Assembly: GCA_902826695.1 (NCBI GenBank) | Contig: CADEFU010000010.1 | Location: 62,001 to 126,000 of the forward strand | Length of the DNA stretch: 64,000 nucleotides | Source: an uncultured Alphaproteobacteria bacterium | Lineage (GTDB): Bacteria; Pseudomonadota; Alphaproteobacteria; Micropepsales; Micropepsaceae | Reading direction: 5' to 3' | Shown: positions 1-64,000 of the stretch, piece by piece | How positions within the stretch are numbered: the stretch's first letter is position 1 | Layout of the letters: each line of letters begins with the position of its first letter | Program-made: the position numbers and the translations under genes | The notes under the pieces: generated by a model | Databases searched by the model: none | Told to the model about the DNA's origin: nothing | The model's input: the letters and a program-made list of their open reading frames with translations, nothing else

Positions 1-1
1 C

Positions 2-460
2 GCCTATGACGAGTGGACCAAGGAAGCGCGCAAGTTCGGCAAGGCGATCTGGGACATCACCGGCAAGGGCAACGACGTCGACTTCGTGTTTGAGCATCCG
101 GGCGAATCGACGTTCCCGGTGTCGTGCCTCGTCGTGAAGCGCGGCGGCATGGTCGTCTTCTGCGCAGGCACCACGGGCTACAACATCACGTTCGACGCGC
201 GCTATGTGTGGATGCGCCAGAAGCGGATTCAGGGCTCGCACTTTGCGAACCTGCAGCAAGCGTCTCAGGCGAACCGCCTGGTCGTCGAGCGGCGCATCGA
301 CCCGTGCATGTCGGAAGTGTTCGGCTGGAACGACATCCCGAAGGCGCACACCAAGATGTGGAAGAACGAGCATTTGCCGGGAAACATGGCGGTGCTGGTG
401 AACGCCACGAAGACTGGGCTGCGCACGCTTGAAGATGTGATCGAAGCGGGCAAGCGCTGA
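2..460 (+). CDS. ccr: Crotonyl-CoA carboxylase/reductase, C-terminal part
   Basis: Only the last 152 codons are in the window; the frame is open from base 2 to the stop at 458-460. The protein carries out NADPH-dependent reductive carboxylation of crotonyl-CoA to (2S)-ethylmalonyl-CoA, the signature step of the ethylmalonyl-CoA pathway. The visible part is the C-terminal half of the MDR nucleotide-binding domain (DFVFEHPGESTFPVSC, then GGMVVFCAGTTGYN) and the tail with RYVWMRQKRIQGSHFAN, which I recognise as typical of Ccr rather than of generic quinone reductases. Mcd, another enzyme of the same pathway, is encoded 1.3 kb downstream on the same strand. The N-terminal half lies outside the window. 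Confidence 0.93.
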   Translation, partial: AYDEWTKEARKFGKAIWDITGKGNDVDFVFEHPGESTFPVSCLVVKRGGMVVFCAGTTGYNITFDARYVWMRQKRIQGSHFANLQQASQANRLVVERRIDPCMSEVFGWNDIPKAHTKMWKNEHLPGNMAVLVNATKTGLRTLEDVIEAGKR

Positions 461-489
461 GCATTGAGGGAGCGCGTCGGGCGCATTAC

Positions 490-517
490 GTTCTCCCTGG
501 CCATCACCCGGGAGAAC
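490..517. repeat. Small hairpin GTTCTCCC...GGGAGAAC
   Basis: A perfect 8-bp inverted repeat (490-497 with 510-517) around a 12-base loop lies between ccr and the next gene. The right arm contains the GGGAG that would serve as ribosome binding site for the ATG at 522, so folding could mask translation. There is no T tract, so it is a poor terminator. A close relative with a 3-base loop lies at 21229-21247, which suggests a dispersed REP-like element. Confidence 0.4.
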
Positions 518-521
518 GCCT

Positions 522-1718
522 ATGGCGCGCGTCACGATCAAACGGCTGACCGCCGAGAACGAGACGGAGTTCGGGCGCCTCCATTGCGATGCGACCGGCA
601 ACGGGTGGTGTCACTGCGTTGCGTGGTGGGTGCCGACGTGGGACGGTTGGGGCGAGCGCACCGCGGCGCAAAATCTGGAACTGCGCCGAAACTTATTCCG
701 CGAGGGCGTGCACGACGGCTACTTCGTGTACGCCGATGACCAATTGGCCGGCTGGGTACAAGCGTGGAAACGCGATGCTTATGCCAAGATTGCGACGCAA
801 TTCGGTGCGGCGCCAGGCGACGATGCGTGGATGATCGGGTGTGTTCTGGTGTTGCCCAACTATCGCGCACGCGGCGTTGGGCGCGAGGCGCTTGCGCTCA
901 TCGTCGACGATCTGCGGTTGCGCGGCGCACGCTCGATCGACGCGTTCCCGAAACGAGGCGCGACCGACGCCGGCGAGTTGTGGAACGGACCTGAATCGAC
1001 ATACGATAAGCTTGGCTTTGCGGTGGTTCGCGACGATGCAAAGCGTCCCCTGTTGCGCCTTCACCTTTGGGTTCTCATGACATCGACCAATCACCGCTCC
1101 ACGTCCGAAGCTCTTGTCGCGATTGTCCGGGATTTCCCGCGTGAACAGATGCGGTTGCAGGACTTGATGGACGGTCTGGGGGAGCGCAGCTTCGGCTTCG
1201 TACTGCTGTTGTTCGGCGTGCTGAGTGCGATCGCGATCGTCCCCGGCTTGGCTACGATCACGGCGATTCCGCTGTTGTTCTTCGGTGTGCAGATGCTGGC
1301 CGGCTACCGGACACCTTGGCTGCCGAAATCGATTTCCCATCGCAGTTTTGCAAAGGCGGACCTGCTCGCCACAATTCAGCGCGCCGTGCCTGCGATGCGG
1401 TGGGTCGAGACGATATGCAAGCCGCGCCTGACGTTCCTGATTGGCCGGTTCGGCGAGCGGTTGCTTGGGCTCCTGATCTTCGTGTTGGCCGTCGTGATCG
1501 CTTTGCCGGGACCTGGGACGAACTTCGCGCCGGGTGTCGCGATCGCCTTCATGGCGATTGCGATCATCGAACGCGACGGGTTGCTCGTGTTTGTGGGCGT
1601 GCTGGTGTCGCTGATCGCGCTCTATATCGGCTATCTGGGTTTGCACCTTGTCATTACGGAAGTGCTGCCCTGGGTGTGGGAACACACGCTCGATATTTGG
1701 AACCGATTTGTGGGCTGA
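522..1718 (+). CDS. GNAT acetyltransferase fused in frame to an ExoD-like membrane protein
   Basis: One 398-codon frame encodes two unrelated domains. Residues 1-185 look like a GNAT N-acetyltransferase, with the acetyl-CoA loop RARGVGREAL near residue 117. Residues 186-398 match ExoD (exopolysaccharide synthesis) proteins: LQDLMDGLGERSFGFVLLLFG, several hydrophobic segments, and a central PGPGTNFAPG. Codon 186 is an ATG (1077-1079) that would be a natural start for a free-standing ExoD protein. In the neighbouring frame a TGA at 1078-1080 forms an ATGA overlap with it, as expected if the GNAT gene normally ended there. The fusion may be real, or it may reflect a frameshift near the end of the GNAT part. 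A ribosome binding site GGGAG precedes the ATG at 522. Confidence 0.8.
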   Translation: MARVTIKRLTAENETEFGRLHCDATGNGWCHCVAWWVPTWDGWGERTAAQNLELRRNLFREGVHDGYFVYADDQLAGWVQAWKRDAYAKIATQFGAAPGDDAWMIGCVLVLPNYRARGVGREALALIVDDLRLRGARSIDAFPKRGATDAGELWNGPESTYDKLGFAVVRDDAKRPLLRLHLWVLMTSTNHRSTSEALVAIVRDFPREQMRLQDLMDGLGERSFGFVLLLFGVLSAIAIVPGLATITAIPLLFFGVQMLAGYRTPWLPKSISHRSFAKADLLATIQRAVPAMRWVETICKPRLTFLIGRFGERLLGLLIFVLAVVIALPGPGTNFAPGVAIAFMAIAIIERDGLLVFVGVLVSLIALYIGYLGLHLVITEVLPWVWEHTLDIWNRFVG

Positions 1719-1761
1719 AGGCGGGATAGCGATTGCGCACGCCTCGTGTTTGCGCTTTTGT

Positions 1762-1773
1762 TGCACCGCACAA
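1762..1773. promoter_or_regulatory. PhaR-like operator upstream of mcd
   Basis: TGCACCGCACAA ends 19 bases before the mcd ATG. It fits every position of TGCRNYGCASMA, the PhaR consensus I recall from Bradyrhizobium diazoefficiens. The identical 12-mer lies upstream of etfB (8961-8972). The motif match is seen in the sequence; the identity of the regulator is inferred, since no phaR gene is in the window. Confidence 0.55.
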
Positions 1774-1792
1774 CATCGCTCCAAGGGACGCC

Positions 1793-3427
1793 ATGCAGAC
1801 GACCGAATTGCTGTCGCAAGTTCGCACCGCCGTTGCCGCCGCCGACACGCTCTATCTGAAAGCCAAAGCGAGCGTGCGCGATGTCGTGAAGGCGGCCGGC
1901 GGCGTGGATCATGCGCAACATGCGGCGCACGGGCTCGCGTGGCTTTGGACGTATGTCGAAGCGCTGCGGCAGATGTTGAAGTGGGCGGAGCGGCTCGAGG
2001 GCGAGCGTAAGTTTGGCGACTTCGAGCGCGCACTGCTGCAGGCGGGCGTCGGCGAATACGCGACGCAGATCGCGTTCGGCATACCGATGAGTCAGGGCGA
2101 AACCGTGCGGCCGGTGGATTTCGGGCTCTCGGGTGACGATGTTGTCGCCTACATCAAGAATGTGGGTGGCGCGCTCGGCTGGCACGATCAGAATATCAAG
2201 ACCCGGATTGCCGCTCAGATCGCAGAGCATCCGAGTGCGGTGACGTTTGGGGAGATCGGGCTCGACGACGAGATGGCGCTGGTGCGCGATCAGTTCCGCA
2301 AGTTCGTGGTCGATAGGGTCGCGCCGCATGCGCATCAGTGGCATTTGCAGGATCAGCTGATCCCGCTGCCGGTCGTCGAGGAGATGAGTGCGCTTGGCGT
2401 GTTTGGGCTTACGATCCCAGAGGCATTTGGCGGCGCAGGTTTGGGCAAGACGGCGATGTGCGTCGTCTCCGAAGAGCTTTCGCGGGGGTATATCGGCGTA
2501 GGCTCGCTCGGCACGAGGTCGGAGATCGCGGCCGAACTGATCCTGGGCGGCGGTACAGAGGCACAGAAGAACCAGTGGCTGCCGAAGATCGCATCGGGCG
2601 AGATATTGCCGACGGCGGTTTTCACCGAACCGAACACCGGATCCGACCTCGGCAGTTTGCGCACGCGCGCGGTGCGCGAGGGCGACGTTTGGAAGGTTAC
2701 CGGCAACAAGACCTGGATCACGCACGCGGCGCGCGCCGATTTGATGACGCTGCTCGTGCGTACGAATCCGAATGCGCCGGGCTACAAGGGCTTGTCGATG
2801 CTGCTCGCGCCGAAGCCGCGCGGGACCGACGCCAACCCGTTCCCCGCCAAAGGCATGACGGGCGGCGAGATCGAGGTGCTCGGCTATCGCGGCATGAAGG
2901 AGTACGAGATCGGCTTCGACGGGTTCGAGGTGCCGCATGCGAACCTTCTCGGTGGAGACGAGGGGCAAGGCTTCAAGCAGCTGATGACGACGTTCGAATC
3001 AGCGCGTATCCAAACGGCGGCGCGCGCGATCGGCGTGGCGCAGTCGGCGATGGATTTGGGCTTGCGCTATGCGCTGGACCGGCAACAGTTCGGCAAGGCG
3101 ATATTCGGCTTTCCGCGGGTCGCCAACAAGATCGCAATGATGGCGGTCGAGATCATGATCGCGCGGCAGCTCACGTATTTCGCCGCGCGCGAGAAGGATG
3201 CCGGACGCAGGTGCGATCTTGAGGCCGGGATGGCGAAGCTGCTCGCCGCGCGTGTCGCGTGGGCGGCAGCGGACAACGCCGTGCAGATTCACGGCGGGAA
3301 CGGCTTTGCGCTCGAGTATCCGGTCAGCCGTGTGCTGTGCGATGCCCGCATCTTGAACATTTTCGAGGGCGCTGCGGAGATTCAGGCACAGGTGATCGCG
3401 CGGCGTTTGCTGGAAGACGCGAACTGA
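1793..3427 (+). CDS. mcd: (2S)-methylsuccinyl-CoA dehydrogenase
   Basis: A 544-residue acyl-CoA dehydrogenase family flavoprotein. Residues from about 160 onward are the ACAD fold, with FTEPNTGSDLGSLRTRA (FAD and substrate region) and, near the C-terminus, NIFEGAAEIQ, whose glutamate (about E525) sits where medium-chain ACADs carry the catalytic base. The extra N-terminal domain of about 150 residues and the total length separate methylsuccinyl-CoA dehydrogenase from ordinary ACADs of about 380 residues. The reaction oxidises methylsuccinyl-CoA to mesaconyl-CoA and passes electrons to ETF. The ATG at 1793 has AAGGGA at good spacing. The frame stays open to 1733, but that extension runs through the PhaR-like site and looks non-coding. 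The proximity of ccr supports the call. Confidence 0.92.
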   Translation: MQTTELLSQVRTAVAAADTLYLKAKASVRDVVKAAGGVDHAQHAAHGLAWLWTYVEALRQMLKWAERLEGERKFGDFERALLQAGVGEYATQIAFGIPMSQGETVRPVDFGLSGDDVVAYIKNVGGALGWHDQNIKTRIAAQIAEHPSAVTFGEIGLDDEMALVRDQFRKFVVDRVAPHAHQWHLQDQLIPLPVVEEMSALGVFGLTIPEAFGGAGLGKTAMCVVSEELSRGYIGVGSLGTRSEIAAELILGGGTEAQKNQWLPKIASGEILPTAVFTEPNTGSDLGSLRTRAVREGDVWKVTGNKTWITHAARADLMTLLVRTNPNAPGYKGLSMLLAPKPRGTDANPFPAKGMTGGEIEVLGYRGMKEYEIGFDGFEVPHANLLGGDEGQGFKQLMTTFESARIQTAARAIGVAQSAMDLGLRYALDRQQFGKAIFGFPRVANKIAMMAVEIMIARQLTYFAAREKDAGRRCDLEAGMAKLLAARVAWAAADNAVQIHGGNGFALEYPVSRVLCDARILNIFEGAAEIQAQVIARRLLEDAN

Positions 3428-3504
3428 CGCGGCAATAGGCTTAACGGCCCGCACCTGACAAACGCCCGGCGCCCGATTAGATTGGTCGCGGGGGAATTCT
3501 TGCA

Positions 3505-5241
3505 ATGGCAGGGGACGTGCGTTCGGCCGGGGGCGGCTGGGCGCTTCGCACAATTTGCGTGCTGGGCGCCGCAGCAATGGCTGCGGTGGGCGTTTATCTG
3601 TTCGAACCGGGACTTGCCGACCTCGGCTTTTATGTCGAGCGCGGGAAGTATGCGCTCGCCGGATACACGCTGATCTATGCGGCGCTGCTCGTCGGGTTTG
3701 CGGCCACGGCCGGCGTGCTTCGCACGGGGAACGGGCCCACCGATTATGCATTCTCGTTCGTTGCCGGGCCGATTGCGCTGTTTGCTCTTGGCCTTTTGTT
3801 TTTGGCGCTTGCCGTGGACGCTTACCTCTATCGCGATCCGACGAACTTTTGGGTTTCGCTTCTCGCCATACCGGCAGTTCTTTGCTTCGTCGCGACGTCA
3901 CTGTCGACGTTCGCCGAGACGCAGTCGGTGGCAAGTTCAGGAGATGGTCGCAGTGGCTCACGGGGCATGCTGGCCGGTCTTCTGAAGGTCACCGTCTACT
4001 TCGTTCTCTCACTGGCGGCGACCGTCATCTACATCAATGCGGGATACTTGCTGTTCTACCTGCTGCAGGCAAATCTGCTCGACGGCAACGACCTCGACCT
4101 CACGCGGATCGGGTCGGCGCTGATTGCCGTGTTGCGCGAAGTCATCGCGGAGCGCTGGCTCTTCGTTGTCATCATGGGCACCCTCGGCTCGTTGCTCATC
4201 TATGCGATTGCCGGGCTTGTCGCCTGGGGTACAGGCGGCTCGCAAAGCGGGCCGCAGGCGTATGACCCGCAAGATGAGACCTTCGTGGAGCGCTCCGCGC
4301 AACAGGTCAGGGACTATGCGGCGGCGCGCGGCTATGACCGTGATGGGCTGCGTTTGCTCTGGCTCGTCGTGCTGCCATCGATGTTTGCGCCGATGGTTGT
4401 CGCGCTCATCGTTGGCGTCAATCTGCACAACTGGTTCCCGCGACCCTACGAGGCGGCGCAGCTCGAGGCGCTCGGCTGGTTCGTTTACGAGCGCTCTGTC
4501 GGTTTGTCCGTTGCCGTTATGGTGTTCGCGGCTCTGCTTTGGGGCGCTTTGCCGAACGCCGTGATCTCCCGGTTGTGGCGAACTTACTCGGAGGCCGTTG
4601 GTTGGTCCGGCTTCACAACACAGCAGGTGTCACTTGAGACCTACCTCAGACAATTCCTGCGTTCGGGCTTTCTCTCGCGCGAACGTCCATTCGAGCCGGG
4701 CGCATTTCTGCACCGCATCAACACGATGTACGAGCCATACTTTCTCTTCTCGGCGACTGCCGCGACCTTCGTTGCCGCGATCATGTGGCATCACGACCTG
4801 AGCCGCTACTACGTGCTGACGGATCGTTATGCGGAGGTCATGAGCTACTGGACGCTCGAACGGCGGCGCGTTCCCTACGCGTCGGCGCACGAGGTGGCGA
4901 TTGGTTGCGAGTACGAGGATGGACGCCCTCGGCTTTCTTTTGCCATCCGTTTGCCCGGTGGATTTGAGGTCGATTTTCTTGCCAGGCAAGCGGTCGATGA
5001 CCGGCTGGCGGATCTCTTCCGGTTGGACGAGGCAATTCCGCCGTCGGTGCCGCGTGTGTTCTCGGTGGTGCAGCCGTTTCTGCAGCCGGCGCGCAGCGGC
5101 TTTGATGCCGTCTGCATCGAAGAGCTTGCGGCAGGTTTGCCCGAGGCCGACGGAGACCGCCTGCGCCAGGTTACGCGCGTCGAGGTCTGGCATCGGCAGC
5201 GGTGGCGTGAGCGGATTGGGACGAAGAAGCTCGCTTTGTGA
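3505..5241 (+). CDS. Polytopic membrane protein of unknown function
   Basis: 578 residues that I do not recognise. Roughly ten hydrophobic segments occur in three groups: residues 12-135, 160-250 and 285-430. Between the second and third lies a charged loop (AYDPQDETFVERSAQQVRDYAA). The last 130 residues (from about EVMSYWTLERRR) are soluble and probably face one side of the membrane. No catalytic motif stands out. The gene lies between mcd and a YdcF gene, all on the same strand, 77 bases after mcd. The ATG at 3505 is preceded by GGGGAA about 9 bases upstream. Confidence 0.75.
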   Translation: MAGDVRSAGGGWALRTICVLGAAAMAAVGVYLFEPGLADLGFYVERGKYALAGYTLIYAALLVGFAATAGVLRTGNGPTDYAFSFVAGPIALFALGLLFLALAVDAYLYRDPTNFWVSLLAIPAVLCFVATSLSTFAETQSVASSGDGRSGSRGMLAGLLKVTVYFVLSLAATVIYINAGYLLFYLLQANLLDGNDLDLTRIGSALIAVLREVIAERWLFVVIMGTLGSLLIYAIAGLVAWGTGGSQSGPQAYDPQDETFVERSAQQVRDYAAARGYDRDGLRLLWLVVLPSMFAPMVVALIVGVNLHNWFPRPYEAAQLEALGWFVYERSVGLSVAVMVFAALLWGALPNAVISRLWRTYSEAVGWSGFTTQQVSLETYLRQFLRSGFLSRERPFEPGAFLHRINTMYEPYFLFSATAATFVAAIMWHHDLSRYYVLTDRYAEVMSYWTLERRRVPYASAHEVAIGCEYEDGRPRLSFAIRLPGGFEVDFLARQAVDDRLADLFRLDEAIPPSVPRVFSVVQPFLQPARSGFDAVCIEELAAGLPEADGDRLRQVTRVEVWHRQRWRERIGTKKLAL

Positions 5242-5288
5242 CAGCCGACGCTTGATGGCGCGCCTGCTGAACCGCAATGCTTGGCGCC

Positions 5289-6149
5289 ATGTTCTATTTC
5301 ATTTCGAAGATCGTTTGGTTCTTCCTTACGCCGTCGAATGCGTTGGTGACGATCACGCTCGCGGGGCTTTGGCTGATGCGAACGAAACGCGCCGTGCTGG
5401 GTCGGCGGCTGGCGGCGACGGGCGCGATCGGGTTGTTCGTTGCGGGGTTGTCGCCGCTTGGCAATGCGTTGATCCTGCCTTTGGAGGACCGGTTTCCTAC
5501 CTATCGCGACGCCGGCTCGCCAGTTGCCGGGGTGATCGTGCTCGGCGGCACGTACGATACCGAAGCGACGAATGCGCGTGGGCAGATGGCGTTGAACGAA
5601 ACCGGCGAGCGGCTGATAGCGCTTGGCGAGTTGGCGCGGCGGTATCCGGAGGCGAAGCTCATCTATGCCGGCGGCGGAAGCGAGTTCACGCCGGATACCA
5701 CACCGGAGGCGACGCTCGTCGAGAACACGGTGCATCAACTCGGTGTTGCGCCGGGGCGCATTCTCTATGACCGCAAGTCGCTCAACACGTATCAGAATGC
5801 GTTTTACGCGAAGAAACTCGCGCGGCCTAAAGCAAGCGAGCGTTGGCTCGTCGTGACGTCGGCGTTCCACATGCCGCGGACGATGGGCGTGTTCCGGGCG
5901 GTTGGATTTGAAGTTGTGCCCTACCCCGTCGACTATCGCACGGCTGGCACAGCGTCCCTTTTCCGTCCATTTGCGTTCGTCGGCGAAGGGTTGCGCCGCA
6001 CCGACATTGCCACCAAGGAGTGGATCGGCTTGATCACGTACCGCCTGTCCGGCAGAACGGAGCATGTCTTCCCCGGTCCTCGATTCTCAGCCGAAGGTGC
6101 CCAAGCCGAAGTTCAGTCTCTTCCGCGTGCGGGAGAAGGACAACACTGA
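5289..6149 (+). CDS. YdcF/ElyC family (DUF218) envelope protein
   Basis: 286 residues with two N-terminal membrane segments (FYFISKIVWFFLTPSNAL and ATGAIGLFVAGLSPLGNAL), then a DUF218 domain: GVIVLGGT, LIYAGGGS, the acidic/asparagine region NTYQNAFY, and WLVVTSAFHMPRTMGVFRAVG. Members of this family (ElyC, SanA) are linked to cell-envelope precursor metabolism, but the reaction is not established. I chose the second ATG (5289) because family members usually start just before the first membrane helix; the ATG at 5277 would add four residues. The 3' end overlaps the next gene by 86 bases. A second YdcF gene lies at 38376. Confidence 0.85.
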   Translation: MFYFISKIVWFFLTPSNALVTITLAGLWLMRTKRAVLGRRLAATGAIGLFVAGLSPLGNALILPLEDRFPTYRDAGSPVAGVIVLGGTYDTEATNARGQMALNETGERLIALGELARRYPEAKLIYAGGGSEFTPDTTPEATLVENTVHQLGVAPGRILYDRKSLNTYQNAFYAKKLARPKASERWLVVTSAFHMPRTMGVFRAVGFEVVPYPVDYRTAGTASLFRPFAFVGEGLRRTDIATKEWIGLITYRLSGRTEHVFPGPRFSAEGAQAEVQSLPRAGEGQH

Positions 6150-6660
6150 GTTTTGGGTTTCTCATCTGATCGTCCTCGTCTCGACCGTGCTCGGCGTCTA
6201 TCTCGCGGCGAGCGCAGGCTACGACGCTGCGCTCGCGTTCGAGTCCCTGCGTAGCGACAAGCAGGGCTACTATATGCGGCGCGCACTCAGCGACGAACTC
6301 GACGACAATCTCAAAGACGCGCACAAGTGGACGACCTATTTCATCGAGGGCGACGCGTGGCGCTTCGAGGGGCGGGTCGAGGACTATCCGCTGCAGACTT
6401 ATGTCTGGGACTCCATGAAGACGGCGAGTGACGTGTCGTTCGAGCTTCCGCCCAAGGTGCTGACGGACATCCGCCGCTATTACCGCAACACGCAACTCTA
6501 TGTGCGCGACATGGTCGGCCGCACAGGCGCCTCGCGGTCGGCGGCCGAAGCGTTGCGCAAGGAGACGGCGCGCATGCGTAAGGAAGTCCTGCCTCTTCTC
6601 GCCAAGGATATGAAGGCATTCAAGGCGCGACTCGACGCCCGGGGCGCCAAGGTCGATTGA
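6064..6660 (+). CDS. Hypothetical protein with one membrane segment
   Basis: 198 residues. A short soluble N-terminus (FSLFRVREKDNTEFW) is followed by one membrane segment (VSHLIVLVSTVLGVYLAASAGY, about residues 32-53) and a helical, charged domain of about 140 residues with several conserved-looking aromatic residues (GYYMRRALSDELDDNL). I do not recognise the family. Its first 86 bases overlap the end of the upstream YdcF gene in another frame, which suggests translational coupling. A shorter start inside the overlap is possible. Confidence 0.65.
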   Translation: MSSPVLDSQPKVPKPKFSLFRVREKDNTEFWVSHLIVLVSTVLGVYLAASAGYDAALAFESLRSDKQGYYMRRALSDELDDNLKDAHKWTTYFIEGDAWRFEGRVEDYPLQTYVWDSMKTASDVSFELPPKVLTDIRRYYRNTQLYVRDMVGRTGASRSAAEALRKETARMRKEVLPLLAKDMKAFKARLDARGAKVD

Positions 6661-6691
6661 AGCGGACGACGGTCCAGGCTAGGCTGTCCGA

Positions 6692-6889
6692 ATGACAGGA
6701 AGCATTTTGGTCGGCATTGCCACCGTACTCGTCGCAGGCGTGCTCGCGGTAGGACTTTATAGCCTCTATCGCGGCGGCGACTTTGCACGCAGCTACTCGA
6801 ACAAGATCATGCGGCTGCGCATCGTCGCGCAGTTGATCGCGATCGTGGTCATCATGGCCGTGATCTATTTCTCAGGCCGCGGACCGTAG
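6692..6889 (+). CDS. HIG1-type small twin-transmembrane protein
   Basis: 65 residues with two membrane helices (SILVGIATVLVAGVLAVGLYSLY and VAQLIAIVVIMAVIYFSG) joined by the conserved NKIMRLRIVAQ loop of the bacterial HIG1 / twin-transmembrane family. Eukaryotic relatives are cytochrome oxidase accessory factors; the bacterial role is unclear. The stop codon is separated by one base from the start of the adenosyltransferase gene, so the two are probably cotranscribed. I recall this pairing upstream of etfBA in other Hyphomicrobiales. Confidence 0.85.
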   Translation: MTGSILVGIATVLVAGVLAVGLYSLYRGGDFARSYSNKIMRLRIVAQLIAIVVIMAVIYFSGRGP

Positions 6890-6890
6890 C

Positions 6891-7454
6891 ATGGTCGTTT
6901 TGAACCGCATCTATACGCGTACCGGCGATAAAGGGGACACGGCGCTCGGCACCGGCAAGCGGGTCGCGAAGTATGACCCGCGGATCGAGGCTTACGGAAC
7001 CGTCGATGAGACGAACGCGTGCGTGGGCGTCGTGCGGCTGCATGCGACGGGCGAACTCGATCAAATGCTCGCGCGCGTGCAGAACGATCTCTTCGATCTC
7101 GGCGCCGATCTCTGCGTGCCGGAGGACGGCAGCGAGATGGCGGCGAAGGCGCTCAGGATCAGCGACACACAAGTCGATCGCCTCGAGCGCGAAATCGACA
7201 CGATGAACGAGAAGTTGCAGCCGCTGAGGTCGTTTGTGTTGCCGGGTGGCACACCCACTGCGGCATATCTTCACGTTGCGCGCACGGTTTGCAGGCGCGC
7301 TGAACGGTTGATCGTCAAGTTGGCTGAGAGCGAAAAAGTCAGCGCTTCGGCGGTGAAGTACGCGAACCGGCTTTCCGATTTCCTTTTTGTCGCAGCGCGC
7401 TTTGCGAATTTGAGCACTGGCGACGTTTTGTGGGTGCCAGGCGCCAATCGCTAA
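6891..7454 (+). CDS. Cob(I)yrinic acid a,c-diamide adenosyltransferase (PduO type)
   Basis: 187 residues. The enzyme transfers the adenosyl group of ATP to cob(I)alamin, giving adenosylcobalamin. The PduO-family signatures are in order: TRTGDKGDTALGTG at about 9-22 (ATP binding), GTVDETNACVG at about 37-47, NDLFDLGADL, and CRRAERLIVKL, with the family arginine and glutamate, near residue 138. Adenosylcobalamin is needed by ethylmalonyl-CoA and methylmalonyl-CoA mutases, which belong to the same pathway as the nearby ccr and mcd, and by NrdJ (42134). The start is one base after the HIG1-type gene stop. Confidence 0.95.
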   Translation: MVVLNRIYTRTGDKGDTALGTGKRVAKYDPRIEAYGTVDETNACVGVVRLHATGELDQMLARVQNDLFDLGADLCVPEDGSEMAAKALRISDTQVDRLEREIDTMNEKLQPLRSFVLPGGTPTAAYLHVARTVCRRAERLIVKLAESEKVSASAVKYANRLSDFLFVAARFANLSTGDVLWVPGANR

Positions 7455-7479
7455 ACTTTCCGTCAGTTGCAACGGGGCC

Positions 7480-7507
7480 GCCGGCGGCTAAAGTCCGCCG
7501 CCTTTTC
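7480..7507 (+). terminator. Possible weak Rho-independent terminator
   Basis: CGGCGG (7482-7487) pairs with CCGCCG (7495-7500) around a 7-base loop and is followed by CCTTTTC. The stem is short and the T tract has only four bases, so this may only be an attenuating hairpin between the adenosyltransferase and YbjN genes. Confidence 0.35.
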
Positions 7508-7525
7508 TCAAACGGGAGATGACCG

Positions 7526-8053
7526 ATGCGCGTCCTTCTTTGCGCCGCTCTTCTATTGCTCCACGGGGCCGCACACGCCGCGACGACGGCTAAGCCTGCG
7601 GAACCAACAGTTCCCGCTGTTGCCCAAGCGCCGGTGTTTCAGGCGGGCATCACACGTGTCGAGCTTATGGCGGTGTTGTCCTCGCACGGGCTCACCGTCA
7701 GCGACGCGACAACGAAGGATGCAGATCCTTGGTTGACCGCGAAGACGCCGAAGGGAACCGAGTTTTACGTGAACATGTACGATTGCACCGGCGCCGGCGC
7801 CGACGGCCGGCGCTGCAGCAATCTGCAATTCCTCGCGCAATGGGAACTGACGCGAAATGCCGGGGTCGATTCCGCCAACGCCTATAATCAGAAGTTCGTC
7901 TTCGGCCGTGCCTATCTGAACAAGGACGGCAAGATGTTCATGTTCGACTACTCCATCAACATCAAGGATGGGGTCACGGCCGGCAACCTGAAGCGGCACG
8001 TCGACAACTGGCTTCGCGTGCTGGACGACGTCCGGGCGCTATTGAAAGTCTGA
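7526..8053 (+). CDS. Secreted YbjN-domain protein
   Basis: 175 residues. An N-terminal signal peptide (MRVLLCAALLLLHGAAHA) has a likely cleavage after AHA. The mature part fits the YbjN / putative sensory transduction regulator domain: GITRVELMAVLSSHGLTVS, FYVNMYDCTGAG, CSNLQFLAQW, AYNQKFVFGRAYLNKDGKMFMFDYSI. No enzymatic residues are known for this family, and periplasmic location is inferred from the signal peptide. The ATG at 7526 follows GGGAGATG at suitable spacing. A strong terminator follows directly at 8073. Confidence 0.75.
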   Translation: MRVLLCAALLLLHGAAHAATTAKPAEPTVPAVAQAPVFQAGITRVELMAVLSSHGLTVSDATTKDADPWLTAKTPKGTEFYVNMYDCTGAGADGRRCSNLQFLAQWELTRNAGVDSANAYNQKFVFGRAYLNKDGKMFMFDYSINIKDGVTAGNLKRHVDNWLRVLDDVRALLKV

Positions 8054-8072
8054 GGTTTCAAGCCCATCGCGT

Positions 8073-8118
8073 GTTGCAGCCGGGTCGGCTAAGGTCGGCC
8101 CGGCTGCAACATTTTTTG
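8073..8118 (+). terminator. Rho-independent terminator
   Basis: A perfect 12-bp stem, GTTGCAGCCGGG (8073-8084) with CCCGGCTGCAAC (8099-8110), has a 14-base loop and is followed by ATTTTTTG. It ends the YbjN transcript and separates it from the rhomboid gene. Confidence 0.9.
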
Positions 8119-8137
8119 CGATCGAGGTTCATGCAAC

Positions 8138-8833
8138 ATGGTCTTCCTGCCGCTTAGGGACGACAATCCGCTTAGGTTCATACCGTTCCAGTTTGCGACG
8201 ATCACGCTGATCGTCATCAACGTCATCGTCTTCATGTGGCAGGACGTGCAGGGCGAGAAGGGGATCGTCGATGTCGCGGCGGCCGCCGGCGTCATTCCGA
8301 CCTCGTTGTTCGGGACGGCAAATCTTCCGCCGGGGTTTGGCTTTCTGCCGCCGGAAGCGACACTCATCACCTACATGTTCCTCCACGGCGATTGGTTTCA
8401 CTTGATCGGAAACATGCTGTTTTTGTGGGTTTTCGGCGACAACGTCGAAGACGCGATGGGGTCGATCCGTTTCATCTTCTTCTATTTGATCTGCGGGATC
8501 GCCGCGGGACTTGCGCACGCGTTTGCGCATGTGGGCTCGGATGCGCCGTTGATCGGCGCGTCGGGTGCAACCTCGGGGCTCGTTGGCGCGTATCTGATGC
8601 TCTATCCGCGCGTGAAGATGTGGGCGCTGGCGTTCATGCGTATTCCGCTGAAGGTGCCGGCCTATCTCGTGATCCTGGCGTTTATCGCCACGCAGTTCTT
8701 TTTCATCTTCTCGGGCGATCAGGGTAACACCGCGTGGTTCGCGCATGTCGGCGGGCTGATCGCGGGCATGTTCTTTGTCGTGGCGTTCCGTAGGCCGGGC
8801 ACACCGTTGTTTGCGGGTGCGCCCGACCGCTGA
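8138..8833 (+). CDS. Rhomboid-family intramembrane serine protease
   Basis: 231 residues with six or seven hydrophobic segments. The rhomboid hallmarks are all present: HGDWFHLIGNMLFLWVFG (His, Asn) in an early helix, the GASGATSG motif with the likely nucleophile Ser142, and FAHVGGLIAG with the likely catalytic His203. It would cleave substrate proteins within the inner membrane; the substrate is unknown. The gene stands alone between a strong terminator upstream and a hairpin downstream. Confidence 0.93.
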   Translation: MVFLPLRDDNPLRFIPFQFATITLIVINVIVFMWQDVQGEKGIVDVAAAAGVIPTSLFGTANLPPGFGFLPPEATLITYMFLHGDWFHLIGNMLFLWVFGDNVEDAMGSIRFIFFYLICGIAAGLAHAFAHVGSDAPLIGASGATSGLVGAYLMLYPRVKMWALAFMRIPLKVPAYLVILAFIATQFFFIFSGDQGNTAWFAHVGGLIAGMFFVVAFRRPGTPLFAGAPDR

Positions 8834-8840
8834 TCTAACA

Positions 8841-8875
8841 GTTGAGGGCCCTGACGCAGGCGGCAGGGCCCTTAA
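8841..8875 (+). terminator. Stem-loop after the rhomboid gene
   Basis: GTTGAGGGCCCTG (8841-8853) pairs with CAGGGCCCTTAAC (8863-8875) with one G-T wobble. No T tract follows, so it may act as an mRNA 3'-end stabiliser or a weak terminator. Confidence 0.5.
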
Positions 8876-8929
8876 CCGGCTGCACACAGCCTTGTTTCCC
8901 CGGCGGAAAGCTCAACGCGCCCCGTTTCG

Positions 8930-8959
8930 TTGACACGTTTGGCCGTTTGCTCGTAATTT
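8930..8959 (+). promoter_or_regulatory. Candidate promoter for etfBA
   Basis: A perfect TTGACA (8930-8935) is followed after 18 bases by TAATTT (8954-8959) as a possible -10. The PhaR-like palindrome begins at 8958, overlapping the end of the -10. A repressor bound there would block RNA polymerase. Confidence 0.45.
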
Positions 8960-8972
8960 GTGCACCGCACAA
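8958..8972. promoter_or_regulatory. PhaR-like palindromic operator upstream of etfB
   Basis: TTGTGC-ACC-GCACAA is a perfect 6+3+6 inverted repeat, and wider pairing (CGTAATT / AATTACG) extends it to 8952-8977 with one bulged base. It contains TGCACCGCACAA, identical to the site in front of mcd, and matches the remembered PhaR consensus TGCRNYGCASMA on both strands. It lies 78 bases before the etfB start and touches the candidate -10. Binding by PhaR is inferred. Confidence 0.6.
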
Positions 8973-9049
8973 TTACGGGAATTCAATGTCGGCTTCAGGC
9001 GCGCGTTCTGCCGCCCATGGGGCCCGATCCAGCGGAGAGAAACAGCCTG

Positions 9050-9799
9050 ATGAAGGTGCTTGTACCCATCAAGCGCGTGGTCGACTACAACGTGAAAATT
9101 CGCGTCAAAGCGGACAACACGGGCGTCGATCTTGCGAACGTGAAAATGTCGATGAACCCGTTCGATGAGATCGGGGTCGAAGAAGCGATCCGGCTCAAAG
9201 AAAAGGGCGTTGCGACGGAAATCATTGCGGTGTCCGTTGGGCCGAAAGAGGCGACGGAGACCATCCGCACCGCGCTCGCCATGGGTGCCGATCGCGGCAT
9301 CTTGGTGACGGTTCCGCATGAGGTCGAGCCGCTTGCGGTCGCAAAGATCATCGCGGCAATCGCGAAGGCCGAAGGGCCGCAACTGATCATCACCGGCAAG
9401 CAGGCGATCGACGACGACTGCAACCAAACGGGACAGATGCTGGCGCAGCTTTTGGGCTGGGCGCAGGGAACGTTTGCGTCGAAGGTTGCGATCGACGGCG
9501 GTAAGGCCGACGTCACGCGCGAAGTCGATGGCGGGTTGCAGACTGTGAAGCTGAGCTTGCCGGCCGTGGTTTCAACGGACCTTCGTTTGAACGAGCCGCG
9601 CTATGCGTCGCTGCCGAACATCATGAAGGCGAAGAAGAAGCCGATCGATGAGAAAACGCCGGCCGACTATGGCGTCGATGTGACGCCGCGGCTGAAGGTT
9701 CTGAAGGTCAGCGAGCCGCCGAAGCGCAAAGGCGGCGTCAAGGTCAAGACGGTGCAGGAGCTCGTCGAAAAGTTGAAGAACGAAGCGGGGGTTATCTGA
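9050..9799 (+). CDS. etfB: Electron transfer flavoprotein subunit beta
   Basis: 249 residues, the usual length. The protein starts [20 protein letters not shown] and has the ETF-beta signature region [20 protein letters not shown] near residue 185, plus the AMP-binding stretch GADRGILV. It forms a heterodimer with EtfA and carries electrons from acyl-CoA dehydrogenases to ETF-ubiquinone oxidoreductase. I chose the ATG at 9050 (GGAGAGAAAC upstream); the frame upstream to 8960 is non-coding by family comparison. It is followed after two bases by etfA and later by hbd, probably one operon. Confidence 0.97.
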
Positions 9800-9801
9800 T
9801 C

Positions 9802-10746
9802 ATGGCCGTTCTTCTTGTTGCAGAGCACGACAACAAGTCGCTGAAAGACGCGACGGGCAAAGCGTTGAGCGCCGCGCTGGCGCTGGGCGGGCCGGTGGAT
9901 GTTCTTGTCGCCGGTCAGGGTGCGCGGGGCGTCGCCGACGCCGCCGCGAAGCTCAAGGGCGTGTCGAAGGTGATCCTTGCCGACGACGCGCAATACGCGA
10001 ACCAACTTGCCGAGACGATGGCAACGCTGATCGTCGAGCTTGCGGGCAAGTACGATGCGGTGCTGTCGCCCGCCTCGACCAGCGGCAAGAATTTCATGCC
10101 GCGCGTGGCAGCCGCGCTCGATGTCGCGCAGATATCCGAAATCGTTTCGGTCGATGGGCCGGATACGTTCACCCGGCCCATCTATGCGGGCAATGCGCTG
10201 CAGCAGGTGCAGGCACCGGCTGGCGCGAAGAAAGTGATCACCGTGCGCTCAACCGCCTTCAAAGCGGCGGAAGCGACAGGAACGGCTTCGGTCGAGACGG
10301 TGGGCGCGGCTAAGAATCCCGGCCTTTCCGAGTTCGTGAAGGACGAGTTGTCGAAATCGGAGCGGCCGGAGCTGGCGGCTGCGCGAGTTGTTGTTTCCGG
10401 CGGTCGCGGTATGCAGTCGGGCGATAACTTCCACTTGCTGGAAAAAGTCGCCGACCGGCTGAAAGCCGCCGTCGGCGCGAGCCGCGCCGCGGTGGACGCC
10501 GGCTTTGTGCCGAACGACTACCAGGTCGGACAGACCGGTAAGGTGGTCGCGCCGGAGCTCTACATCGCCGTCGGCATTTCGGGCGCGATCCAACATTTGG
10601 CGGGGATGAAGGATTCGAAAGTAATCGTGGCTATCAATAAGGACGAAGAAGCCCCGATCTTCCAAGTGGCCGACTACGGCCTCGTCGCCGACCTGTTCAA
10701 GGCGGTACCGGAGCTGGAAGAAGAACTGAAGAAGCAGGGCTACTGA
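9802..10746 (+). CDS. etfA: Electron transfer flavoprotein subunit alpha
   Basis: 314 residues. The C-terminal FAD domain is clear: [40 protein letters not shown] (the ETF-alpha signature) and [21 protein letters not shown]. It binds the FAD of the ETF heterodimer. It starts two bases after the etfB stop, indicating cotranscription and translational coupling. Expected electron donors include Mcd, encoded at 1793, and other acyl-CoA dehydrogenases of the cell. Confidence 0.97.
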
Positions 10747-10793
10747 GAGCAAACGGCCGGGCCACAAGCTGAACCGGCATTGAGACAGGTGTC

Positions 10794-11669
10794 ATGAATA
10801 TTGAACGTATTGGCGTTATCGGCGCGGGCCAGATGGGCAATGGCATTGCCCATGTGTGCGCACTCGCGGGCTATGACGTCCTGATCAACGACGTCAAGCG
10901 CGAGCGCCTCGATGCCGCCTTCGAGATCATCTCCGGCAACCTGTCTCGGCAGGTGGCGCGCGGTAAGATCAGCGACGCCGAGAAGGACAAAGCGCTGAAG
11001 CGGATTCACGCTGCGCCCTCGCTCGACGAGTTCGAGCGGGTGGATCTCGCGATTGAGGCCGCAACGGAGGACGAAAAGGTCAAGAAACAGATCTTCCGCG
11101 ACCTTTGTCCGAAGCTGTCGAAGAACGCGATGATCGCGACGAACACGTCGTCGATTTCGATCACCCGGCTTGCCGCGGTGACCGATCGGCCGGAGCGGTT
11201 CATCGGCCTTCACTTCATGAATCCGGTGCCGTTGATGCAGCTCGTGGAGCTCATTCGCGGGATCGCGACGGAAGAAGAGACGTTTACGACGGTGCATGGC
11301 CTCGTGAAGCGTCTGGGCAAGACGTCGGCGAACTCGGAAGACTTTCCAGCCTTCATCGTGAACCGAATCTTGCTGCCGATGATCAACGAGGCCGTGTACA
11401 CGCTCTATGAGGGCGTCGGTACGGTCGAGGCAATCGATACCGCCATGCGTCTGGGCGCGAACCATCCGATGGGGCCGCTGCAACTTGCGGACTTCATCGG
11501 CTTGGATACGTGCCTATCGGTGATGCAGGTGCTGTATGAGGGCTTGGCGGACTCAAAGTACCGCCCCTGCCCGCTTCTCGTGAAGTATGTCGAGGCCGGC
11601 TGGCTCGGTCAGAAGACCAAGCGCGGCTTCTACGATTATCGCGGCGAGAAGCCCGTGCCGACGCGCTAG
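10794..11669 (+). CDS. hbd: 3-hydroxybutyryl-CoA dehydrogenase
   Basis: 291 residues, single-domain HCDH type. The N-terminal Rossmann motif GVIGAGQMGNGIAHVCALAGYDV is at residues 7-29. The active-site region GLHFMNPVPLMQLVELIRG contains the catalytic His. The C-terminal domain has EDFPAFIVNRILLPMINEA and NHPMGPLQLADFIGLD. It interconverts acetoacetyl-CoA and 3-hydroxybutyryl-CoA with NAD(P). It lies 47 bases after etfA, and a strong hairpin terminator follows. The position fits an etfB-etfA-hbd operon serving C4-CoA metabolism. Confidence 0.95.
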   Translation: MNIERIGVIGAGQMGNGIAHVCALAGYDVLINDVKRERLDAAFEIISGNLSRQVARGKISDAEKDKALKRIHAAPSLDEFERVDLAIEAATEDEKVKKQIFRDLCPKLSKNAMIATNTSSISITRLAAVTDRPERFIGLHFMNPVPLMQLVELIRGIATEEETFTTVHGLVKRLGKTSANSEDFPAFIVNRILLPMINEAVYTLYEGVGTVEAIDTAMRLGANHPMGPLQLADFIGLDTCLSVMQVLYEGLADSKYRPCPLLVKYVEAGWLGQKTKRGFYDYRGEKPVPTR

Positions 11670-11695
11670 TCTTCCGCGCAAGAGATTCAAGACTT

Positions 11696-11738
11696 TTTGC
11701 CCTTCCCTCGGCGACGCGGGAGGGGCAAATTCTTTCTA
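11696..11738 (+). terminator. Rho-independent terminator of the etfBA-hbd operon
   Basis: TTTGCCCTTCCC pairs with GGGAGGGGCAAA (12 bp, one wobble) around a 10-base loop and is followed by TTCTTTCT. Confidence 0.75.
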
Positions 11739-11758
11739 GCGACTCTCCCGAGGGGGCC

Positions 11759-12118
11759 ATGGCCGACTTCGCCGTTCCGACACTGCCGATGCGCAACTCG
11801 AACGAGACGCGCGCGTTCTACGAGAAGCTCGGCTTCATCTGCGCGCATCAGCAGGAGCCGCCGGATTCGTTCCTGTTCATGATGCGCAACGGCGTTCAGA
11901 TTCAGTTCTTCGAGGCGCCGGGAATCGACGGCACGATCCGCGACCATACGTGCTACATCTACGTCGACGATCTTGATGCCACGCACAAAGCGTTCGCTGC
12001 GGCCAAAGTCGGCAAGCTGATGCCGATCGAGAAGAAGCCTTGGGGCGTGCCCGAGTTCGTGCTGGTCGATTGCAACGGCAACATGCTGCGCGTGGGATGC
12101 CCGCGCATCGAAATGTGA
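11759..12118 (+). CDS. VOC-family (glyoxalase/bleomycin-resistance fold) protein
   Basis: 119 residues forming one vicinal-oxygen-chelate module pair: PTLPMRNSNETRAFYEKLGF at the start, FMMRNGVQIQFFE, a central TCYIYVDDLDATHKAF, and PWGVPEFVLVDCNGNMLRVG at the end. The layout resembles bleomycin-binding proteins (YIYVDDLD, then EFVLVDCNGNML). The substrate cannot be told from sequence. GGGGGCC precedes the ATG. The gene lies 7 bases before the Gfo/Idh/MocA gene on the same strand. Confidence 0.8.
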   Translation: MADFAVPTLPMRNSNETRAFYEKLGFICAHQQEPPDSFLFMMRNGVQIQFFEAPGIDGTIRDHTCYIYVDDLDATHKAFAAAKVGKLMPIEKKPWGVPEFVLVDCNGNMLRVGCPRIEM

Positions 12119-12125
12119 TTCACAC

Positions 12126-13277
12126 ATGAAGGTTGCCGTTATCGGTCTCGGGCAGCGCGCTTCCGCCGTCTTGTCGGCGTTGCGGGCAGCTGGTGCGGCG
12201 GTTGAGGTTTCGGCCTACGTAGACCCGGCACCGGTCGGGCTCGACCGCCTCAAGGACGAAGGCTTTACCGTCGGCGAACCTCTGAAGAGCGCCGAGGAAC
12301 TTCTGACCAAAGGGGAGCACGATCTTGTCATGATCGGCTCACCCAATCATTTGCACGCGGAGCATCTGATGCTCGCGCTCTATGGCACGAAGCCGGTGTT
12401 TTGCGAGAAACCGATCGTGAAGACCGAGGGCGAGTCCTACGCGCTCGCGCAGCGGCTTTCGACGGAAGAGACGCCGTCATTGTTCGTGGGGCTCGTGCTG
12501 CGTTCGGCGCCGATTGCGCGCGAGGTTCTGTCCATCGTGCGCGAGGGGCATCTGGGGCAGATCGTTTCCATCGATGCGACGGAGCATCTTCCGCCCGAGC
12601 ACGGCTCGTATCTTGCGCGCAATTGGCGGCGCAAGCGCGAGTGGGGCGGGTCGTTCCTGCTCGATAAAGTGTGCCACGACTTCGACATTTTCGGCGAGAT
12701 CGCGGGTGCGCGGCCACAACGCATCGTGAGCTTTGGCGGGCGCGCCATCTTCCGGCCGGATCGGGAGCCGGCGTCGCGCAACTATTCCGACGGTTCGAAG
12801 GCATTCGAGAGTTGGCCGGGCGGGTGGAACGCCGAGGCAGATGCGTTCGCGAGCGAGATGGACGTGACCGACCACCAGACCGCGCTGGTCGAATACGTGA
12901 ACGGTGTGCAACTCGCGTTTCATGCCAACAGCTGCAGCGCCTTACGCGAGCGGCGTTGGTACGTCGCCGGCACGGAGGGCACGCTGATCGCGGACATCGA
13001 CCGCAACACGTTGATGTGGCGGCGGCATCTCGATCGCACGGCCCCGTACCGGCGGCAGTTTCCGATCTCCGAACACGATCACAACGGCGGCGACGTGGCC
13101 ATGGCGCGCGACTTGATCGCGGCGCTTGAAGACGAAACCCAGTTTCCGGTGACGCCGTTTCAGGCGATCGAAGCGGGCTTGACCGTCATGGCGGTCGACA
13201 AAGCGCACGCGATGGGACAGGTCGTCGATTGCGCGGCGATCTGGGACACGCTCGATACAGCGATGAACGTTGCCTGA
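12126..13277 (+). CDS. Gfo/Idh/MocA-family NAD(P)-dependent oxidoreductase
   Basis: 383 residues. The N-terminal Rossmann fold starts at once (MKVAVIGLGQRASAVLSALRAAG). The family motif CEKPIVKTEGESYALAQRL, with the conserved E-K-P, is near residues 98-118. The catalytic region WRRKREWGGSFLLDKVCHDFDIFGEIAG carries the usual K-x-x-H-D pattern. Substrates are typically sugars, inositols or their derivatives, and the specific one is unknown. It runs convergently to the beta-barrel gene that ends 4 bases later. Confidence 0.85.
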   Translation: MKVAVIGLGQRASAVLSALRAAGAAVEVSAYVDPAPVGLDRLKDEGFTVGEPLKSAEELLTKGEHDLVMIGSPNHLHAEHLMLALYGTKPVFCEKPIVKTEGESYALAQRLSTEETPSLFVGLVLRSAPIAREVLSIVREGHLGQIVSIDATEHLPPEHGSYLARNWRRKREWGGSFLLDKVCHDFDIFGEIAGARPQRIVSFGGRAIFRPDREPASRNYSDGSKAFESWPGGWNAEADAFASEMDVTDHQTALVEYVNGVQLAFHANSCSALRERRWYVAGTEGTLIADIDRNTLMWRRHLDRTAPYRRQFPISEHDHNGGDVAMARDLIAALEDETQFPVTPFQAIEAGLTVMAVDKAHAMGQVVDCAAIWDTLDTAMNVA

Positions 13278-13281
13278 TATC

Positions 13282-14475
13282 TCAGAAGTAGCGCAGGACG
13301 CGGATTTCGAGTGCGTGGTCGCGTTCGAAGTTCGACTCCAGGGTGCCGTTCGCCACGTAGGGCAAGAAGCGGCCTTCGACTTCCAGTTTCCAGCCTTCGG
13401 CGATGCGGGTTGCGAATTCGACCGTCGCGAACGTCGTTTGGGTTTCGACGTCGACGATCGCGCCGCCGAGCAGGCTGGTGTCGTCCTGGTCGTTGAGGGC
13501 GAGCCTTGCGCCGACCATCACGTCGTTGTTGAAGATCGTGAACGGTGCGAAGTCGTCGCGACCGTCGTGATGGTACTCGGCAATGAGGCCAAGGTCCGCG
13601 GACGACTCGAACACTTGGTAGAGCGTGTATTCGAAGCCGGCGGTCGCCGCGAAGAACGGTTCTCCCTGACCCTCGCGCCGGATCGCTTCGAGCTTTAGGA
13701 GCCAGGCGTCGAACGTCGCCTGCACGTCGAGGCCGGTTTGGTCGATCTGGTCGTAGTGCGGGACGAAGACGGGTCCGCCGGGCACCAGCGTTGGCACCAA
13801 GCGCGGTTCGCGGCCCGTGCCGTGGAAGTGCGAGAGACCGATGTCGAAGTTGCCCACCCGCTCCTGCCAGCGTAGCGCGAAGTCGATGTGGCGTTCCTCG
13901 TCGCCCGACTCGAACACCGCGAGATCCTCAGCGACGCGCAGCGGCAGGCCGGGGCGGCCTTCGGGGCCCGCGAATGTGCGTTCGCGGAAATAGGGCAGGA
14001 CAAACGCGCTCCACGTGCCGAAGCCGGTGATGACGTTCAGGTTCACCATCGGTTGGCCGAGCTTGTCCTCTTCGTCGAGCGACTCGACGAGATCGGTCTG
14101 GTTGACGATGTCGACGAGATGGCGCGATTCCGCGACGCCCCAAAACACCTTCCCGAGGCCGACGCGAAGGTCCCAGTCGCCGGCATTGTAGAGCCAGTTC
14201 GCCTCGCGAATATCCCAGTGCGTGCGCTCGTCGTCGTCCACGTCGATCCGGCCGAAGGGGATCAGGGTGAGCGTGTTTTCTTCGTCGAGCTTCCAGCGCA
14301 GCTCCGGCTGCAGCGCCAGCGACGGGCTGAACGTGTTTTCGTGTTGCGCGGGGAACTTGGGCTCGGCGGGGAAGATGCGGACTTCGCCGGCGACGTAACC
14401 GGACAGGTCAATAGGCTCAGCGCGCGCGACAGCCGCACACGCCCCGATCAAACCTATCAGCCAAAAACGCCGCAT
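13282..14475 (-). CDS. Outer-membrane beta-barrel protein of the RND/LolA-like operon
   Basis: 397 residues. A signal peptide (MRRFWLIGLIGACAAVARA) precedes a protein of alternating amphipathic strands ending in EIRVLRYF, a C-terminal phenylalanine typical of outer-membrane barrels inserted by Bam. The stretch LGKVFWGVAESRHLVDIVNQTDLV resembles barrels found beside MMPL-type exporters (DUF1302-like), but I cannot name the family with certainty. It is the third gene of a tight operon after the RND exporter (15312) and the LolA-like protein (14500), with a 24-base gap. The proposed role is the outer-membrane component of a lipid or hydrophobic-compound export route. Confidence 0.75.
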   Translation of the reverse strand: MRRFWLIGLIGACAAVARAEPIDLSGYVAGEVRIFPAEPKFPAQHENTFSPSLALQPELRWKLDEENTLTLIPFGRIDVDDDERTHWDIREANWLYNAGDWDLRVGLGKVFWGVAESRHLVDIVNQTDLVESLDEEDKLGQPMVNLNVITGFGTWSAFVLPYFRERTFAGPEGRPGLPLRVAEDLAVFESGDEERHIDFALRWQERVGNFDIGLSHFHGTGREPRLVPTLVPGGPVFVPHYDQIDQTGLDVQATFDAWLLKLEAIRREGQGEPFFAATAGFEYTLYQVFESSADLGLIAEYHHDGRDDFAPFTIFNNDVMVGARLALNDQDDTSLLGGAIVDVETQTTFATVEFATRIAEGWKLEVEGRFLPYVANGTLESNFERDHALEIRVLRYF

Positions 14476-14499
14476 CCCGCCCCCTTCGTGCGCCTTACC

Positions 14500-15303
14500 C
14501 TAGCGCAGCCTGGCGAGCGCGTCCGGATCGAACTCAGTTTGATCGACCTTCGCGTTCAACTCGAAGTTACCCAAAGAGAGCGTCGTTTTCTTACCCGTTT
14601 GATGGTTTTCCATCACGAGCGTGTGCGAGCGCCAGAACTTGCCTTGGTATTGCCTGTAGCCCGTGAACAACAGTGTTTTCGAATGCTCCGCCTTGCGGTC
14701 GAAGAACTCCAGCTTGCGGACCTGATAGTCCTTCTTGTCGACCCAGCTGACCTGGCGCGTGTAGCCTGAGTTTTCATAGGCCGGAAACCGCTCGCTGACG
14801 AAGCAGACGAGCCCTTTCGCTTCGTCCGTCGGGCAAGGCTCTTCGCGCAGATATTTGTAGGTGAAGCGTTCGACCTCTTGGGCGAGCAGGTCTTCGAACG
14901 CGAATTCGCTTCCGACAAACGAGCCGGACTTGTTCGCCGAAGCGATTCGCTTCACGCGCTTCAATGCCGGCAGGAACAGCCATTGATCGTCCGGCGTCTT
15001 GAAATGCGTGAAACTCAACAGCGCTGTGCCTTGCACGTCCGCCGGCGACAAGAAATAGGTCAGCGACTTGTCGCCGTCCGTGTCGGAGACGACTTCAAGC
15101 GCGCGCAGGCGCATGTTGCGCTCGCTCTTTTCGCCTTGCTTGTTCTCCAGGATCATTTTGGCGTCGACTTTGGAATCGACCCAGCCGGTGTTGCGCTTTT
15201 GCGATTCCACGGCGATGGCGAGGCCCTTTTGCTCGGGCGTTTCGGCGTGGGCGAGCGCCGGCAGGGCGAGCGCCAAGAGAGCGGCAGCGATGGTCTTTTG
15301 CAT
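14500..15303 (-). CDS. Outer membrane lipoprotein-sorting (LolA-like) protein
   Basis: 267 residues. Signal peptide MQKTIAAALLALALPALAHA, then a LolA-like single-domain beta fold: MRLRALEVVSDTDGDKSLTYFLSPADVQGTALLSF, WLFLPALKRVKRIASANKSGSFVGSEFAFEDL, and VRKLEFFDRKAEHSKTLLF. This family occurs with MMPL/RND exporters, where it is thought to carry a lipid-like substrate through the periplasm. The ATG at 15303 has GAGGA five bases upstream. An ATG at 15315 overlaps the stop of the RND gene (ATGA) and would add four residues. Confidence 0.85.
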   Translation of the reverse strand: MQKTIAAALLALALPALAHAETPEQKGLAIAVESQKRNTGWVDSKVDAKMILENKQGEKSERNMRLRALEVVSDTDGDKSLTYFLSPADVQGTALLSFTHFKTPDDQWLFLPALKRVKRIASANKSGSFVGSEFAFEDLLAQEVERFTYKYLREEPCPTDEAKGLVCFVSERFPAYENSGYTRQVSWVDKKDYQVRKLEFFDRKAEHSKTLLFTGYRQYQGKFWRSHTLVMENHQTGKKTTLSLGNFELNAKVDQTEFDPDALARLR

Positions 15304-15311
15304 GAGTGTCC

Positions 15312-17675
15312 TCATTCGGCTGGAGCGGGGACCGCTGCGCGGTCGCGGTTGCGGCGGTCGACGAACATTAAGAGCGGCGGTAACAGGAAGAAGTCGGCGA
15401 TGATTGCGAAAGCGATGCAGATCGCGGTCAGAAGGCCCATCGCACGGTTCACCTCGAACGGCGAGAGCGACAACACGAGGAAGCCTAGCAGCAGAGCGGC
15501 TGTCAGGATCCATAGCGCGGGTCCGACGGTCGAGAACGAGTAACGAACCGCGTCCTCAGGCGAGAGCTGAAGCTCGCGCCGGCCACGGATGTATTTCGAC
15601 AGCAGGTGGATCGTCGAGTCGACGACGATGCCGAGGCTGGTCGCGGTGACGATCGAGGAGGCCATCCCCAAGCGGCCGACCAGGAAGTACCAAACGCCGA
15701 ACGTCATGATGATCGGCACGAAGTTCGGTATCATGCTGATCAACCCGAGCCGGAGCGAGCGGAACGGAACAATCAAGAAGAACGAGATTGCGATCATTGC
15801 CCAGCCGGTGCCAAACAGGTTCGCGTCGATGTTCCGCTGCGCGATGAACGAGAACATGATCGCGGGGCTTGCGCCTTCGACGCCGGCGCTGGACGGGATG
15901 TTCGCTGCGATCCAAGCATCGGCCTTGGCTTTGAACGCGCGCGTGTCGACCGCGGAGACGACGCCTTTCAGCGTGACGATGACGCGGGTCGCGGACTTGT
16001 CGACGTTGATCGTATCGTTCAAGTCGAGACCGAGCGGCAACGATAGCTCGTAGAGCAGCAGATACTGCGCGGCGAGCTGTCGGTCGTCGGGCACTTTGTA
16101 GAAGGCCGGGTCGTCGGCGTTCAGGTTCTTGTTCAGCCGCTTCATGATGTCGGTGAGCGTGAAGACGTGCAGCACGTTCGGCTGTTGGCGCGCCCAGTTC
16201 GCGAAATCTTCGACCTTGTTCAGGAATGCGGGGTTCGTGATGCCGTTCGATTCGCCTGCCTTGATCGAATAGTCGACCGTGTAGATGCCGGTCAGGTGCT
16301 CGATCATAAAGTCGGTATCCCGCCGGAACTCGATCGAGCGGTCGAACCAGTTCACGAACTGATCGTTGAGCTCGATCTTCGGAATCTGCATGCCGAGCCA
16401 GATCGTGAGAGCGGAAAGTGTCACCGCGAGCGGGATGCGCAGCTTGATGACAAAGTTCGCAAGAAAGCGCATGAAGCCGCCGCCTTCGTCGCTGACGACG
16501 TTCCCGCGCTTGCCGATCGGCAGGATCGCGAGGAGGGCGGGCAAAAACAACAGGGCATAGACCCATGTCGTCAGCACACCCAGCGAGACGATGTTGCCCA
16601 AGTCGCGGAATGGCGGGGCGTCGGCGGCGTTGAGCGACAGAAAGCCGATGGCGTTCGTCACGCTGGTCAACGTGATCGCACCGAAATTGACACGCGTCGA
16701 TTCGATCACCGCCTCGAACCGCGTTCGGCCGCCGCGCAGTTCGTGCAGGAAGTTATGGATCACGTGCACGCTTTCGGCGATAGCGAGCGTTAAGATGATG
16801 ACCGGCGACAGCGCCGACGGCGGCGTTAGTGTCATGCCGAGCCAACCGGCGAGGCCCATGGCAGCAACTGTCGCCATGGTGAGCACAATCATGACGCAGA
16901 ACATCGCGCCGAGCGAGCGCAGGAGCACGAGCGAGGTCAGCGCCACGACCAGGTACATCAACGGTACAAGGGTCGTGATGTCGGCCTGCGTCGCTTCGCT
17001 GAACGCGTTCGACAGAGCCACCGACCCAGTGAGGCGGATTTCGATGCCCGGGAACTGGGTGCGGAAGCGATCGACCACGGCGCGCGTGGCAGCCATCGCG
17101 GTCGACGCTTCGATCGGGGATTTATCCGGCATCACCATTGTGAGCACGACGCCGGTCGCGTGACCGTCCGGCGCAACGATTCGGTCTTTGAGCAGGGGCT
17201 CGTTGATCGCGATCGCGCGTACGCGTTCCAGGCCTGCTTGATCGAGAGCAGACGGGTCCTTGACCAAGTCCGCGACGCTCAAGTCGTCGCCTTCAGCCTG
17301 CGTGTGCTGATAGTTCGTGACCGAGTCCGCGCGCATCACGAAGGGAAGCTTCCAGCCTTCGTCGGTGAGCCAGCGCACCGCGGTCAGCGTTTCGCGCGTG
17401 AAGACGTTGCCGTCTTTCGGACGCAGCACGAACACCAGGTTGTCACGCTTCGAGTAGACGTTTTGGAGTTCGGTGAACGCCTTGTACTGCGGGTTCTCGG
17501 GGGCGAAGAAATAGCGGTAGTTGTTCGAGAAGCTTAGGAACTGGCCGCCGTAACCGGCAGCGACGACCGATGCGATCCCGAGAAGGACGACCGGCCAGCG
17601 GAGGAACACCAGAATGCGCGCGACGCCGAGCGCGAAGCGATCGGTCGCGGTCATCGCGATCGGCTGTTCCGACAT
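15312..17675 (-). CDS. MMPL/RND-superfamily exporter
   Basis: 787 residues with about twelve membrane helices in two repeats. Each repeat has one helix, a large periplasmic loop and five helices (loops at about residues 55-230 and 430-610). Motifs include VIILTLAIAESVHVIHNFLHELR in the first half and SLGIVVDSTIHLLSKYIRGRRE in the second, the paired acidic/histidine helix-4 positions of MMPL-like proton-driven transporters. Eukaryotic and bacterial relatives move sterols, hopanoids or other lipids. It heads the operon RND - LolA-like - beta-barrel, and its start is 62 bases from a divergent TetR gene with a palindromic operator. Confidence 0.9.
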   Translation of the reverse strand: MSEQPIAMTATDRFALGVARILVFLRWPVVLLGIASVVAAGYGGQFLSFSNNYRYFFAPENPQYKAFTELQNVYSKRDNLVFVLRPKDGNVFTRETLTAVRWLTDEGWKLPFVMRADSVTNYQHTQAEGDDLSVADLVKDPSALDQAGLERVRAIAINEPLLKDRIVAPDGHATGVVLTMVMPDKSPIEASTAMAATRAVVDRFRTQFPGIEIRLTGSVALSNAFSEATQADITTLVPLMYLVVALTSLVLLRSLGAMFCVMIVLTMATVAAMGLAGWLGMTLTPPSALSPVIILTLAIAESVHVIHNFLHELRGGRTRFEAVIESTRVNFGAITLTSVTNAIGFLSLNAADAPPFRDLGNIVSLGVLTTWVYALLFLPALLAILPIGKRGNVVSDEGGGFMRFLANFVIKLRIPLAVTLSALTIWLGMQIPKIELNDQFVNWFDRSIEFRRDTDFMIEHLTGIYTVDYSIKAGESNGITNPAFLNKVEDFANWARQQPNVLHVFTLTDIMKRLNKNLNADDPAFYKVPDDRQLAAQYLLLYELSLPLGLDLNDTINVDKSATRVIVTLKGVVSAVDTRAFKAKADAWIAANIPSSAGVEGASPAIMFSFIAQRNIDANLFGTGWAMIAISFFLIVPFRSLRLGLISMIPNFVPIIMTFGVWYFLVGRLGMASSIVTATSLGIVVDSTIHLLSKYIRGRRELQLSPEDAVRYSFSTVGPALWILTAALLLGFLVLSLSPFEVNRAMGLLTAICIAFAIIADFFLLPPLLMFVDRRNRDRAAVPAPAE

Positions 17676-17717
17676 TTGCCCCCACTTGCGCCCTTTACAA
17701 GCGCGACAAGACTTCGG

Positions 17718-17738
17718 TAAACTACACAGTGTAGTTTA
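17718..17738. promoter_or_regulatory. Palindromic operator between TetR and RND genes
   Basis: AAACTACAC-A-GTGTAGTTT is a perfect 9+1+9 inverted repeat (17719-17737), extended by one more T/A pair on each side. It lies 7 bases before the TetR start and 42 bases before the RND start. The size and symmetry fit a TetR dimer site controlling both directions. Confidence 0.8.
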
Positions 17739-17745
17739 GAAAGCC

Positions 17746-18426
17746 ATGGTCCGGAGTCAAGCCACAGCAAGCTCGCATTCGCGGCCTGACCTTTTCGGCG
17801 AGCCGCTCGATCGCGAAAACCCCAAGCGCAACGCCATACTTTTGGCGGCGGCGGAGCTGTTTCTCGAACACGGCTACGAGCCCGTCAGCATGGATTCAAT
17901 CGCATCCAAGGCCGACGTGTCGAAGCGCACGGTCTATAGCTACTTCGACAGCAAGACGGCGTTGTTCTCGGCCATCCTGATCGCGCACTGCAACACCATG
18001 GGCGGCATAGCGTTGCCCGAGCACGCGGCCGGTCACGACCCGCGCAAAGTGCTGACCGAGTTCGGGCGCGTGTTCGTGCGGATGATCACTTCACCACGCG
18101 CGGTCGCCATGCAACGGGTGATCTTCCGCGAGGTCGAGCGTTTGCCCGAGATCGGGCGCATCTTCTTTGAGAATGGGCCACAGCGGCACATCGCAAAACT
18201 GGCCGAGTATCTCAGACAGGCAACTGCCGAAGAGAAGCTCAAGGTCGTTGACCCGGCGGGTGCGGCGTTTCTGTTCATGTCGATCGTGAAAGCGCCGTTT
18301 CATCTCCATCAATTGTGCGGGTTGATCGACACGCCACCCAACGCGGCGATCGATCGCGCCGTGAAAGAGGCGGTCGACGTGTTTCTTCGCGCTTACAGCG
18401 GCCCGGCAGATCGCGCTCGCGTGTAA
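17746..18426 (+). CDS. TetR/AcrR-family transcriptional regulator
   Basis: 226 residues. The helix-turn-helix domain is at residues 27-75 (AAAELFLEHGYEPVSMDSIASKADVSKRTVYSYFDSKTALF), followed by a C-terminal ligand-binding domain of the AcrR-C type (FGRVFVRMITSPRAVAMQRVIFREVERLPEIGRIFF). It is divergent from the RND exporter operon and has a perfect palindrome immediately in front of its start, so it probably represses both itself and the exporter until a ligand binds. The ligand is unknown. Confidence 0.93.
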   Translation: MVRSQATASSHSRPDLFGEPLDRENPKRNAILLAAAELFLEHGYEPVSMDSIASKADVSKRTVYSYFDSKTALFSAILIAHCNTMGGIALPEHAAGHDPRKVLTEFGRVFVRMITSPRAVAMQRVIFREVERLPEIGRIFFENGPQRHIAKLAEYLRQATAEEKLKVVDPAGAAFLFMSIVKAPFHLHQLCGLIDTPPNAAIDRAVKEAVDVFLRAYSGPADRARV

Positions 18427-18439
18427 TCTCGAGCAGGGG

Positions 18440-19117
18440 TCAATCGTCGAGCTTTTTCGGTACTGCCGCGGTGGATTGGGCGTTGGCCGCGACGATGGCG
18501 GCAAGGTTCTGCGGGTCCGACTTTGCGATGGCGCGCAGCTTGATCGAAAGCGGCCCGCACAGCTCTTGCGTCGTTCCCTGCATGAAGTCGAACGAGATGT
18601 CGCGGCGGGTTTCGCGTTCGCTGCGGTCCTGCTGCAGTTCTTGCACCCTCGCGGTGTCGTTCCTCAAGCGCGCGACTTCGATTTCTTCGTTCGTTCGGGC
18701 GATTACGTCGGTTTCGGCCAAGATGCCGTCGACGGCGAGCGTCATACGCGCCATGCACGTATAGAGTTCGGCGCGGACGTTTGGGTCGGCAATGTCGGCG
18801 ATGCGCTCCCGGTTTCGTTCGTACACGTCGAGGTCGCGCATACAGCTGCGCACGAGACGGATTGTGTAGGGGCCGTATGGGTTGCCGCGCGCGCGGGCGT
18901 CCTTGGCGAGGTTGGAGAGAACGCTGAGCGAGGACAGGAGATCGAGGCAGACGAGCGCGATCGACCGTTCCTGACGCTTGCGTTCCATGCGGTCCAAGAG
19001 CCAGGCGACAAGGAAGCCGCCGGCGCTGGCCAAAAACGCGCCGATGATCATGGCGACGAATTGAGTGCCTACAATGCCCATCACATCGAAAGCGGACTGG
19101 GCGACACCCGCGGCCAT
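18440..19117 (-). CDS. Hypothetical protein with one N-terminal membrane segment
   Basis: 225 residues. A membrane helix (VGTQFVAMIIGAFLASAGGFLVAWLLDRM, about 16-44) is followed by a largely helical cytoplasmic domain with a charged coiled-coil-like stretch (DVIARTNEEIEVARLRNDTARVQELQQDRSERE). I recognise no family. Its ATG follows the tlpA stop directly (TAGATG), so it is cotranscribed with tlpA. It converges on the TetR gene. Confidence 0.65.
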   Translation of the reverse strand: MAAGVAQSAFDVMGIVGTQFVAMIIGAFLASAGGFLVAWLLDRMERKRQERSIALVCLDLLSSLSVLSNLAKDARARGNPYGPYTIRLVRSCMRDLDVYERNRERIADIADPNVRAELYTCMARMTLAVDGILAETDVIARTNEEIEVARLRNDTARVQELQQDRSERETRRDISFDFMQGTTQELCGPLSIKLRAIAKSDPQNLAAIVAANAQSTAAVPKKLDD

Positions 19118-19699
19118 CTATCGGTTCGCATGCGGGCCGCTGGCGCTTAGCACCAGGTCGGCTGCTTTTGCATCGTCCCATTCGGCGGGACCAACGACGC
19201 GGCCGCGGTCCCGGCCATCACGGTCGATCAAGATTGTGGTCGGCAGGCCGATCACTTTGAAGTCGGCTTGGGCCCGCATTGTCGGGTCGACGTAGACGCC
19301 CAAGTGCTTGATGCCGTTCTCTTCGTAGAAGGCTTTGACGGCGGCGGGGCCGCCACGGTCGAGCGAAAGGGCCACGACTACGACGCCGACGCTTTCGAGT
19401 TGTTGCTGCAGGCGATCGAGCATGGGCATTTCAGCGACACAGGGCGTGCACCAGGTGGCCCACAGGTTCAGGACCACGACCTTGCCACGGAAGCGCTCAA
19501 GGCTCGTCCGTACGCCCTGTTCGTCGACGAAAGCGCTGACAGGGGCCGGTAGGATCTCGCGGGCGACGATGAAATTGTCGATGCCGCCGAGCTTCGCGGG
19601 CCGCTGTTCATTGTTAAAGCGCGAGATGAGGTAGACGGAGACGGCGACGGCCGCCACAATGGCGGCAATCAGCACCATCACAATACGCTTCGACGCCAT
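19118..19699 (-). CDS. tlpA: TlpA-family thioredoxin-like protein
   Basis: 193 residues. An N-terminal membrane anchor ([20 protein letters not shown]) is followed by a thioredoxin fold with the redox site WCTPC (Cys84 and Cys87), [10 protein letters not shown] before it, and the cis-proline region [12 protein letters not shown]. It is a periplasmic, membrane-tethered disulfide reductase; TlpA proteins in this group act in cytochrome oxidase maturation (copper centre or Sco reduction). It is divergent from argH with only 22 bases between the two ATGs, an arrangement I recall from other Hyphomicrobiales. Confidence 0.9.
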
Positions 19700-19721
19700 T
19701 CAGAGACTTTCGCGAGAGACG

Positions 19722-21104
19722 ATGACGACCAACGAAATGTGGGGCGGGCGGTTCGCCCAAGGGCCGGCCGGTATCATGGAGGAGATCAACGCTTCCATCG
19801 ATTTCGATCGGCGCCTTTATGCCCAAGATATTGCCGCTTCGAAAGTGCATGCAGCGATGTTGGCGGAACGCGGCATTATCTCACAGGCGGATGCCGCCGC
19901 AATCCTGGGCGGGCTCGACAAGATCAAGGCGGAGATCGATCAAGGGAAGTTCACATTTTCGCGGAAACTCGAAGACATTCATATGAATGTCGAGGCGCGG
20001 CTCAAGGACTTGATCGGGGAGGCTGCCGGGCGGCTGCACACCGCGCGCTCGCGGAACGACCAGGTCGCAACCGATTTTCGCCTTTGGGTACGTGACGCTA
20101 TCGACAGCCTGGATGCGCGGCTGGTGGCGTTTCAGACGGCGCTGGTCGCCAAGGCGGGGCAGAACTCGGCGACGGTGATGCCGGGGTTCACGCACCTGCA
20201 GACCGCGCAGCCGATTACGTTTGGGCATCACTTGCTTGCGTATGTGGAGATGGCCTCGCGCGACCGGGCGCGCTTTGCGTCGGCGCGGGCTTGCACGAAC
20301 GAATCGCCGCTAGGGTCGGCGGCGCTGGCGGGGACGTCGTTTCCGCTCGACCGGGATGCGACCGCGCATGGGCTCGGGTTCATGCGGCCGATGCGCAACT
20401 CGCTCGACGGCGTCTCGGCGCGCGACTTCGCGCTCGAGTTCTTGAGCGCGTGCGCGATCATGGCGACCCACCTGTCGCGGCTTGCTGAAGAGATCGTGTT
20501 GTGGAGCTCGCCCGCGTTCAAGTTCATCACCCTTTCCGACGCGTTCTCGACGGGCTCGTCGATCATGCCGCAGAAGCGCAATCCTGATGCCGCAGAGCTG
20601 GTTCGGGCGAAGTGCGCGCGGGTAACGGGCTCTCTTGTCACGCTGCTCGGCGTGATGAAGGCGCTTCCGCTCGCCTATGCCAAGGACATGCAGGAAGACA
20701 AAGAGGCCGTGTTCGATGCGGCCGATTCGGTTGCGCTGGCGCTCGCTGCGATGACGGGCATGGTCGAGGACCTAAAGGTCAACGAGATCGCGATGCGCAA
20801 GGCCGCCGGCGAAGGGTTTTCGACCGCGACCGATATCGCCGATTGGATCGTGCGGGTCCTGAAAAAGCCGTTCCGCGAGGCGCACCACATCACCGGGCGG
20901 ATCGTCGCGATGGCGGAAGGGCGGGGGTGTGGGCTTGCCGATTTGTCGTTGAAGGAGCTGCAATCGGTTGAGCCGGGCATCACGGCCGATATACAGTCGG
21001 TGTTGAGTTTGGACGCTTCGGTCGCAAGCCGCACGAGTTTCGGCGGGACGTCACCGGAGCGGGTCCGCGAACAAGTTCGCTATTGGCAGGAGCAGCTCAA
21101 ATGA
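19722..21104 (+). CDS. argH: Argininosuccinate lyase
   Basis: 460 residues, normal length. It splits argininosuccinate into arginine and fumarate, the last step of arginine synthesis. Motifs: [21 protein letters not shown] at the start, [37 protein letters not shown], and the fumarase-superfamily signature [21 protein letters not shown] with the catalytic serine loop. The ATG at 19722 gives the conserved N-terminus; the frame upstream to 19659 reads through the tlpA start region and is not likely used. The stop overlaps the lptM start (ATGA). Confidence 0.97.
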
Positions 21105-21220
21105 TCGTGCGCGTGTTGGTGGTTGCGGCGTTGGTCGCCGGGTTGGGTGTGTCGGCCTGCGGGAAAAAGGGGCCGCTGGAGCCGCCGAAGCCGAGTGTGA
21201 GTGCGGCGGCTTTGAAGTAA
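21101..21220 (+). CDS. lptM: LptM-type small lipoprotein
   Basis: A 39-residue lipoprotein that starts inside the argH stop (ATGA overlap). It has a short signal peptide ending in the lipobox VSAC, followed directly by the family hallmark GKKGPLEPP. LptM (YifL) in Escherichia coli binds the LptD/LptE translocon and helps its disulfide maturation. The position between argH and lysA is conserved in alphaproteobacteria as I recall. The identity rests on lipobox plus GKKGPLxPP. Confidence 0.88.
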
Positions 21221-21228
21221 GCACTGCG

Positions 21229-21247
21229 CTTCTCCCTCCGGGAGAAG
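21229..21247. repeat. Small hairpin CTTCTCCC-TCC-GGGAGAAG
   Basis: A perfect 8-bp inverted repeat with a 3-base loop lies between lptM and lysA. It resembles the hairpin at 490-517 and the widespread CTTCTCCC/GGGAGAAG REP-like elements of alphaproteobacteria. No T tract follows, so transcription probably continues into lysA. Confidence 0.5.
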
Positions 21248-21267
21248 GCAACGCTGCGCGGGATTGC

Positions 21268-22521
21268 ATGAACCATTTCGACTATCGCGACGGCCAGCTG
21301 TGTGCCGAGGACGTGCCGCTGGCGCAGATCGCAGCCGCCGTGGGGACGCCGTTCTATTGCTATTCGACGGCGACGCTGGAGCGGCACTTCAAGGTGTTCG
21401 CCGAGGCGATGCCCAAGGGCACGCTCGTTGCCTATGCGGTGAAGGCCAATGGGAGCCTTGCCGTCATCAAGACGCTGGCGAAGCTTGGCGCCGGGGCGGA
21501 CATCGTTTCGGGCGGAGAGTTGAAGAAGGTGCTCACGGCGGGGGTGCCGGCGGCGAAGATCATGTTTTCCGGTGTGGGTAAGACGCGCGCGGAAATGGCG
21601 GCGGGGCTCGATGCCGGCATCTTTCAGTTCAATGTCGAGGGAGAAGAAGAACTCGACGCTTTGAGCGAGGTTGCGCGGTCGAAGGGTGCCGTTGCGGCGG
21701 TGGCGTTGCGCGTCAATCCGGACGTCGACGCGAAGACGCATGCAAAGATTTCGACGGGGAAGGCTGAGAACAAATTCGGGGTCGCGTGGGGCCGTGCGAA
21801 GGCGGCTTATGCGCATGCGGCCCGGTTACCCGGGATCAAGGTGGTTGGCGTCGACGTGCATATCGGGAGCCAGATCACCGACCTCGCACCGTTCCGGCAG
21901 GCGTTTGCGAAGGTTGTCGGCCTGGTGAAGGAGTTGCGGGCCGACGGGCATCAGATCACGCGGCTCGATCTCGGCGGCGGATTGGGCGTGCCATATGAAG
22001 AAGGGATGGCGCCACCCTTGCCGGAAAGTTACGGCGCCGTCGTACGCGAAGCAGTCGCTGGGTTGGACGTGCAGTTGATCGTCGAGCCGGGCCGGTTGAT
22101 CACGGCCAACGCGGGGGTCTTGGTTTCACAGGTGCTTTATGTGAAGCGCGGGGAGGCCAAGGAATTCCTCATCCTGGACGCCGGGATGAACGACCTCATG
22201 CGCCCTGCCCTTTACGACGCTTGGCACGATATCGTGCCGGTGCGGCACAGCTCGGCACAACGCAAGGTTTACGACGTTGTAGGCCCTGTATGCGAAAGCA
22301 CGGACCTTTTCGCACGGGATCGTGAAATCCCCGCCGTTTCCGCCGGGGACTTGGTTGCCATACTTTCGGCGGGTGCCTATGGCGCAGTGCTGGGGTCCAG
22401 CTACAATGCCCGCGGTTTGGCCCCGGAAGTGCTTGTGAAGGGCAGCCAATTTGCGGTCACACGGCGGCGGCAAACTGTGGACGACATGATTAGCCAAGAG
22501 CGCTGGCCGGAGTGGCTCTAG
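21268..22521 (+). CDS. lysA: Diaminopimelate decarboxylase
   Basis: 417 residues. This PLP enzyme decarboxylates meso-diaminopimelate to L-lysine. The alanine-racemase-like barrel has VAYAVKANGSLAVIKTLAKLGAGADIVSGGEL with the PLP lysine. Then follow HIGSQITDLAPFRQAF, RLDLGGGLGVPYEEG (PLP phosphate loop), EPGRLITANAG, and the C-terminal VGPVCESTDLFARDREIP carrying the catalytic Cys-Glu. It follows lptM on the same strand and precedes the DUF4175 gene. Confidence 0.97.
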   Translation: MNHFDYRDGQLCAEDVPLAQIAAAVGTPFYCYSTATLERHFKVFAEAMPKGTLVAYAVKANGSLAVIKTLAKLGAGADIVSGGELKKVLTAGVPAAKIMFSGVGKTRAEMAAGLDAGIFQFNVEGEEELDALSEVARSKGAVAAVALRVNPDVDAKTHAKISTGKAENKFGVAWGRAKAAYAHAARLPGIKVVGVDVHIGSQITDLAPFRQAFAKVVGLVKELRADGHQITRLDLGGGLGVPYEEGMAPPLPESYGAVVREAVAGLDVQLIVEPGRLITANAGVLVSQVLYVKRGEAKEFLILDAGMNDLMRPALYDAWHDIVPVRHSSAQRKVYDVVGPVCESTDLFARDREIPAVSAGDLVAILSAGAYGAVLGSSYNARGLAPEVLVKGSQFAVTRRRQTVDDMISQERWPEWL

Positions 22522-22544
22522 GCACCTGCAAACGGTGAGCGTGC

Positions 22545-24995
22545 TTGAGCGAAGAAGGCCTTCATCTCGAGAATCAGGATCGTGGCGGCGCGCTGCCCAA
22601 GATCGTGCAGCGCCATGTGATGCTCGCTTGGGCGTCGCTGTCGGCTGAACGATTCTGGCCGCTGCTCTGGCCTGCCGGCGGGATCGTCGGGCTCTTCATT
22701 ATTCTCGCGCTGGCCAATGTGTTCGTTTATCTGCCGGAGTGGCTGCATCTTTTGGTGCTGGTCGCGTTCATCGCTGCGATCGCCTGGGCGGTTGCCTATT
22801 CGATGAAGCTGACGTCGGTTCCGTCGCGTTCGCAAGCGGTCCGGCATTTGGAACAGTCGAGTGGGCTCGATCACCGGCCGCTGAGCGCGCTCGAGGACAA
22901 GCCTGCGACGGGAACCGACGACGATACGAAGCGGCTTTGGCAGGCGCACCGCCAGTGGGTGCTGCATCACATCAACCGGTTGAAGGTTGGCTGGCCGCGG
23001 CTGTCGCTGGCCGCGCGCGATCCGCAGGCTCTGCGGATGCTCATTCTGATCGCGATTGTGGCGCTGACTATCTTAAACTGGTCCGAGGTGCCGTCGCGAT
23101 TGGCGTCGGCGCTGTCGCCGGGGTGGGCGCAGGGGAACGGGCCTGCAACCTTCGAGGCTTGGGTGACGGCGCCTGCCTATACAGGTGAGCCGCCAAAGCA
23201 TTTGACCGCCACGGCGCGCTCTGACGGCGAGGCGATCTCGGTGCCGAAGGGGTCGACGCTGACGGTCCGCACGCATGGCGATGCGTCGGCTGTCATGCGC
23301 GTGGGTTCGCTTGGATCGTCACTGGCACCGTCTGCCCGACCGGAATTCTTGCCCGCGGGCGGCGATGCGCGCGATGCAAAGCTTGCGATCAACAGCGACA
23401 TGACGGTGCGGCTGTCGCTCAACGCTTCGCAGGTCGGGATCTGGCGGATTTCGACGACGGTGGATCAGCCGCCGCGGATTTGGTTCAAGACCCCGCCGAC
23501 GGTGACGAACGCACAGTCGCTTCGCTTCCACTATGCGATCAAGGACGACTATGGCGTCGCCGCGGCCTCGGCGAAGATCGAGCTCGATCACAAAGCAACA
23601 CCGAGCGATCGCAAAGCGCCGGCGCCAATGACGTTCGAACTGCCGTTGCCGCCGTCACCGGCACGCGACGGCGACGCGACGATCTTCAAGGATTTGACCG
23701 CACATGTTTGGGCGGGCTTGAAGGTGAAGATCACGCTCTTGGCCCGCGACGAGTTCGGTCAAACGACAGCGTCGAAGGCGATCACGATGGTGCTGCCGGA
23801 GCGGCGATTCAACGAGCCGTTGGCACGCGCGTTGATCGAGCAGCGGCGCAGCCTTGCGCGCGATGCTTCGAGTTCACAGTTCGTTGCCAGGGCGCTCGAC
23901 GCGTTGTCGTTTGCACCTGAACGCTTCACGCCCGATCAGCGAATCTATCTGGGGCTTCGGACCGCTTATTACATGGTCTGGCGGGCGCGCGGCGGCGCCG
24001 AGCTTAGCGGCGCTCAGCAGTTGTTGTGGGACTTGGCACTCAGGGTCGAGCAAGGCGACACGCCGCAGGCGCAAGAGGAATTGCGCCAGGTACAGCAGAA
24101 GCTGATGGACGCGCTCGCGCGCGGTGCACCGCAGGCCGAGATCGAGGCGCTGATGGCGCAACTGCGCGCGGCGATGGAGCGGGCGCTGAAGGCGATGGCC
24201 GAGAAGGCGCAAGGGCAGACCAGCGCCATGCAGGGCATGGGCGGGCAAATCATCCGTGCGCAAGACCTGCAATCGATGCTCGATCAGATACAGAACCTGA
24301 CGCGGCAAGGCTCACGCGCGGCGGCGCAGCAGATGCTCGCGCAGTTGCAGGAAATGCTCGAAAACATGCAAGTTGCCGGCACCGGTCAGATGTCCGGCGA
24401 GCAGAAATCGATGACCGAGTCGCTCGAGAAGCTCGGGCAGCTGATCGCCAAGCAGCGCGCGCTGATGGACAAGACCTTCCGCGAGCAGCAGCAGGCGCTG
24501 GAGAGCGGGGCGGCGAAAGCGCCGTCGGCGCTTAAGGGCGAGCAGGCGAAACTCAGCGATGAGCTGACGGCAATGATCAAGAAGGCGGGGCAAGGTCCGG
24601 CGGCCCAAGCGCTCAAGCAAGCCCAAGACGCTATGGACGAAGCTGCCGACAATCTCGCTGCGGGTGAGCTTGGAGAGGCAGGCAAGAGTCAGCAGAAGGC
24701 GATCGACCAGTTGCGGAACGGCGGCCAAGCGGTCGCGCAGCAACTGCTGCAGCAAATGCAGGCGCAGGGTGCCGTGGGCCAGGGCCAAGGCATGGGGACG
24801 GGCGAGAATGAGGATCCGTTCGGACGGCCGCAGGCTTCCTATGGGCAGTCGTTCGGCGGGTCGGTGAAGGTGCCGGAGAAGCTCGACATCCAGAAGGCGC
24901 GCGAGATTCTTGAGGAGCTACAGCGGCGCGCCGCCGAACGCGGGCGGCCGATCAACGAGCTTGAGTATATCGACCGGTTGTTGCGCCGGTTTTAG
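22545..24995 (+). CDS. DUF4175 / TIGR02302-type membrane protein
   Basis: 816 residues. Two or three membrane segments lie near the N-terminus (LLWPAGGIVGLFIILALANVFVYL, LHLLVLVAFIAAIAWAVAYS, and about residues 165-182). A beta-rich periplasmic domain (about 200-430) follows, then a long Gln/Ala/Met-rich helical region (about 510-740: AMEKALKAM-like repeats, MQGMGGQIIRAQDLQSMLDQIQNL) and a conserved C-terminus LDIQKAREILEELQRRAAERGRPINELEYIDRLLRRF. The family is restricted to alphaproteobacteria and has no assigned function. The start is a TTG (22545) because an in-frame TGA lies at 22536. Its last 44 bases overlap the convergent patatin gene. Confidence 0.88.
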   Translation: MSEEGLHLENQDRGGALPKIVQRHVMLAWASLSAERFWPLLWPAGGIVGLFIILALANVFVYLPEWLHLLVLVAFIAAIAWAVAYSMKLTSVPSRSQAVRHLEQSSGLDHRPLSALEDKPATGTDDDTKRLWQAHRQWVLHHINRLKVGWPRLSLAARDPQALRMLILIAIVALTILNWSEVPSRLASALSPGWAQGNGPATFEAWVTAPAYTGEPPKHLTATARSDGEAISVPKGSTLTVRTHGDASAVMRVGSLGSSLAPSARPEFLPAGGDARDAKLAINSDMTVRLSLNASQVGIWRISTTVDQPPRIWFKTPPTVTNAQSLRFHYAIKDDYGVAAASAKIELDHKATPSDRKAPAPMTFELPLPPSPARDGDATIFKDLTAHVWAGLKVKITLLARDEFGQTTASKAITMVLPERRFNEPLARALIEQRRSLARDASSSQFVARALDALSFAPERFTPDQRIYLGLRTAYYMVWRARGGAELSGAQQLLWDLALRVEQGDTPQAQEELRQVQQKLMDALARGAPQAEIEALMAQLRAAMERALKAMAEKAQGQTSAMQGMGGQIIRAQDLQSMLDQIQNLTRQGSRAAAQQMLAQLQEMLENMQVAGTGQMSGEQKSMTESLEKLGQLIAKQRALMDKTFREQQQALESGAAKAPSALKGEQAKLSDELTAMIKKAGQGPAAQALKQAQDAMDEAADNLAAGELGEAGKSQQKAIDQLRNGGQAVAQQLLQQMQAQGAVGQGQGMGTGENEDPFGRPQASYGQSFGGSVKVPEKLDIQKAREILEELQRRAAERGRPINELEYIDRLLRRF

Positions 24996-26070
24996 CGGGG
25001 CGCGCGAGCCAGCGTGCACATGAGGCGCGACCCTCGCGGTGAAGCAGTTCGATCAGCTTCGCGTCCGGGTGGGCTTGGCTTGCGGCGCCGACGCCGTTCA
25101 TCAGTTCGTCCTCACCGATGACATGCACGTTCAGGCTGCTCAAGCGGCGCCCGATGCGGCTGCGCTGTGCGCCGCTTTCGGCGGTCACGAGGCGCAAGCG
25201 GTCGAGTTCGTCGAGCTCGCGCTTCAGCGGCGCGTCAAAGACGATGCGGTTGAGGCGCATTTGGATTTTCGGTGCCGTCACCGGCAGACCGGGCTCGGTC
25301 GACGGGTTCAAGCGAACCACGACAACGTCGTCTGCCGCCGAAGCTTCGATCAGCGGGAGCAGCGGCGGGTTCGACGAGAAGCCACCGTCCCAGTAGTGAC
25401 CGTCGTCGAGCCTTACTGCCTGACTGACTGAGGGCAGGCAGGCGGAGGCGAGCAGAACATCGAGCGAGAGCTCCTCGTTTGCGAACAGGCGCGCGGCGCC
25501 GGTTTCTGCATTCGTTGCCGCCACGATGAGGCGGATCGCGCCCGGTCGGCGGAGCGCGTCGATATCCACGAAGTCGGCGAGCAGGTTCTTTAGCGGGTTT
25601 AAATCGAACGGATTGAACTGATAGGGCGAAACCACGCGCGAGAGCATGTCGCGCATGATGTGCGAGTAAGAGAGTTCGATGTCGCGGCCAAAGGCGAGTG
25701 TTTCGAGCGCGGTCGGCCGCATGGGGCTCAGACGCGCGACATGCGCCAAGGCTTGCCAGAACGCCACGAGATTTTCGCGGGCTTGGGGGGCGCCGCCTTT
25801 GGCGTAGCCAGAGGCCAGGACGGCGGCGTTGATCGCGCCGGCGCTGGTGCCGCTTAGCGCTTCGATTTCGACTGTGGCGTCTTCGAGCAAGCCGTCGAGT
25901 ACGCCCCAGGTGAACGCTCCATGCGCGCCGCCGCCTTGCAGCGCGAGCGCCACCTTGCGGCGCTTGCGCGCAAAGGGGATCAGCGCACCGCGCTCACCCG
26001 TCGTTGCGGACGGCGTTTTCTCCCCGCGCCAGAAATCGCGCAGGCGACTGATGATCGTCGCGTTTGGCAT
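24952..26070 (-). CDS. Patatin-like phospholipase
   Basis: 372 residues. The oxyanion motif LALQGGGAHGAFTWGVLDGLL is at about 42-62, the nucleophile elbow GTSAG has Ser76, and the dyad motif DGG occurs in GHYWDGGFSSNPPL. This Ser-Asp hydrolase family releases fatty acids from lipids or acts on acyl esters. I chose the ATG at 26070 because the frame further upstream (to 26232) is arginine-rich and non-coding in character. The 3' end overlaps the DUF4175 gene by 44 bases tail to tail. Confidence 0.9.
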   Translation of the reverse strand: MPNATIISRLRDFWRGEKTPSATTGERGALIPFARKRRKVALALQGGGAHGAFTWGVLDGLLEDATVEIEALSGTSAGAINAAVLASGYAKGGAPQARENLVAFWQALAHVARLSPMRPTALETLAFGRDIELSYSHIMRDMLSRVVSPYQFNPFDLNPLKNLLADFVDIDALRRPGAIRLIVAATNAETGAARLFANEELSLDVLLASACLPSVSQAVRLDDGHYWDGGFSSNPPLLPLIEASAADDVVVVRLNPSTEPGLPVTAPKIQMRLNRIVFDAPLKRELDELDRLRLVTAESGAQRSRIGRRLSSLNVHVIGEDELMNGVGAASQAHPDAKLIELLHREGRASCARWLARPAKTGATTGRYTQAR

Positions 26071-26249
26071 GCGTGCGAGAGTCGTCCGTCGAAGGTGCGG
26101 GCGCAAGCGGCATGATCTTAAATTTGAGTCAGGCAGCGACGCATCGCCGCTTGACCCCAGGGGTGCGCCATGAGCGGCAGTGATTCCGGTTGCGTCAGTT
26201 TTTGCGCTATAGGGAGACGAACCGCACATCATTCAAAGGACACACGCTC

Positions 26250-26888
26250 ATGCCCAGACTCCGTCAAGTACCGCGCGCCGACGCCGATCCGTTTGCGCAG
26301 CAGCTTTATCAGATGCTGTTTGGGGACCGCGATCCGGTGGCAGCGCCGGGAACGGCGACGGGGACGCCGGGGAATTGGTGGACCGTGTTTGCGCTGGTCC
26401 CCGACGCGTTCAAGCACACGACGGAAGGGTTTCAGTTCTATCGCAGTCCGAAGCGCAAGATTTCGGCGAAGCTGCGCGAGCTTGGGCAGATACGCGCCGG
26501 GTGGGCGCGCGGGTCTCAGTTCGTGTTCTCGCAGCATTGCAAAGCCTCACGCGACGTGGGTTTGAGCGAAGCGCAAATCCAAGCAATTCCCTATTGGCAG
26601 ATTGCGGATGTCTGGAGCCCCATCGAGCGGGCGGTTCTTGCTTACACGGATTGCCTGGTGCTGATGGGAGGCCGGGTGCCGGAGGAGATCTTCACCGCGC
26701 TCAAGGCTGATTTGTCCGACGAAGAGATTCTGGAACTCACCTACATCACGGCGACTTACGAGATGCACGCGACGATGTCGCGCGCGCTTCGTCTCGAGTA
26801 CGACGACGTCGACGAGCGGGTGGTCGAAATCGCGGCCCCGAAGGGCGCGAGCACCGATGTCATGAGCATGGTGGACAAGAAGGGCTAG
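26250..26888 (+). CDS. Carboxymuconolactone decarboxylase/AhpD-fold protein
   Basis: 212 residues, all-helical. The pattern KISAKLRELGQIRAGWARGSQFVFSQHCKASRDVGLSEAQIQAI is the CMD core, with His-Cys in place of the two-cysteine AhpD motif. A later helix reads VLAYTDCLVLMGGRVPEEIFTALKADLSDEEILELTYITATYEM. Enzymatic activity cannot be judged; with only one cysteine at the core it is not a classical AhpD peroxidase partner. The ATG at 26250 follows AAAGGA at about 10 bases. The upstream frame (26190) is not needed. Confidence 0.85.
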   Translation: MPRLRQVPRADADPFAQQLYQMLFGDRDPVAAPGTATGTPGNWWTVFALVPDAFKHTTEGFQFYRSPKRKISAKLRELGQIRAGWARGSQFVFSQHCKASRDVGLSEAQIQAIPYWQIADVWSPIERAVLAYTDCLVLMGGRVPEEIFTALKADLSDEEILELTYITATYEMHATMSRALRLEYDDVDERVVEIAAPKGASTDVMSMVDKKG

Positions 26889-26913
26889 CGCGCCGCACGT
26901 TCGTGCGATCCGC

Positions 26914-27867
26914 TCAGCCGCGTCGGCGGCGGGCGTGCACCTTGCCGCGCCGCTTCGCAGCCTCACGTTCCCATGGCGGCGTTCCGGACCATGCGCGCGC
27001 CAGAAGGTCGATGAAAGCGCGTATCTTTGCGTTCGGCGCCGCGCCAGGCGCGTAGAGCGCGTGAACCGTTAGCTCACGGATCGTATGGTCGGCGAGGACC
27101 TGCACCAGGTGGCCTTCGCTTAGATCGCTGCAGATACTGAATGTCGGCTGTTGGATGAGCCCCACACCTTCAAGCGCCGCCACGCGCAACGCGTCGCCGT
27201 TGTTGGCGACGAGCGAGCCTCTCACCTTGACGCGTTCGAGCTTTCCCGACGGCGTCGTCAGGTGCCACTCGTCGCGCAGCGACCAGTAGGCATAACCCAG
27301 GCAGTTGTGACGCTTCAGGTCGGCGGGCGTCTTCGGCATGCCGTTGCGGCGCAGATAGTCGGGCGAGCCCACGATCATCAGCTGAGCCGGCGCCAACCGG
27401 CGGGCGATCAAACTCGAGTCCGCCGGTACGCCGATGCGGATGACGATGTCGTAGCCCTCCTCCACCAAGTCGACGGCGCGATCGTTCAGCGTGAGGTCGA
27501 TCTCGACGCCCGGATTGTCGCCCAGGAAGCGCGCGACCAGCGGCGCCAATTGCTGCGAGCCGAACGAGACCGGCGCATTCACGCGCAGCCTGCCCTTAAG
27601 CACCGTGTGCAGATCTCGAACAGCGTCTTCGCTTTCGTTCAGCGCATCGATCACGCCGCCCGCCCGTTCGGCGAGCGCGCGGCCGGCCTCCGTCAAGCTG
27701 ACGCGGCGCGTCGTGCGATGAAACAGGCGAACGCCGAGGCGTTCCTCAAGATCCGCGATGTGTTTGGAGACCATGGCGCGGGTCAGCTTCAGGTCGCGCG
27801 CGGCGGTGGCGAAGCTCAGCCGTTCGGCGGTGGCTGCAAACACTTCGAGGCTGCGAAAGCGGTCCAT
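26914..27867 (-). CDS. LysR-family transcriptional regulator
   Basis: 317 residues. The winged helix-turn-helix is at residues 1-60 (MDRFRSLEVFAATAERLSFATAARDLKLTRAMVSKHIADLEERLGVRLFHRTTRRVSLTEAG), followed by the periplasmic-binding-like effector domain. The C-terminus is Arg/Lys-rich. It is divergent from the pirin-DoxX-DODA genes, and a T-N11-A type dyad lies 5 bases before its start, so it probably controls both itself and that cassette. The effector is unknown. Confidence 0.93.
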   Translation of the reverse strand: MDRFRSLEVFAATAERLSFATAARDLKLTRAMVSKHIADLEERLGVRLFHRTTRRVSLTEAGRALAERAGGVIDALNESEDAVRDLHTVLKGRLRVNAPVSFGSQQLAPLVARFLGDNPGVEIDLTLNDRAVDLVEEGYDIVIRIGVPADSSLIARRLAPAQLMIVGSPDYLRRNGMPKTPADLKRHNCLGYAYWSLRDEWHLTTPSGKLERVKVRGSLVANNGDALRVAALEGVGLIQQPTFSICSDLSEGHLVQVLADHTIRELTVHALYAPGAAPNAKIRAFIDLLARAWSGTPPWEREAAKRRGKVHARRRRG

Positions 27868-27872
27868 ACCGC

Positions 27873-27895
27873 ATTGTCAACTTCTGATAGACAAT
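27873..27895. promoter_or_regulatory. LysR-type operator dyad
   Basis: ATTGTC-N11-GACAAT is a perfect 6-bp inverted repeat with the 11-base spacing of LysR boxes (T-N11-A). It lies in the 110-bp region between the divergent LysR and pirin genes, next to the LysR start. Confidence 0.75.
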
Positions 27896-27977
27896 TCGTC
27901 AAGCAGAAGCCTGATTGTAACTCGGCCGTTTCTGACCAAATCTCGGGCTCAGCAACACATTTCGCAGGAGAACACCC

Positions 27978-28682
27978 ATGACTCTCGCACTCAGAAAGTC
28001 GGAAGACCGCGGCCGGGCGAACTTCGGCTGGCTGGACAGCCGTCATACGTTTTCGTTCGGCGGCTACCACGACGCGGCACATATGGGCTTCGGTCCCTTG
28101 CGCGTCATCAACGACGACCGGGTCGCGCCCGGCGGCGGGTTCTCGCCGCACGGGCACGCGGACATGGAGATCATTTCCTACGTTCTCGACGGCGCTTTGG
28201 AGCACAAGGACAGCTTGGGCACCGGCTCGGTGATCCGTCCTGGCGACGTGCAACGCATGTCCGCGGGCACCGGTATCCGGCACAGCGAGTTCAATGCCTC
28301 GAAGGCCGAGCCCGTGCACTTCCTGCAGATCTGGATCATTCCGGAGCAGCGAGGGCTCACGCCCAGCTACGAACAGAAGGCCTTTTCGGCCGCGGAGAAA
28401 ACAGGGCGGCTGCGCCTCGTCGGCTCGCGCGACGGGCGCGAGGGCTCGGTCATCATCCACCGCGACGTCGATCTCTATGCGACGCTGCTTGGGCCTGCGC
28501 ATGCCGTGACGCACGACGTTAGAGCGGGGCGCGTCGCTTGGGTGCACGTCGCACGCGGAAACGTCCGGTTGAACGGCACGACGCTGAGCGCGGGCGACGG
28601 CGCAGCGATCGAAGCAGCGGGGAAGCTCACGCTCGACGGCGCGGAGGACGCGGAAGTTCTCGTTTTCGACATGGCGATCTAA
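27978..28682 (+). CDS. Pirin family protein (YhhW-like)
   Basis: 234 residues, bicupin. The N-terminal cupin has the metal site GGGFSPHGHADMEIISYVLDGALEHKD (His, His, Glu/His), followed by GDVQRMSAGTGIRHSEFN. The C-terminal cupin is shorter. YhhW-type pirins have quercetin 2,3-dioxygenase activity in vitro; the physiological substrate is unknown. CAGGAG lies about 9 bases upstream of the ATG. It is the first gene of the cassette pirin-DoxX-DODA under a divergent LysR. Confidence 0.92.
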   Translation: MTLALRKSEDRGRANFGWLDSRHTFSFGGYHDAAHMGFGPLRVINDDRVAPGGGFSPHGHADMEIISYVLDGALEHKDSLGTGSVIRPGDVQRMSAGTGIRHSEFNASKAEPVHFLQIWIIPEQRGLTPSYEQKAFSAAEKTGRLRLVGSRDGREGSVIIHRDVDLYATLLGPAHAVTHDVRAGRVAWVHVARGNVRLNGTTLSAGDGAAIEAAGKLTLDGAEDAEVLVFDMAI

Positions 28683-28713
28683 CGACGCATTTCACACAAA
28701 GGAGACTTGCATC

Positions 28714-29136
28714 ATGACTTCACAGGCTGACTACGGCGCGGCATTGCTGCGCATCTCGCTCGGCGTTGCCGCGCTGGCGCACGGGCTTTTTTTGAAAGTC
28801 TTTGTGTTCGGCATCGCCGGCACCGTGGGCTTTTTCGAGTCGATCGGGTATCCGGCGATCTTCGCCTATCTCGTCATGTTCGGCGAAATCGCAGGCGGGT
28901 TCGCGCTCGTCACCGGCATCTATGCGCGAACGGCTGCGTTTCTGATGGTGCCGATCCTGATCGGCGCGGCGCTGCAACACGCGCCCAACGGCTGGGTGTT
29001 CAGCGCCGCCGGTGGCGGTTGGGAGTATCCGGTGTTTTGGGCCGCGGCCTCGCTCGCCTCGGCGCTCATCGGACCGGGCGCCTTTGCGCTGAAGCTGCCC
29101 TTCCTCCCGCCGGAGCCGTTCTTCGCACCGCGATAA
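28714..29136 (+). CDS. DoxX-family membrane protein
   Basis: 140 residues with four membrane helices. The DoxX pattern is clear: ALLRISLGVAALAHGLFLKVF, VGFFESIGYPAIFAYLVMFGEIAGGFALVTGIYARTAAFLMVPILIGAALQHAPNGW. Members are linked to quinone or thiosulfate redox reactions at the membrane. A strong ribosome binding site (AAAGGAGA) precedes the ATG. It lies 31 bases after the pirin gene. Confidence 0.9.
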   Translation: MTSQADYGAALLRISLGVAALAHGLFLKVFVFGIAGTVGFFESIGYPAIFAYLVMFGEIAGGFALVTGIYARTAAFLMVPILIGAALQHAPNGWVFSAAGGGWEYPVFWAAASLASALIGPGAFALKLPFLPPEPFFAPR

Positions 29137-29152
29137 CCTTAGAAACTGCTTC

Positions 29153-29183
29153 GTCATGGTCGAGGAACCGGCTCGGCCATGAC
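29153..29183. repeat. REP-like hairpin GTCATGG...CCATGAC
   Basis: GTCATGGTCGAG pairs with CTCGGCCATGAC (12 bp, one wobble) around a 7-base loop, in the gap between the DoxX and DODA genes. No T tract follows. It resembles the GTCATGGCCGGG-type repeats common in Bradyrhizobium-like genomes. Confidence 0.5.
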
Positions 29184-29207
29184 GGCCTTCGTGATAGGAA
29201 TGACAAC

Positions 29208-29969
29208 ATGCGCATGCCCACGATTTTTCTTTCTCACGGTGCGCCGACCGTCGTGATCCAAAACACGCCGGCAACGGTGTTCCTGCGATCGCTGGCTACG
29301 CGCCTGCCTGCGCCTCGTGCGATCCTTGTCGTGTCGGCGCACTGGGAAGAAGCACGGCCCACGGTTGGGCTTGGGGCCGAGACGATCCACGATTTCTACG
29401 GCTTCCCACAGCCGCTCTACGCGCTGCGCTATCCGGCGCCACCTGCTCGCGATGTGGCCCAGCGGGTGGCGGCGTTGTTGACGCCGGCGCACGCAGCGGT
29501 CGACGGCACACGGGGCCGGGACCATGGCGTTTGGACGCCGCTGATGCTCGCGTGGCCGAAGGCAGACATCCCTGTGGTGCAGCTGTCGCTCGTCGGCGGC
29601 GCGCCGGCGGCCGTACATTTCGAGATCGGGCGGGCGCTGATGCCATTGCGGGATGAGGGCGTACTGATCGTCGGATCAGGCAGCGTGACGCACAATCTTC
29701 GTGCACGCCCCACGCCACAGCCTGCGGACTGGGCGACACTGTTCGTCGACTGGCTCGACGGCACGCTTGCCAAAGGCGATGACGCCGCGTTGCTCGACTG
29801 GAAGCGGACGGCGCCGCATGCGGAGATCAATCACCCGACGCCTGAGCACTTCGATCCGATCTTCGTCGCACGCGGCGCTGCCGCCGGCGAGGCGGCCACG
29901 CGGCTGCATGCGTCCTACGAGTTCGGGTCTCTGTCGATGAACGCGTATGCGTTCGGCGCTTTGTCGTAG
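29208..29969 (+). CDS. 4,5-DOPA dioxygenase extradiol-like (class III ring-cleavage) enzyme
   Basis: 253 residues of the LigB superfamily, DODA/YgiD type. Metal ligands are expected in PTIFLSHGAPTVV (His), VVSAHWEE (His) and VGSGSVTHNL (His); DHGVWTPLMLAWPKADIPVVQLSL is the conserved active-site loop. Relatives open catechol-type rings of DOPA-like compounds, but the true substrate here is unknown. ATGs at 29208 and 29214 are both possible. It is the last gene of the LysR-controlled pirin-DoxX-DODA group. Confidence 0.9.
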   Translation: MRMPTIFLSHGAPTVVIQNTPATVFLRSLATRLPAPRAILVVSAHWEEARPTVGLGAETIHDFYGFPQPLYALRYPAPPARDVAQRVAALLTPAHAAVDGTRGRDHGVWTPLMLAWPKADIPVVQLSLVGGAPAAVHFEIGRALMPLRDEGVLIVGSGSVTHNLRARPTPQPADWATLFVDWLDGTLAKGDDAALLDWKRTAPHAEINHPTPEHFDPIFVARGAAAGEAATRLHASYEFGSLSMNAYAFGALS

Positions 29970-29990
29970 CTGCGCTGCACCCGGACGCGC

Positions 29991-30404
29991 TCAGTCGACC
30001 GGCGGATTGATATCTTGTCTTGCGGATGCAACGGTGGCGCTGCGTAAGGTTGTCGCCCACGCGATATCGCGACGGACCTGTCGGTTCTCAGGGTCAAGCT
30101 TCGCGGCGAGCTTCAGGTTCGAAATGGCCGGGCCGATCGCACCGCGTCTTATCTGTGCCAAGGCCGTCGTGCGCAGCGCCTTGGCCTCTGCACGCTGAGC
30201 CGGCGTGACGACGGGGGCTGGCTTCGGAGCCGGCACCGATTTGACCACGGCCGGTTTTGGGGCGCGCGCTGGATCGTCGAACATCGCATTGATATGCGAG
30301 CAACCGGCGGTCGAGGCCGCCAGGCACGCCGCAAGAAGGACGAACGCGCTGCGCGACCGCCGGTTTGCGGGTTGATGCGGGCTCGATTCTTCAAAGCTGT
30401 GCAC
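29991..30404 (-). CDS. Small predicted lipoprotein with a TPR-like tail
   Basis: 137 residues. A basic N-terminus and hydrophobic stretch (FVLLAACLAASTAGC) end in a plausible lipobox STAGC, giving an acylated Cys at residue 35. A Pro/Ala/Lys linker follows (APKPAVVKSVPAPKPAPVV), then a helical pair (AEAKALRTTALAQIRRGAIGPAISNLKLAAKLDPENRQVRRDIAWA) that looks like one TPR unit. I do not recognise a named family. It converges on the DODA gene. Confidence 0.65.
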   Translation of the reverse strand: MHSFEESSPHQPANRRSRSAFVLLAACLAASTAGCSHINAMFDDPARAPKPAVVKSVPAPKPAPVVTPAQRAEAKALRTTALAQIRRGAIGPAISNLKLAAKLDPENRQVRRDIAWATTLRSATVASARQDINPPVD

Positions 30405-30450
30405 GAGGCTGTCCGGGTTGTCTCAATGTCATTTCGAGCCTATCGGTCGC

Positions 30451-30496
30451 GCGCTTAAGCCGGGTTAGCGAACGGGATTAGCGACAGGTTAAGCGC
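30451..30496. repeat. Inverted repeat enclosing two short direct repeats
   Basis: GCGCTTAA (30451-30458) and TTAAGCGC (30489-30496) are inverted. Between them are two adjacent 12-base units, GGGTTAGCGAAC and GGGATTAGCGAC. The structure lies 84 bases before the lipoprotein ATG at 30580 and could be an operator or a leader hairpin. Confidence 0.35.
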
Positions 30497-30579
30497 ACGC
30501 GTCGAAATGAAGGCGTTTTCGTCCGCGTGTCGTTTGACATATGATCAATGCCTTACTTGAGCGAACAAGGAGCCCCCTC

Positions 30580-31059
30580 ATGCTTCATATCCTGCGTGTT
30601 GGTATCGCCGTCGTCGCCGCGTTGAGTTTGGCTGCTTGCGAAAGCGGCGTGACGCAGGCTGGCGGCGTTACAAAGGTCGCGTCGACGACGTCGTTCGGGA
30701 TGTGCGCCGGGTACTGTAAGACGACCTTGGAAATCTCTGAGAAAGAGGCGGTGCTCACGCGCGAAGCGTGGGGGCGCGGGGCGGGCGCGAACCTGCCGCT
30801 GCAGCGGCTCACAGCGCCCCTGACGCCGCAGGAATGGCAGGACTTCGCGGCCGATGCCGCCGCTTCGCGTATCGACGGGTTGCCCGAGACGATCGGCTGT
30901 CCAGACTGCGCCGACGGCGGCGCGGAGTCGCTCACCATCGTCAGCGCGAAGGGGACGAAGACGATCACGTTCGATCACGGCGCGGCCATCGCCGAGGCAC
31001 AGAAGCTGATCGAGCGCGTGCGGGCGCTGCGCACACGGATGATGCCGAAGGAGCCGTGA
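30580..31059 (+). CDS. Predicted lipoprotein of unknown function
   Basis: 159 residues. MLHILRVGIAVVAALSLAAC is a signal peptide with lipobox LAAC (Cys20). The mature part has four further cysteines (GMCAGYCKTTLEIS and GCPDCADGG), probably forming disulfides in the periplasm, and a helical end (AEAQKLIERVRALRTRMMPKEP). The ATG at 30580 follows AAGGAG. The last 116 bases (30944-31059) are repeated at 33899-34014 downstream of the LytTR gene, so part of this gene has been duplicated. Confidence 0.7.
   Translation: MLHILRVGIAVVAALSLAACESGVTQAGGVTKVASTTSFGMCAGYCKTTLEISEKEAVLTREAWGRGAGANLPLQRLTAPLTPQEWQDFAADAAASRIDGLPETIGCPDCADGGAESLTIVSAKGTKTITFDHGAAIAEAQKLIERVRALRTRMMPKEP
30944..31059 (+). repeat. 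116-bp direct repeat, left copy (end of lipoprotein gene)
   Basis: These bases, which encode the C-terminus of the lipoprotein at 30580, recur without gaps at 33899-34014 with five mismatches by eye. Both copies end at the same TGA. Homology stops sharply on both sides. Confidence 0.9.
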
Positions 31060-31082
31060 TGCAGATTTTGCGCGTCGCGACC

Positions 31083-32873
31083 TTATGCGTGCCGGACGAA
31101 ACCATCGTCACTCCATCCTTCGCTGCCCACGCCGTGGCGTACGATGAACAGCCCTGCCGGATCGTACTTCGCCTTCACAGCGCGTAGCTTCGAGTAGTTC
31201 GCACCCCAAAACGCCTGCGCCCAGTTCGCGTTGAAGTAGTTGCTCTCTGAGACATACGACCCGCCGTTCGGCACGATCCGGTTTAGCGGTGCAATCGACG
31301 CGTCGACCGCCCGCGCGTCACGCGCCGCTTTGGCGTCATTTCGCGGCGCTTTCGGAAGCCCGGGATAGCGCGGTGTGCCGCCGTTAGCGGTTATGGCAAG
31401 CGCGAAGGCGTCTAGGACTGCGGGGTTGGTTGCGACGTGGCGAGCGGAAGCGAGCGCTTCCGGCGTGGCACCCGCAAGGCCCTTGTTGAAATGAAGACTG
31501 ATGTCGTTGTGCCGGCTGCCTTGAAACAGCGCCTCAACGAGTGCGCCCCGCCTTTCGGGCGTGAGCAACGACTGCGGCAGCCAGAGCGACTCGTAGCCAT
31601 GGATGAATGCGCCGCACTGCTCTTGGTCGCCCTCCCACCACGCATGCATTGGGGGCGCGCCCGGCCGATCGTCGGACACCATCGCCTTGGAGCCGCGCTT
31701 TCGCCGCGCTTCGACGTCCCACCAAGTTCGGGCCGCGACCGCGCCGCCATAGGGTTCCTCGGTGAAGCGGTAGTCGCCCGGCGCGCCGCGAACCCAATCA
31801 AAGAACGGTTTGAGCGCTGCCACGTTTTCGTCCGCGTTCAATCCTTGGCTGACAAGACTGATTTCAAGTTCGTTGCTGGGCTTGACCGCAGCTTGTTCGC
31901 CCCAATGCGGATTCAAGAGATGGGCCGCATAGTGAGCAAAGAAGCGGTCGATCAGTCGCTTGAACGCCGCGTCGCTTGCCGCCTTGATCGTGCCACCGGC
32001 CGCGCCGAAAAACTGTGGCAGCGGATGCGTGCGCAGCGTCAAGCGCGTCACGACGCCGAAGCTGCCACCTCCGCCGCCTTTTAGCGCCCAGAAGAGATCG
32101 GCGTTCGTGCAGGCGTTCGCGATCCGAATGTCGCCGTCCGCCGTCACGACCTCAGCTTCTAGGAGGTTTGCTGCGGCCATGCCGAAGCCTTTCGACGAAC
32201 TGCCGAAGCCGCCGCTCTGCACGAGACCGGCAACGCCGACCGACGTGCATCCGCCGCCTTGCACGTATCGTCCGGCCTTCGTCGTCACAGCGTCGTAGGC
32301 GTCGATCCACATTGCGCCTGCGCCTACGCTCGCCGCCGGGACCGGCGCCATCGCGCATCCTGCGGGGACGAACGCGTCGTGCAATTCGACGGTATTCATC
32401 GCGCGCGTCCAAATCAGAAGCGAACCGCCCGCCGTCGATGTGCCTTGATAGCTGTGGGCGCCGCCTTTCACGGCGACCCGCAAGCGATGCTCTTGCGCAA
32501 ACTTCACCGCCGCGGCGACGTCACCCGCGTGCCGCGCGCGGACGACATAGGCGCTCGGTTCCGGTGTCCAGGCTCGAAACCAGCCCGACACTTGCGTTCC
32601 GGACGGCTGGTCGCCGATGAACATCGGGTTTTGCAGGTGCTTGAGTACGTCGGCGCATGCGGCGCCGTTTTCGTTTGTGCAGGGACCGAGCAATGGCTCA
32701 GGTTTGATCAAGCTCCCGCCGACCGCGCGATTCAGGCTGTCCCATGCCGCCGGAGACGGCCAGCCGGGCTCGCCCGGTCTCACCCGCCGGATAGGGGCTG
32801 CCATCAAAGTCGCCGGAAGAGCGGAGGCCGATAAAGCGGCGGCACCCACGAGGAGCAACGTGCGTCGGTTCAT
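31083..32873 (-). CDS. Secreted BBE-like FAD-linked oxidase
   Basis: 596 residues. A signal peptide (MNRRTLLLVGAAALSASALPATLMA) is followed by a PCMH/VAO FAD-binding fold: VKFAQEHRLRVAVKGGAHSYQGTST (His for covalent FAD), then GRYVQGGGCTSVGVAGLVQSGGFGSSSKGFG with a Cys that would make a second FAD bond. The C-terminal berberine-bridge motif NYFNANWAQAFWGANYSKLRAVKAKYDPAGLF is intact. Such enzymes oxidise sugars, alkaloids or aromatic alcohols; the substrate is unknown. It lies within the segment bracketed by the 116-bp repeat and is divergent from the LytTR gene. Confidence 0.88.
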   Translation of the reverse strand: MNRRTLLLVGAAALSASALPATLMAAPIRRVRPGEPGWPSPAAWDSLNRAVGGSLIKPEPLLGPCTNENGAACADVLKHLQNPMFIGDQPSGTQVSGWFRAWTPEPSAYVVRARHAGDVAAAVKFAQEHRLRVAVKGGAHSYQGTSTAGGSLLIWTRAMNTVELHDAFVPAGCAMAPVPAASVGAGAMWIDAYDAVTTKAGRYVQGGGCTSVGVAGLVQSGGFGSSSKGFGMAAANLLEAEVVTADGDIRIANACTNADLFWALKGGGGGSFGVVTRLTLRTHPLPQFFGAAGGTIKAASDAAFKRLIDRFFAHYAAHLLNPHWGEQAAVKPSNELEISLVSQGLNADENVAALKPFFDWVRGAPGDYRFTEEPYGGAVAARTWWDVEARRKRGSKAMVSDDRPGAPPMHAWWEGDQEQCGAFIHGYESLWLPQSLLTPERRGALVEALFQGSRHNDISLHFNKGLAGATPEALASARHVATNPAVLDAFALAITANGGTPRYPGLPKAPRNDAKAARDARAVDASIAPLNRIVPNGGSYVSESNYFNANWAQAFWGANYSKLRAVKAKYDPAGLFIVRHGVGSEGWSDDGFVRHA

Positions 32874-32950
32874 GAAAGGACGGGTCCCTTTTTGCTGTGG
32901 ACGGGGGCCGCGCCGGAACGGCAATCTGAGGTGCGGGAGCCATCACGAGA

Positions 32951-33883
32951 ATGCCGGTCAGCGAACATCCATCGAATGGTCACGGGCAGACGTCGATCCT
33001 TCAAGGCGGCGGGGACAATCGGCGCTCATTTTGGGACCATTTTCAGGCGATTGGGGTGAGCGGCGTGCTCTTCGGGGCGAACGGAGGCGAACGCCGGCAG
33101 TTTCTGTTCGCGCTGGCCGTCATCGCCATGCTGGTCGTTGCGGGCAACGTCAGCAATGTCCTCACCGTGCATCACGACGCGCCGCACTATGGCTTCTTCA
33201 AGCCTATTCTCTGGGAGGCTAGCAGTGCCATTACGTTGCTCGCCTTCGTCTGGATTCCTTGGCTCGCCTTGCGTCTTGCGCCGCTCCGCGGACAGCCGAT
33301 CTGGCGAACCGGTTTGGTTCATGCCGCCGGGATCGTGTCGTTCACGATCGCGCATGTGGCCGGGTTCGTACTCATTCGCAATGCTGTCTATCTCGCGGTT
33401 GGCGAGCCTTATGGGATCGCGCCGCTGACAAGCGAGTTCTTCTACGAGTTCCGCAAAGACGCGCTCAGCTACCTCACGATCGTCGCAATTTTCTGGGTTA
33501 CCGGCAGGCTTAAACGCACGGAGACGACACAGGCGATCTCGTCGGTAGGCCCGGCGTTTGTCGATATTCGCGACGGCGCACGGTTGGATCGCGTTCGTGC
33601 CGAAGACATTTTGGCCGTTACCTCGGCCGACAACTACGTCGAGTTTGTGCTGTCCGACGGGCGCAGGCTGATGACACGTAAATCCTTGTCCGCGGTCGAG
33701 CAGGAACTCGGCAGTCACGGCTTTCTGCGCACGCATCGCTCCTGGCTGGTCAATGCGCAGCGAATGACCGCGCTAAAGCCTGAGGGCTCGGGCGACTACA
33801 CGGTCGAGCTAGGCGCGCTGAACGTGCCGCTGTCGCGGCGCTTTCCGGAGGCATTGTCAAAGCTTCGTTCTGGGCGGCGGTGA
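32951..33883 (+). CDS. Membrane-anchored LytTR transcriptional regulator
   Basis: 310 residues. Four membrane helices (about 50-70, 85-107, 120-145 and 170-185) form an N-terminal sensor-like region. A LytTR DNA-binding domain covers about residues 205-305: VRAEDILAVTSADNYVEFVLSDGRRLMTRKSLSAVEQELGSHGFLRTHRSWLVNAQRMTAL and VPLSRRFPEALSKL. No receiver domain is present, so the signal is probably sensed by the membrane part. It is divergent from the FAD oxidase with a 77-bp gap. LytTR-box-like repeats lie 400 bases downstream. Confidence 0.9.
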   Translation: MPVSEHPSNGHGQTSILQGGGDNRRSFWDHFQAIGVSGVLFGANGGERRQFLFALAVIAMLVVAGNVSNVLTVHHDAPHYGFFKPILWEASSAITLLAFVWIPWLALRLAPLRGQPIWRTGLVHAAGIVSFTIAHVAGFVLIRNAVYLAVGEPYGIAPLTSEFFYEFRKDALSYLTIVAIFWVTGRLKRTETTQAISSVGPAFVDIRDGARLDRVRAEDILAVTSADNYVEFVLSDGRRLMTRKSLSAVEQELGSHGFLRTHRSWLVNAQRMTALKPEGSGDYTVELGALNVPLSRRFPEALSKLRSGRR

Positions 33884-33898
33884 GCGGTGCGGCCGGCG

Positions 33899-34014
33899 GC
33901 GCGAAGGGTACGAAGACGATCACGTTCGATCACGGTGCGGCTGTCGCCGAGGCACAGAAGCTGATCGAGCGCGTGCGGGCGCTGCGCGCACGGATGATGC
34001 CGAAGGAGCCGTGA
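33899..34014 (+). pseudogene. 116-bp direct repeat, right copy (lipoprotein gene remnant)
   Basis: A gene fragment coding only for the last 38 residues of the lipoprotein at 30580 (KGTKTITFDHGAAVAEAQK onward, to the stop). It has no start, signal peptide or lipobox, and follows the LytTR stop by 15 bases. About 96 percent identical to 30944-31059, it marks the right end of the bracketed segment. Confidence 0.85.
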
Positions 34015-34396
34015 GCGGGTGAATAAAGCGGCCATTTGGACGCGCCGAAGCTCGTGGATTTTTCTGCGCCGATGTTCTAGTATTGTTCCTTCCCTCGCAA
34101 ACGACGGTTCGCGAGCGGCTGCGACTTGAAAACCGAATCGGAAACCACGGGCGCCTACGGCTTCATAGAGCGCCTGCTTGCCTGCCGTGTTGCGTGCAGA
34201 ATTGCGTGCAACGGATCGTGCACGCGCAGCGCCCCATACTCTTCCCACACGCGCAGACGCTGCCCGCGTTGCGGCCGGCTAACGCCCATCTAACGGATAT
34301 CTAACGCTTATCTAACGGATAAAGCCGCGCAAATCCGCCGATCTAACGCTTCTAACGGATTCGATTTGTGTTCGCGGCCGGCGGCGCGAAACGGCG
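34015..34396. other. 382-bp region without a convincing gene
   Basis: Open frames here (for example plus strand 34083-34304) are Arg/Pro/Cys-rich and have no family features. The left two thirds contain short inverted and direct words (TTGCGTGCA twice near 34190-34220). A minus-strand reading gives a KQAL...VGARGF-like string of the kind I remember from misannotated frames around tRNA or integration scars. The right third holds the CTAACG repeat array. I could not fold a tRNA from it. Confidence 0.5.
34278..34360. repeat. CTAACG repeat array with 11-bp period
   Basis: CTAACG occurs at 34279, 34290, 34301 and 34312 (exactly 11 bases apart) and again at 34343 and 34352. The decamer TCTAACGGAT appears at 34289, 34311 and 34351, alternating with TCTAACGCTT at 34300 and 34342. 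Read on the minus strand, TCCGTTAGA fits 8 of 9 positions of the LytTR-box consensus I recall. Two of these units are 22 bases apart, about two helical turns. Confidence 0.8.
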
Positions 34397-34762
34397 CTAT
34401 TTCTTTTTCGCCAGAATCTCGTCCACGACGGCGCAGATGTTGGCGATCGTGAAGGGCTTGGAGATTACGCGGTACACGACGTCCGACATGCCGTGGGCGC
34501 GCTCGATCTGGTGTTCGTGGCCGGACATGATGATGATCTTCGTCTTCGGGTAGTCGCGGCCGACCGCCATCGAGAGCGCAATGCCATCCATGATCGGCAT
34601 GTCGATGTCGGTCAGCAGAAGGTCGAACTTGCCCTTCTTCAGATGGTCGATCGCCTCAGACCCGTCTTGGGCCATGGTGACCTTATGGCCGCGCTGCTCC
34701 AGGCCGCGGGCGATGAACTCCCGCAGCGCAAGCTCGTTTTCGGCAATCAGCAGTTTGGCCAT
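34397..34762 (-). CDS. cpdR: CpdR-like single-domain response regulator
   Basis: 121 residues, receiver domain only. The phosphoacceptor is Asp52 in LLLTDIDMPIMDGIAL, and the conserved Lys is in ISKPFTIANI. The pattern GHKVTMAQDGSEAIDHL, IMSGHEHQIERAHG and KPF matches CpdR of Rhizobiales as I remember it; CpdR, when unphosphorylated, delivers substrates to ClpXP during the cell cycle. The acidic pocket reads AENE, whereas most receivers have two adjacent acidic residues. It is the last gene of the operon zinc-ribbon protein - hpt - cpdR, 12 bases after hpt. Confidence 0.8.
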   Translation of the reverse strand: MAKLLIAENELALREFIARGLEQRGHKVTMAQDGSEAIDHLKKGKFDLLLTDIDMPIMDGIALSMAVGRDYPKTKIIIMSGHEHQIERAHGMSDVVYRVISKPFTIANICAVVDEILAKKK

Positions 34763-34774
34763 GATTTAGCGCGT

Positions 34775-35320
34775 CTAACTCTCGGACTGACTTAGAATAG
34801 CTATAAAAGGCAGTCCACGGAATTTATGCGCGTGGTCCATGCCGTAACCCACAACAAATTCGGGGGGACACGGAAAACCGGCGAAATCCGCTAGCGCAGC
34901 GCCGTCCTTTCGCCCTGCGGTTTTGTCCAGGAGAACGCACACTTTCACCGCCTTGGCGCCCTTGTCGAGCATGTGACGGCGGGCGAAGGCGATCGTGCGG
35001 CCGGAATCGAGGATGTCGTCGATGAGAAGAACTTCGCGGCCCGCTACCGGAATCTCTACGTCACGCAACAGCTTCACCGTTCCTGACGATACGGTAGCGG
35101 TGCCGTAGCTGGCCAACGTCACGAAGTCCACTTCAGGGTTAACGTCGCGGACGATGAGGCTGCGGATCAGGTCTGCGGCAAAAACGAAGCTGCCTTTCAG
35201 GATCGCGATGGCGGCGAAGTCAGCGGGCATGACGGCCGCGATCTCGCCGGCCAAGGTCTCTAAGCGGGCGGCGATGTCGTCGGCAGTGAAGAGCGGCTCC
35301 AGCCGAGCCACGCTATTCAT
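34775..35320 (-). CDS. hpt: Hypoxanthine phosphoribosyltransferase
   Basis: 181 residues. It converts hypoxanthine or guanine plus PRPP to IMP or GMP. The PRPP-binding signature EVLLIDDILDSGRTIAFARRHML is at about residues 98-120, with AILKGSFVFAADLIRSL and VDFVTLASYGTATVSSG before it and VGYGMDHAHKFRGLPFIAIL after it. I start at the ATG 35320, one codon inside the longest frame. It overlaps the end of the zinc-ribbon gene by 8 bases. Confidence 0.95.
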   Translation of the reverse strand: MNSVARLEPLFTADDIAARLETLAGEIAAVMPADFAAIAILKGSFVFAADLIRSLIVRDVNPEVDFVTLASYGTATVSSGTVKLLRDVEIPVAGREVLLIDDILDSGRTIAFARRHMLDKGAKAVKVCVLLDKTAGRKDGAALADFAGFPCPPEFVVGYGMDHAHKFRGLPFIAILSQSES

Positions 35321-36107
35321 CAACTTTCGCGAAGCGCACTTCGAGGTCCACTGCGTCCGACGGCGGGCTCTCGAGCCTGGCGGAGAAAGTTCCCTGTTGG
35401 CGCGGGCCTAAGCGCGACTGATCGGCCAGCACGGTCCAATGGTAGATTTCCTTGCCGGCCTGATCGCGTACCGCCAGACGCACTTTCGGCACGTCGAGCT
35501 CGCGGTCGGTTTCGTTGATGATCTGACCGGAGATCGCAATCACGGGAACGGAGTTGTTCAACTCGTTCTTTTGCGTGGCGATGATCTTGAAGCCGACGAC
35601 ATTCACGTCCATGCCGAGCGCGCCATAGATGCTGGCGGCGCCGGGCCAAATGCGTGCGATTTCGTTTGGTAACGTGAAGAACAGAAGCAGCGCGCCCACG
35701 AATGTCGCGCCGCCCGCCATCATCAACAGCATCGAGCGCGAGCGTGCATGCTGACGGCGCGTGGCCGTCGCGGCGGCTTGCGGCGGCGGCGGCATTCCGG
35801 TCGGCATCGGCCGAGGCGGTGGTGGCGGCGGTATGTCGAAGCGCGGTAGCGGTTCAGCCAACGCGCCCGAAGACGAGGGGGCCGGCAGCATGCGCGAGCG
35901 GTCGGTCACCGGACCTGACGGCATCGCGGGGCCGAGTGGATCTTCCACAGGCACGGGGATTGGGATCGGCTGCGGCGCCATTTCGGGCGCGGCGTCCTGA
36001 AACCAGGCATGTTGACAACGCGCACAGCGAACCTGGCGGCCGGGCGGACGGACGACGCCGGTTTCCAACAGGTAGCGAGTTGCGCAGCGGGGGCAGGTAA
36101 TTATCAT
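35313..36107 (-). CDS. MJ0042-type zinc-ribbon membrane protein
   Basis: 264 residues. It begins MIITCPRCATRYLLETGVVRPPGRQVRCARCQHAWFQ, the MJ0042 zinc ribbon with two CxxC pairs. A long Pro-rich linker (about 50-130) leads to one membrane helix (MLLMMAGGATFVGALLLFFTL) and a periplasmic DUF3426-like beta domain (VPVIAISGQIINETDRELDVPKVRLAVRD). The family sits next to ftsE in many alphaproteobacteria, here divergent with a 114-bp gap. The ATG at 36107 puts the zinc ribbon at the N-terminus as in relatives. Confidence 0.9.
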   Translation of the reverse strand: MIITCPRCATRYLLETGVVRPPGRQVRCARCQHAWFQDAAPEMAPQPIPIPVPVEDPLGPAMPSGPVTDRSRMLPAPSSSGALAEPLPRFDIPPPPPPRPMPTGMPPPPQAAATATRRQHARSRSMLLMMAGGATFVGALLLFFTLPNEIARIWPGAASIYGALGMDVNVVGFKIIATQKNELNNSVPVIAISGQIINETDRELDVPKVRLAVRDQAGKEIYHWTVLADQSRLGPRQQGTFSARLESPPSDAVDLEVRFAKVDE

Positions 36108-36221
36108 TCCAGGCTTAAGCCCGTATCGATTCTCCAACTCTTCGCATAACCGTTTCGCTGCCGCAAGCAAGCGAACATCACAGGGTTTCCGGCTAACCCA
36201 TTAACCCAAAAGGACTATCTG

Positions 36222-36917
36222 GTGGTTCGGTTCGAGAATGTCGGGATGCGATACGGGTTGGGGCCCGAAATCCTGCGTGACATTTCGTTCACGCTCGACC
36301 AGGGGTCGTTCCATTTGCTCACAGGACCATCTGGTGCGGGTAAGACTTCGCTCCTGAAGCTCATTTACCTCGCAGAACGGCCGTGTCGGGGGGCAATCTC
36401 CATGTTTGGGCGGGAGATTGCCACGACGCCCCGGGACGAGCTGCCGGGGCTGCGGCGGCGAATTGGGGTCGTATTTCAAGAGTTTCGGCTGCTCGATCAT
36501 TTGACGGTGTTCGAAAACGTGTCGCTGCCGCGGCGAGTTATGGGCGAGATGGAGTCGCAGTACCGGGCGGAGGTTGAGGAGTTGCTGTCCTGGGTGGGCC
36601 TCGGCAACCGCCTGAACGCGAAGCCCGCGACGTTGTCGGGCGGTGAGAAGCAGCGTGTGGCGATTGCGCGCGCTGTTGTCGCCAAGCCCGAGTTGCTGTT
36701 GGCCGACGAACCGACGGGCAACGTCGATCCCGAGATCGGCGGACGGATCATGCGGCTGTTCACGGAACTCAACAAGCTCGGCACCTGCGTGATGATTGCG
36801 ACGCACGACATGCGGATTATGGAGCGGGTGCCGGCGTCGCGCATCTATCGCCTCGCCGAGGGGCGGCTCACCGTCGCGAAGGCGCACGACTTCATGGCAC
36901 AGGCCAAGCGCGCATGA
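36222..36917 (+). CDS. ftsE: Cell division ATP-binding protein FtsE
   Basis: 231 residues, ABC ATPase. Walker A GPSGAGKTS at about residues 36-44, Q-loop VVFQEFRLLDHLTVFENV, signature LSGGEKQRVAIARA, Walker B LLLADEPTGNVD, and H-loop ATHD. With FtsX it forms a non-transporting ABC complex at the divisome that controls peptidoglycan hydrolases. The start is GTG. The start of ftsX overlaps its stop by 4 bases (ATGA). Confidence 0.97.
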   Translation: MVRFENVGMRYGLGPEILRDISFTLDQGSFHLLTGPSGAGKTSLLKLIYLAERPCRGAISMFGREIATTPRDELPGLRRRIGVVFQEFRLLDHLTVFENVSLPRRVMGEMESQYRAEVEELLSWVGLGNRLNAKPATLSGGEKQRVAIARAVVAKPELLLADEPTGNVDPEIGGRIMRLFTELNKLGTCVMIATHDMRIMERVPASRIYRLAEGRLTVAKAHDFMAQAKRA

Positions 36918-37804
36918 ACCCCGCCGGCAGAACAGGATTGATGCCTGCCGATAGCGCGTCGGGTGCGACGCTGCATACGATTGTCGCGGTGATGAGTTTT
37001 CTTGCGTGTCTTTCGCTCGGCTTCGTGCTGACGCTCGGGCGTTTGGCCAGCGAGTGGACGGACGGACTTTCCGGCTCGGTGACTGTGCAGTTGCTTCCGT
37101 CGGCGCAAATATCGCCTGAAGATCAGGTGAAAGAGGCGCTTCGGCTGGTGAAGAATTGGCCCGGCGTGTTTGCCGCGCGCGCGTTGAGCCGCGAGGATTC
37201 CCAGAAGATGCTTGAGCCTTGGCTTGGCGGCGGCAACGTGCTGACCGACTTGCCGGTGCCGCAGCTGATCGAGGTGACGTTGCAGCCGGGACCGGTCGAG
37301 CTTGAAGGGCTTGCCCGTGCGCTGGCCGACGGTGTGCCGGGCGCGACGCTCGACGACCACAAGCGTTGGAACGCGGAACTCGCTTCGTTTGCGACATCGT
37401 CAGAGGCAGTTGGGTGGGCTGTGCTTGCGCTCATTGCGCTAGCGACGCTTGCGATCGTGATCTTCGCGACACAAGCAGGGTTGCAAGCTCATCGCGAGAT
37501 CGTCGAGGTCGTGCATATGATCGGCGCGAAGGACGTCTTCATCGCGAACGAGTTCCAGCGCCACTTCATGTGGCTGGGCGTGCGCGGGGGGATCATCGGG
37601 CTCGTGCTTGCCGCCGTGACGCTCGTCGGCAGCAGTTTCTTGATGAATAGTCGCGAAGCGCCCGTTGGGGCGCAGTATTTGCCGCAACTCGTGAGTTCGC
37701 CGTTGCTCTACACGTGGCTGCTCTGCGTGCCCGTGGTGATGGGATTGATCGCGATGTGGACGGCGCGCTTCACGGTGCTGCGCGTGCTTGGGCGGATGCC
37801 GTGA
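36914..37804 (+). CDS. ftsX: Cell division protein FtsX
   Basis: 296 residues. One N-terminal membrane helix (IVAVMSFLACLSLGFVLTLGRLA), a periplasmic domain (about 55-165), then three helices (about 170-190, 220-245 and 265-285) with the FtsX-domain sequence TQAGLQAHREIVEVVHMIGAKDVFIANEFQRHF. It is the membrane partner of FtsE. Genes on both sides overlap it: ATGA with ftsE and GTGA with the HAD phosphatase, so all three are translationally coupled. Confidence 0.95.
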   Translation: MNPAGRTGLMPADSASGATLHTIVAVMSFLACLSLGFVLTLGRLASEWTDGLSGSVTVQLLPSAQISPEDQVKEALRLVKNWPGVFAARALSREDSQKMLEPWLGGGNVLTDLPVPQLIEVTLQPGPVELEGLARALADGVPGATLDDHKRWNAELASFATSSEAVGWAVLALIALATLAIVIFATQAGLQAHREIVEVVHMIGAKDVFIANEFQRHFMWLGVRGGIIGLVLAAVTLVGSSFLMNSREAPVGAQYLPQLVSSPLLYTWLLCVPVVMGLIAMWTARFTVLRVLGRMP

Positions 37805-38346
37805 GACTTGTGATGCTGGACCGCGACGGCGTTCTCACCGAAGAGCGCGCCGGGTTCGTCAAACATCCGGGCGAGCTTCAGATGTTGCCGGGTGCGGGCG
37901 AGGCTGTCGCGAGGCTGAACGCGGCAGGGATCAAGACGGCGCTCGTAAGCAATCAGTCGGTCGTCGGCCGCGGGATCATCTCGGCGGAGATGCTGGAACG
38001 AATTCACGAGAAGCTGCGCAGCGCGTTGGCCGTGCATGGGGCGCAGTTGGATTTGCTTCTCACTTGCACCGACGCGCCTTCGGCGGCGGGCGAGCGCCGC
38101 AAACCACAGCCCGGTATGCTGCGCGAGGCTTTGGCGCATTTCAGGGTCGCACCACACGAAGCTGTGATGATCGGGGATCAGCTCTCCGATCTGCGGGCGG
38201 CGCAGGCGGCCCAGGTGCGGCCGATCCTGGTGCGCAGCGGAAAAGGCGCAGAAGTCCTAGCAAAAGGCTTGCCGCAAGACATTTTAACGGTTGCGGTTTA
38301 TGATTCAGTCATACTTGCGGTCGAGGCTCTGCTTTCGGGCCGCTAG
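37801..38346 (+). CDS. HAD-IIIA phosphatase (GmhB-like)
   Basis: 181 residues. MRLVMLDRDGVLTEERAGFVKHPGELQMLPGAGEAVARLNAAGIKTALVSNQSVVGRGI is the HAD motif I (nucleophile Asp7, acid/base Asp9) and motif II of the histidinol-phosphate / heptose bisphosphate phosphatase group. A cysteine-poor insert and KPQPGMLREAL, then MIGDQLSDLRAAQAA, give motifs III and IV. The zinc-binding cysteines of true GmhB are not all present, so the substrate is uncertain. It starts at GTG 37801, overlapping the ftsX stop. Confidence 0.82.
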   Translation: MRLVMLDRDGVLTEERAGFVKHPGELQMLPGAGEAVARLNAAGIKTALVSNQSVVGRGIISAEMLERIHEKLRSALAVHGAQLDLLLTCTDAPSAAGERRKPQPGMLREALAHFRVAPHEAVMIGDQLSDLRAAQAAQVRPILVRSGKGAEVLAKGLPQDILTVAVYDSVILAVEALLSGR

Positions 38347-38375
38347 TTGGGCCAACTGATTGAGCGACTGGAGAC

Positions 38376-39041
38376 ATGTTCGGCTTCGCCTTTCGCGTGG
38401 TTGTCGCACTGTTCGTCGTTGCCGCACTCGGGTTTCCGATTTTCGTGTGGTCGCTGCCGCGCGCGTCGGAGGATCCGGGAACCGCTGACGCGATCGTTGC
38501 CTTGACCGGCGGCGAGGGGCGGCTGCCGGCAGCTTTCATGCTGCTCGACCAGCGCAAGGGAGGGCGGTTGCTCATCTCCGGTGTGCATACGGAAACAACC
38601 CGCGACGACTTGCTGGCGGTGGCGGGCGCGGAGAGTTCCACCTTCGCCGCGTGCTGCGTCGATCTCGGGCGCACCGCGGAGAGCACGATCGGCAATGCCA
38701 GCGAAACGGTCGCGTGGGTGAACGAGCACAACTATCGCACCGTCATTGTGGTGACCGCGAGCTATCACATGCCGCGCAGCTTGCTCGAGCTTCAGGCGGC
38801 GGCACCGCATACGCAGTTTGTTGCCTATCCCGTGTTTCCCGATGGCGTGAAGCTTGAAGATTGGTGGAGCGACCCGGGCACGACCGGGGTGCTCGCGTGG
38901 GAATACGTTAAGTATTTAGGGTCGACCGTCAGGGTCGCCTATGCGACCCGGTTCTGGACGCAACCGGCCGACATCTTTCGGCCGATCAAGATCGAACGGG
39001 CGCAGGGCGGAAACGCTCAACTTGTGGGGACGCCAACGTAA
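38376..39041 (+). CDS. YdcF/SanA family (DUF218) protein
   Basis: 221 residues. One N-terminal membrane segment (VVVALFVVAALGFPIFVWSL) and a DUF218 domain: DAIVALTGGEGRLPAAFML, GRLLISGVH, SETVAWVNEHNYRTVIVVTASYHMPRSLLEL. The location between ftsEX and plsC is shared with many Hyphomicrobiales and points to an envelope-related role. It is the second DUF218 gene of the window; the other is at 5289. Confidence 0.88.
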   Translation: MFGFAFRVVVALFVVAALGFPIFVWSLPRASEDPGTADAIVALTGGEGRLPAAFMLLDQRKGGRLLISGVHTETTRDDLLAVAGAESSTFAACCVDLGRTAESTIGNASETVAWVNEHNYRTVIVVTASYHMPRSLLELQAAAPHTQFVAYPVFPDGVKLEDWWSDPGTTGVLAWEYVKYLGSTVRVAYATRFWTQPADIFRPIKIERAQGGNAQLVGTPT

Positions 39042-39111
39042 CCGGCTTGCCTTGCGCCTGGCGGATCGCGCACAACTCCGCCATCTGAAACCGCCCTGCC
39101 CGAGACGCCCG

Positions 39112-39837
39112 TTGGTCGCCGTTCGCTCGCTGCTCTTTCAAGCGTTCTTCTGGATTTGGTCTACGCTGATCAATCTTGCGTACATCCCTGCCCTGCTGCT
39201 TGACCGCAAGGTCGTGCTGAACGGTCAGGAGATTTGGGCGCGGGTAAGCCTGTGGGGGCTCAAATGGATCGCTGGGCTCGACTACGAGGTGCGCGGGCGG
39301 GAGAACATACCCGCGGGCCCCGTGATGATCGCAGCCAAGCATCTCTCGATGTGGGAGACCTTGGCCGCGCATGTGCTGGTGCACCATCCGGCGACGGTGA
39401 TGAAGCGCCAACTGCTTTGGATCCCGGGCTACGGTTGGTACTCGCGCAAGGCGAAGATGATCGTGATCGATCGCGACGCCGGTGCGGGCGCGATCCGCAC
39501 TATGATCGGCGCCGCGAAGGCGCGCCTCGCCGAAGGGCGGCCGATCGTGATCTTTCCGGAAGGCACGCGGCGCGAACTGGGTACGCCCGTCGATTACAAG
39601 CCCGGCGTCGCGGCGCTTTACACCATGCTCGACATACCGTGCGTGCCGATGGCCCACAATTCGAGCTTGTACTGGCCACGCCGCGGGTTCTTGCGGAAGC
39701 CGGGGAAGATCATCGTCGAGTTCTTGCCGGCGATCATGCCGGGGTTGAAGCGACCTGCCTTCATGGCGGAACTCGAGAAGCGCACTGAGGATGCGGTGGC
39801 GCGGTTGCTCAAAGAGGGCGACTATCAGGCGGCGTGA
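39112..39837 (+). CDS. plsC: 1-acyl-sn-glycerol-3-phosphate acyltransferase
   Basis: 241 residues from a TTG at 39112; the frame is open further upstream but that part overlaps the YdcF gene and is Arg-rich. It acylates lysophosphatidic acid to phosphatidic acid. Motif I reads KHLSMWET (His77 to Glu82), with Glu where the textbook HX4D has Asp. Motif III is FPEGTRRELG, followed by the proline-containing CVPMAHNS. An N-terminal hydrophobic segment anchors it. The last 13 bases overlap the convergent gene at 39825. Confidence 0.93.
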   Translation: MVAVRSLLFQAFFWIWSTLINLAYIPALLLDRKVVLNGQEIWARVSLWGLKWIAGLDYEVRGRENIPAGPVMIAAKHLSMWETLAAHVLVHHPATVMKRQLLWIPGYGWYSRKAKMIVIDRDAGAGAIRTMIGAAKARLAEGRPIVIFPEGTRRELGTPVDYKPGVAALYTMLDIPCVPMAHNSSLYWPRRGFLRKPGKIIVEFLPAIMPGLKRPAFMAELEKRTEDAVARLLKEGDYQAA

Positions 39838-41729
39838 TCAGCGGGCTCGATGCGAAGCGCGACGCGGTCTTTGAGCACTACCGAGATTGAAGCATCACCG
39901 CCTGGATCAGCGACGAAACTCTGACTGGCGTTGAACGTGTAGCGACGGCCGGGGCTCAAACGCGCGAGCTTCAAGGTTTGTTTGCCGCTGCCGTAGAGCA
40001 CGAGGTTGAGGTTTGTCCCGTTGCTTGAGGCGTGCGCAACGAGCACTTCGGGGTAGCTTGCTTGAGCAAGGATGGGGCCGGTGCGGGTTGCCTGCGCGGG
40101 GCCTTCGACGACGGAGCGGCGGAAGTCGCCGGTGCGCATGATGGCGCCGAGTGCGGCTTGGGCATTGATCAGGTTCGATGCGCGCATATAGCGGCGGACT
40201 CCGTCTCTCGTTTCGAGGCCGCAGTCTTCGTCGAGGCTTCGCTGGGCGGCGTCGGCGATTTCGTCGTCGCCGAATTCGCGCGCCGCGATCAGGTGCGAGC
40301 AGTAGCCGACGCCGTGACCGATGCCGTAGTTGCCGGGGTCGGCGCCGGGACCGGGGAGTTTGATGCGCAGTTGGCCGCGCGCGTTCGGTTTCAAGCGCGG
40401 CTCGACTTCTTTGCGGGCGATCGCCCATTGCCGTTGGGCGAAGTCCGGCGCGAAGCAGTTGGCGAACCGGCTGGTGTCGGCTTCCCAAGTCGGGAAAGGG
40501 AATTCGAGGCCCAGGTGTTGCGAGCGCAGACCGACGATTGAGCCTGCGCTATCGGTGAATTCGGTTTCGAGCTTTTCGCGCCAGCGCGGCAAGATGCGGC
40601 TTATGTCGCCGGTGCCGAAGAGGTGGTCATGAGCTGCTAGCGCGGCCATGCCGTAGTGGTTGCAGAGCGGGTAGATCCAGTTTGGCTCGCACGGGTAAAG
40701 GCAGAAATCGCCGGCGTGGCGCGCATAGTTGTCGGTGATCGAGCGCATCATTGTGTGGAAGTCGTGCGCGTAGGCCGTGCGTTCGTTCAGCTTGAAGGTG
40801 AGACTTCGGGCTTCGGCGTAGCGGCGGTCGCCACTGGCGGTCATGTATTGGCCGACCTGCACGCCGAACCAACCGGTTAGCATGATGTTGTCGCGTGCGG
40901 CGGGGTCGAAGTTCTTGAAATTCAGGTGGCCCCACATCGACTCGTAGATCCAATAACTCCAGACGCGGCGGAGCAGGTACTTTTGGATCAGGTTGTTTTG
41001 CGCTTGGGCTAGGTAGCCGGTGAAACTTGGAAGGTAAGCGCATTGCGCGACGCCGAGGGCGAAGCCCATGTGGTTCAGCTGGTAGCGCAGGGCGGCCGGC
41101 TGAAATTGGTCGATGATGTCGAACCCGCCGAACTGGTCGACCGGTTGAAGTGCGCGGTCGTAGACATAGCGCAGGGCTGCGAGTTGATCGACGGTGAGTT
41201 CGCGCGTCTCCGTCGGCGGCTTCGCGGCGCGTTCTCTCACCTCGGTGAGCGAGGTGGGGAGGAAGGCGTTGCGGTGTGCGCGGGTGCGGGCGTTCAGTCT
41301 CTCGCGGATCGCGTCGCCGATGCCATAGGCGGCAACCAGCGCGGCGATCGCGCCTAGTGCAACGAGTTGGTCTGATCCCGTGACGGGTTCTTGCGCGCGG
41401 CTTGCGGCGACGATCGCTGCGCCGAGCCAGACTGCGGCAGGCGCTATGACCATGCCGGCCCAGAACCAGGCGAGGAGCGCGAGGCCGAAGACAACGATGG
41501 TGCCGAAGAGCAGGGCGACGTCTGGGACTGCGAGGAAGCCTGCGCCAGGGAACCAAAGACCGAGGCCGAACGTCTGCGTTGGGGTGTTGCCGAGCATGAT
41601 CAGCGAGAGACCGGAAGCCCAGACGGCGGCGAAGACTAGAGCGGCGCGGCTTTGACGCTTGGCGGTGACCGGGCCTTTTGGCCGTCGAGCGATTGCGGGC
41701 TCTGCCGCGTCAGTTGCTGCGCGCGACAT
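39825..41729 (-). CDS. Membrane-anchored linalool dehydratase/isomerase-like protein
   Basis: 634 residues. Residues 28-140 contain four hydrophobic segments. Residues 180-634 form a helical, (alpha/alpha)-barrel-like domain that I align to linalool dehydratase/isomerase (LinD). NIMLTGWFGVQVGQYMTASGDRRYAEA matches LinD's NIMYKGHLNL region, and CEPNWIYPLC (Cys347, Cys356) matches LinD's CEPDNYFVQC with identical spacing. Trp287 stands where, from memory, LinD has a catalytic His, so the chemistry may differ. LinD is periplasmic and soluble; a fused membrane region is unlike it. A small membrane protein gene overlaps its start by 20 bases. Family membership is moderately sure, substrate unknown. 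Confidence 0.72.
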   Translation of the reverse strand: MSRAATDAAEPAIARRPKGPVTAKRQSRAALVFAAVWASGLSLIMLGNTPTQTFGLGLWFPGAGFLAVPDVALLFGTIVVFGLALLAWFWAGMVIAPAAVWLGAAIVAASRAQEPVTGSDQLVALGAIAALVAAYGIGDAIRERLNARTRAHRNAFLPTSLTEVRERAAKPPTETRELTVDQLAALRYVYDRALQPVDQFGGFDIIDQFQPAALRYQLNHMGFALGVAQCAYLPSFTGYLAQAQNNLIQKYLLRRVWSYWIYESMWGHLNFKNFDPAARDNIMLTGWFGVQVGQYMTASGDRRYAEARSLTFKLNERTAYAHDFHTMMRSITDNYARHAGDFCLYPCEPNWIYPLCNHYGMAALAAHDHLFGTGDISRILPRWREKLETEFTDSAGSIVGLRSQHLGLEFPFPTWEADTSRFANCFAPDFAQRQWAIARKEVEPRLKPNARGQLRIKLPGPGADPGNYGIGHGVGYCSHLIAAREFGDDEIADAAQRSLDEDCGLETRDGVRRYMRASNLINAQAALGAIMRTGDFRRSVVEGPAQATRTGPILAQASYPEVLVAHASSNGTNLNLVLYGSGKQTLKLARLSPGRRYTFNASQSFVADPGGDASISVVLKDRVALRIEPADHAA

Positions 41730-41961
41730 CGGCCGTGCAGGTTTCTTTGTGCGGCGCGAGTTGCACGACTGTTGCGATCAGGAGCGTCGAGGTGGCGAGC
41801 AGCAATGCGGCGGTGCTTGCAACGGCGCGCGGCTGCGTCCGACTGTCCACCAGCGGCCACGCAACGACATCGTTCCCGCTCACGGCGAGCTGTGCGCGGA
41901 GCCAGCGCACGGGCCAGAGCAACTGGGAGACGATGAAGAAGGCGAATGCGCAACACGCCAT
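41710..41961 (-). CDS. Small membrane protein coupled to the LinD-like gene
   Basis: 83 residues with two hydrophobic segments (CCAFAFFIVSQLLWPVRWL and AVASTAALLLATSTLLIATVVQLA). The stop lies 20 bases inside the start of the downstream LinD-like gene, a typical coupled arrangement. I recognise no family. It could also be an artefact of composition, but the hydrophobic pattern and the overlap favour a real gene. Confidence 0.5.
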   Translation of the reverse strand: MACCAFAFFIVSQLLWPVRWLRAQLAVSGNDVVAWPLVDSRTQPRAVASTAALLLATSTLLIATVVQLAPHKETCTADVARSN

Positions 41962-42133
41962 GGACGTGATGGTGGGCCGCCTTCGGCGCTCAGTCGAGTG
42001 ACGGTGGGCACTAATCGTGGGGCGTTTACCTCGTTCGGCGGACTGTCGAACGTAACAAGAACATTTTCTTGCCGAGAACCCCTGGTTGCGCTACATTTTT
42101 TCGTCCCCTCCCCCGAAGGACTGCCGGCGCCCG

Positions 42134-44524
42134 ATGGCAATGCTTGCCGATATTTCTCAGCAGATCTGGGAATTGAAGTACCGCCTCAAAGGGGCCGGTG
42201 TGGCGCGGCCGGACGCGTCGATCGAGGAGACGTGGGCGCGCGTTGCCGCGGCTGTGGCGCAAGCTGAGAAGCCAGCGCTGCGTGCGCAATGGACGGCGGC
42301 GTTTCAGAAGGCCCTGACCGATTTCAAGTTCCTGCCTGCAGGCCGCGTCCTGGCCGGCGCGGGGTCGGAGCGATCGGTGACGCTGTTCAACTGCTTCGTC
42401 ATGGGCGGGATCGGCGACGACATGGCGTCGATCTTCGACAATCTGAAAGAAGCCGCGCTGACGATGCAGCAAGGCGGCGGGATCGGACACGACTTTTCGA
42501 CGCTTCGGCCCTCGGGCGCGACGGTCAAGGGCGTCGGCGCGGACGCGTCGGGGCCGGTGTCGTTCATGGATGTGTGGGATTCCATGTGCCGCACGATCAT
42601 GTCGGCGGGATCGCGGCGCGGCGCGATGATGGCGACGCTTCGCTGCGATCATCCGGACATTGAGGCGTTCATCGAGGCGAAGCGGGATAAGGAACGTCTT
42701 CGCAACTTCAATTTGTCCGTGCTTGTCACCGACGAGTTCATGCTTGCGGTCGAGAAGGACAAGCCTTGGGACCTCGTTTTCGACGGTAAGGTCTATCGCA
42801 CGGTGTCGGCGCGCGGACTTTGGGACCGCATCATGGCGTCAACGTATGCCTATGCGGAGCCGGGCGTCGTCTTCATCGACCGGATCAATCAGCGGAACAA
42901 TCTTTGGTATGCCGAGAAAATCTCGGCGACGAACCCGTGCGGGGAGCAGCCGCTGCCGCCTTACGGCGCGTGCTTGCTGGGGTCGATCAATCTCACCAAG
43001 TTGATCAAGAGCCCTTTCACGGCCGAGGCGCGGCTTGACGAGAAGGAGCTTGAGCAGCTGACGCGCGTCGCCGTGCGGTTCCTCGACGACGTGATCGACG
43101 TGTCGAACTATCCTTTGGCCGCGCAGGAGCGCGAGGCGAAGGCGAAGCGGCGGATTGGGCTCGGTGTGACGGGCCTCGCCGATGCGTTGATTATGTGCAG
43201 AGCGCGGTACGGCAGCGCGGAGTCGGTTACGCTGATCGAGCGGTGGTTCAAGGCGATCCAGCGGGCGTCCTATCTCGCATCGGCGGAGCTCGCGATGGAG
43301 AAGGGCTCGTTCCCGCTCTTCCTGCGCGACAAGTATCTTGCGGGGCAGACGGTCAGCGGGCTCGATGCCGACGTGCGTGCGCAGATCGGCGCGCATGGCA
43401 TTCGCAATGCGTTGCTGACCTCGATCGCGCCGACCGGGACGATTTCGCTGCTCGCCGAGAACGTGTCGAGCGGGATCGAGCCGGTGTTCGCCTATACCTA
43501 CAAGCGCAAGATCACAAAACCGGACGGCACGCGGACTGAGGAAGCGGTTGAAGACTATGCGCACCGGCTCTATCGGCAGCTGCATCCGACGGGCGCCCTG
43601 CCCGACTATTTTGTGAATGCGCAGGAGCTTGCGCCCGCCGCGCACGTCGCGGTGCAGGCGGCGGCGCAGAAGTACGTGGATAGCTCGATTTCCAAGACAG
43701 TGAACTGTCCGGCCGATATTACGTTCGATGCGTTCAAGGACGTCTATTGGGACGCCTATGAGAGCGGGTGCAAAGGCTGCACGACGTGGCGGCCGAATGA
43801 CATCACGGGTTCGATCATGAGCCTTGAAGCCGACGTAGCGGCTGCGAAGGCGGCACCGAAGCTTGAGCCCGTGGCGTCGGCACCATCGGAAGTTTTTGCG
43901 CCGGCCGCGCGGGCGAAGACAGCAACCGTGGACAAGGGCGTCGTCTATATTTCACGGCCGCTCGACCGGCCCGAGGCTTTGCCGGGCACGACCTACAAGC
44001 TCAAGTGGCCGGAGTCGGATCACGCGATTTACATCACGATCAACGACACGGTGGAAGGCGGACGCCGCCGTCCGTTCGAGATCTTCATCAACTCGAAGAA
44101 CATGGAACACTATGCGTGGACAGTCGCTCTCACGCGGATGATCTCGGCCGTGTTCCGGCGCGGCGGGGATGTTGCGTTCGTGGTCGAGGAGCTGAAAGCC
44201 GTATTCGATCCGCGCGGCGGTCAGTGGATGAACCGCCAGTATGTCCCCTCTCTGCTTGCCGCGATCGGGGGCGTGATCGAGGAGCATATGCTCGCGATAG
44301 GATTCTTGTCCCGCGCCACACCAACCACGCCGGGTACCCAGCCGAAGGTCGCCACGATCGGCGAACGGATGGCGCCGTCGCTTACGGAAGTGCCGGGCGG
44401 AGGCGAGCGCGGCGCAGGAACGAGCCAATCGTTCAAGTTCTGCCCGCGCTGCTCCAGCCCAAGCTTGACCCGTGTCGAGGGCTGCGACACCTGCCTGAAT
44501 TGTGGTTACTCACGCTGTAGCTGA
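42134..44524 (+). CDS. nrdJ: Adenosylcobalamin-dependent (class II) ribonucleotide reductase
   Basis: 796 residues. It reduces ribonucleotides to deoxyribonucleotides with B12 as radical source, independently of oxygen. The core barrel shows [37 protein letters not shown], the active-site motif [21 protein letters not shown] (Asn, Cys, Glu), and [30 protein letters not shown]-like segment (about 610-690) and a C-terminal Cys cluster (CPRC...[13 protein letters not shown]) that can re-reduce the active site follow. The start at 42134 or the next Met (42140) fits; upstream sequence is not conserved-looking. No class I genes are nearby. Confidence 0.95.
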
Positions 44525-44585
44525 CGAGCGGCGGAATGCTGCGTAGTATGCGGGCGTGCTGAGTTTAAGGGACATCGTTGGCCGC

Positions 44586-45701
44586 ATGAGCGAAGTGCTG
44601 AAAGAGCGCTTCGAATGGGTGCGCCCGCATCTGACGCTGATCGCGATCTTTGTGCCTCTCGGGCTCGTCGCGGTCGCCGCCGGCGCATACGGCCTGTGGT
44701 GGCGCGCGGTCGCCGACAACGTGCGCGACCAGGTCGTCGAGTTTCAGGCCAAGCAACGGCTCATGGGGCGTGAGATTTCCTGGGAGTCGCTTTCGGTCGG
44801 CGGCTTTCCCTATCGGGTCGAAGCGGCTGTCGGCGCGGTGCATTTCATGGCGCCCGATCGCGGGAGCGCGTGGGACGCAGAGCGCGTCGTCGTGCATGTG
44901 CCATCGCTCGGGCTTGATCGCATCGGCGTGTCGCTCGAAGGTCAGCTGCACTACTTCTATGCGCGCGAGCAGTGGATCGAGGCAAACGCGCGGGCGGACA
45001 AGGCACTGATCACCCTGTCGACGAGTGACGAAGGGCGCCAGCGGCTTGACCTCGCGATCAAGCAGCTCACCGGCAAGGCGAAGCTCGACGAGACCGACTT
45101 CAATTTCATTGTCGATGAAGCGGCGGGCGGGATCGATATCGTGGCGGCGGGCGTACGCAATGCTGCACCAACGGTTGAGATCGCGGCTAAGCTTGAGAAT
45201 GTGGCGTTGCAGGGGGCGTTCGATCTCCCGCTTGGACCCGCGATCCAGCTTGTCGATGTCGCGGCGGCGCTAGCGCTTCCGCGAAAGCTTGCCGAGTTTT
45301 CTCTGCCGGCGCTGCTGGCCGAGCTTCGGCGGACCGGCGCGCCGGTCGAACTCAAGCGGTTCGAGCTGAATTGGGGCGGGGTTAGCATCGAGGGGTCGGG
45401 CGCGTTCAAGCTCGATCAGAATGCACTGCCTGAGGGGACGTTTAGCCTGAAGCTCGGCAATCATCCGCGCATCTTGGAGTTGCTTGAGGCGCACGGGTGG
45501 ATCAATGCGGAGACGCGCGCGACGGCGAAGAAGCTGCTCGACGTGCTTGCGTTCATGAGCGGTGACAAGCAGCGGCGGGTGCCGGTGCCGCTTAGGATTC
45601 ACAACGGCGTCGTCTATGCGGGGCCGGCGAAGATCGCGACGTTGCTGCCCGCGCCGACAGCGTCGATTCAGTTTGCGCCTACGGGGGCGGCGGTACCTTA
45701 G
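44586..45701 (+). CDS. DUF2125-family protein
   Basis: 371 residues from the ATG at 44586; a GTG at 44556 would add ten residues. One N-terminal membrane segment (LTLIAIFVPLGLVAVAAGAYGLWW) is followed by DUF2125 features: QRLMGREISWESLSVGGFPYRVEAAVGAVHF, then a repetitive AsmA-like beta structure (LENVALQGAFDLPLGPAIQLV, LNWGGVSIEGSGAFKLD). The function is unknown, and an envelope location is likely. Its stop overlaps the tyrC stop by two bases, tail to tail. Adjacency to tyrC/hisC is a recurring arrangement in Hyphomicrobiales. Confidence 0.85.
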   Translation: MSEVLKERFEWVRPHLTLIAIFVPLGLVAVAAGAYGLWWRAVADNVRDQVVEFQAKQRLMGREISWESLSVGGFPYRVEAAVGAVHFMAPDRGSAWDAERVVVHVPSLGLDRIGVSLEGQLHYFYAREQWIEANARADKALITLSTSDEGRQRLDLAIKQLTGKAKLDETDFNFIVDEAAGGIDIVAAGVRNAAPTVEIAAKLENVALQGAFDLPLGPAIQLVDVAAALALPRKLAEFSLPALLAELRRTGAPVELKRFELNWGGVSIEGSGAFKLDQNALPEGTFSLKLGNHPRILELLEAHGWINAETRATAKKLLDVLAFMSGDKQRRVPVPLRIHNGVVYAGPAKIATLLPAPTASIQFAPTGAAVP

Positions 45702-46630
45702 CGCTTCTTCGTGTCGCGGCCGAAGTTCGAGGCGGCGGTGTCTTGGCCGGCGTCGACGATGGAACGGCGGATGGCGCGGGTCTTGGTGAAGAGGTCGAAC
45801 AGCATTTCGCCTTCGCCCCACCGGATGGCGCGTTGCAGGCGCGACAGGTCCTCGGAGAAGCGGCCCAAGACTTCGAGTACGGCCTCGCGATTGTTCAGAA
45901 AGACGTCGCGCCACATCGTGGGATCTGAAGCCGCGATGCGGGTGAAATCACGAAAGCCGCCGGCGGAGAATTTAATCACTTCGCTCTGCGTCACTTGTTC
46001 GAGATCGCTTGCGGTACCGACGATGTTGTAGGCGATCAAATGCGGCACGTGGCTTGTGATTGCGAGCACGATGTCGTGGTGCTTTGCATCCATGATCTCA
46101 ACGCGCGAGCCCAAGCCACGCCAGAACTCGGCGAGGTTTGTGACCGCGCCTTCGTCGGTGCCGGCGGGCGGCGTCAGGATGCACCAGCGGCCGTCGAAGA
46201 GTTCGGCGAACCCTGCATCGGGGCCGGAATGTTCCGTGCCGGCGATCGGGTGGCCGGGGATGAAGTGGACGCCCGTGGGCACGTGCGGGCCGATGTCGCG
46301 AATTGCCGCCATCTTGACCGAGCCGACGTCGCTGACGATCGCGCCTTGCTTGAGCGCGGGGGCGATGGCGGCTGCGACTTCAGCGAACGCGCCGACAGGC
46401 GTACAGAAGACAATGAGGTCGGCGTCGCGCACCGCCTCTTTCGGGTCTGCGTGGATCGAGTGGCAGAAGCCGAGCTCGTCGGCGCGCTTGCGCGTGGCTT
46501 CGCTGTGCGCGTGGCCGGCGATGTGGGCGGCGAGGCTGCCGCGACGCATTGCGTGAGCCATCGAGGCGCCGATCAGGCCGACGCCCAGTAGCGCTACTTT
46601 GGTGAAGATGGGGCCGGTGCGCGTCGTCAT
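45698..46630 (-). CDS. tyrC: Prephenate (cyclohexadienyl) dehydrogenase
   Basis: 310 residues. The NAD(P) Rossmann motif KVALLGVGLIGASMAHAMRRG is at residues 11-31. DLIVFCTPVGAFAEV, SDVGSVK, HFIPGHPIAGTEHSGPDAGF (catalytic His) and ITSHVPHLIAY are the TyrA-family signatures. It makes 4-hydroxyphenylpyruvate (or tyrosine from arogenate). It is coupled to hisC by an ATGA overlap; HisC-type aminotransferases often also serve aromatic amino acid synthesis. Confidence 0.93.
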   Translation of the reverse strand: MTTRTGPIFTKVALLGVGLIGASMAHAMRRGSLAAHIAGHAHSEATRKRADELGFCHSIHADPKEAVRDADLIVFCTPVGAFAEVAAAIAPALKQGAIVSDVGSVKMAAIRDIGPHVPTGVHFIPGHPIAGTEHSGPDAGFAELFDGRWCILTPPAGTDEGAVTNLAEFWRGLGSRVEIMDAKHHDIVLAITSHVPHLIAYNIVGTASDLEQVTQSEVIKFSAGGFRDFTRIAASDPTMWRDVFLNNREAVLEVLGRFSEDLSRLQRAIRWGEGEMLFDLFTKTRAIRRSIVDAGQDTAASNFGRDTKKR

Positions 46631-47703
46631 TTCACAAACTCTTCAAGCGCGGCGATGGCCGCTTTGTTGGCGTCTTCGGTGCCGACAGAGATGCGGAGGC
46701 AGTTCGGCAGACCATAGGCAGCGACGGCGCGCAGGATGATGCCGCGCTTCATCAGAAATGCGTCGGCGGCCTTTGCGGTTTTGCCGGTGGCGGGAAACTC
46801 CATGATCAGGAAGTTGCCCACGCTTGGGTATACTTTGAGCCCGAGCGCGCCGATTTTTTCGGTGAGCCAAGCAAGCCATTGCGCGTTGTGCGCCTTTGCC
46901 TTCTCGTAGTGCGCGCTGTCGCGGATCGCGGCGACGGCTGCGGCTTGGGCTGCCGTCGATACGTTGAAGGGTCCCCTGATGCGGTTCATGGCATCCACGA
47001 CGTCTGCGGGGCCGTAAGCCCACCCGACGCGCAGTGCGGCGAGGCCGTAGATCTTCGAGAACGTGCGCGTCATGACGGTGTTCGCCGTCGTCGCGACGAG
47101 TTCGATGCCGCTTTCGTAGTCGTTGCGGTTCACGTAGTCGGCGTACGCGGCATCAATGACGAGCAGGCACTCCTTCGGGAGACCCGAGCGCAGGCGGCGA
47201 AGTTCGGCGCCGGTGTTGTAGCTGCCGGTCGGGTTGTTCGGGTTTGCGAGGAACACAATCCTTGTTTTGTCCGTCACGCGGGCGAGCAGGCCGTCGATGT
47301 CAGCCTTGAGTTCGGGCTCGGGGGCGGCAACCGGTACGGCACTGGCGGCGCGGGCAACGATTGGGTACACGAGGAAGCCGTGCGCCGAGTACAAAACCTC
47401 ATCGCCCGGTGCGCAGTAAATTTGCGGCAGCAGGTGGAGCAGTTCGTCGGAGCCGTTGCCGCACACAATGCGGTCGGGGTTCAGGCCAAAGGTTTCGCCG
47501 ATCGCGCGGCGGAGTTCGGCCGCACTTCCCTCAGGGTAAATGTGCATCGAGGCGGCGGCCGCCTTGAACGCTTCGACGGCGGCTGGGCTTGGGCCTAGCG
47601 GCGACTCGTTGGAGGCCAATTTGTAAACGCGTGCCACGCCGTCGGCGGTCGCGCGGCCACCGACGTAAGGCGAGATGTCTAAGATACCGGGTACGGGCTT
47701 CAT
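46627..47703 (-). CDS. hisC: Histidinol-phosphate aminotransferase
   Basis: 358 residues, PLP aminotransferase fold type I. KLASNESPLGPSPAAVEAF at the start, VCGNGSDELLHLL, FLANPNNPTGSYNTGAEL, LLVIDAAYADYV, and the PLP-lysine motif TRTFSKIYGLAALRVGWAYG. It transaminates imidazole-acetol phosphate or, in this hisC-tyrC pairing, prephenate or phenylpyruvates. It is divergent from metX with a 101-bp gap. Confidence 0.94.
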   Translation of the reverse strand: MKPVPGILDISPYVGGRATADGVARVYKLASNESPLGPSPAAVEAFKAAAASMHIYPEGSAAELRRAIGETFGLNPDRIVCGNGSDELLHLLPQIYCAPGDEVLYSAHGFLVYPIVARAASAVPVAAPEPELKADIDGLLARVTDKTRIVFLANPNNPTGSYNTGAELRRLRSGLPKECLLVIDAAYADYVNRNDYESGIELVATTANTVMTRTFSKIYGLAALRVGWAYGPADVVDAMNRIRGPFNVSTAAQAAAVAAIRDSAHYEKAKAHNAQWLAWLTEKIGALGLKVYPSVGNFLIMEFPATGKTAKAADAFLMKRGIILRAVAAYGLPNCLRISVGTEDANKAAIAALEEFVK

Positions 47704-47804
47704 TCACCCTATCTAGAACATCGTCTGCGCTAAAGAAAACGTTGACTTGACGCGGGCGCGGACCCTCAATCGCCAGCTTTCCGTTTGGAGCGACTCGAAG
47801 GGCC

Positions 47805-48953
47805 ATGTCCTCGCTGTTTCAACCCATAGCGGCTCAGGCCGCCGACGCGGGTGAGACGCACGCGTTCGGCGCCTTGACGCTCGACTCCGGCGAGAGCTTG
47901 GCGCCGATCACGATCGGCTGGAAGACCTACGGCACGCTCAACGCGGCAAAGTCGAACGCCTTTCTGCTGTGCCATGCTTTGACGGGCGATCAGTACGCGG
48001 CGGGTACGCACCCGGTGACGGGCAAGCCCGGCTGGTGGTCGTCGATGGTGGGGCCGGGGTTGCCGATCGACACCAACCGCTTCTTCGTGATTTGCGCAAA
48101 CGTTATCGGCGGGTGCATGGGCTCGTCCGGGCCGCATGAGGTGAACCCGAAGACAGGCGCGCCCTACGGGTTGAGCTTTCCCGTGATTACGATCCGCGAC
48201 ATGGTGCGCGCGCAGGCGATGCTGATCGATCATCTGGGCATCGACACCCTGTTCTGTGTCGCCGGCGGATCGATGGGCGGCATGCAAGTGTTGCAATGGG
48301 CGGCGAGCTACCCGGAGCGGGTGTTCGCGGCGTTGCCGCTTGCCACGGCGGCGCGGCATTCGGCGCAGAACATTGCATTCCACGAAGTGGGGCGGCAGGC
48401 GATCATGGCCGATCCGGATTGGGCGGGCGGCGACTACGCTGCCAAGGGCACGAATCCCAAGAAGGGTCTCGCGGTCGCTCGGATGGCTGCGCACATCACC
48501 TATCTCTCGGAGGCGGCGCTGCATCGCAAGTTCGGGCGCAATCTGCAGAACCGCGAAGCGCTGTCCTACGCATTCGACGCCGACTTCCAGGTTGAAAGCT
48601 ACTTGCGGCATCAGGGGCTCGCGTTCGTCGACCGGTTCGACGCCAATGCGTATCTCTACATAACGCGGGCGATGGACTATTTCGATTTGGCGGCCGACTA
48701 CGACGGCGTTCTGGCGAACGCGTTTAGGGGAACGAAGACGCGTTTTTGCATCGCCTCGTTCACGTCCGACTGGCTGTTTCCGACGGTCGAGTCGAAGAAG
48801 GTCGTGCATGCGCTGAATGCGGCGGGGGCGAATGTCAGCTTCGTCGAGTTCGCGACCGACAAGGGGCACGACGCGTTTCTGCTCGACATGCCGGAGATGT
48901 TTCAGACGTTGCGCGGTTTCATCGGAGCGGCTGCGGCCGCACGGGGGATCTAA
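47805..48953 (+). CDS. metX: Homoserine O-acetyltransferase
   Basis: 382 residues, alpha/beta hydrolase. [26 protein letters not shown], the nucleophile elbow [15 protein letters not shown] (Ser in GGSMGG), FTSDWLFP (Asp) and [10 protein letters not shown] (His) form the triad. It activates homoserine for methionine synthesis. GAAGGG lies 3 bases upstream of the ATG. The stop overlaps the metW start by one base (TAATG), so metXW is a coupled pair. I looked for a SAM riboswitch in the leader and did not find one. Confidence 0.96.
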
Positions 48954-49579
48954 TGCTCGCCAAGGCTCCGCCGTTGCGTCAGGATCTTGTGCAGATTGCC
49001 GAGATGGTTACGCCATCGTCGCGCGTTCTCGACGTCGGCTGCGGCAGCGGAGAGCTGATCGAACATTTGGCGCGCGCCAAGAACGTGGACGCGCGCGGGA
49101 TCGAGCTTAGTCAGGCGGGCGTGAACGCGTGCGTGGCCAAGGGGCTTCCGGTTATTCAAGGCGATGCCGATACGGACCTTGCGGACTATCCGGCGCAGTC
49201 GTTCGATTTCGCGATTTTGAGCCAGACCATTCAAGCGACACACAAGCCCAAAGCCGTGCTTGAGGAGCTTTTGCGGATCGGCAAGCGGGTGATCGTGTCG
49301 TTTCCAAACTTCGGGTTCTGGCGCGTGCGGCTAAGCCTGGCCTTGACCGGGCGGATGCCCCGAACGGGCTCGCTCAGCTATGCGTGGCACGAGACGCCGA
49401 ACATCCACCTGTGCACGATTGCGGATTTCGTGGCACTGACGCGCGAAATCGATGCCGCGGTCGAGCAATCGTTGGCGGTCAACGAGGGCGGCGATGTGCG
49501 AGAGCTTACGCGGCCCGGGTATTGGGACAATCTGACGGCTGAAGGTGCGATCTTCCTGCTGTCGCGTCGCGCTTCGTGA
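48953..49579 (+). CDS. metW: Methionine biosynthesis protein MetW
   Basis: 208 residues, SAM-methyltransferase-like fold: VTPSSRVLDVGCGSGELIEHLARAKNVDARGIELSQAGVNACVAKGLPVIQGDADTDL, then FDFAILSQTIQATHKPKAVLEELLRIGKRVIVSFPNFGFW. It works with MetX, probably forming the active acyltransferase complex. Its start overlaps the metX stop. The last 74 bases overlap the 3' end of the convergent methyltransferase gene. Confidence 0.95.
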   Translation: MLAKAPPLRQDLVQIAEMVTPSSRVLDVGCGSGELIEHLARAKNVDARGIELSQAGVNACVAKGLPVIQGDADTDLADYPAQSFDFAILSQTIQATHKPKAVLEELLRIGKRVIVSFPNFGFWRVRLSLALTGRMPRTGSLSYAWHETPNIHLCTIADFVALTREIDAAVEQSLAVNEGGDVRELTRPGYWDNLTAEGAIFLLSRRAS

Positions 49580-50285
49580 CCAGCACAGGTTTCGCCGGCA
49601 CGGGCTGACGCAAGCCCCGATCGGGCGCGAGCGCCATCACTTCCTTCGTCACTTCCGTCAGATGGATGCCCGCTAGCTTTGGCCAGACACGCTGGCCCCA
49701 GCGCTCCCAGCGCATCCCGTTGCGTACGAGCAGTCCCGCACCGAACGGCGGCATGTGAAGGCAGGTCGTCGAGGCGGTCGGGGTGAACATTGCGTCCACC
49801 AGCAGACGGTTAAGCTGTGCGCGCGTGAACGGGCGGCCGTGGCCGAACGGTGTTGTTTCGACTTGCGCCCAAAGGCTTGTGCGGTTTGGGGCCACGATGA
49901 CCATGCGGCCGGACGGTGTCATCACGCGCCATATTTGGCGCAGGAGCGGGCGAAGCGTCTCCGTGGTCTCGAGCACGTGGGCGATGATCACGCGATCGAT
50001 GCACGCGTCGGGGAGCGGAAGCGCGCTCTCGTCGGTGAGCGCGGTCAAGTTGGCGCCTTGTGCCGGCCAGATCGTGACCCCTTGTTGCGCGGGCATTAGC
50101 GCGATGAGGCGTGAGGCTTCGCCTTGGAACGGACGCAGGTAAGGCGTCGCGTAGCCTAGACCCATGACCGACATGCCTTTGACGTTCGGCCATACCTCAC
50201 GCAGGCGCGTGCGTATGAAGCGGCGCGCGATCTGGCCCAGATCGCTGTCATAGAATTTCTGCAGGTCGCCGGCTTCGAGGTGCAT
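49506..50285 (-). CDS. Class I SAM-dependent methyltransferase domain protein
   Basis: 259 residues. MHLEAGDLQKFYDSDLGQIARRFIRTRL at the start, a degenerate glycine motif VMGLGYATPYL, the acidic ALPLPDACIDRVIIAHVLETTETLRPLLRQIWRVMTPSGRMVIVAPNRTSLWAQ, and a C-terminal Lys/Arg tail. This N-terminal signature recurs in an alphaproteobacterial family usually found beside glyoxalase II or acyltransferase genes; the substrate is unknown. Overlap with metW is unusually long for a convergent pair (74 bases). A start at 50285 gives a complete domain. Confidence 0.85.
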   Translation of the reverse strand: MHLEAGDLQKFYDSDLGQIARRFIRTRLREVWPNVKGMSVMGLGYATPYLRPFQGEASRLIALMPAQQGVTIWPAQGANLTALTDESALPLPDACIDRVIIAHVLETTETLRPLLRQIWRVMTPSGRMVIVAPNRTSLWAQVETTPFGHGRPFTRAQLNRLLVDAMFTPTASTTCLHMPPFGAGLLVRNGMRWERWGQRVWPKLAGIHLTEVTKEVMALAPDRGLRQPVPAKPVLVTKRDATAGRSHLQPSDCPNTRAA

Positions 50286-50294
50286 GCCCGCCCG

Positions 50295-51119
50295 TTACCC
50301 GCCAGCCTCAGCCGCGGTCTTCTTCTTGAGGTGCCGGATCCAGCGCGGATCGATGTTGGCGGTCGGCACATAAATGAATACGTCGGTCGTGCCGAACTGA
50401 TGATCGATCACGGCGCCGTCGCCAATCTGCGCGCCCGAGCGGATGTAGCCTTTCACGAGCGGCGGCAAGGAACGCAGCGCCTCGGCCTGGTCGATCGCCT
50501 CTTTCGGCATCATGTCCATCGAGACGTAGCGGCTCTCCAGCGCGCGGACGCGTTGGCCCTCCGGCATCGCGTGAAAGTGGTGCAGGTAAGAAAGCTGTAG
50601 GGCGAGCTGCTTCGGGTCGGTTCCCGGCAGCGACGCGCAACCGAACATCAACGCGATATCGTGGCGGATGACGTAGACGAGGAGCCCGCGCCAAAGCAGC
50701 TGCATCGTCGGGCCGGTGCGGTACTCCTTCAAGACGCACGAGCGGCCGAGCTCGAGCAGGCGCTGACCGGCGCGTGCTTTGACTACGCCGGCGATGTCAT
50801 ATTCGCCGGCCGTATAGAAACCCTTCGGCGAGCGAGCCGCCGCGGTCTCGCGCATCAGGCGGTAAGCCGCGATGACGCGGTTGTCGTCGCGGTCGACGAC
50901 GAGCATGTGCTGGCAGATTGGATCGTAGTCGTCGAAATCGCGGCCGGTGGCTGCCATCTCGGGCGAAGGCTTGGCGCTCATCTCGCGGTAGAAGATGTCG
51001 TAGCGCATGCGCTGCGCAGCTTCGATTTCGGCCTCGGTGGTGGCCAGGCGCACCTCCAGCGAACCCGAGGAGTCGAGGACGTGGGTGTTGCCAGCGGTTG
51101 GCGGCGAGCTGCCGGTCAT
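50295..51119 (-). CDS. olsB: L-ornithine N(alpha)-acyltransferase-like GNAT protein (OlsB)
   Basis: 274 residues. RLATTEAEIEAAQRMRYDIFYREM, CQHMLVVDRDDNRVIAAYRLM, LLELGRSCVLKEYRTGPTMQLLWRGLLVYVIRHDIALMFGCASLPG and YLHHFHAMPEGQRVRA are the OlsB/hemolysin-like acyltransferase features. OlsB transfers a 3-hydroxyacyl group from ACP to ornithine, the first step to ornithine lipids. Its partner OlsA is an acyltransferase of the PlsC type; the gene at 39112 could be that or the housekeeping PlsC. The start may instead be GTG 51137. Confidence 0.82.
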   Translation of the reverse strand: MTGSSPPTAGNTHVLDSSGSLEVRLATTEAEIEAAQRMRYDIFYREMSAKPSPEMAATGRDFDDYDPICQHMLVVDRDDNRVIAAYRLMRETAAARSPKGFYTAGEYDIAGVVKARAGQRLLELGRSCVLKEYRTGPTMQLLWRGLLVYVIRHDIALMFGCASLPGTDPKQLALQLSYLHHFHAMPEGQRVRALESRYVSMDMMPKEAIDQAEALRSLPPLVKGYIRSGAQIGDGAVIDHQFGTTDVFIYVPTANIDPRWIRHLKKKTAAEAGG

Positions 51120-51170
51120 TGTTGGTTCCGCGGGCACAAGCGAGCCCGCCTTGGTTTGGTTGGCGGTAAT

Positions 51171-52643
51171 CTAAGGGCTGCTCGCGTCGGTGGCAAACCC
51201 GGTACCGGGCTTTAACGATGCTCCGTGGTCGCGTTTCATAAGCCACCAGAGGAGCATCAGGCCAGGCAGAGCCAACACTGTGGCGATAATGTAGTACCAG
51301 ACCCAGCCCACGGCAGCGACCGCGTACCCCGCCGGCGCCGACAGCGAGATGCGGGCTTGCGCGGCGAGCGACGACAGCAACGCGTATTGAGTGGCGGTGT
51401 AATTGCGGTTGCCGCACAGCATCGACATGTAGGCAACGAACGCGGCGCCACCGATACCGGTCGCAAAGTTTTCCACGCCAACCGATCCGGCGAGCGCGGC
51501 GAATGCCCAGAAGCCTTGATCGCCACCGGCATTGATCGCTTGGAAAGTGAGCTGCTTCGTTCCTTCCGCGTCGGGAATGCCGATTGCGGCCGTCAGATCG
51601 GGAAGGGCGAGTGCGGGCCAGATGAAGATCAAGTTCGTTGCCATCTGAGCGATGCCGCCGATCCACAACGCACGCATAACACCCACGCGGTTTGCGATGA
51701 TGCCCCCGATGTAACCGCCGACCAGAACGGCGAAGAACCCGAACGGCCACTGGATCGCCGCATAGGTCGCCTTCTCAAAACCCAGTTTGAGGAAGAAGTA
51801 AGTGCGCAACTCAGAGGTGAACGCGTCACCCAGCTTGAAGAGGACGACAAAGAGAAGAATTGCCCACCAGAGATCTTTGCGCAGGAAATCCGAGAACGGT
51901 TCGATGACGGAGGTGCGGAAGCGCTCTGCCAGCGGCTTCTCGAAGCGGGCCTTTTGTCCCTCCCACGACTCGGGCGCTAGAAGGGTGCCCACCATGCCGA
52001 CGGCCACCATGCCCGCCATCGCGAGATAGCCGTAAGACCAGGCATCTGCTCTCGGGATGCCCGAGAGCTCTAGCCAGCTCACCAGCATGACGGCTCCGGT
52101 GAACGACAAAAGCATCGCCGTACGATAGGCGGCATTGTAGTTCGCATAGCCCGCCGTCAGCTCGGTCTCTTTGAGCGCTTCGATGCGGTAGGCATCGATG
52201 ACCACGTCTTGCGAAGCGGAGAAGAAAGCGACCAGCGCCGCGACCGCCGCCAGCGTCAGCTTGCTCTCGAACGGGTCGACGAACGCCAGACCTGCGATCG
52301 CGCAAGCGAGGCAGATTTGGGTGACGAGCAGCCAAGAGCGGCGGTGACCAAGCCAGCGGCTTAGGTATGGGATCGGCACGCCGTCGATCGCGGGTGACCA
52401 CACGAATTTCCATGCATACGCCGCAGCGACGAGCCCAAACAGGCCGATCTCTTCAACGGACACTTTGCTTTCAGTCAGCCAGGCTTGAAGCGTCGACGAT
52501 GTGAGTTGGTACGGAAGTCCGGCGGAAAAGCCGAACAAGAACATCAAGGCTACGCGCGGGCGGAGATAGACCGAGATGGCATTGCGCCAACCGCCGTTGC
52601 CGTTGGGTGCGGCGGGAACCCCGCTCGCGGACGTTTCTGCCAT
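51171..52643 (-). CDS. AmpG-like muropeptide permease (MFS)
   Basis: 490 residues with about 12-14 membrane helices. The AmpG pattern is present: RVALMFLFGFSAGLPYQLTSSTLQAWLTESKVSVEEIGLFGLVAAAYAWKFVWSPAIDGVPIPYLSRWLGHRRSWLL, ASQDVVIDAYRIEAL, and GVENFATGIGGAAFVAYMSMLCGNRNYTATQYALLSSLA. It would import GlcNAc-anhydroMurNAc peptides for cell-wall recycling. The AmpG assignment is good; other relatives in this clade have unknown cargo. Confidence 0.88.
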   Translation of the reverse strand: MAETSASGVPAAPNGNGGWRNAISVYLRPRVALMFLFGFSAGLPYQLTSSTLQAWLTESKVSVEEIGLFGLVAAAYAWKFVWSPAIDGVPIPYLSRWLGHRRSWLLVTQICLACAIAGLAFVDPFESKLTLAAVAALVAFFSASQDVVIDAYRIEALKETELTAGYANYNAAYRTAMLLSFTGAVMLVSWLELSGIPRADAWSYGYLAMAGMVAVGMVGTLLAPESWEGQKARFEKPLAERFRTSVIEPFSDFLRKDLWWAILLFVVLFKLGDAFTSELRTYFFLKLGFEKATYAAIQWPFGFFAVLVGGYIGGIIANRVGVMRALWIGGIAQMATNLIFIWPALALPDLTAAIGIPDAEGTKQLTFQAINAGGDQGFWAFAALAGSVGVENFATGIGGAAFVAYMSMLCGNRNYTATQYALLSSLAAQARISLSAPAGYAVAAVGWVWYYIIATVLALPGLMLLWWLMKRDHGASLKPGTGFATDASSP

Positions 52644-52718
52644 GCGAACCTCGTTGAGTCGGGCCTTCCGAAACGATGAGATTCACTTCGGCCCGCGTTT
52701 GTCAAATTGCGAAATATA

Positions 52719-54944
52719 CTAGGCAATCTTGGCGGCGGCGGGGACGTTGACGGCGCTGGGCGCGAAACGCTTCAGGGCGGCGCGCAATGCGTCGAGGTTC
52801 AGGGGCTTTGCCAGGAAGTCGTCCATGCCGGCGTCGAAGCAGATTTGGCGGTCGCCCTCGAGCGTCGAGGCGGTGAGCGCGATGACGGGTAAGCGCGGAC
52901 GGCGCGCCTTCGCTTCGAGTTGGCGAATGCGCCGCGTTGCTTCGAGGCCGTCCATCTCGGGCATATGAACGTCCATGAGCACGAGATCGTAGGGCGCGAC
53001 GGCAAGCGCTTCGAGCGCTTCCTTGCCGTTGCCGACGGTGTCGACGCGGTGGCCCATCTTGCCGAGCAGCGCGGTGGCCAGCATGACGTTGATGCGGTTG
53101 TCCTCGGCGACGAGGATACGCAAGTTGGCGACGTCTTCCACTGCTGCCGGCAAGAGCTCAGCCGGCGCATCCACCGTCGACTCGGTCTCGCCGTTCAGAA
53201 CGGCGGCGACGCGCTGAACGAGCGATGTGCGGCGGATGGGCTTGATCAGATAGGCGTCGAAGCCGGCGGCCTTCATCGCGGGCAACGCGGAGCGCTCGTT
53301 CGCGGGCAAGAGCACGATCGTCTTTACGCCTTGCAGGCGGGCGCGCAGGCGGACCAGGAGTTCGGTCGCGGGTGCGCTGCCGGCGCGGCTGTCGGTCAGG
53401 AGTACGTTGAACGAGCCGCTGGCGAGCGCGGTCTCAGCGGCAGCCGATCCTTTGGCGGCGAAAGCGTCTGCTCCCGCCTCGCAGAGCTGGCGCACGAGGA
53501 ACTCGGACAAGCCCGGAAACGCGGTTAGCACGAGAACCCTGGCGCCGGTCAAAACGGTTTCTTGCTCTTCCGGCGCGTCGGCGCGCTTCATCGGCAGGGT
53601 GAACCAGAAGCGGCTGCCTTTGCCGATCTGGCTGGTCACGCCGACCGTACCGCCGAGCGCGTTGACGAGGCGCTGCGTGATGGCGAGGCCCAAGCCGGTG
53701 CCGCCGTACTTGCGGGCGAGCGAGGAATCGGCTTGCGTGAACTCGCCGAAGATCGTCGGCAACGCTTCCTCGGAAATGCCGATGCCGGTGTCGGAGACTT
53801 CGAAGCGGATGAAGTGCGGATCGGCGTCGGGCATCGCCGTCAAACGCACGCCGCCGACGTCCGTGAACTTTACGGCGTTGCCGGCGAGGTTCAACAACAC
53901 CTGACGCACGCGGCCTTCGTCTGCAAGGATCTGACCCGAGATGCGGGGGTGGGCGTAGGTCGCAAAATCGATGCCCTTTTCGAAGCAGCGATGCGCCAGA
54001 AGCTCGGTGACGCTCTCGATCAGCGTACGCGGCGAGAAGGCGGTCTCTTCCATCGACAGCGCGCCGGATTCGATCTTCGAGAAGTCCAGTATGTCGTTGA
54101 TGATGTCGAGCAGCGCTTCGCCGGATTCGCGCACGGCGTTGGCGTAGGAGCGTTGCTCGGGCGTCAGGTTCGTATCGAGGAGCAGACCCGCCATGCCGAT
54201 CACGCCATTCATGGGCGTGCGAATTTCGTGGCTCATCGTCGCCAGGAACATCGACTTCGCGCGGTTCGTGTCTTCCGCCTTGTCGCGGGCTTCGCGCAGC
54301 GCGGACTCGAGTTCCTTCTCATCGGTGATGTCGCGGGCAACGCTTTGTATCTCGGCCACCTGACCGGTGTCGTTGCGAATGATGTAGTCTTCCCACGCGA
54401 ACCACCGCCAGCCGCTCGTCGTTTTGATACGCTGGTCGTAGCGCACGCGCGAGGGCGCTTCGCCCGAACCTAACGGCGTGTGATGGACCTTTGAGTCGGG
54501 GTGAAGTTCGGGCGCGAATTGGCGGCCGAGCGCGCGCTCACGCTTGACGCCGAAATACTTGCAGAAAGCGTCGTTCACGAACGACAGGCGGCCGTCGGGC
54601 ATCTTGCGCAGGATGACGTCGCCTTGCTGCTCGACCAGGCCGCGGTAGCGGGCTTCGCCGGCTTGCAGTTCACGGTGGCGCTGTTGAAGGGCGCGAACGG
54701 TTGTTTCCAGCTCAAGCTTGACGCGGGCAAGTTCGCCCGAGCGCACATCGAGCGCCTGGACGCGTTGCATTGTTTCGACGAGCGCCAAGAACAGGATCGC
54801 GAGGCCGGCCAGCGCCAGTATTCCGACGCCAACCGGTGTGGGAACAATGCTCTTGGCCGGATTCAACAGCGAGACCGCGCCGACGAACATCGCCGCGCCC
54901 AGCAAGAGCATTAGAAACAGTCGTGCTATTCGCGGAACTGTCAC
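52719..54944 (-). CDS. Hybrid sensor histidine kinase with two receiver domains
   Basis: 741 residues. Two membrane helices (about 8-28 and 36-58), a coiled-coil (about 62-95), a PAS domain (about 97-212), HisKA with the phospho-His in TMSHEIRTPMNGVIGMAG (about 240), a HATPase domain (N box NLAGNAVKFTD, then DTGIGI, GGTGLGLAI), a first receiver-like domain (about 482-598) lacking the usual acidic pair at its start, and an intact receiver (about 615-730, VAEDN, phosphoacceptor in LVLMDVHMPEMDG, Lys in LAKPLN). There is no Hpt domain, so phosphate must pass to a separate Hpt protein. The start is GTG. No cognate regulator lies beside it. Confidence 0.93.
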   Translation of the reverse strand: MTVPRIARLFLMLLLGAAMFVGAVSLLNPAKSIVPTPVGVGILALAGLAILFLALVETMQRVQALDVRSGELARVKLELETTVRALQQRHRELQAGEARYRGLVEQQGDVILRKMPDGRLSFVNDAFCKYFGVKRERALGRQFAPELHPDSKVHHTPLGSGEAPSRVRYDQRIKTTSGWRWFAWEDYIIRNDTGQVAEIQSVARDITDEKELESALREARDKAEDTNRAKSMFLATMSHEIRTPMNGVIGMAGLLLDTNLTPEQRSYANAVRESGEALLDIINDILDFSKIESGALSMEETAFSPRTLIESVTELLAHRCFEKGIDFATYAHPRISGQILADEGRVRQVLLNLAGNAVKFTDVGGVRLTAMPDADPHFIRFEVSDTGIGISEEALPTIFGEFTQADSSLARKYGGTGLGLAITQRLVNALGGTVGVTSQIGKGSRFWFTLPMKRADAPEEQETVLTGARVLVLTAFPGLSEFLVRQLCEAGADAFAAKGSAAAETALASGSFNVLLTDSRAGSAPATELLVRLRARLQGVKTIVLLPANERSALPAMKAAGFDAYLIKPIRRTSLVQRVAAVLNGETESTVDAPAELLPAAVEDVANLRILVAEDNRINVMLATALLGKMGHRVDTVGNGKEALEALAVAPYDLVLMDVHMPEMDGLEATRRIRQLEAKARRPRLPVIALTASTLEGDRQICFDAGMDDFLAKPLNLDALRAALKRFAPSAVNVPAAAKIA

Positions 54945-55052
54945 GCCGGTCGATCCGATAAAACTGAACCTGCAAATTCGCAGGGATCGCTTTAAGATTG
55001 CTTAACTTTCGGGGTCCGCGGCGGTTGCTTTCAAGCAAGGTTACCCAAATGG

Positions 55053-55086
55053 AAAGCCCGCGCGTGTGCGTTCGCGCGGGCTTTTT
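55053..55086 (+). terminator. Strong plus-strand Rho-independent terminator without an upstream gene
   Basis: AAAGCCCGCGCG pairs with CGCGCGGGCTTT (12 bp, perfect) around an 8-base loop and is followed by TTTTT on the plus strand. Both neighbouring genes are on the minus strand. It could serve the gene at 55109 in reverse only weakly (TTTCC), so it may instead end a small plus-strand RNA starting in 54945-55030. Confidence 0.8.
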
Positions 55087-55108
55087 GGCGTGTGACTTAT
55101 GTCAGCTG

Positions 55109-55633
55109 CTAGGCGTGGGACTTTTGCCCACCAAAGACGGTGCGGCCCAGAAGTGCGCCTATGCCGCCACCTGCTGCGGTCGAACCGAAGACTTGGGTGA
55201 GCACCGCCGGATCGTACATCGGGCCAGCCGCGGCCGCTGCCGAAGCATCAGCCATGCCGATCATGCTCATGAGTTGCGTGCCCAACGCGGTGAAGTTTAG
55301 GACCTGGGTCGTGCCTTCGGCGAGCGGTGTCCATCCCATCGCTTGGGTAATTGCCGTGCCGAGCGTGCCGGAGATGCCGCCTGCTACCGCGCCTGCGCCG
55401 GTCGCCGTTGCGCTCGCCGTCTTGCGTTGCGTCATCGCGTAGTAGGCCCCGGTCAGGGCTGCGATCAATCCACCGGAGGCGAGCTGTCCGCTTAGGCCGT
55501 AGTTTGCGATCATGTCGGCGGCGCCGCCGACATTCATCGTGTTCGCGAAAGCGAGGCCGACTTGAAGGATCGTGCCCATCAGTCCGGTCGATACGACGCC
55601 CGGTTGGATGAGGTATTGGAGATAACGCAGCAT
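55109..55633 (-). CDS. Hypothetical Gly/Ala-rich membrane protein
   Basis: 174 residues. Several weakly hydrophobic, glycine- and alanine-rich segments (VVSTGLMGTILQVGLAFA, GQLASGGLIAALTGAYYAM, ATGAGAVAGGISGTLGTAITQAMGW, GSTAAGGGIGALLGRTVF) suggest a small-residue-packed membrane protein. I recognise no family. The ATG at 55633 follows GAGGAA at 6 bases, a strong ribosome binding site that fixes the start. It stands alone between the kinase and comM. Confidence 0.65.
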   Translation of the reverse strand: MLRYLQYLIQPGVVSTGLMGTILQVGLAFANTMNVGGAADMIANYGLSGQLASGGLIAALTGAYYAMTQRKTASATATGAGAVAGGISGTLGTAITQAMGWTPLAEGTTQVLNFTALGTQLMSMIGMADASAAAAAGPMYDPAVLTQVFGSTAAGGGIGALLGRTVFGGQKSHA

Positions 55634-55742
55634 GGTGTTTCCTCTACACTTGATTTGCGCCGATCCTACCATGGGGGGTGATGCGCGGCGGACGCAGGGC
55701 GAAGGTAAATACTGGAGCTGTGACGGGCGTCAGATTGGCGGA

Positions 55743-57260
55743 TTAGTTCGTGATTTGCAGGCGCCGGTAGCTCAAGGCTTCGGCGATATGGGGGCGCCTG
55801 ACAGCTGCCTCGGATTCAAGGTCGGCCAATGTGCGGGCAACGCGCAAGACACGGTGGTAGCCGCGGGCTGAGAGTTTGAGGGCGTCGACGGCCTTCGTGA
55901 GGAGTGCGAGGCCGGCATCGTCGGGGCGGGCGACGGACTCCAGGAACTCGCCGTCCGCTTCGGCGTTGGTGCGGATCGGCGTCGCCTCGTAGCGTTTCCT
56001 TTGAATGTCACGCGCGGCGCCGACGCGAGCGGCGACTTCCGCGGTGCCTTCGGCGGGCGGTGGGAGCGTGAGGTCTTGCGCGCTGACCGCGGTCACTTCG
56101 ACGTGCAAATCAACACGATCAAGAAGGGGGCCCGAGAGCTTCGACTGATATTCGCTCGCGCATTTCGGCGCGCGGGAGCAGGCGCGCTCCGGGTCGGAGA
56201 GATAGCCGCAGCGGCAGGGGTTCATCGCGGCGACGAGTTGCACGCGGCTTGGGTAGCGGATGTGAGCGTTGGCGCGGGCGACAAGCGTCTCGCCGGTTTC
56301 GAGCGGCTGACGGAGCGAATCGAGAACCTGGCGTTGGAACTCGGGCAATTCGTCGAGGAAGAGGACGCCCAGGTGCGCGAGGCTGACTTCGCCGGGCTTT
56401 GCACGAATGCCGCCGCCGACGAGAGCCGCCATGCTGGCCGAGTGATGCGGTGCGCGAAACGGACGGCGCCGACCGATGGCACCGTTCTTCAATTCACCCG
56501 CGAGGCTTTGCACCATCGAGACTTCAAGCGCTTCACGCGCGTCGAGTGGCGGCAGCAAGCCCGGCAGGCGCGCGGCGAGCATTGATTTGCCGGCACCGGG
56601 TGGACCGAGCATGAGCAAGTTGTGACCGCCGGCGGCTGCGATCTCGAGCGCGCGCTTGGCGGTCTCTTGGCCCTTCACGTCGCGCAGGTCGGGCACGACC
56701 ATCGCTTCGTCGGCGAGCTTTGCGACGGGCGGGCTCAAGACCTGCACGCCTTTAATGTGGTTCACGAGGGCGACGAGCGTGGGCGCTGCGATGATTTCGA
56801 GGCCGTCGGCCCAGGCGGCTTCCGGGCCGGACTCTTGCGGGCAGATGAAGGGACGATCGAGTTCGAGCGCCTTGATCGCAGCGGGGAGAACGCCGGCGAC
56901 GGGGATGAGCGCACCGTCGAGTGAGAGTTCGCCCAAGGCCACGTGGTTGCCCATTTCCGCCGCGGGGAGCACGCCCATCACGGTCAGGAGGCCGAGCGCT
57001 ATGGGGAGGTCGTAGTGGCTGCCTTCTTTCGGCAAGTCCGCGGGCGAAAGGTTCACGGTAATGCGCTTTGCGGGCAGCGCGAGGCCGATCGCATGGAGCG
57101 CTGCGCGAACGCGCTCTCTACTTTCGGCAACGGCTTTGTCGGCGAGGCCGACGATCGACATGATCTCCTTGTTGCCCGTGTCCGACATGTGCACTTGCAC
57201 GTCGACCTCGCGGGCTTCGATGCCGACGAAGGCGACGGTCGAGACGTGGGCGACGGTCAT
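55743..57260 (-). CDS. comM: YifB-family Mg-chelatase-like AAA+ ATPase (ComM)
   Basis: 505 residues. An N-terminal Lon-protease-like domain ([22 protein letters not shown] ... [30 protein letters not shown]) is followed by an AAA+ domain with Walker [11 protein letters not shown] and Walker [11 protein letters not shown], a zinc-like Cys group ([22 protein letters not shown]) and the C-terminal Mg_chelatase_C region [18 protein letters not shown]. ComM is a helicase that promotes branch migration during natural transformation. It is coupled to gshB by an ATGA overlap. Confidence 0.93.
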
Positions 57261-58207
57261 GCGCGCGCTGCGTGGCGCTTTTCGATAGCGTTCCAGATCA
57301 AGGCCGCGACGTCCACACCTTCGAAACGCTTGATCTCCCAGATGCCAGTCGGGGAGGTGACGTTGATCTCGGTGAGGTAGTCGCCGATCACGTCGATACC
57401 GGTGAAGAGGAGACCGCGGCGCCTAAGCTCGGGGCCGATGCGCGAACAGATTTCCTTGTCGCGCGCCGTGAGCGCCGTCTTCTCAGGCTTACCGCCGACA
57501 TGCATGTTCGAGCGGGCTTCGCCGGCGGCGGGGACGCGGTTGATCGCACCAACGGGTTCGCCGTCAACAAGGATGATGCGCTTGTCGCCTTGGCGCACCT
57601 TCGCTTCGTAGCGCTGAACCATCATCGGTTCGCGGACGAACGCGGCGAAGAATTCCATCATCGCGTTCAGGTTTTCGTCGCCCGGCTGAATACGGAAGAC
57701 GCCTGCGCCGCCGTTGCCGTAGAGCGGCTTGATCACGATCTCGCCGTGTTCGGCACGGAACGCGCGGATCGTTTCGGGATCGCCCGTGATCAGCGTCGGC
57801 GGCATCAGGTCGGGAAACTCGGTGACGAAGACCTTTTCGGGCGAGTTGCGCACCCAGTACGGATCGTTCACGACGGTGACACTTTTCGGCAGACGTTCGA
57901 GGATGTGCGTCGTCGTAATGTAGCCCATGTCGAACGGCGGGTCTTGGCGGAGCAGCACCACATCGATCGTCGCGAGATCAAGCGGCTGCTGCGCGCCAAG
58001 CGTGAAGTGGTTGCCGCGCTCGTAGCGCACCACGAGGGTGTGAGCCCTGGTCGAGACCTTGCCGTCGCGTTGCGCGAGATGTTTCGGCAAGTAGTACCAA
58101 AGCTTGTGCCCGCGGCTTTGCGCTTCGAGTGCGAGCGCGAATGTCGAGTCGCCACCGATGTCGATCTTGTCGATCGGGTCCATTTGGATGGCGACAGTCA
58201 GTGGCAT
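57257..58207 (-). CDS. gshB: Glutathione synthase
   Basis: 316 residues from the ATG at 58207. The start [34 protein letters not shown] is typical of GshB. ATP-grasp motifs are [47 protein letters not shown], and [28 protein letters not shown]. It ligates glycine to gamma-glutamylcysteine. comM follows with a 4-base overlap. Upstream lies the region with two 16-bp palindromes. Confidence 0.96.
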
Positions 58208-58321
58208 GAGCAATCCTTAGATCGTGGGGACACTATAGATGAACTCGATGGAAGCCGTTTTGCGACCCCCGGCACGCACTTCAACATCAATCCAGCCGTA
58301 CGCCGTTACATTTGCAGTCTT

Positions 58322-58337
58322 ACGCCAAATTTGGCGT
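58322..58337. promoter_or_regulatory. 16-bp palindrome ACGCCAAATTTGGCGT
   Basis: A perfect palindrome in the gap between gshB (minus) and yaiI (plus). Its centre is 31 bases (about three helical turns) from the palindrome at 58353-58368. The word GTTACA follows its right edge and recurs at 58305 and 58355. Confidence 0.55.
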
Positions 58338-58352
58338 TACACAGCCGCTACA

Positions 58353-58368
58353 CCGTTACATGTAACGG
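58353..58368. promoter_or_regulatory. 16-bp palindrome CCGTTACATGTAACGG
   Basis: A second perfect palindrome of the same size, on the same face of the helix as the one at 58322. Half-sites CGTTACA also occur at 58304 and 58335. I do not recognise the regulator. Confidence 0.6.
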
Positions 58369-58484
58369 CAATGTTGAAGGCACAACAGGCTCAAGGCCGC
58401 TTTCCGGGCATGAGAACTTATAGTGAACACGCTTCGAAAGTCAACGAACCTTGTGCGCCTTGCGATTGTCCGCATGATCGAGCG

Positions 58485-58961
58485 ATGAGCGAGACTAAGC
58501 CTATCCAGATCTTCGTCGATGCCGATGCCTGCCCCGTGAAGGACGAGGTCTATCGCGTGGCAGCACGCTACGGTCTGAAGGTCACAGTGATTGCGAATGG
58601 CGGCGTGCGGGTGCCGCCTAGCCCGATGATCGAACTCGTGATCGTCGATCAGGGGCCCGACGTCGCCGATGATTGGATTGCGGAACGGGCGCAACGCGGC
58701 GACATCGTGGTGACCGCGGATATTCCGCTTGCGCATCGCTGCTTGCAGGCAGGCGCCGAGGTCGTCGGGCCCACCGGAAAACCGTTTACGCAGAGTTCCA
58801 TCGGCTCGGCGTTGGCACAGCGCGGAATCATGGAGCATTTGCGGTCGACCGGCGCAATAACCGGCGGCCCAAAGCCGTTCGCGCCGGCGGATCGTTCGCG
58901 ATTTCTATCGGCACTCGATCAAGCGATCACCCGGTCGCTACGCGCGCGGGCGGCGCCGTAG
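58485..58961 (+). CDS. YaiI/YqxD family (DUF188) protein
   Basis: 158 residues. IFVDADACPVKDEVYRVAARYGLKVTVIANGG at the N-terminus, then VDQGPDVADDWIAERAQRGDIVVTADIPLAHRCLQAGAEVVGPTGKPFTQSSIGSALAQR. This is the DUF188 family, a PIN-like fold with acidic residues (DADACP, TADIPLA) but no proven activity. I start at the ATG 58485; the frame open to 58239 crosses the palindromes and is not coding in character. Confidence 0.93.
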   Translation: MSETKPIQIFVDADACPVKDEVYRVAARYGLKVTVIANGGVRVPPSPMIELVIVDQGPDVADDWIAERAQRGDIVVTADIPLAHRCLQAGAEVVGPTGKPFTQSSIGSALAQRGIMEHLRSTGAITGGPKPFAPADRSRFLSALDQAITRSLRARAAP

Positions 58962-59078
58962 CGCTTCGGCTAGAACCATTCACGCGAGGCCCGATCGAAC
59001 CTTTACGCGAAAACTTCGGACAGGACTCCTACACGTCTCGCCATGTGACCGACGTGCACGACCTCGACCCCTAGCCGG

Positions 59079-59588
59079 TCACTTTGTCTTTGCGTGTCCG
59101 TCAGGCTCGAGCCCTAAATCCTCTAGAGAGAGGTTGAGCCGTGGCTTAGTCACGCGGGCCGTGTCGGACACCCAAAACATGACGCCGGCACCAATGAACA
59201 AGAGCAAGACGTACTGAAGCCAACGACCCAACGACGCGTCTTGATTTGCACTACTGAGCGCCACGATCTCGTGAAGGCGAGGCATCTGCGGCAGGTACCG
59301 TATCGCGACACGACTTCCTTCGCGCAGTGTCTGGGCGAACTCGGGCGCGAGCGCGCGCTCGCTTCGGACGACTCTGCCCGGCGCAAGCGGAAACTCAAGG
59401 TGGGCCACCGCACCCGTCACTTGAGCCCCGTCGCCGCGCTGCATTTCCAATCGAACGACCGTTCCCGAAACGACAACACCCTCTTTCGCCAGTGCAGCGT
59501 AGTACTGCTCCCAGTAGAGCCCCGCGGTCGCCACGAACAGGACGACGGCTCCGACCACAAACATCGCGATTTTCGTAAAGTCGTGCAT
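59079..59588 (-). CDS. DUF3592-like two-helix membrane protein
   Basis: 169 residues. A membrane helix at each end (FTKIAMFVVGAVVLFVATAGLYW and LQYVLLLFIGAGVMFWV) encloses a small beta domain (VVVSGTVVRLEMQ, AHLEFPLAPGRVVRSERA, GSRVAIRYLPQMPRLHEIV) that fits the DUF3592 pattern. No function is known. The ATG at 59588 is preceded by AAGGGGGGG at ideal spacing; the ATG at 59612 would add eight residues. Confidence 0.7.
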   Translation of the reverse strand: MHDFTKIAMFVVGAVVLFVATAGLYWEQYYAALAKEGVVVSGTVVRLEMQRGDGAQVTGAVAHLEFPLAPGRVVRSERALAPEFAQTLREGSRVAIRYLPQMPRLHEIVALSSANQDASLGRWLQYVLLLFIGAGVMFWVSDTARVTKPRLNLSLEDLGLEPDGHAKTK

Positions 59589-59713
59589 TGGCGCCCCCCC
59601 TTGAGCGCTCATTCTGCGCGTCGCGCGTTAAACAAACTGATGCACATCGACAAAAGCTTTCATAAAATTGTTTGCACTTCCCGTACACGGCCTATCGACA
59701 GGTGCAAAGCGCG

Positions 59714-59745
59714 CAAAAAAAGGCCGCCGATTGCCCGGCGGCCTT
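59714..59745 (-). terminator. Rho-independent terminator of the secreted barrel-like gene
   Basis: Read on the minus strand, AAGGCCGCCG pairs with CGGCGGCCTT (10 bp, perfect) around a 6-base loop and is followed by a run of T (plus-strand A run at 59715-59721). Confidence 0.9.
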
Positions 59746-59768
59746 GGAACACGGATACAGGCGAGTAC

Positions 59769-60593
59769 TTAGCCTGGCGGTTGGTAGATCGGTTGGCCGC
59801 AATTCGTGACCGGCGGAACGTAGTACATCGCCGAGAGTTTGGTTTGCAGCAGCTGCGGCGCTTCGCACGACGCTTCAACAGCGTGTAAGAGATCGAAGAG
59901 CGCGCTTTCCGGGTCTTGCTTGCGGTGGCGATCCTTCAGGTTCGCATCGGGGCCGAAGTAGTAGGTGGCGCCCAGCAACACGCTGTCATAGTCGTTGTCG
60001 CCGATCGCGACGTCGCCGCGCAGCGCGAGGCCCGGCAGCGCCGAACCTCTGCCGACGAGCCACTCCGCTCCAAACCCCGTCACCGCGACGTTTTCGTCGA
60101 ACGCGACGCCGCCCGAGAGCGCAAAGTCGTCGTTCGCATACCACTTCACACCAACTTCGCCGAAGGCGGTGTCGTCGATGAAGCCGTCGCCGAACTGATA
60201 GCCGGCGTTGGCGTTGAACGACAGATGCTCGAGATAGTATTCGCCTTCAATGCCGAGGCGGCCAACATCGACGTCAAGCGTGTCGGCATGTGCCCAAGCG
60301 CCGAAGCCGCCGACGAGGTAGCGCGACGGATCGCGCGTGAACACGTGGCCGGCAATGCCGTAGGCCGTGTCGCCGTTGACGCCGAAAGCGCCCGCTTCGC
60401 CTTGCAAGCCCCAAGCGTGGCCTAACGGTGCGGTCACGGCGGCGACGCCCAACCACGCATCCTCATCTTCGACTTGGCCACCTTGCGCGGTGACTTTGAA
60501 GTTCAGCGCCGACACCGCCGGATCGCCTGCGATCGCCGGTGCAACGCCTGCCACAGCCACAAAGGCCGACGCGGCCAGAATACCAAAACGCAT
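59769..60593 (-). CDS. Secreted, probably outer-membrane barrel-like protein
   Basis: 274 residues from the ATG at 60593. Signal peptide MRFGILAASAFVAVAGVAPAIA, then a repeating amphipathic pattern with many Gly and aromatic residues (YGIAGHVFTRDPSRYLVGGFGAWAHADTLDVDVGRLGIEGEYYLEHLSFNANAGYQFG, DYDSVLLGATYYFGPDAN) like a small beta-barrel. It does not end there: a 55-residue tail with two cysteines and a Pro-rich end (CGQPIYQPPG) follows the last strand. I recognise no family. A strong terminator lies just downstream. Confidence 0.68.
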   Translation of the reverse strand: MRFGILAASAFVAVAGVAPAIAGDPAVSALNFKVTAQGGQVEDEDAWLGVAAVTAPLGHAWGLQGEAGAFGVNGDTAYGIAGHVFTRDPSRYLVGGFGAWAHADTLDVDVGRLGIEGEYYLEHLSFNANAGYQFGDGFIDDTAFGEVGVKWYANDDFALSGGVAFDENVAVTGFGAEWLVGRGSALPGLALRGDVAIGDNDYDSVLLGATYYFGPDANLKDRHRKQDPESALFDLLHAVEASCEAPQLLQTKLSAMYYVPPVTNCGQPIYQPPG

Positions 60594-60795
60594 GTAAATT
60601 CCCCTGTTTCGTGATCGCCAGCAACGCGCCAGCATTGAATGAGTTCATTGTGTCTTCTGCGAGCCACCCCGACTCACATCTGTTTGCACAGTAGTGCGCG
60701 GCACATGGTTTCGGAGTGGTGAAGCTGCACCAGTCGCGCGCCACTTCACACAAACGGTGCGTGCATCAATTTCGGGGACGGAGGGTGCGATCGTC

Positions 60796-61632
60796 TCAGT
60801 TCACGCGCAGCTTTAGCGACTGCATCATGAAGGCGGCTTCGCGGCCCAATGGGCTTTCACGGCCGGCGAGATTGGTGCAGTTGCCGGCGGCGCGGATTGC
60901 CGCGTTCATTTTGCCCGTGGATTCGCAGGCCTTCGCGAGTTCAAGCCAAAGGTCGGCGCGGCGCGGCGCGATCAGAACCATGCGCTCGGCGATAGTATGG
61001 GAGCGCACTGTGTCTTTGCTCGCGAGCGCGCGGGAGTGGATGTTGTTCAAGAGGCGCAGCAATACGTCGCGGCGGCCGACGGGACCGTACTTCGTCGCAT
61101 CGTCATTGGGCAGATGAGACCACGGGCGAAGTTCGTCCATGTTCAAGACGACGCCGCCATTGAAGGGATCGATGACACGGGCGTTTTCGCCCTCGCCGAT
61201 CGACATCAGGAAGTGGCCCGGCGTGTTGAGACCTTGGGCCGGCACCTCTAGGCGGTGGGCGAGGTCGATGTAGAGGATGCCGAGCGACACGGGAAGGCCG
61301 CGCCGACGGTCGATGACCCTGATCAGGTCCGCGTTTTGCGGATCGTCGAATGTTGCGCTGTCGCCCTGGTAGCCGTGGCGAACGCCAACCGTCTCTGCGA
61401 GGGCGCGGGAGGCGGCTTCGAGCTCGGACATGCCGTGACGGACCGAGGCGAAGCTTTCGCGCGCGTCGTCCGTCATTTGTCTCAAATGCGCGCGGTAGGG
61501 CGCGAGATCCAAGCCAGGGTGATCGAGGGCCGCCAAGTTCAACGCGGCATCAGCGAGCGGGATCGCGCCGTCGTCGCCCTGCCCCACGGCGTTTAGCGCT
61601 TTGAAGATCGCCTGCGTCCGCTCGTCCGACAT
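60796..61632 (-). CDS. SirB1-family protein with transglutaminase-like N-terminal domain
   Basis: 278 residues. DLIRVIDRRRGLPVSLGILYIDLAHRLEVPAQGLNTPGHFLM is the SirB1 transglutaminase-like core. The position of the usual catalytic Cys is occupied by Gly/Ser, with His in PGHFL. A TPR-like C-terminal part follows (IAERMVLIAPRRADLWLELAKACESTGKMNAAIRA). The family is widespread and of unknown role. It starts one base after the BON gene stop and ends the operon rsmI-yraN-BON-SirB1. Confidence 0.87.
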   Translation of the reverse strand: MSDERTQAIFKALNAVGQGDDGAIPLADAALNLAALDHPGLDLAPYRAHLRQMTDDARESFASVRHGMSELEAASRALAETVGVRHGYQGDSATFDDPQNADLIRVIDRRRGLPVSLGILYIDLAHRLEVPAQGLNTPGHFLMSIGEGENARVIDPFNGGVVLNMDELRPWSHLPNDDATKYGPVGRRDVLLRLLNNIHSRALASKDTVRSHTIAERMVLIAPRRADLWLELAKACESTGKMNAAIRAAGNCTNLAGRESPLGREAAFMMQSLKLRVN

Positions 61633-61633
61633 C

Positions 61634-62266
61634 CTAGTAGTGTTCCGTTTGCTCCGCTGCCGGCGCCGCGCTTGCTACCGGGGTGTTCAGGTCTTCGCCG
61701 GGCCAGGTGTGTCGGCGCGGGTCGTCCTTCAACAGCGCGTAGTTCACCACACGCCGGGCCCCGGGAACAGAGCGGGCATGCGCCAAAACGCGATCGAGTT
61801 CGCCTTGATCCTGCGCGATCCCCAGGATGTAGATCGTCCGGTTTTGCGTGTCGATCGTGTAGTTGATGTCCTTGATCGCGCCGTCGGTGAGGATGCGGGT
61901 GCGGACTTGCGTGTTTATCCAACGGTCGCGCGCGGTGTCGAGCAGGTCGGGCTCGGCCGTTACTTCGATGTTGTTCGTGACCTCTTTGACGTTGGGTGCG
62001 GCCCAGGCGATGCGCGTCGCTGTCAAGCGATCCTCGGCGCGCGTCACGTTGCCGGAAAGGTGGACGCGACCTTCGATGACCGAGGTCGAGACATTGGCGA
62101 ACAGCGAAGCGCTTTCGGCAAGCAGCCGCGCGTTCAGCTCTGTGCGGGTGTTGAAGTCACCAACGGCGCTCGAGAACGAACGCTCTTCCGTGTTGAGCGA
62201 TACGCCGACACAGGCCGTTAGGTTCAAGCTCAATGCGGCGGCGAGAATAATGGGGAGCAGTTTCAT
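61634..62266 (-). CDS. BON-domain lipoprotein
   Basis: 210 residues. MKLLPIILAAALSLNLTAC is a signal peptide with lipobox LTAC (Cys19). Two BON domains follow: ELNARLLAESASLFANVSTSVIEGRVHLSGNVTRAEDRLTATRIAWAAPNVKEVTNNIEV and VRTRILTDGAIKDINYTIDTQNRTIYILGIAQDQGELDRVLAHARSVPGARRVVNYAL. This layout matches DolP (YraP), which maintains outer-membrane integrity in enterobacteria. Its proximity to yraN, rsmI and the LpoA-like gene mirrors the lpoA-yraN-dolP cluster there. Confidence 0.88.
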   Translation of the reverse strand: MKLLPIILAAALSLNLTACVGVSLNTEERSFSSAVGDFNTRTELNARLLAESASLFANVSTSVIEGRVHLSGNVTRAEDRLTATRIAWAAPNVKEVTNNIEVTAEPDLLDTARDRWINTQVRTRILTDGAIKDINYTIDTQNRTIYILGIAQDQGELDRVLAHARSVPGARRVVNYALLKDDPRRHTWPGEDLNTPVASAAPAAEQTEHY

Positions 62267-62278
62267 GTTTGCACCTCT

Positions 62279-62650
62279 TCAACCAGGCCAAGCGTCCTTG
62301 ATGTGGTGCGGCCAGCGGCCCGGCGCCAGCAACACCAGGTCGAATCGATGCGGTAGTTTGTTTAATTTTGGCTTTCGGGCGAGAAATTGAGCGGCTGCAC
62401 GTTCGACGCGCTGGCGCTTTGTGGCGGTAATCGAGTCGATCGCTTGTTCGACGCTGTCGCGCGCGCGGACTTCAACGAAAGCGACGGTGCGCTGCGTCCA
62501 GAATGGGGTCAGCGCGACGATGTCGAGCTCGCCGCCCTTGGCAAGGTATTGGCGTGAGAGAATGCGGTAGCCTTTGGCGACAAGGTATGCGGTCGCGATC
62601 CATTCGCCGGCCGTGCCGCGGGCGCGAGCCTTTTCGCGCTCGACGCTCAC
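62279..62650 (-). CDS. yraN: YraN family protein (UPF0102)
   Basis: 123 residues. GTAGEWIATAYLVAKGYRILSRQYLAKGGELDIVALTPFWTQRTVAFVEVRARDSVEQAIDSITATKRQRVERAAAQFLA is the UPF0102 nuclease-like fold (Glu-Asp, then Glu-V-R in place of the more usual E-V-K). Role unknown. The start overlaps the rsmI stop by 4 bases. The next gene follows after 12 bases. Confidence 0.95.
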   Translation of the reverse strand: MSVEREKARARGTAGEWIATAYLVAKGYRILSRQYLAKGGELDIVALTPFWTQRTVAFVEVRARDSVEQAIDSITATKRQRVERAAAQFLARKPKLNKLPHRFDLVLLAPGRWPHHIKDAWPG

Positions 62651-63528
62651 GGCTTTTTGAGTTCAAGCGCGCGGGCGTAGACCTCGCGGCGTGGCAGGCC
62701 TAACGCGGCGGCGACGATGGCAGCGGCGTCTTTCACGGGATGGCGCTTCAGCGCTTCGCGAAGTTGGGTGTCGAGCGCTTCTTCGCTTGCGACTGCCGTT
62801 TCCGCATGCGGCGGCGAAACGACGATTGCGATTTCACCCCTGACATCGGCGTTTTCGTAAGCAGCGGCTAATTCGGCGAGCGTGCCGCGCTTGATCTCCT
62901 CGTAGAGCTTGGTCAGTTCGCGTGCGACGGCAGCTGGGCGCGGGCCCAGCAGAGCGGCGAGGTCGGCGAGCGCTTCGGCGAGGCGGCTGGGCGCTTCGAA
63001 GAAGACGAGCGTCGCGGGGACCGCTTCGAGTTCGCGGATGGCGCGGCGGCGTTCAGTGCCTCGCGATGGCAAGAAGCCCGCGAACAGGAACTTGTCGGTC
63101 GCGATGCCCGAGGCCGTGAGCGCGGCCAGCGCTGCCGACGGGCCTGGGATCGGAATCACTGGGATGCCCTTTGCCGCCACCGACTCAACCAGGCGCTGGC
63201 CGGGATCGGAGACGAGCGGTGTGCCGGCATCGCTGACAAGAGCGACAGCGCCGCCGTCCTCCAGTTCGCGCAGAATCGCTTCCTCGGCGCGATCAGCGTT
63301 GTGCTCGCGATAAGAGTGCAGATCGCGCCCCAACCCGTGGAGCGCGAGGAGCTTCGCGGTCACACGCGTGTCCTCGGCGAACACTGCATCCGCATGTCGC
63401 AAAACGTGAAGCGCACGTAATGTGATGTCGCTTGCATTGCCGATAGGGGTCGCGACCAGGTACAGGCCTGGGGATAAGGGTTCGTCCGATTTACTTCGGG
63501 GGCCCCGGTCGTTAGTCTTACGGCCCAT
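62647..63528 (-). CDS. rsmI: 16S rRNA (cytidine(1402)-2'-O)-methyltransferase
   Basis: 293 residues from the ATG at 63528. The tetrapyrrole-methylase fold begins PGLYLVATPIGNASDITLRALHVLRHADAVFAEDTRVTAKLL. VALVSDAGTPLVSDPGQRLVESV, PIPGPSAALAALTASGI and FFEAPSRLAEALADL are RsmI signatures. It 2'-O-methylates C1402 in the ribosomal P site. It heads the minus-strand operon and diverges from the LpoA-like gene with a 30-base gap between starts. Confidence 0.96.
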   Translation of the reverse strand: MGRKTNDRGPRSKSDEPLSPGLYLVATPIGNASDITLRALHVLRHADAVFAEDTRVTAKLLALHGLGRDLHSYREHNADRAEEAILRELEDGGAVALVSDAGTPLVSDPGQRLVESVAAKGIPVIPIPGPSAALAALTASGIATDKFLFAGFLPSRGTERRRAIRELEAVPATLVFFEAPSRLAEALADLAALLGPRPAAVARELTKLYEEIKRGTLAELAAAYENADVRGEIAIVVSPPHAETAVASEEALDTQLREALKRHPVKDAAAIVAAALGLPRREVYARALELKKP

Positions 63529-63558
63529 GTTTTCCGCCGTTTTGAAGGAAGCTCGATC

Positions 63559-64000
63559 GTGACATCGGTTTCGTTTGCGTCTCATCCCGCGCGTCTGTTG
63601 CGCTCATTCTGGACGATTGCTGTGCTGGTGGCGATGGGGGTTGGCTTAAGCGGCTGCGAAGGTATGGGCGGCATGTTCGGCGACGACAGGCCCCGGACGG
63701 TTACCACCGACGTGCCACGGCCGACGACAGTGACGCAGCCGGCCTCGCCCAACACGCCAGCGCCGGTGCCCGCGGATGGGCAAGTGCGGATCGCGCTGCT
63801 TCTGCCGCTGTCGCATCCGGCGAAGGAAACGCGCGCCGTGGCGCAGGCAATGCTCGACGCGGCGCAGATGGCGATGTTCGAGATGGGCGCGCGCTCCATG
63901 CTGCTGATGCCGCGCGATACCGGCGCGACGCCTGAGACGGCGGCGGCGGCGGCGAACGATGCGCTGGCGAAGGGCGCTGAGATCATCTTGGGGCCATTGT
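63559..64000 (+). CDS. LpoA/LppC-like penicillin-binding protein activator (partial)
   Basis: The first 147 codons of a frame that continues beyond the window. GTG start; a hydrophobic segment FWTIAVLVAMGVGLSGC ends in lipobox LSGC. A Pro/Thr-rich linker leads to VRIALLLPLSHPAKETRAVAQAMLDAAQMAMFEMG and AEIILGPL, the periplasmic-binding-protein fold of LpoA-like lipoproteins, which stimulate PBP1-type synthases from the outer membrane. The divergent rsmI-yraN-BON neighbours support the call. GAAGGAAG lies about 9 bases upstream. Confidence 0.88.
   Translation, partial: MTSVSFASHPARLLRSFWTIAVLVAMGVGLSGCEGMGGMFGDDRPRTVTTDVPRPTTVTQPASPNTPAPVPADGQVRIALLLPLSHPAKETRAVAQAMLDAAQMAMFEMGARSMLLMPRDTGATPETAAAAANDALAKGAEIILGPL

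Follow-up and report, generated by a model that had tools for sequence, protein, structure and literature searches.

The window analysed here, a 64,000-nucleotide stretch of a contig from an uncultured alphaproteobacterium of the family Micropepsaceae, carries on its minus strand a pair of overlapping genes that code for a large membrane-anchored enzyme and a small membrane protein. The large protein is a homolog of the linalool isomerase Lis, a bacterial enzyme that turns the fragrant alcohol linalool into geraniol, and the small one belongs to a family that we call MxCC after its conserved first residues. The features of the pair are the following (positions are those of the window).

39825..41729, minus strand: Lis-type linalool isomerase homolog, 634 aa, assigned by PF18566 match, identity to Lis, clade and model; membrane helices in residues 20-168, LinD-like (alpha/alpha) barrel in 174-549, beta domain at about 553-629
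40662..40691, minus strand: codons 347-356 of the isomerase gene, CEPNWIYPLC, including the counterparts of LinD Cys171 and Cys180 in the alignment
40869..40871, minus strand: codon 287 of the isomerase gene, tryptophan at the LinD His129 position in alignments to LinD and Lis
41710..41961, minus strand: MxCC small membrane protein, 83 aa, with a MACC start

The small gene and the start of the isomerase gene share 20 nt, and the product of the small gene is modelled with two helices (residues 2-28 and 46-68), as the initial annotation of this DNA had described. The pair is flanked by plsC, ydcF-like and ftsX-like genes on one side and by a ribonucleotide reductase gene on the other; a terpene pathway around the isomerase gene was sought, and none was found within the window, where these genes stand instead. 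In seven congeners plsC and nrdJ are directly adjacent, and in the window genome the two-gene module lies between them. A second carrier of the pair (G007, loci L002 and L004) again has it beside nrdJ, with further ORFs between the pair and plsC. The pair may have been gained by its carriers or lost in the other genomes, and the data fit both histories.

Family, fold and pocket residues of the large protein

A profile search placed residues 215-519 of the 634-aa protein in the Ldi family (PF18566; 6.9e-86, 289.1 bits, against a Pfam cut-off of 26.1 bits), covering positions 1-317 of the 318 in the profile, while NCBIfam returned no match for either window protein. An AlphaFold model built from 31 homologs (mean pLDDT 91, pTM 0.90) aligned with LinD (5g1w) over 327 residues between positions 174 and 549, with Z of 35.0, rmsd of 2.3 and 20% identity; the next-best fold families were the GH105 and GH76 barrels, at Z of about 20. 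Both the family membership and the LinD (alpha/alpha) barrel that had been proposed from the letters of the sequence are thus confirmed. Outside the part matched to LinD, the model contains four N-terminal helices (residues 20-45, 71-91, 96-111 and 118-168) and a C-terminal beta domain (about residues 553-629), which the initial annotation had missed. The membrane region that it saw fused in front of the barrel is borne out by these helices, by a GRAVY of 0.72 for residues 1-150 compared with -0.34 beyond, and by hydropathy peaks that fall within residues 29-141.

When the protein is aligned to LinD, Cys347 corresponds to Cys171, Cys356 to Cys180, Met283 to Met125 and Trp287 to His129, a numbering that matches the names of the LinD mutants in the PDB (C171A, C180A, M125A). 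The cysteine motif had been proposed to have the LinD spacing, and its two cysteines do fall on those of LinD; they are invariant in the 31 homologs. The enzyme also has a conserved region with the pattern AWF-x2-GMV-x-AP-x2-VWLG. The suggestion that a tryptophan stands in place of a LinD histidine was likewise correct. However, the same position is occupied by tryptophan in Lis too, and by tryptophan, tyrosine or phenylalanine in 31 of 31 membrane-type sequences. Since Lis and the membrane branch share the aromatic residue, the change from histidine to tryptophan characterises the Lis type and is no peculiarity of the window protein. Judged from the sequences compared, the residue at LinD position 129 separates a soluble LinD type (histidine) from a membrane type (tryptophan, tyrosine or phenylalanine), and the aromatic residue may be related to the dehydratase activity that Lis reportedly lacks.

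Lis of Thauera linaloolentis 47Lol was identified by activity, fractionation and mass spectrometry as a 644-residue protein of the inner membrane with four N-terminal membrane helices (PMC4791888). Over 612 residues, the membrane part included, the window protein shares 51% identity with Lis, as compared to about 20% with LinD, and it falls in one clade with Lis (support 100/96). The proposal that the enzyme represents an uncharacterised branch of the family therefore fails, because identity and clade both tie it to the biochemically identified Lis. The window protein resembles Lis (EC 5.4.4.4, ENO87364) in its length, membrane helices, Ldi-type barrel, CEPNW-x4-C motif and tryptophan at the His129 position. 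With LinD/Ldi of Castellaniella defragrans 65Phen (PDB 5HLR, 5G1U) it shares the barrel fold and both pocket cysteines; LinD, however, is soluble and periplasmic, carries His129 and shows dehydratase activity, whereas the window protein adds a membrane domain and a C-terminal beta domain and carries Trp287. Lacking the histidine and the soluble, exported form without a membrane domain that define the LinD type, having membrane helices fused to an Ldi domain, and being more similar to Lis, with which it forms a supported clade, than to LinD, the window enzyme is by sequence a new member of the known Lis type.

Soluble Ldi homologs were also encountered in G355 (L054), Rhodococcus erythropolis (L079) and Allorhizobium (L080). 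These share the two conserved cysteines and a C-terminal extension with the window protein, but they have neither its N-terminal membrane region nor an MxCC gene nearby. Two of them (L054 1327-2901 and L080 4941-6503) form a longer soluble type of about 520 aa, with NIMYSAY instead of NIMLTGW. The third, on plasmid pRSLBG43 (L079 5752-7452), is annotated as hypothetical, is apparently exported and shares its cluster with genes for aldehyde and alcohol dehydrogenases, an AMP-binding ligase and a P450, which makes it a candidate terpene-alcohol enzyme. In another alphaproteobacterium (G280, L056 1165-3455) a LinD-like soluble gene keeps the histidine at position 129 and is directly followed by an ORF that resembles a diverged paralog without the cysteine motif.

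The MxCC family and its linkage to the isomerase gene

MxCC proteins have an invariant M-x-C-C start, a hydrophobic helix and basic residues, mostly followed by a second helix, an HxxH motif and a C-terminal cysteine. Among the two-helix members the cysteine pair is present in 21/21, HxxH in 17/21 and the C-terminal cysteine in 19/21; short forms consist of the CC helix alone, and conservation is weak outside M-x-C-C. The window protein has the M-x-C-C start, the hydrophobic helix and a gene beside a membrane-type Ldi gene, with HKETC (His70 and Cys75) at the place of HxxH. We considered HxxH as an essential feature of the family and rejected this, as the motif is absent from the window protein and from the short forms. 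Compared with its nearest homolog, the window gene shows a dN/dS of about 0.43 (NG86 dN 0.448, dS 1.049). A chance ORF in GC-rich DNA is ruled out by homologs with the invariant M-x-C-C beside homologous genes in distant bacteria. Pfam gave no match for the window protein and none that was consistent over 17 family members; candidate known families came down to single weak matches in one member each (for example Caa3_CtaG at 0.0012), and a search of phage records for a viral origin returned no match. In the literature and the profile libraries searched (Pfam, NCBIfam) this partner has, as far as these searches reach, no earlier description.

The cysteine pair and the HxxH motif, with the frequencies given above, might suggest that the MxCC protein binds a metal (copper, iron or zinc) and acts as a metal or redox factor in the assembly of the isomerase or of a linked oxidation step. 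In three distant lineages Ldi genes have copper or thiol assembly genes as neighbours, which is suggestive: a Cu-type P-ATPase together with DsbD_2 (L026 7766-12771), CtaG (L078 5170-8439) and SCO (L080 4941-7014). Yet each of these neighbours is a single case, the window protein and the short forms do without HxxH, and UV-VIS spectra of enriched Lis gave no evidence of a cofactor (PMC4791888), so that we regard a metal-binding role as unlikely.

The MxCC gene lies just upstream of the isomerase gene in 22 of the 28 loci, with about 0.03 expected by chance. A strict DNA scan, which accepted an MxCC ORF on the same strand within 1.1 kb upstream, found it in 21/28 loci and gave one match in the remaining 889 kb; a variant form, MYPCC (L026), brings the count from 21 to 22. 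In T. linaloolentis and Thauera sp. Sel9 the gene is located about 7.7-8 kb upstream of lis, beside an acyl-CoA synthase gene in the atu-lis region, and in M. gordonae a short form lies about 1.8 kb downstream of the isomerase gene. Two of the 28 loci have their MxCC gene elsewhere in the genome, away from the isomerase gene, and in N. marmoriginsengisoli a search of the locus and the genome found none. For T. linaloolentis an 8-kb flank had suggested that the gene was missing, a conclusion that we discarded when a genome search placed it on the lis contig beyond the flank; in the published description of the atu-lis region the intervening genes are called hypothetical and the MxCC gene is unmentioned (PMC4847356).

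As a test on data outside the definition of the family we used three plasmid-borne membrane-type homologs. On Novosphingobium pSA1 an MxCC gene follows 7 bp after the enzyme gene, and no MxCC gene was found in about 13 kb around the Aureimonas and R. opacus homologs. Across 61 related genomes, the enzyme and the MxCC protein occur in exactly the same three. In a sample of 398 genomes, for which 12 candidates at most were scored per genome and which is hence less sensitive, the MxCC protein was found in the window genome only, and two others have soluble Ldi genes without it. The coupling to a small membrane protein that had been proposed from the overlap at the window locus is therefore supported both by the upstream position and by the co-occurrence in the 61 genomes.

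Among the loci with both genes, one in a Sterolibacteriaceae MAG (L007 996-11279) has the pair beside an XylR-type regulator, an aldehyde dehydrogenase and phenol-hydroxylase-like di-iron monooxygenase genes. Neighbours vary, the most widely shared family being present in 7/31 loci, and one fixed pathway could not be read from them.

These arrangements bear on whether the MxCC protein only belongs to the same regulon as a Lis-type enzyme, for example as a membrane-stress or terpene-tolerance protein, with no direct effect on the isomerase. The distance to lis in T. linaloolentis, where the MxCC gene adjoins the acyl-CoA synthase gene instead, and the weak conservation outside M-x-C-C are in line with such a role. 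So is the MxCC gene of Hydrocarboniphaga (L053 1-8322), which sits in a catabolic cluster with thiolase-like and CoA-ligase-like ORFs, resembling those that adjoin the Spongiibacter isomerase gene (L023); there is no Ldi match within 20 kb of it, and the isomerase gene is elsewhere in the genome. However, in the majority of loci, which range from Alphaproteobacteria to Actinomycetota and Bacillota, the MxCC gene directly adjoins the isomerase gene while the remaining neighbours differ, and the overlapping pair of the window stands by itself. We therefore consider shared regulation by itself the less credible account, although it carries more weight than metal binding.

Host pathway and substrate

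Two features distinguish the window pair from its counterpart in T. linaloolentis: its two genes overlap, where the MxCC gene of T. linaloolentis lies about 7.7 kb upstream of lis in the atu region, and the pair is outside any terpene operon. The window genome does contain an atu-like operon on another contig (L038), with a TetR-type regulator, AtuA, a carboxyltransferase, a hydratase, a biotin carboxylase with carrier domain and acyl-CoA dehydrogenases. Compared with their T. linaloolentis counterparts, its AtuA shows 49% identity and its carboxylase subunits 55% and 49%. Mass spectrometry of linalool-grown T. linaloolentis cells identified AtuC and AtuF (PMC4847356). This operon supports a geraniol route but does not prove it, because carboxyltransferases about 54% identical to that of the operon are also present in congeners that lack the isomerase. 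The AtuA gene of this operon (contig 17, L038 1-11305) is a second copy in the window genome, whereas the other sampled members of the genus have at most one AtuA.

The 51% identity to Lis leaves the substrate of the window protein unfixed. For the membrane-embedded isoprenoid alcohol or other lipid that the initial annotation had suggested, the window offers no evidence. A longer membrane isoprenoid alcohol (a sesquiterpene or diterpene alcohol or a polyprenol) in place of linalool or geraniol would be consistent with the membrane anchoring and with surroundings free of terpene genes. On plasmid pAU20b of Aureimonas sp. AU20 (L077 4826-7975), moreover, a distant membrane-type homolog shares 4 nt with uppS, the polyprenyl diphosphate synthase gene, and has a diacylglycerol-kinase-like gene after it, which hints at longer prenyl alcohols as substrates of some Ldi family members. 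Against this, linalool and geraniol are the substrates of Lis, the closest characterised enzyme and a member of the same clade, and the window genome holds the atu-like operon; a long-chain substrate for the window enzyme thus appears improbable.

A probable two-gene linalool-isomerase module

Taken with the linkage described above, we think it probable that the pair forms a two-gene linalool-isomerase module, composed of a Lis-type enzyme and a dedicated MxCC partner. Several observations count against this: the pair is outside a terpene operon and the atu-like operon on another contig, the MxCC gene of T. linaloolentis lies at a distance from lis, two other genomes have it away from the isomerase gene, and for three membrane-type homologs no MxCC gene was found. 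By analogy with Lis, from which we infer both reaction and location, the large protein would be anchored in the inner membrane, and its catalytic barrel would probably face the cytoplasm. There it would interconvert the tertiary and the primary isomer of an allylic alcohol (linalool and geraniol, or close relatives of these) with no need for a cofactor or oxygen, provided that the two pocket cysteines are reduced; Lis activity indeed requires a reductant (PMC4791888). Lis is also sensitive to detergent. The primary alcohol could then be oxidised and enter the acyclic-terpene-utilisation (Atu) route. As to the MxCC protein, we infer a role as partner of the isomerase: its most likely job would be to associate with the membrane domain and to aid the maturation of the enzyme or its thiol state, and the isomerase may fail to work without it.

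When Lis was expressed alone in E. coli it reached the membrane and was inactive, which its authors suggested was due to misfolding (PMC4791888). A required partner is a direct, testable hypothesis because of this inactivity, and a missing partner offers an alternative to misfolding that fits the gene linkage. That membrane-bound linalool isomerases require the MxCC protein as a second component, and that the absence of this protein explains the inactive Lis, is a possibility which we advance tentatively; as part of the same proposal, and with the same caution, the MxCC proteins could constitute a new family of small membrane proteins with a maturation or redox function.

LinD and linalool isomerase are of chemical interest as enzymes that rearrange or dehydrate allylic alcohols without cofactors, and characterisation of the membrane-bound form is limited to a single organism, whose enzyme showed no activity when produced alone in E. 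coli. The enzyme type of the window is already known, and what is new is the MxCC small protein. This conserved and so far unnamed partner gene makes the cause of the inactivity in E. coli directly testable.
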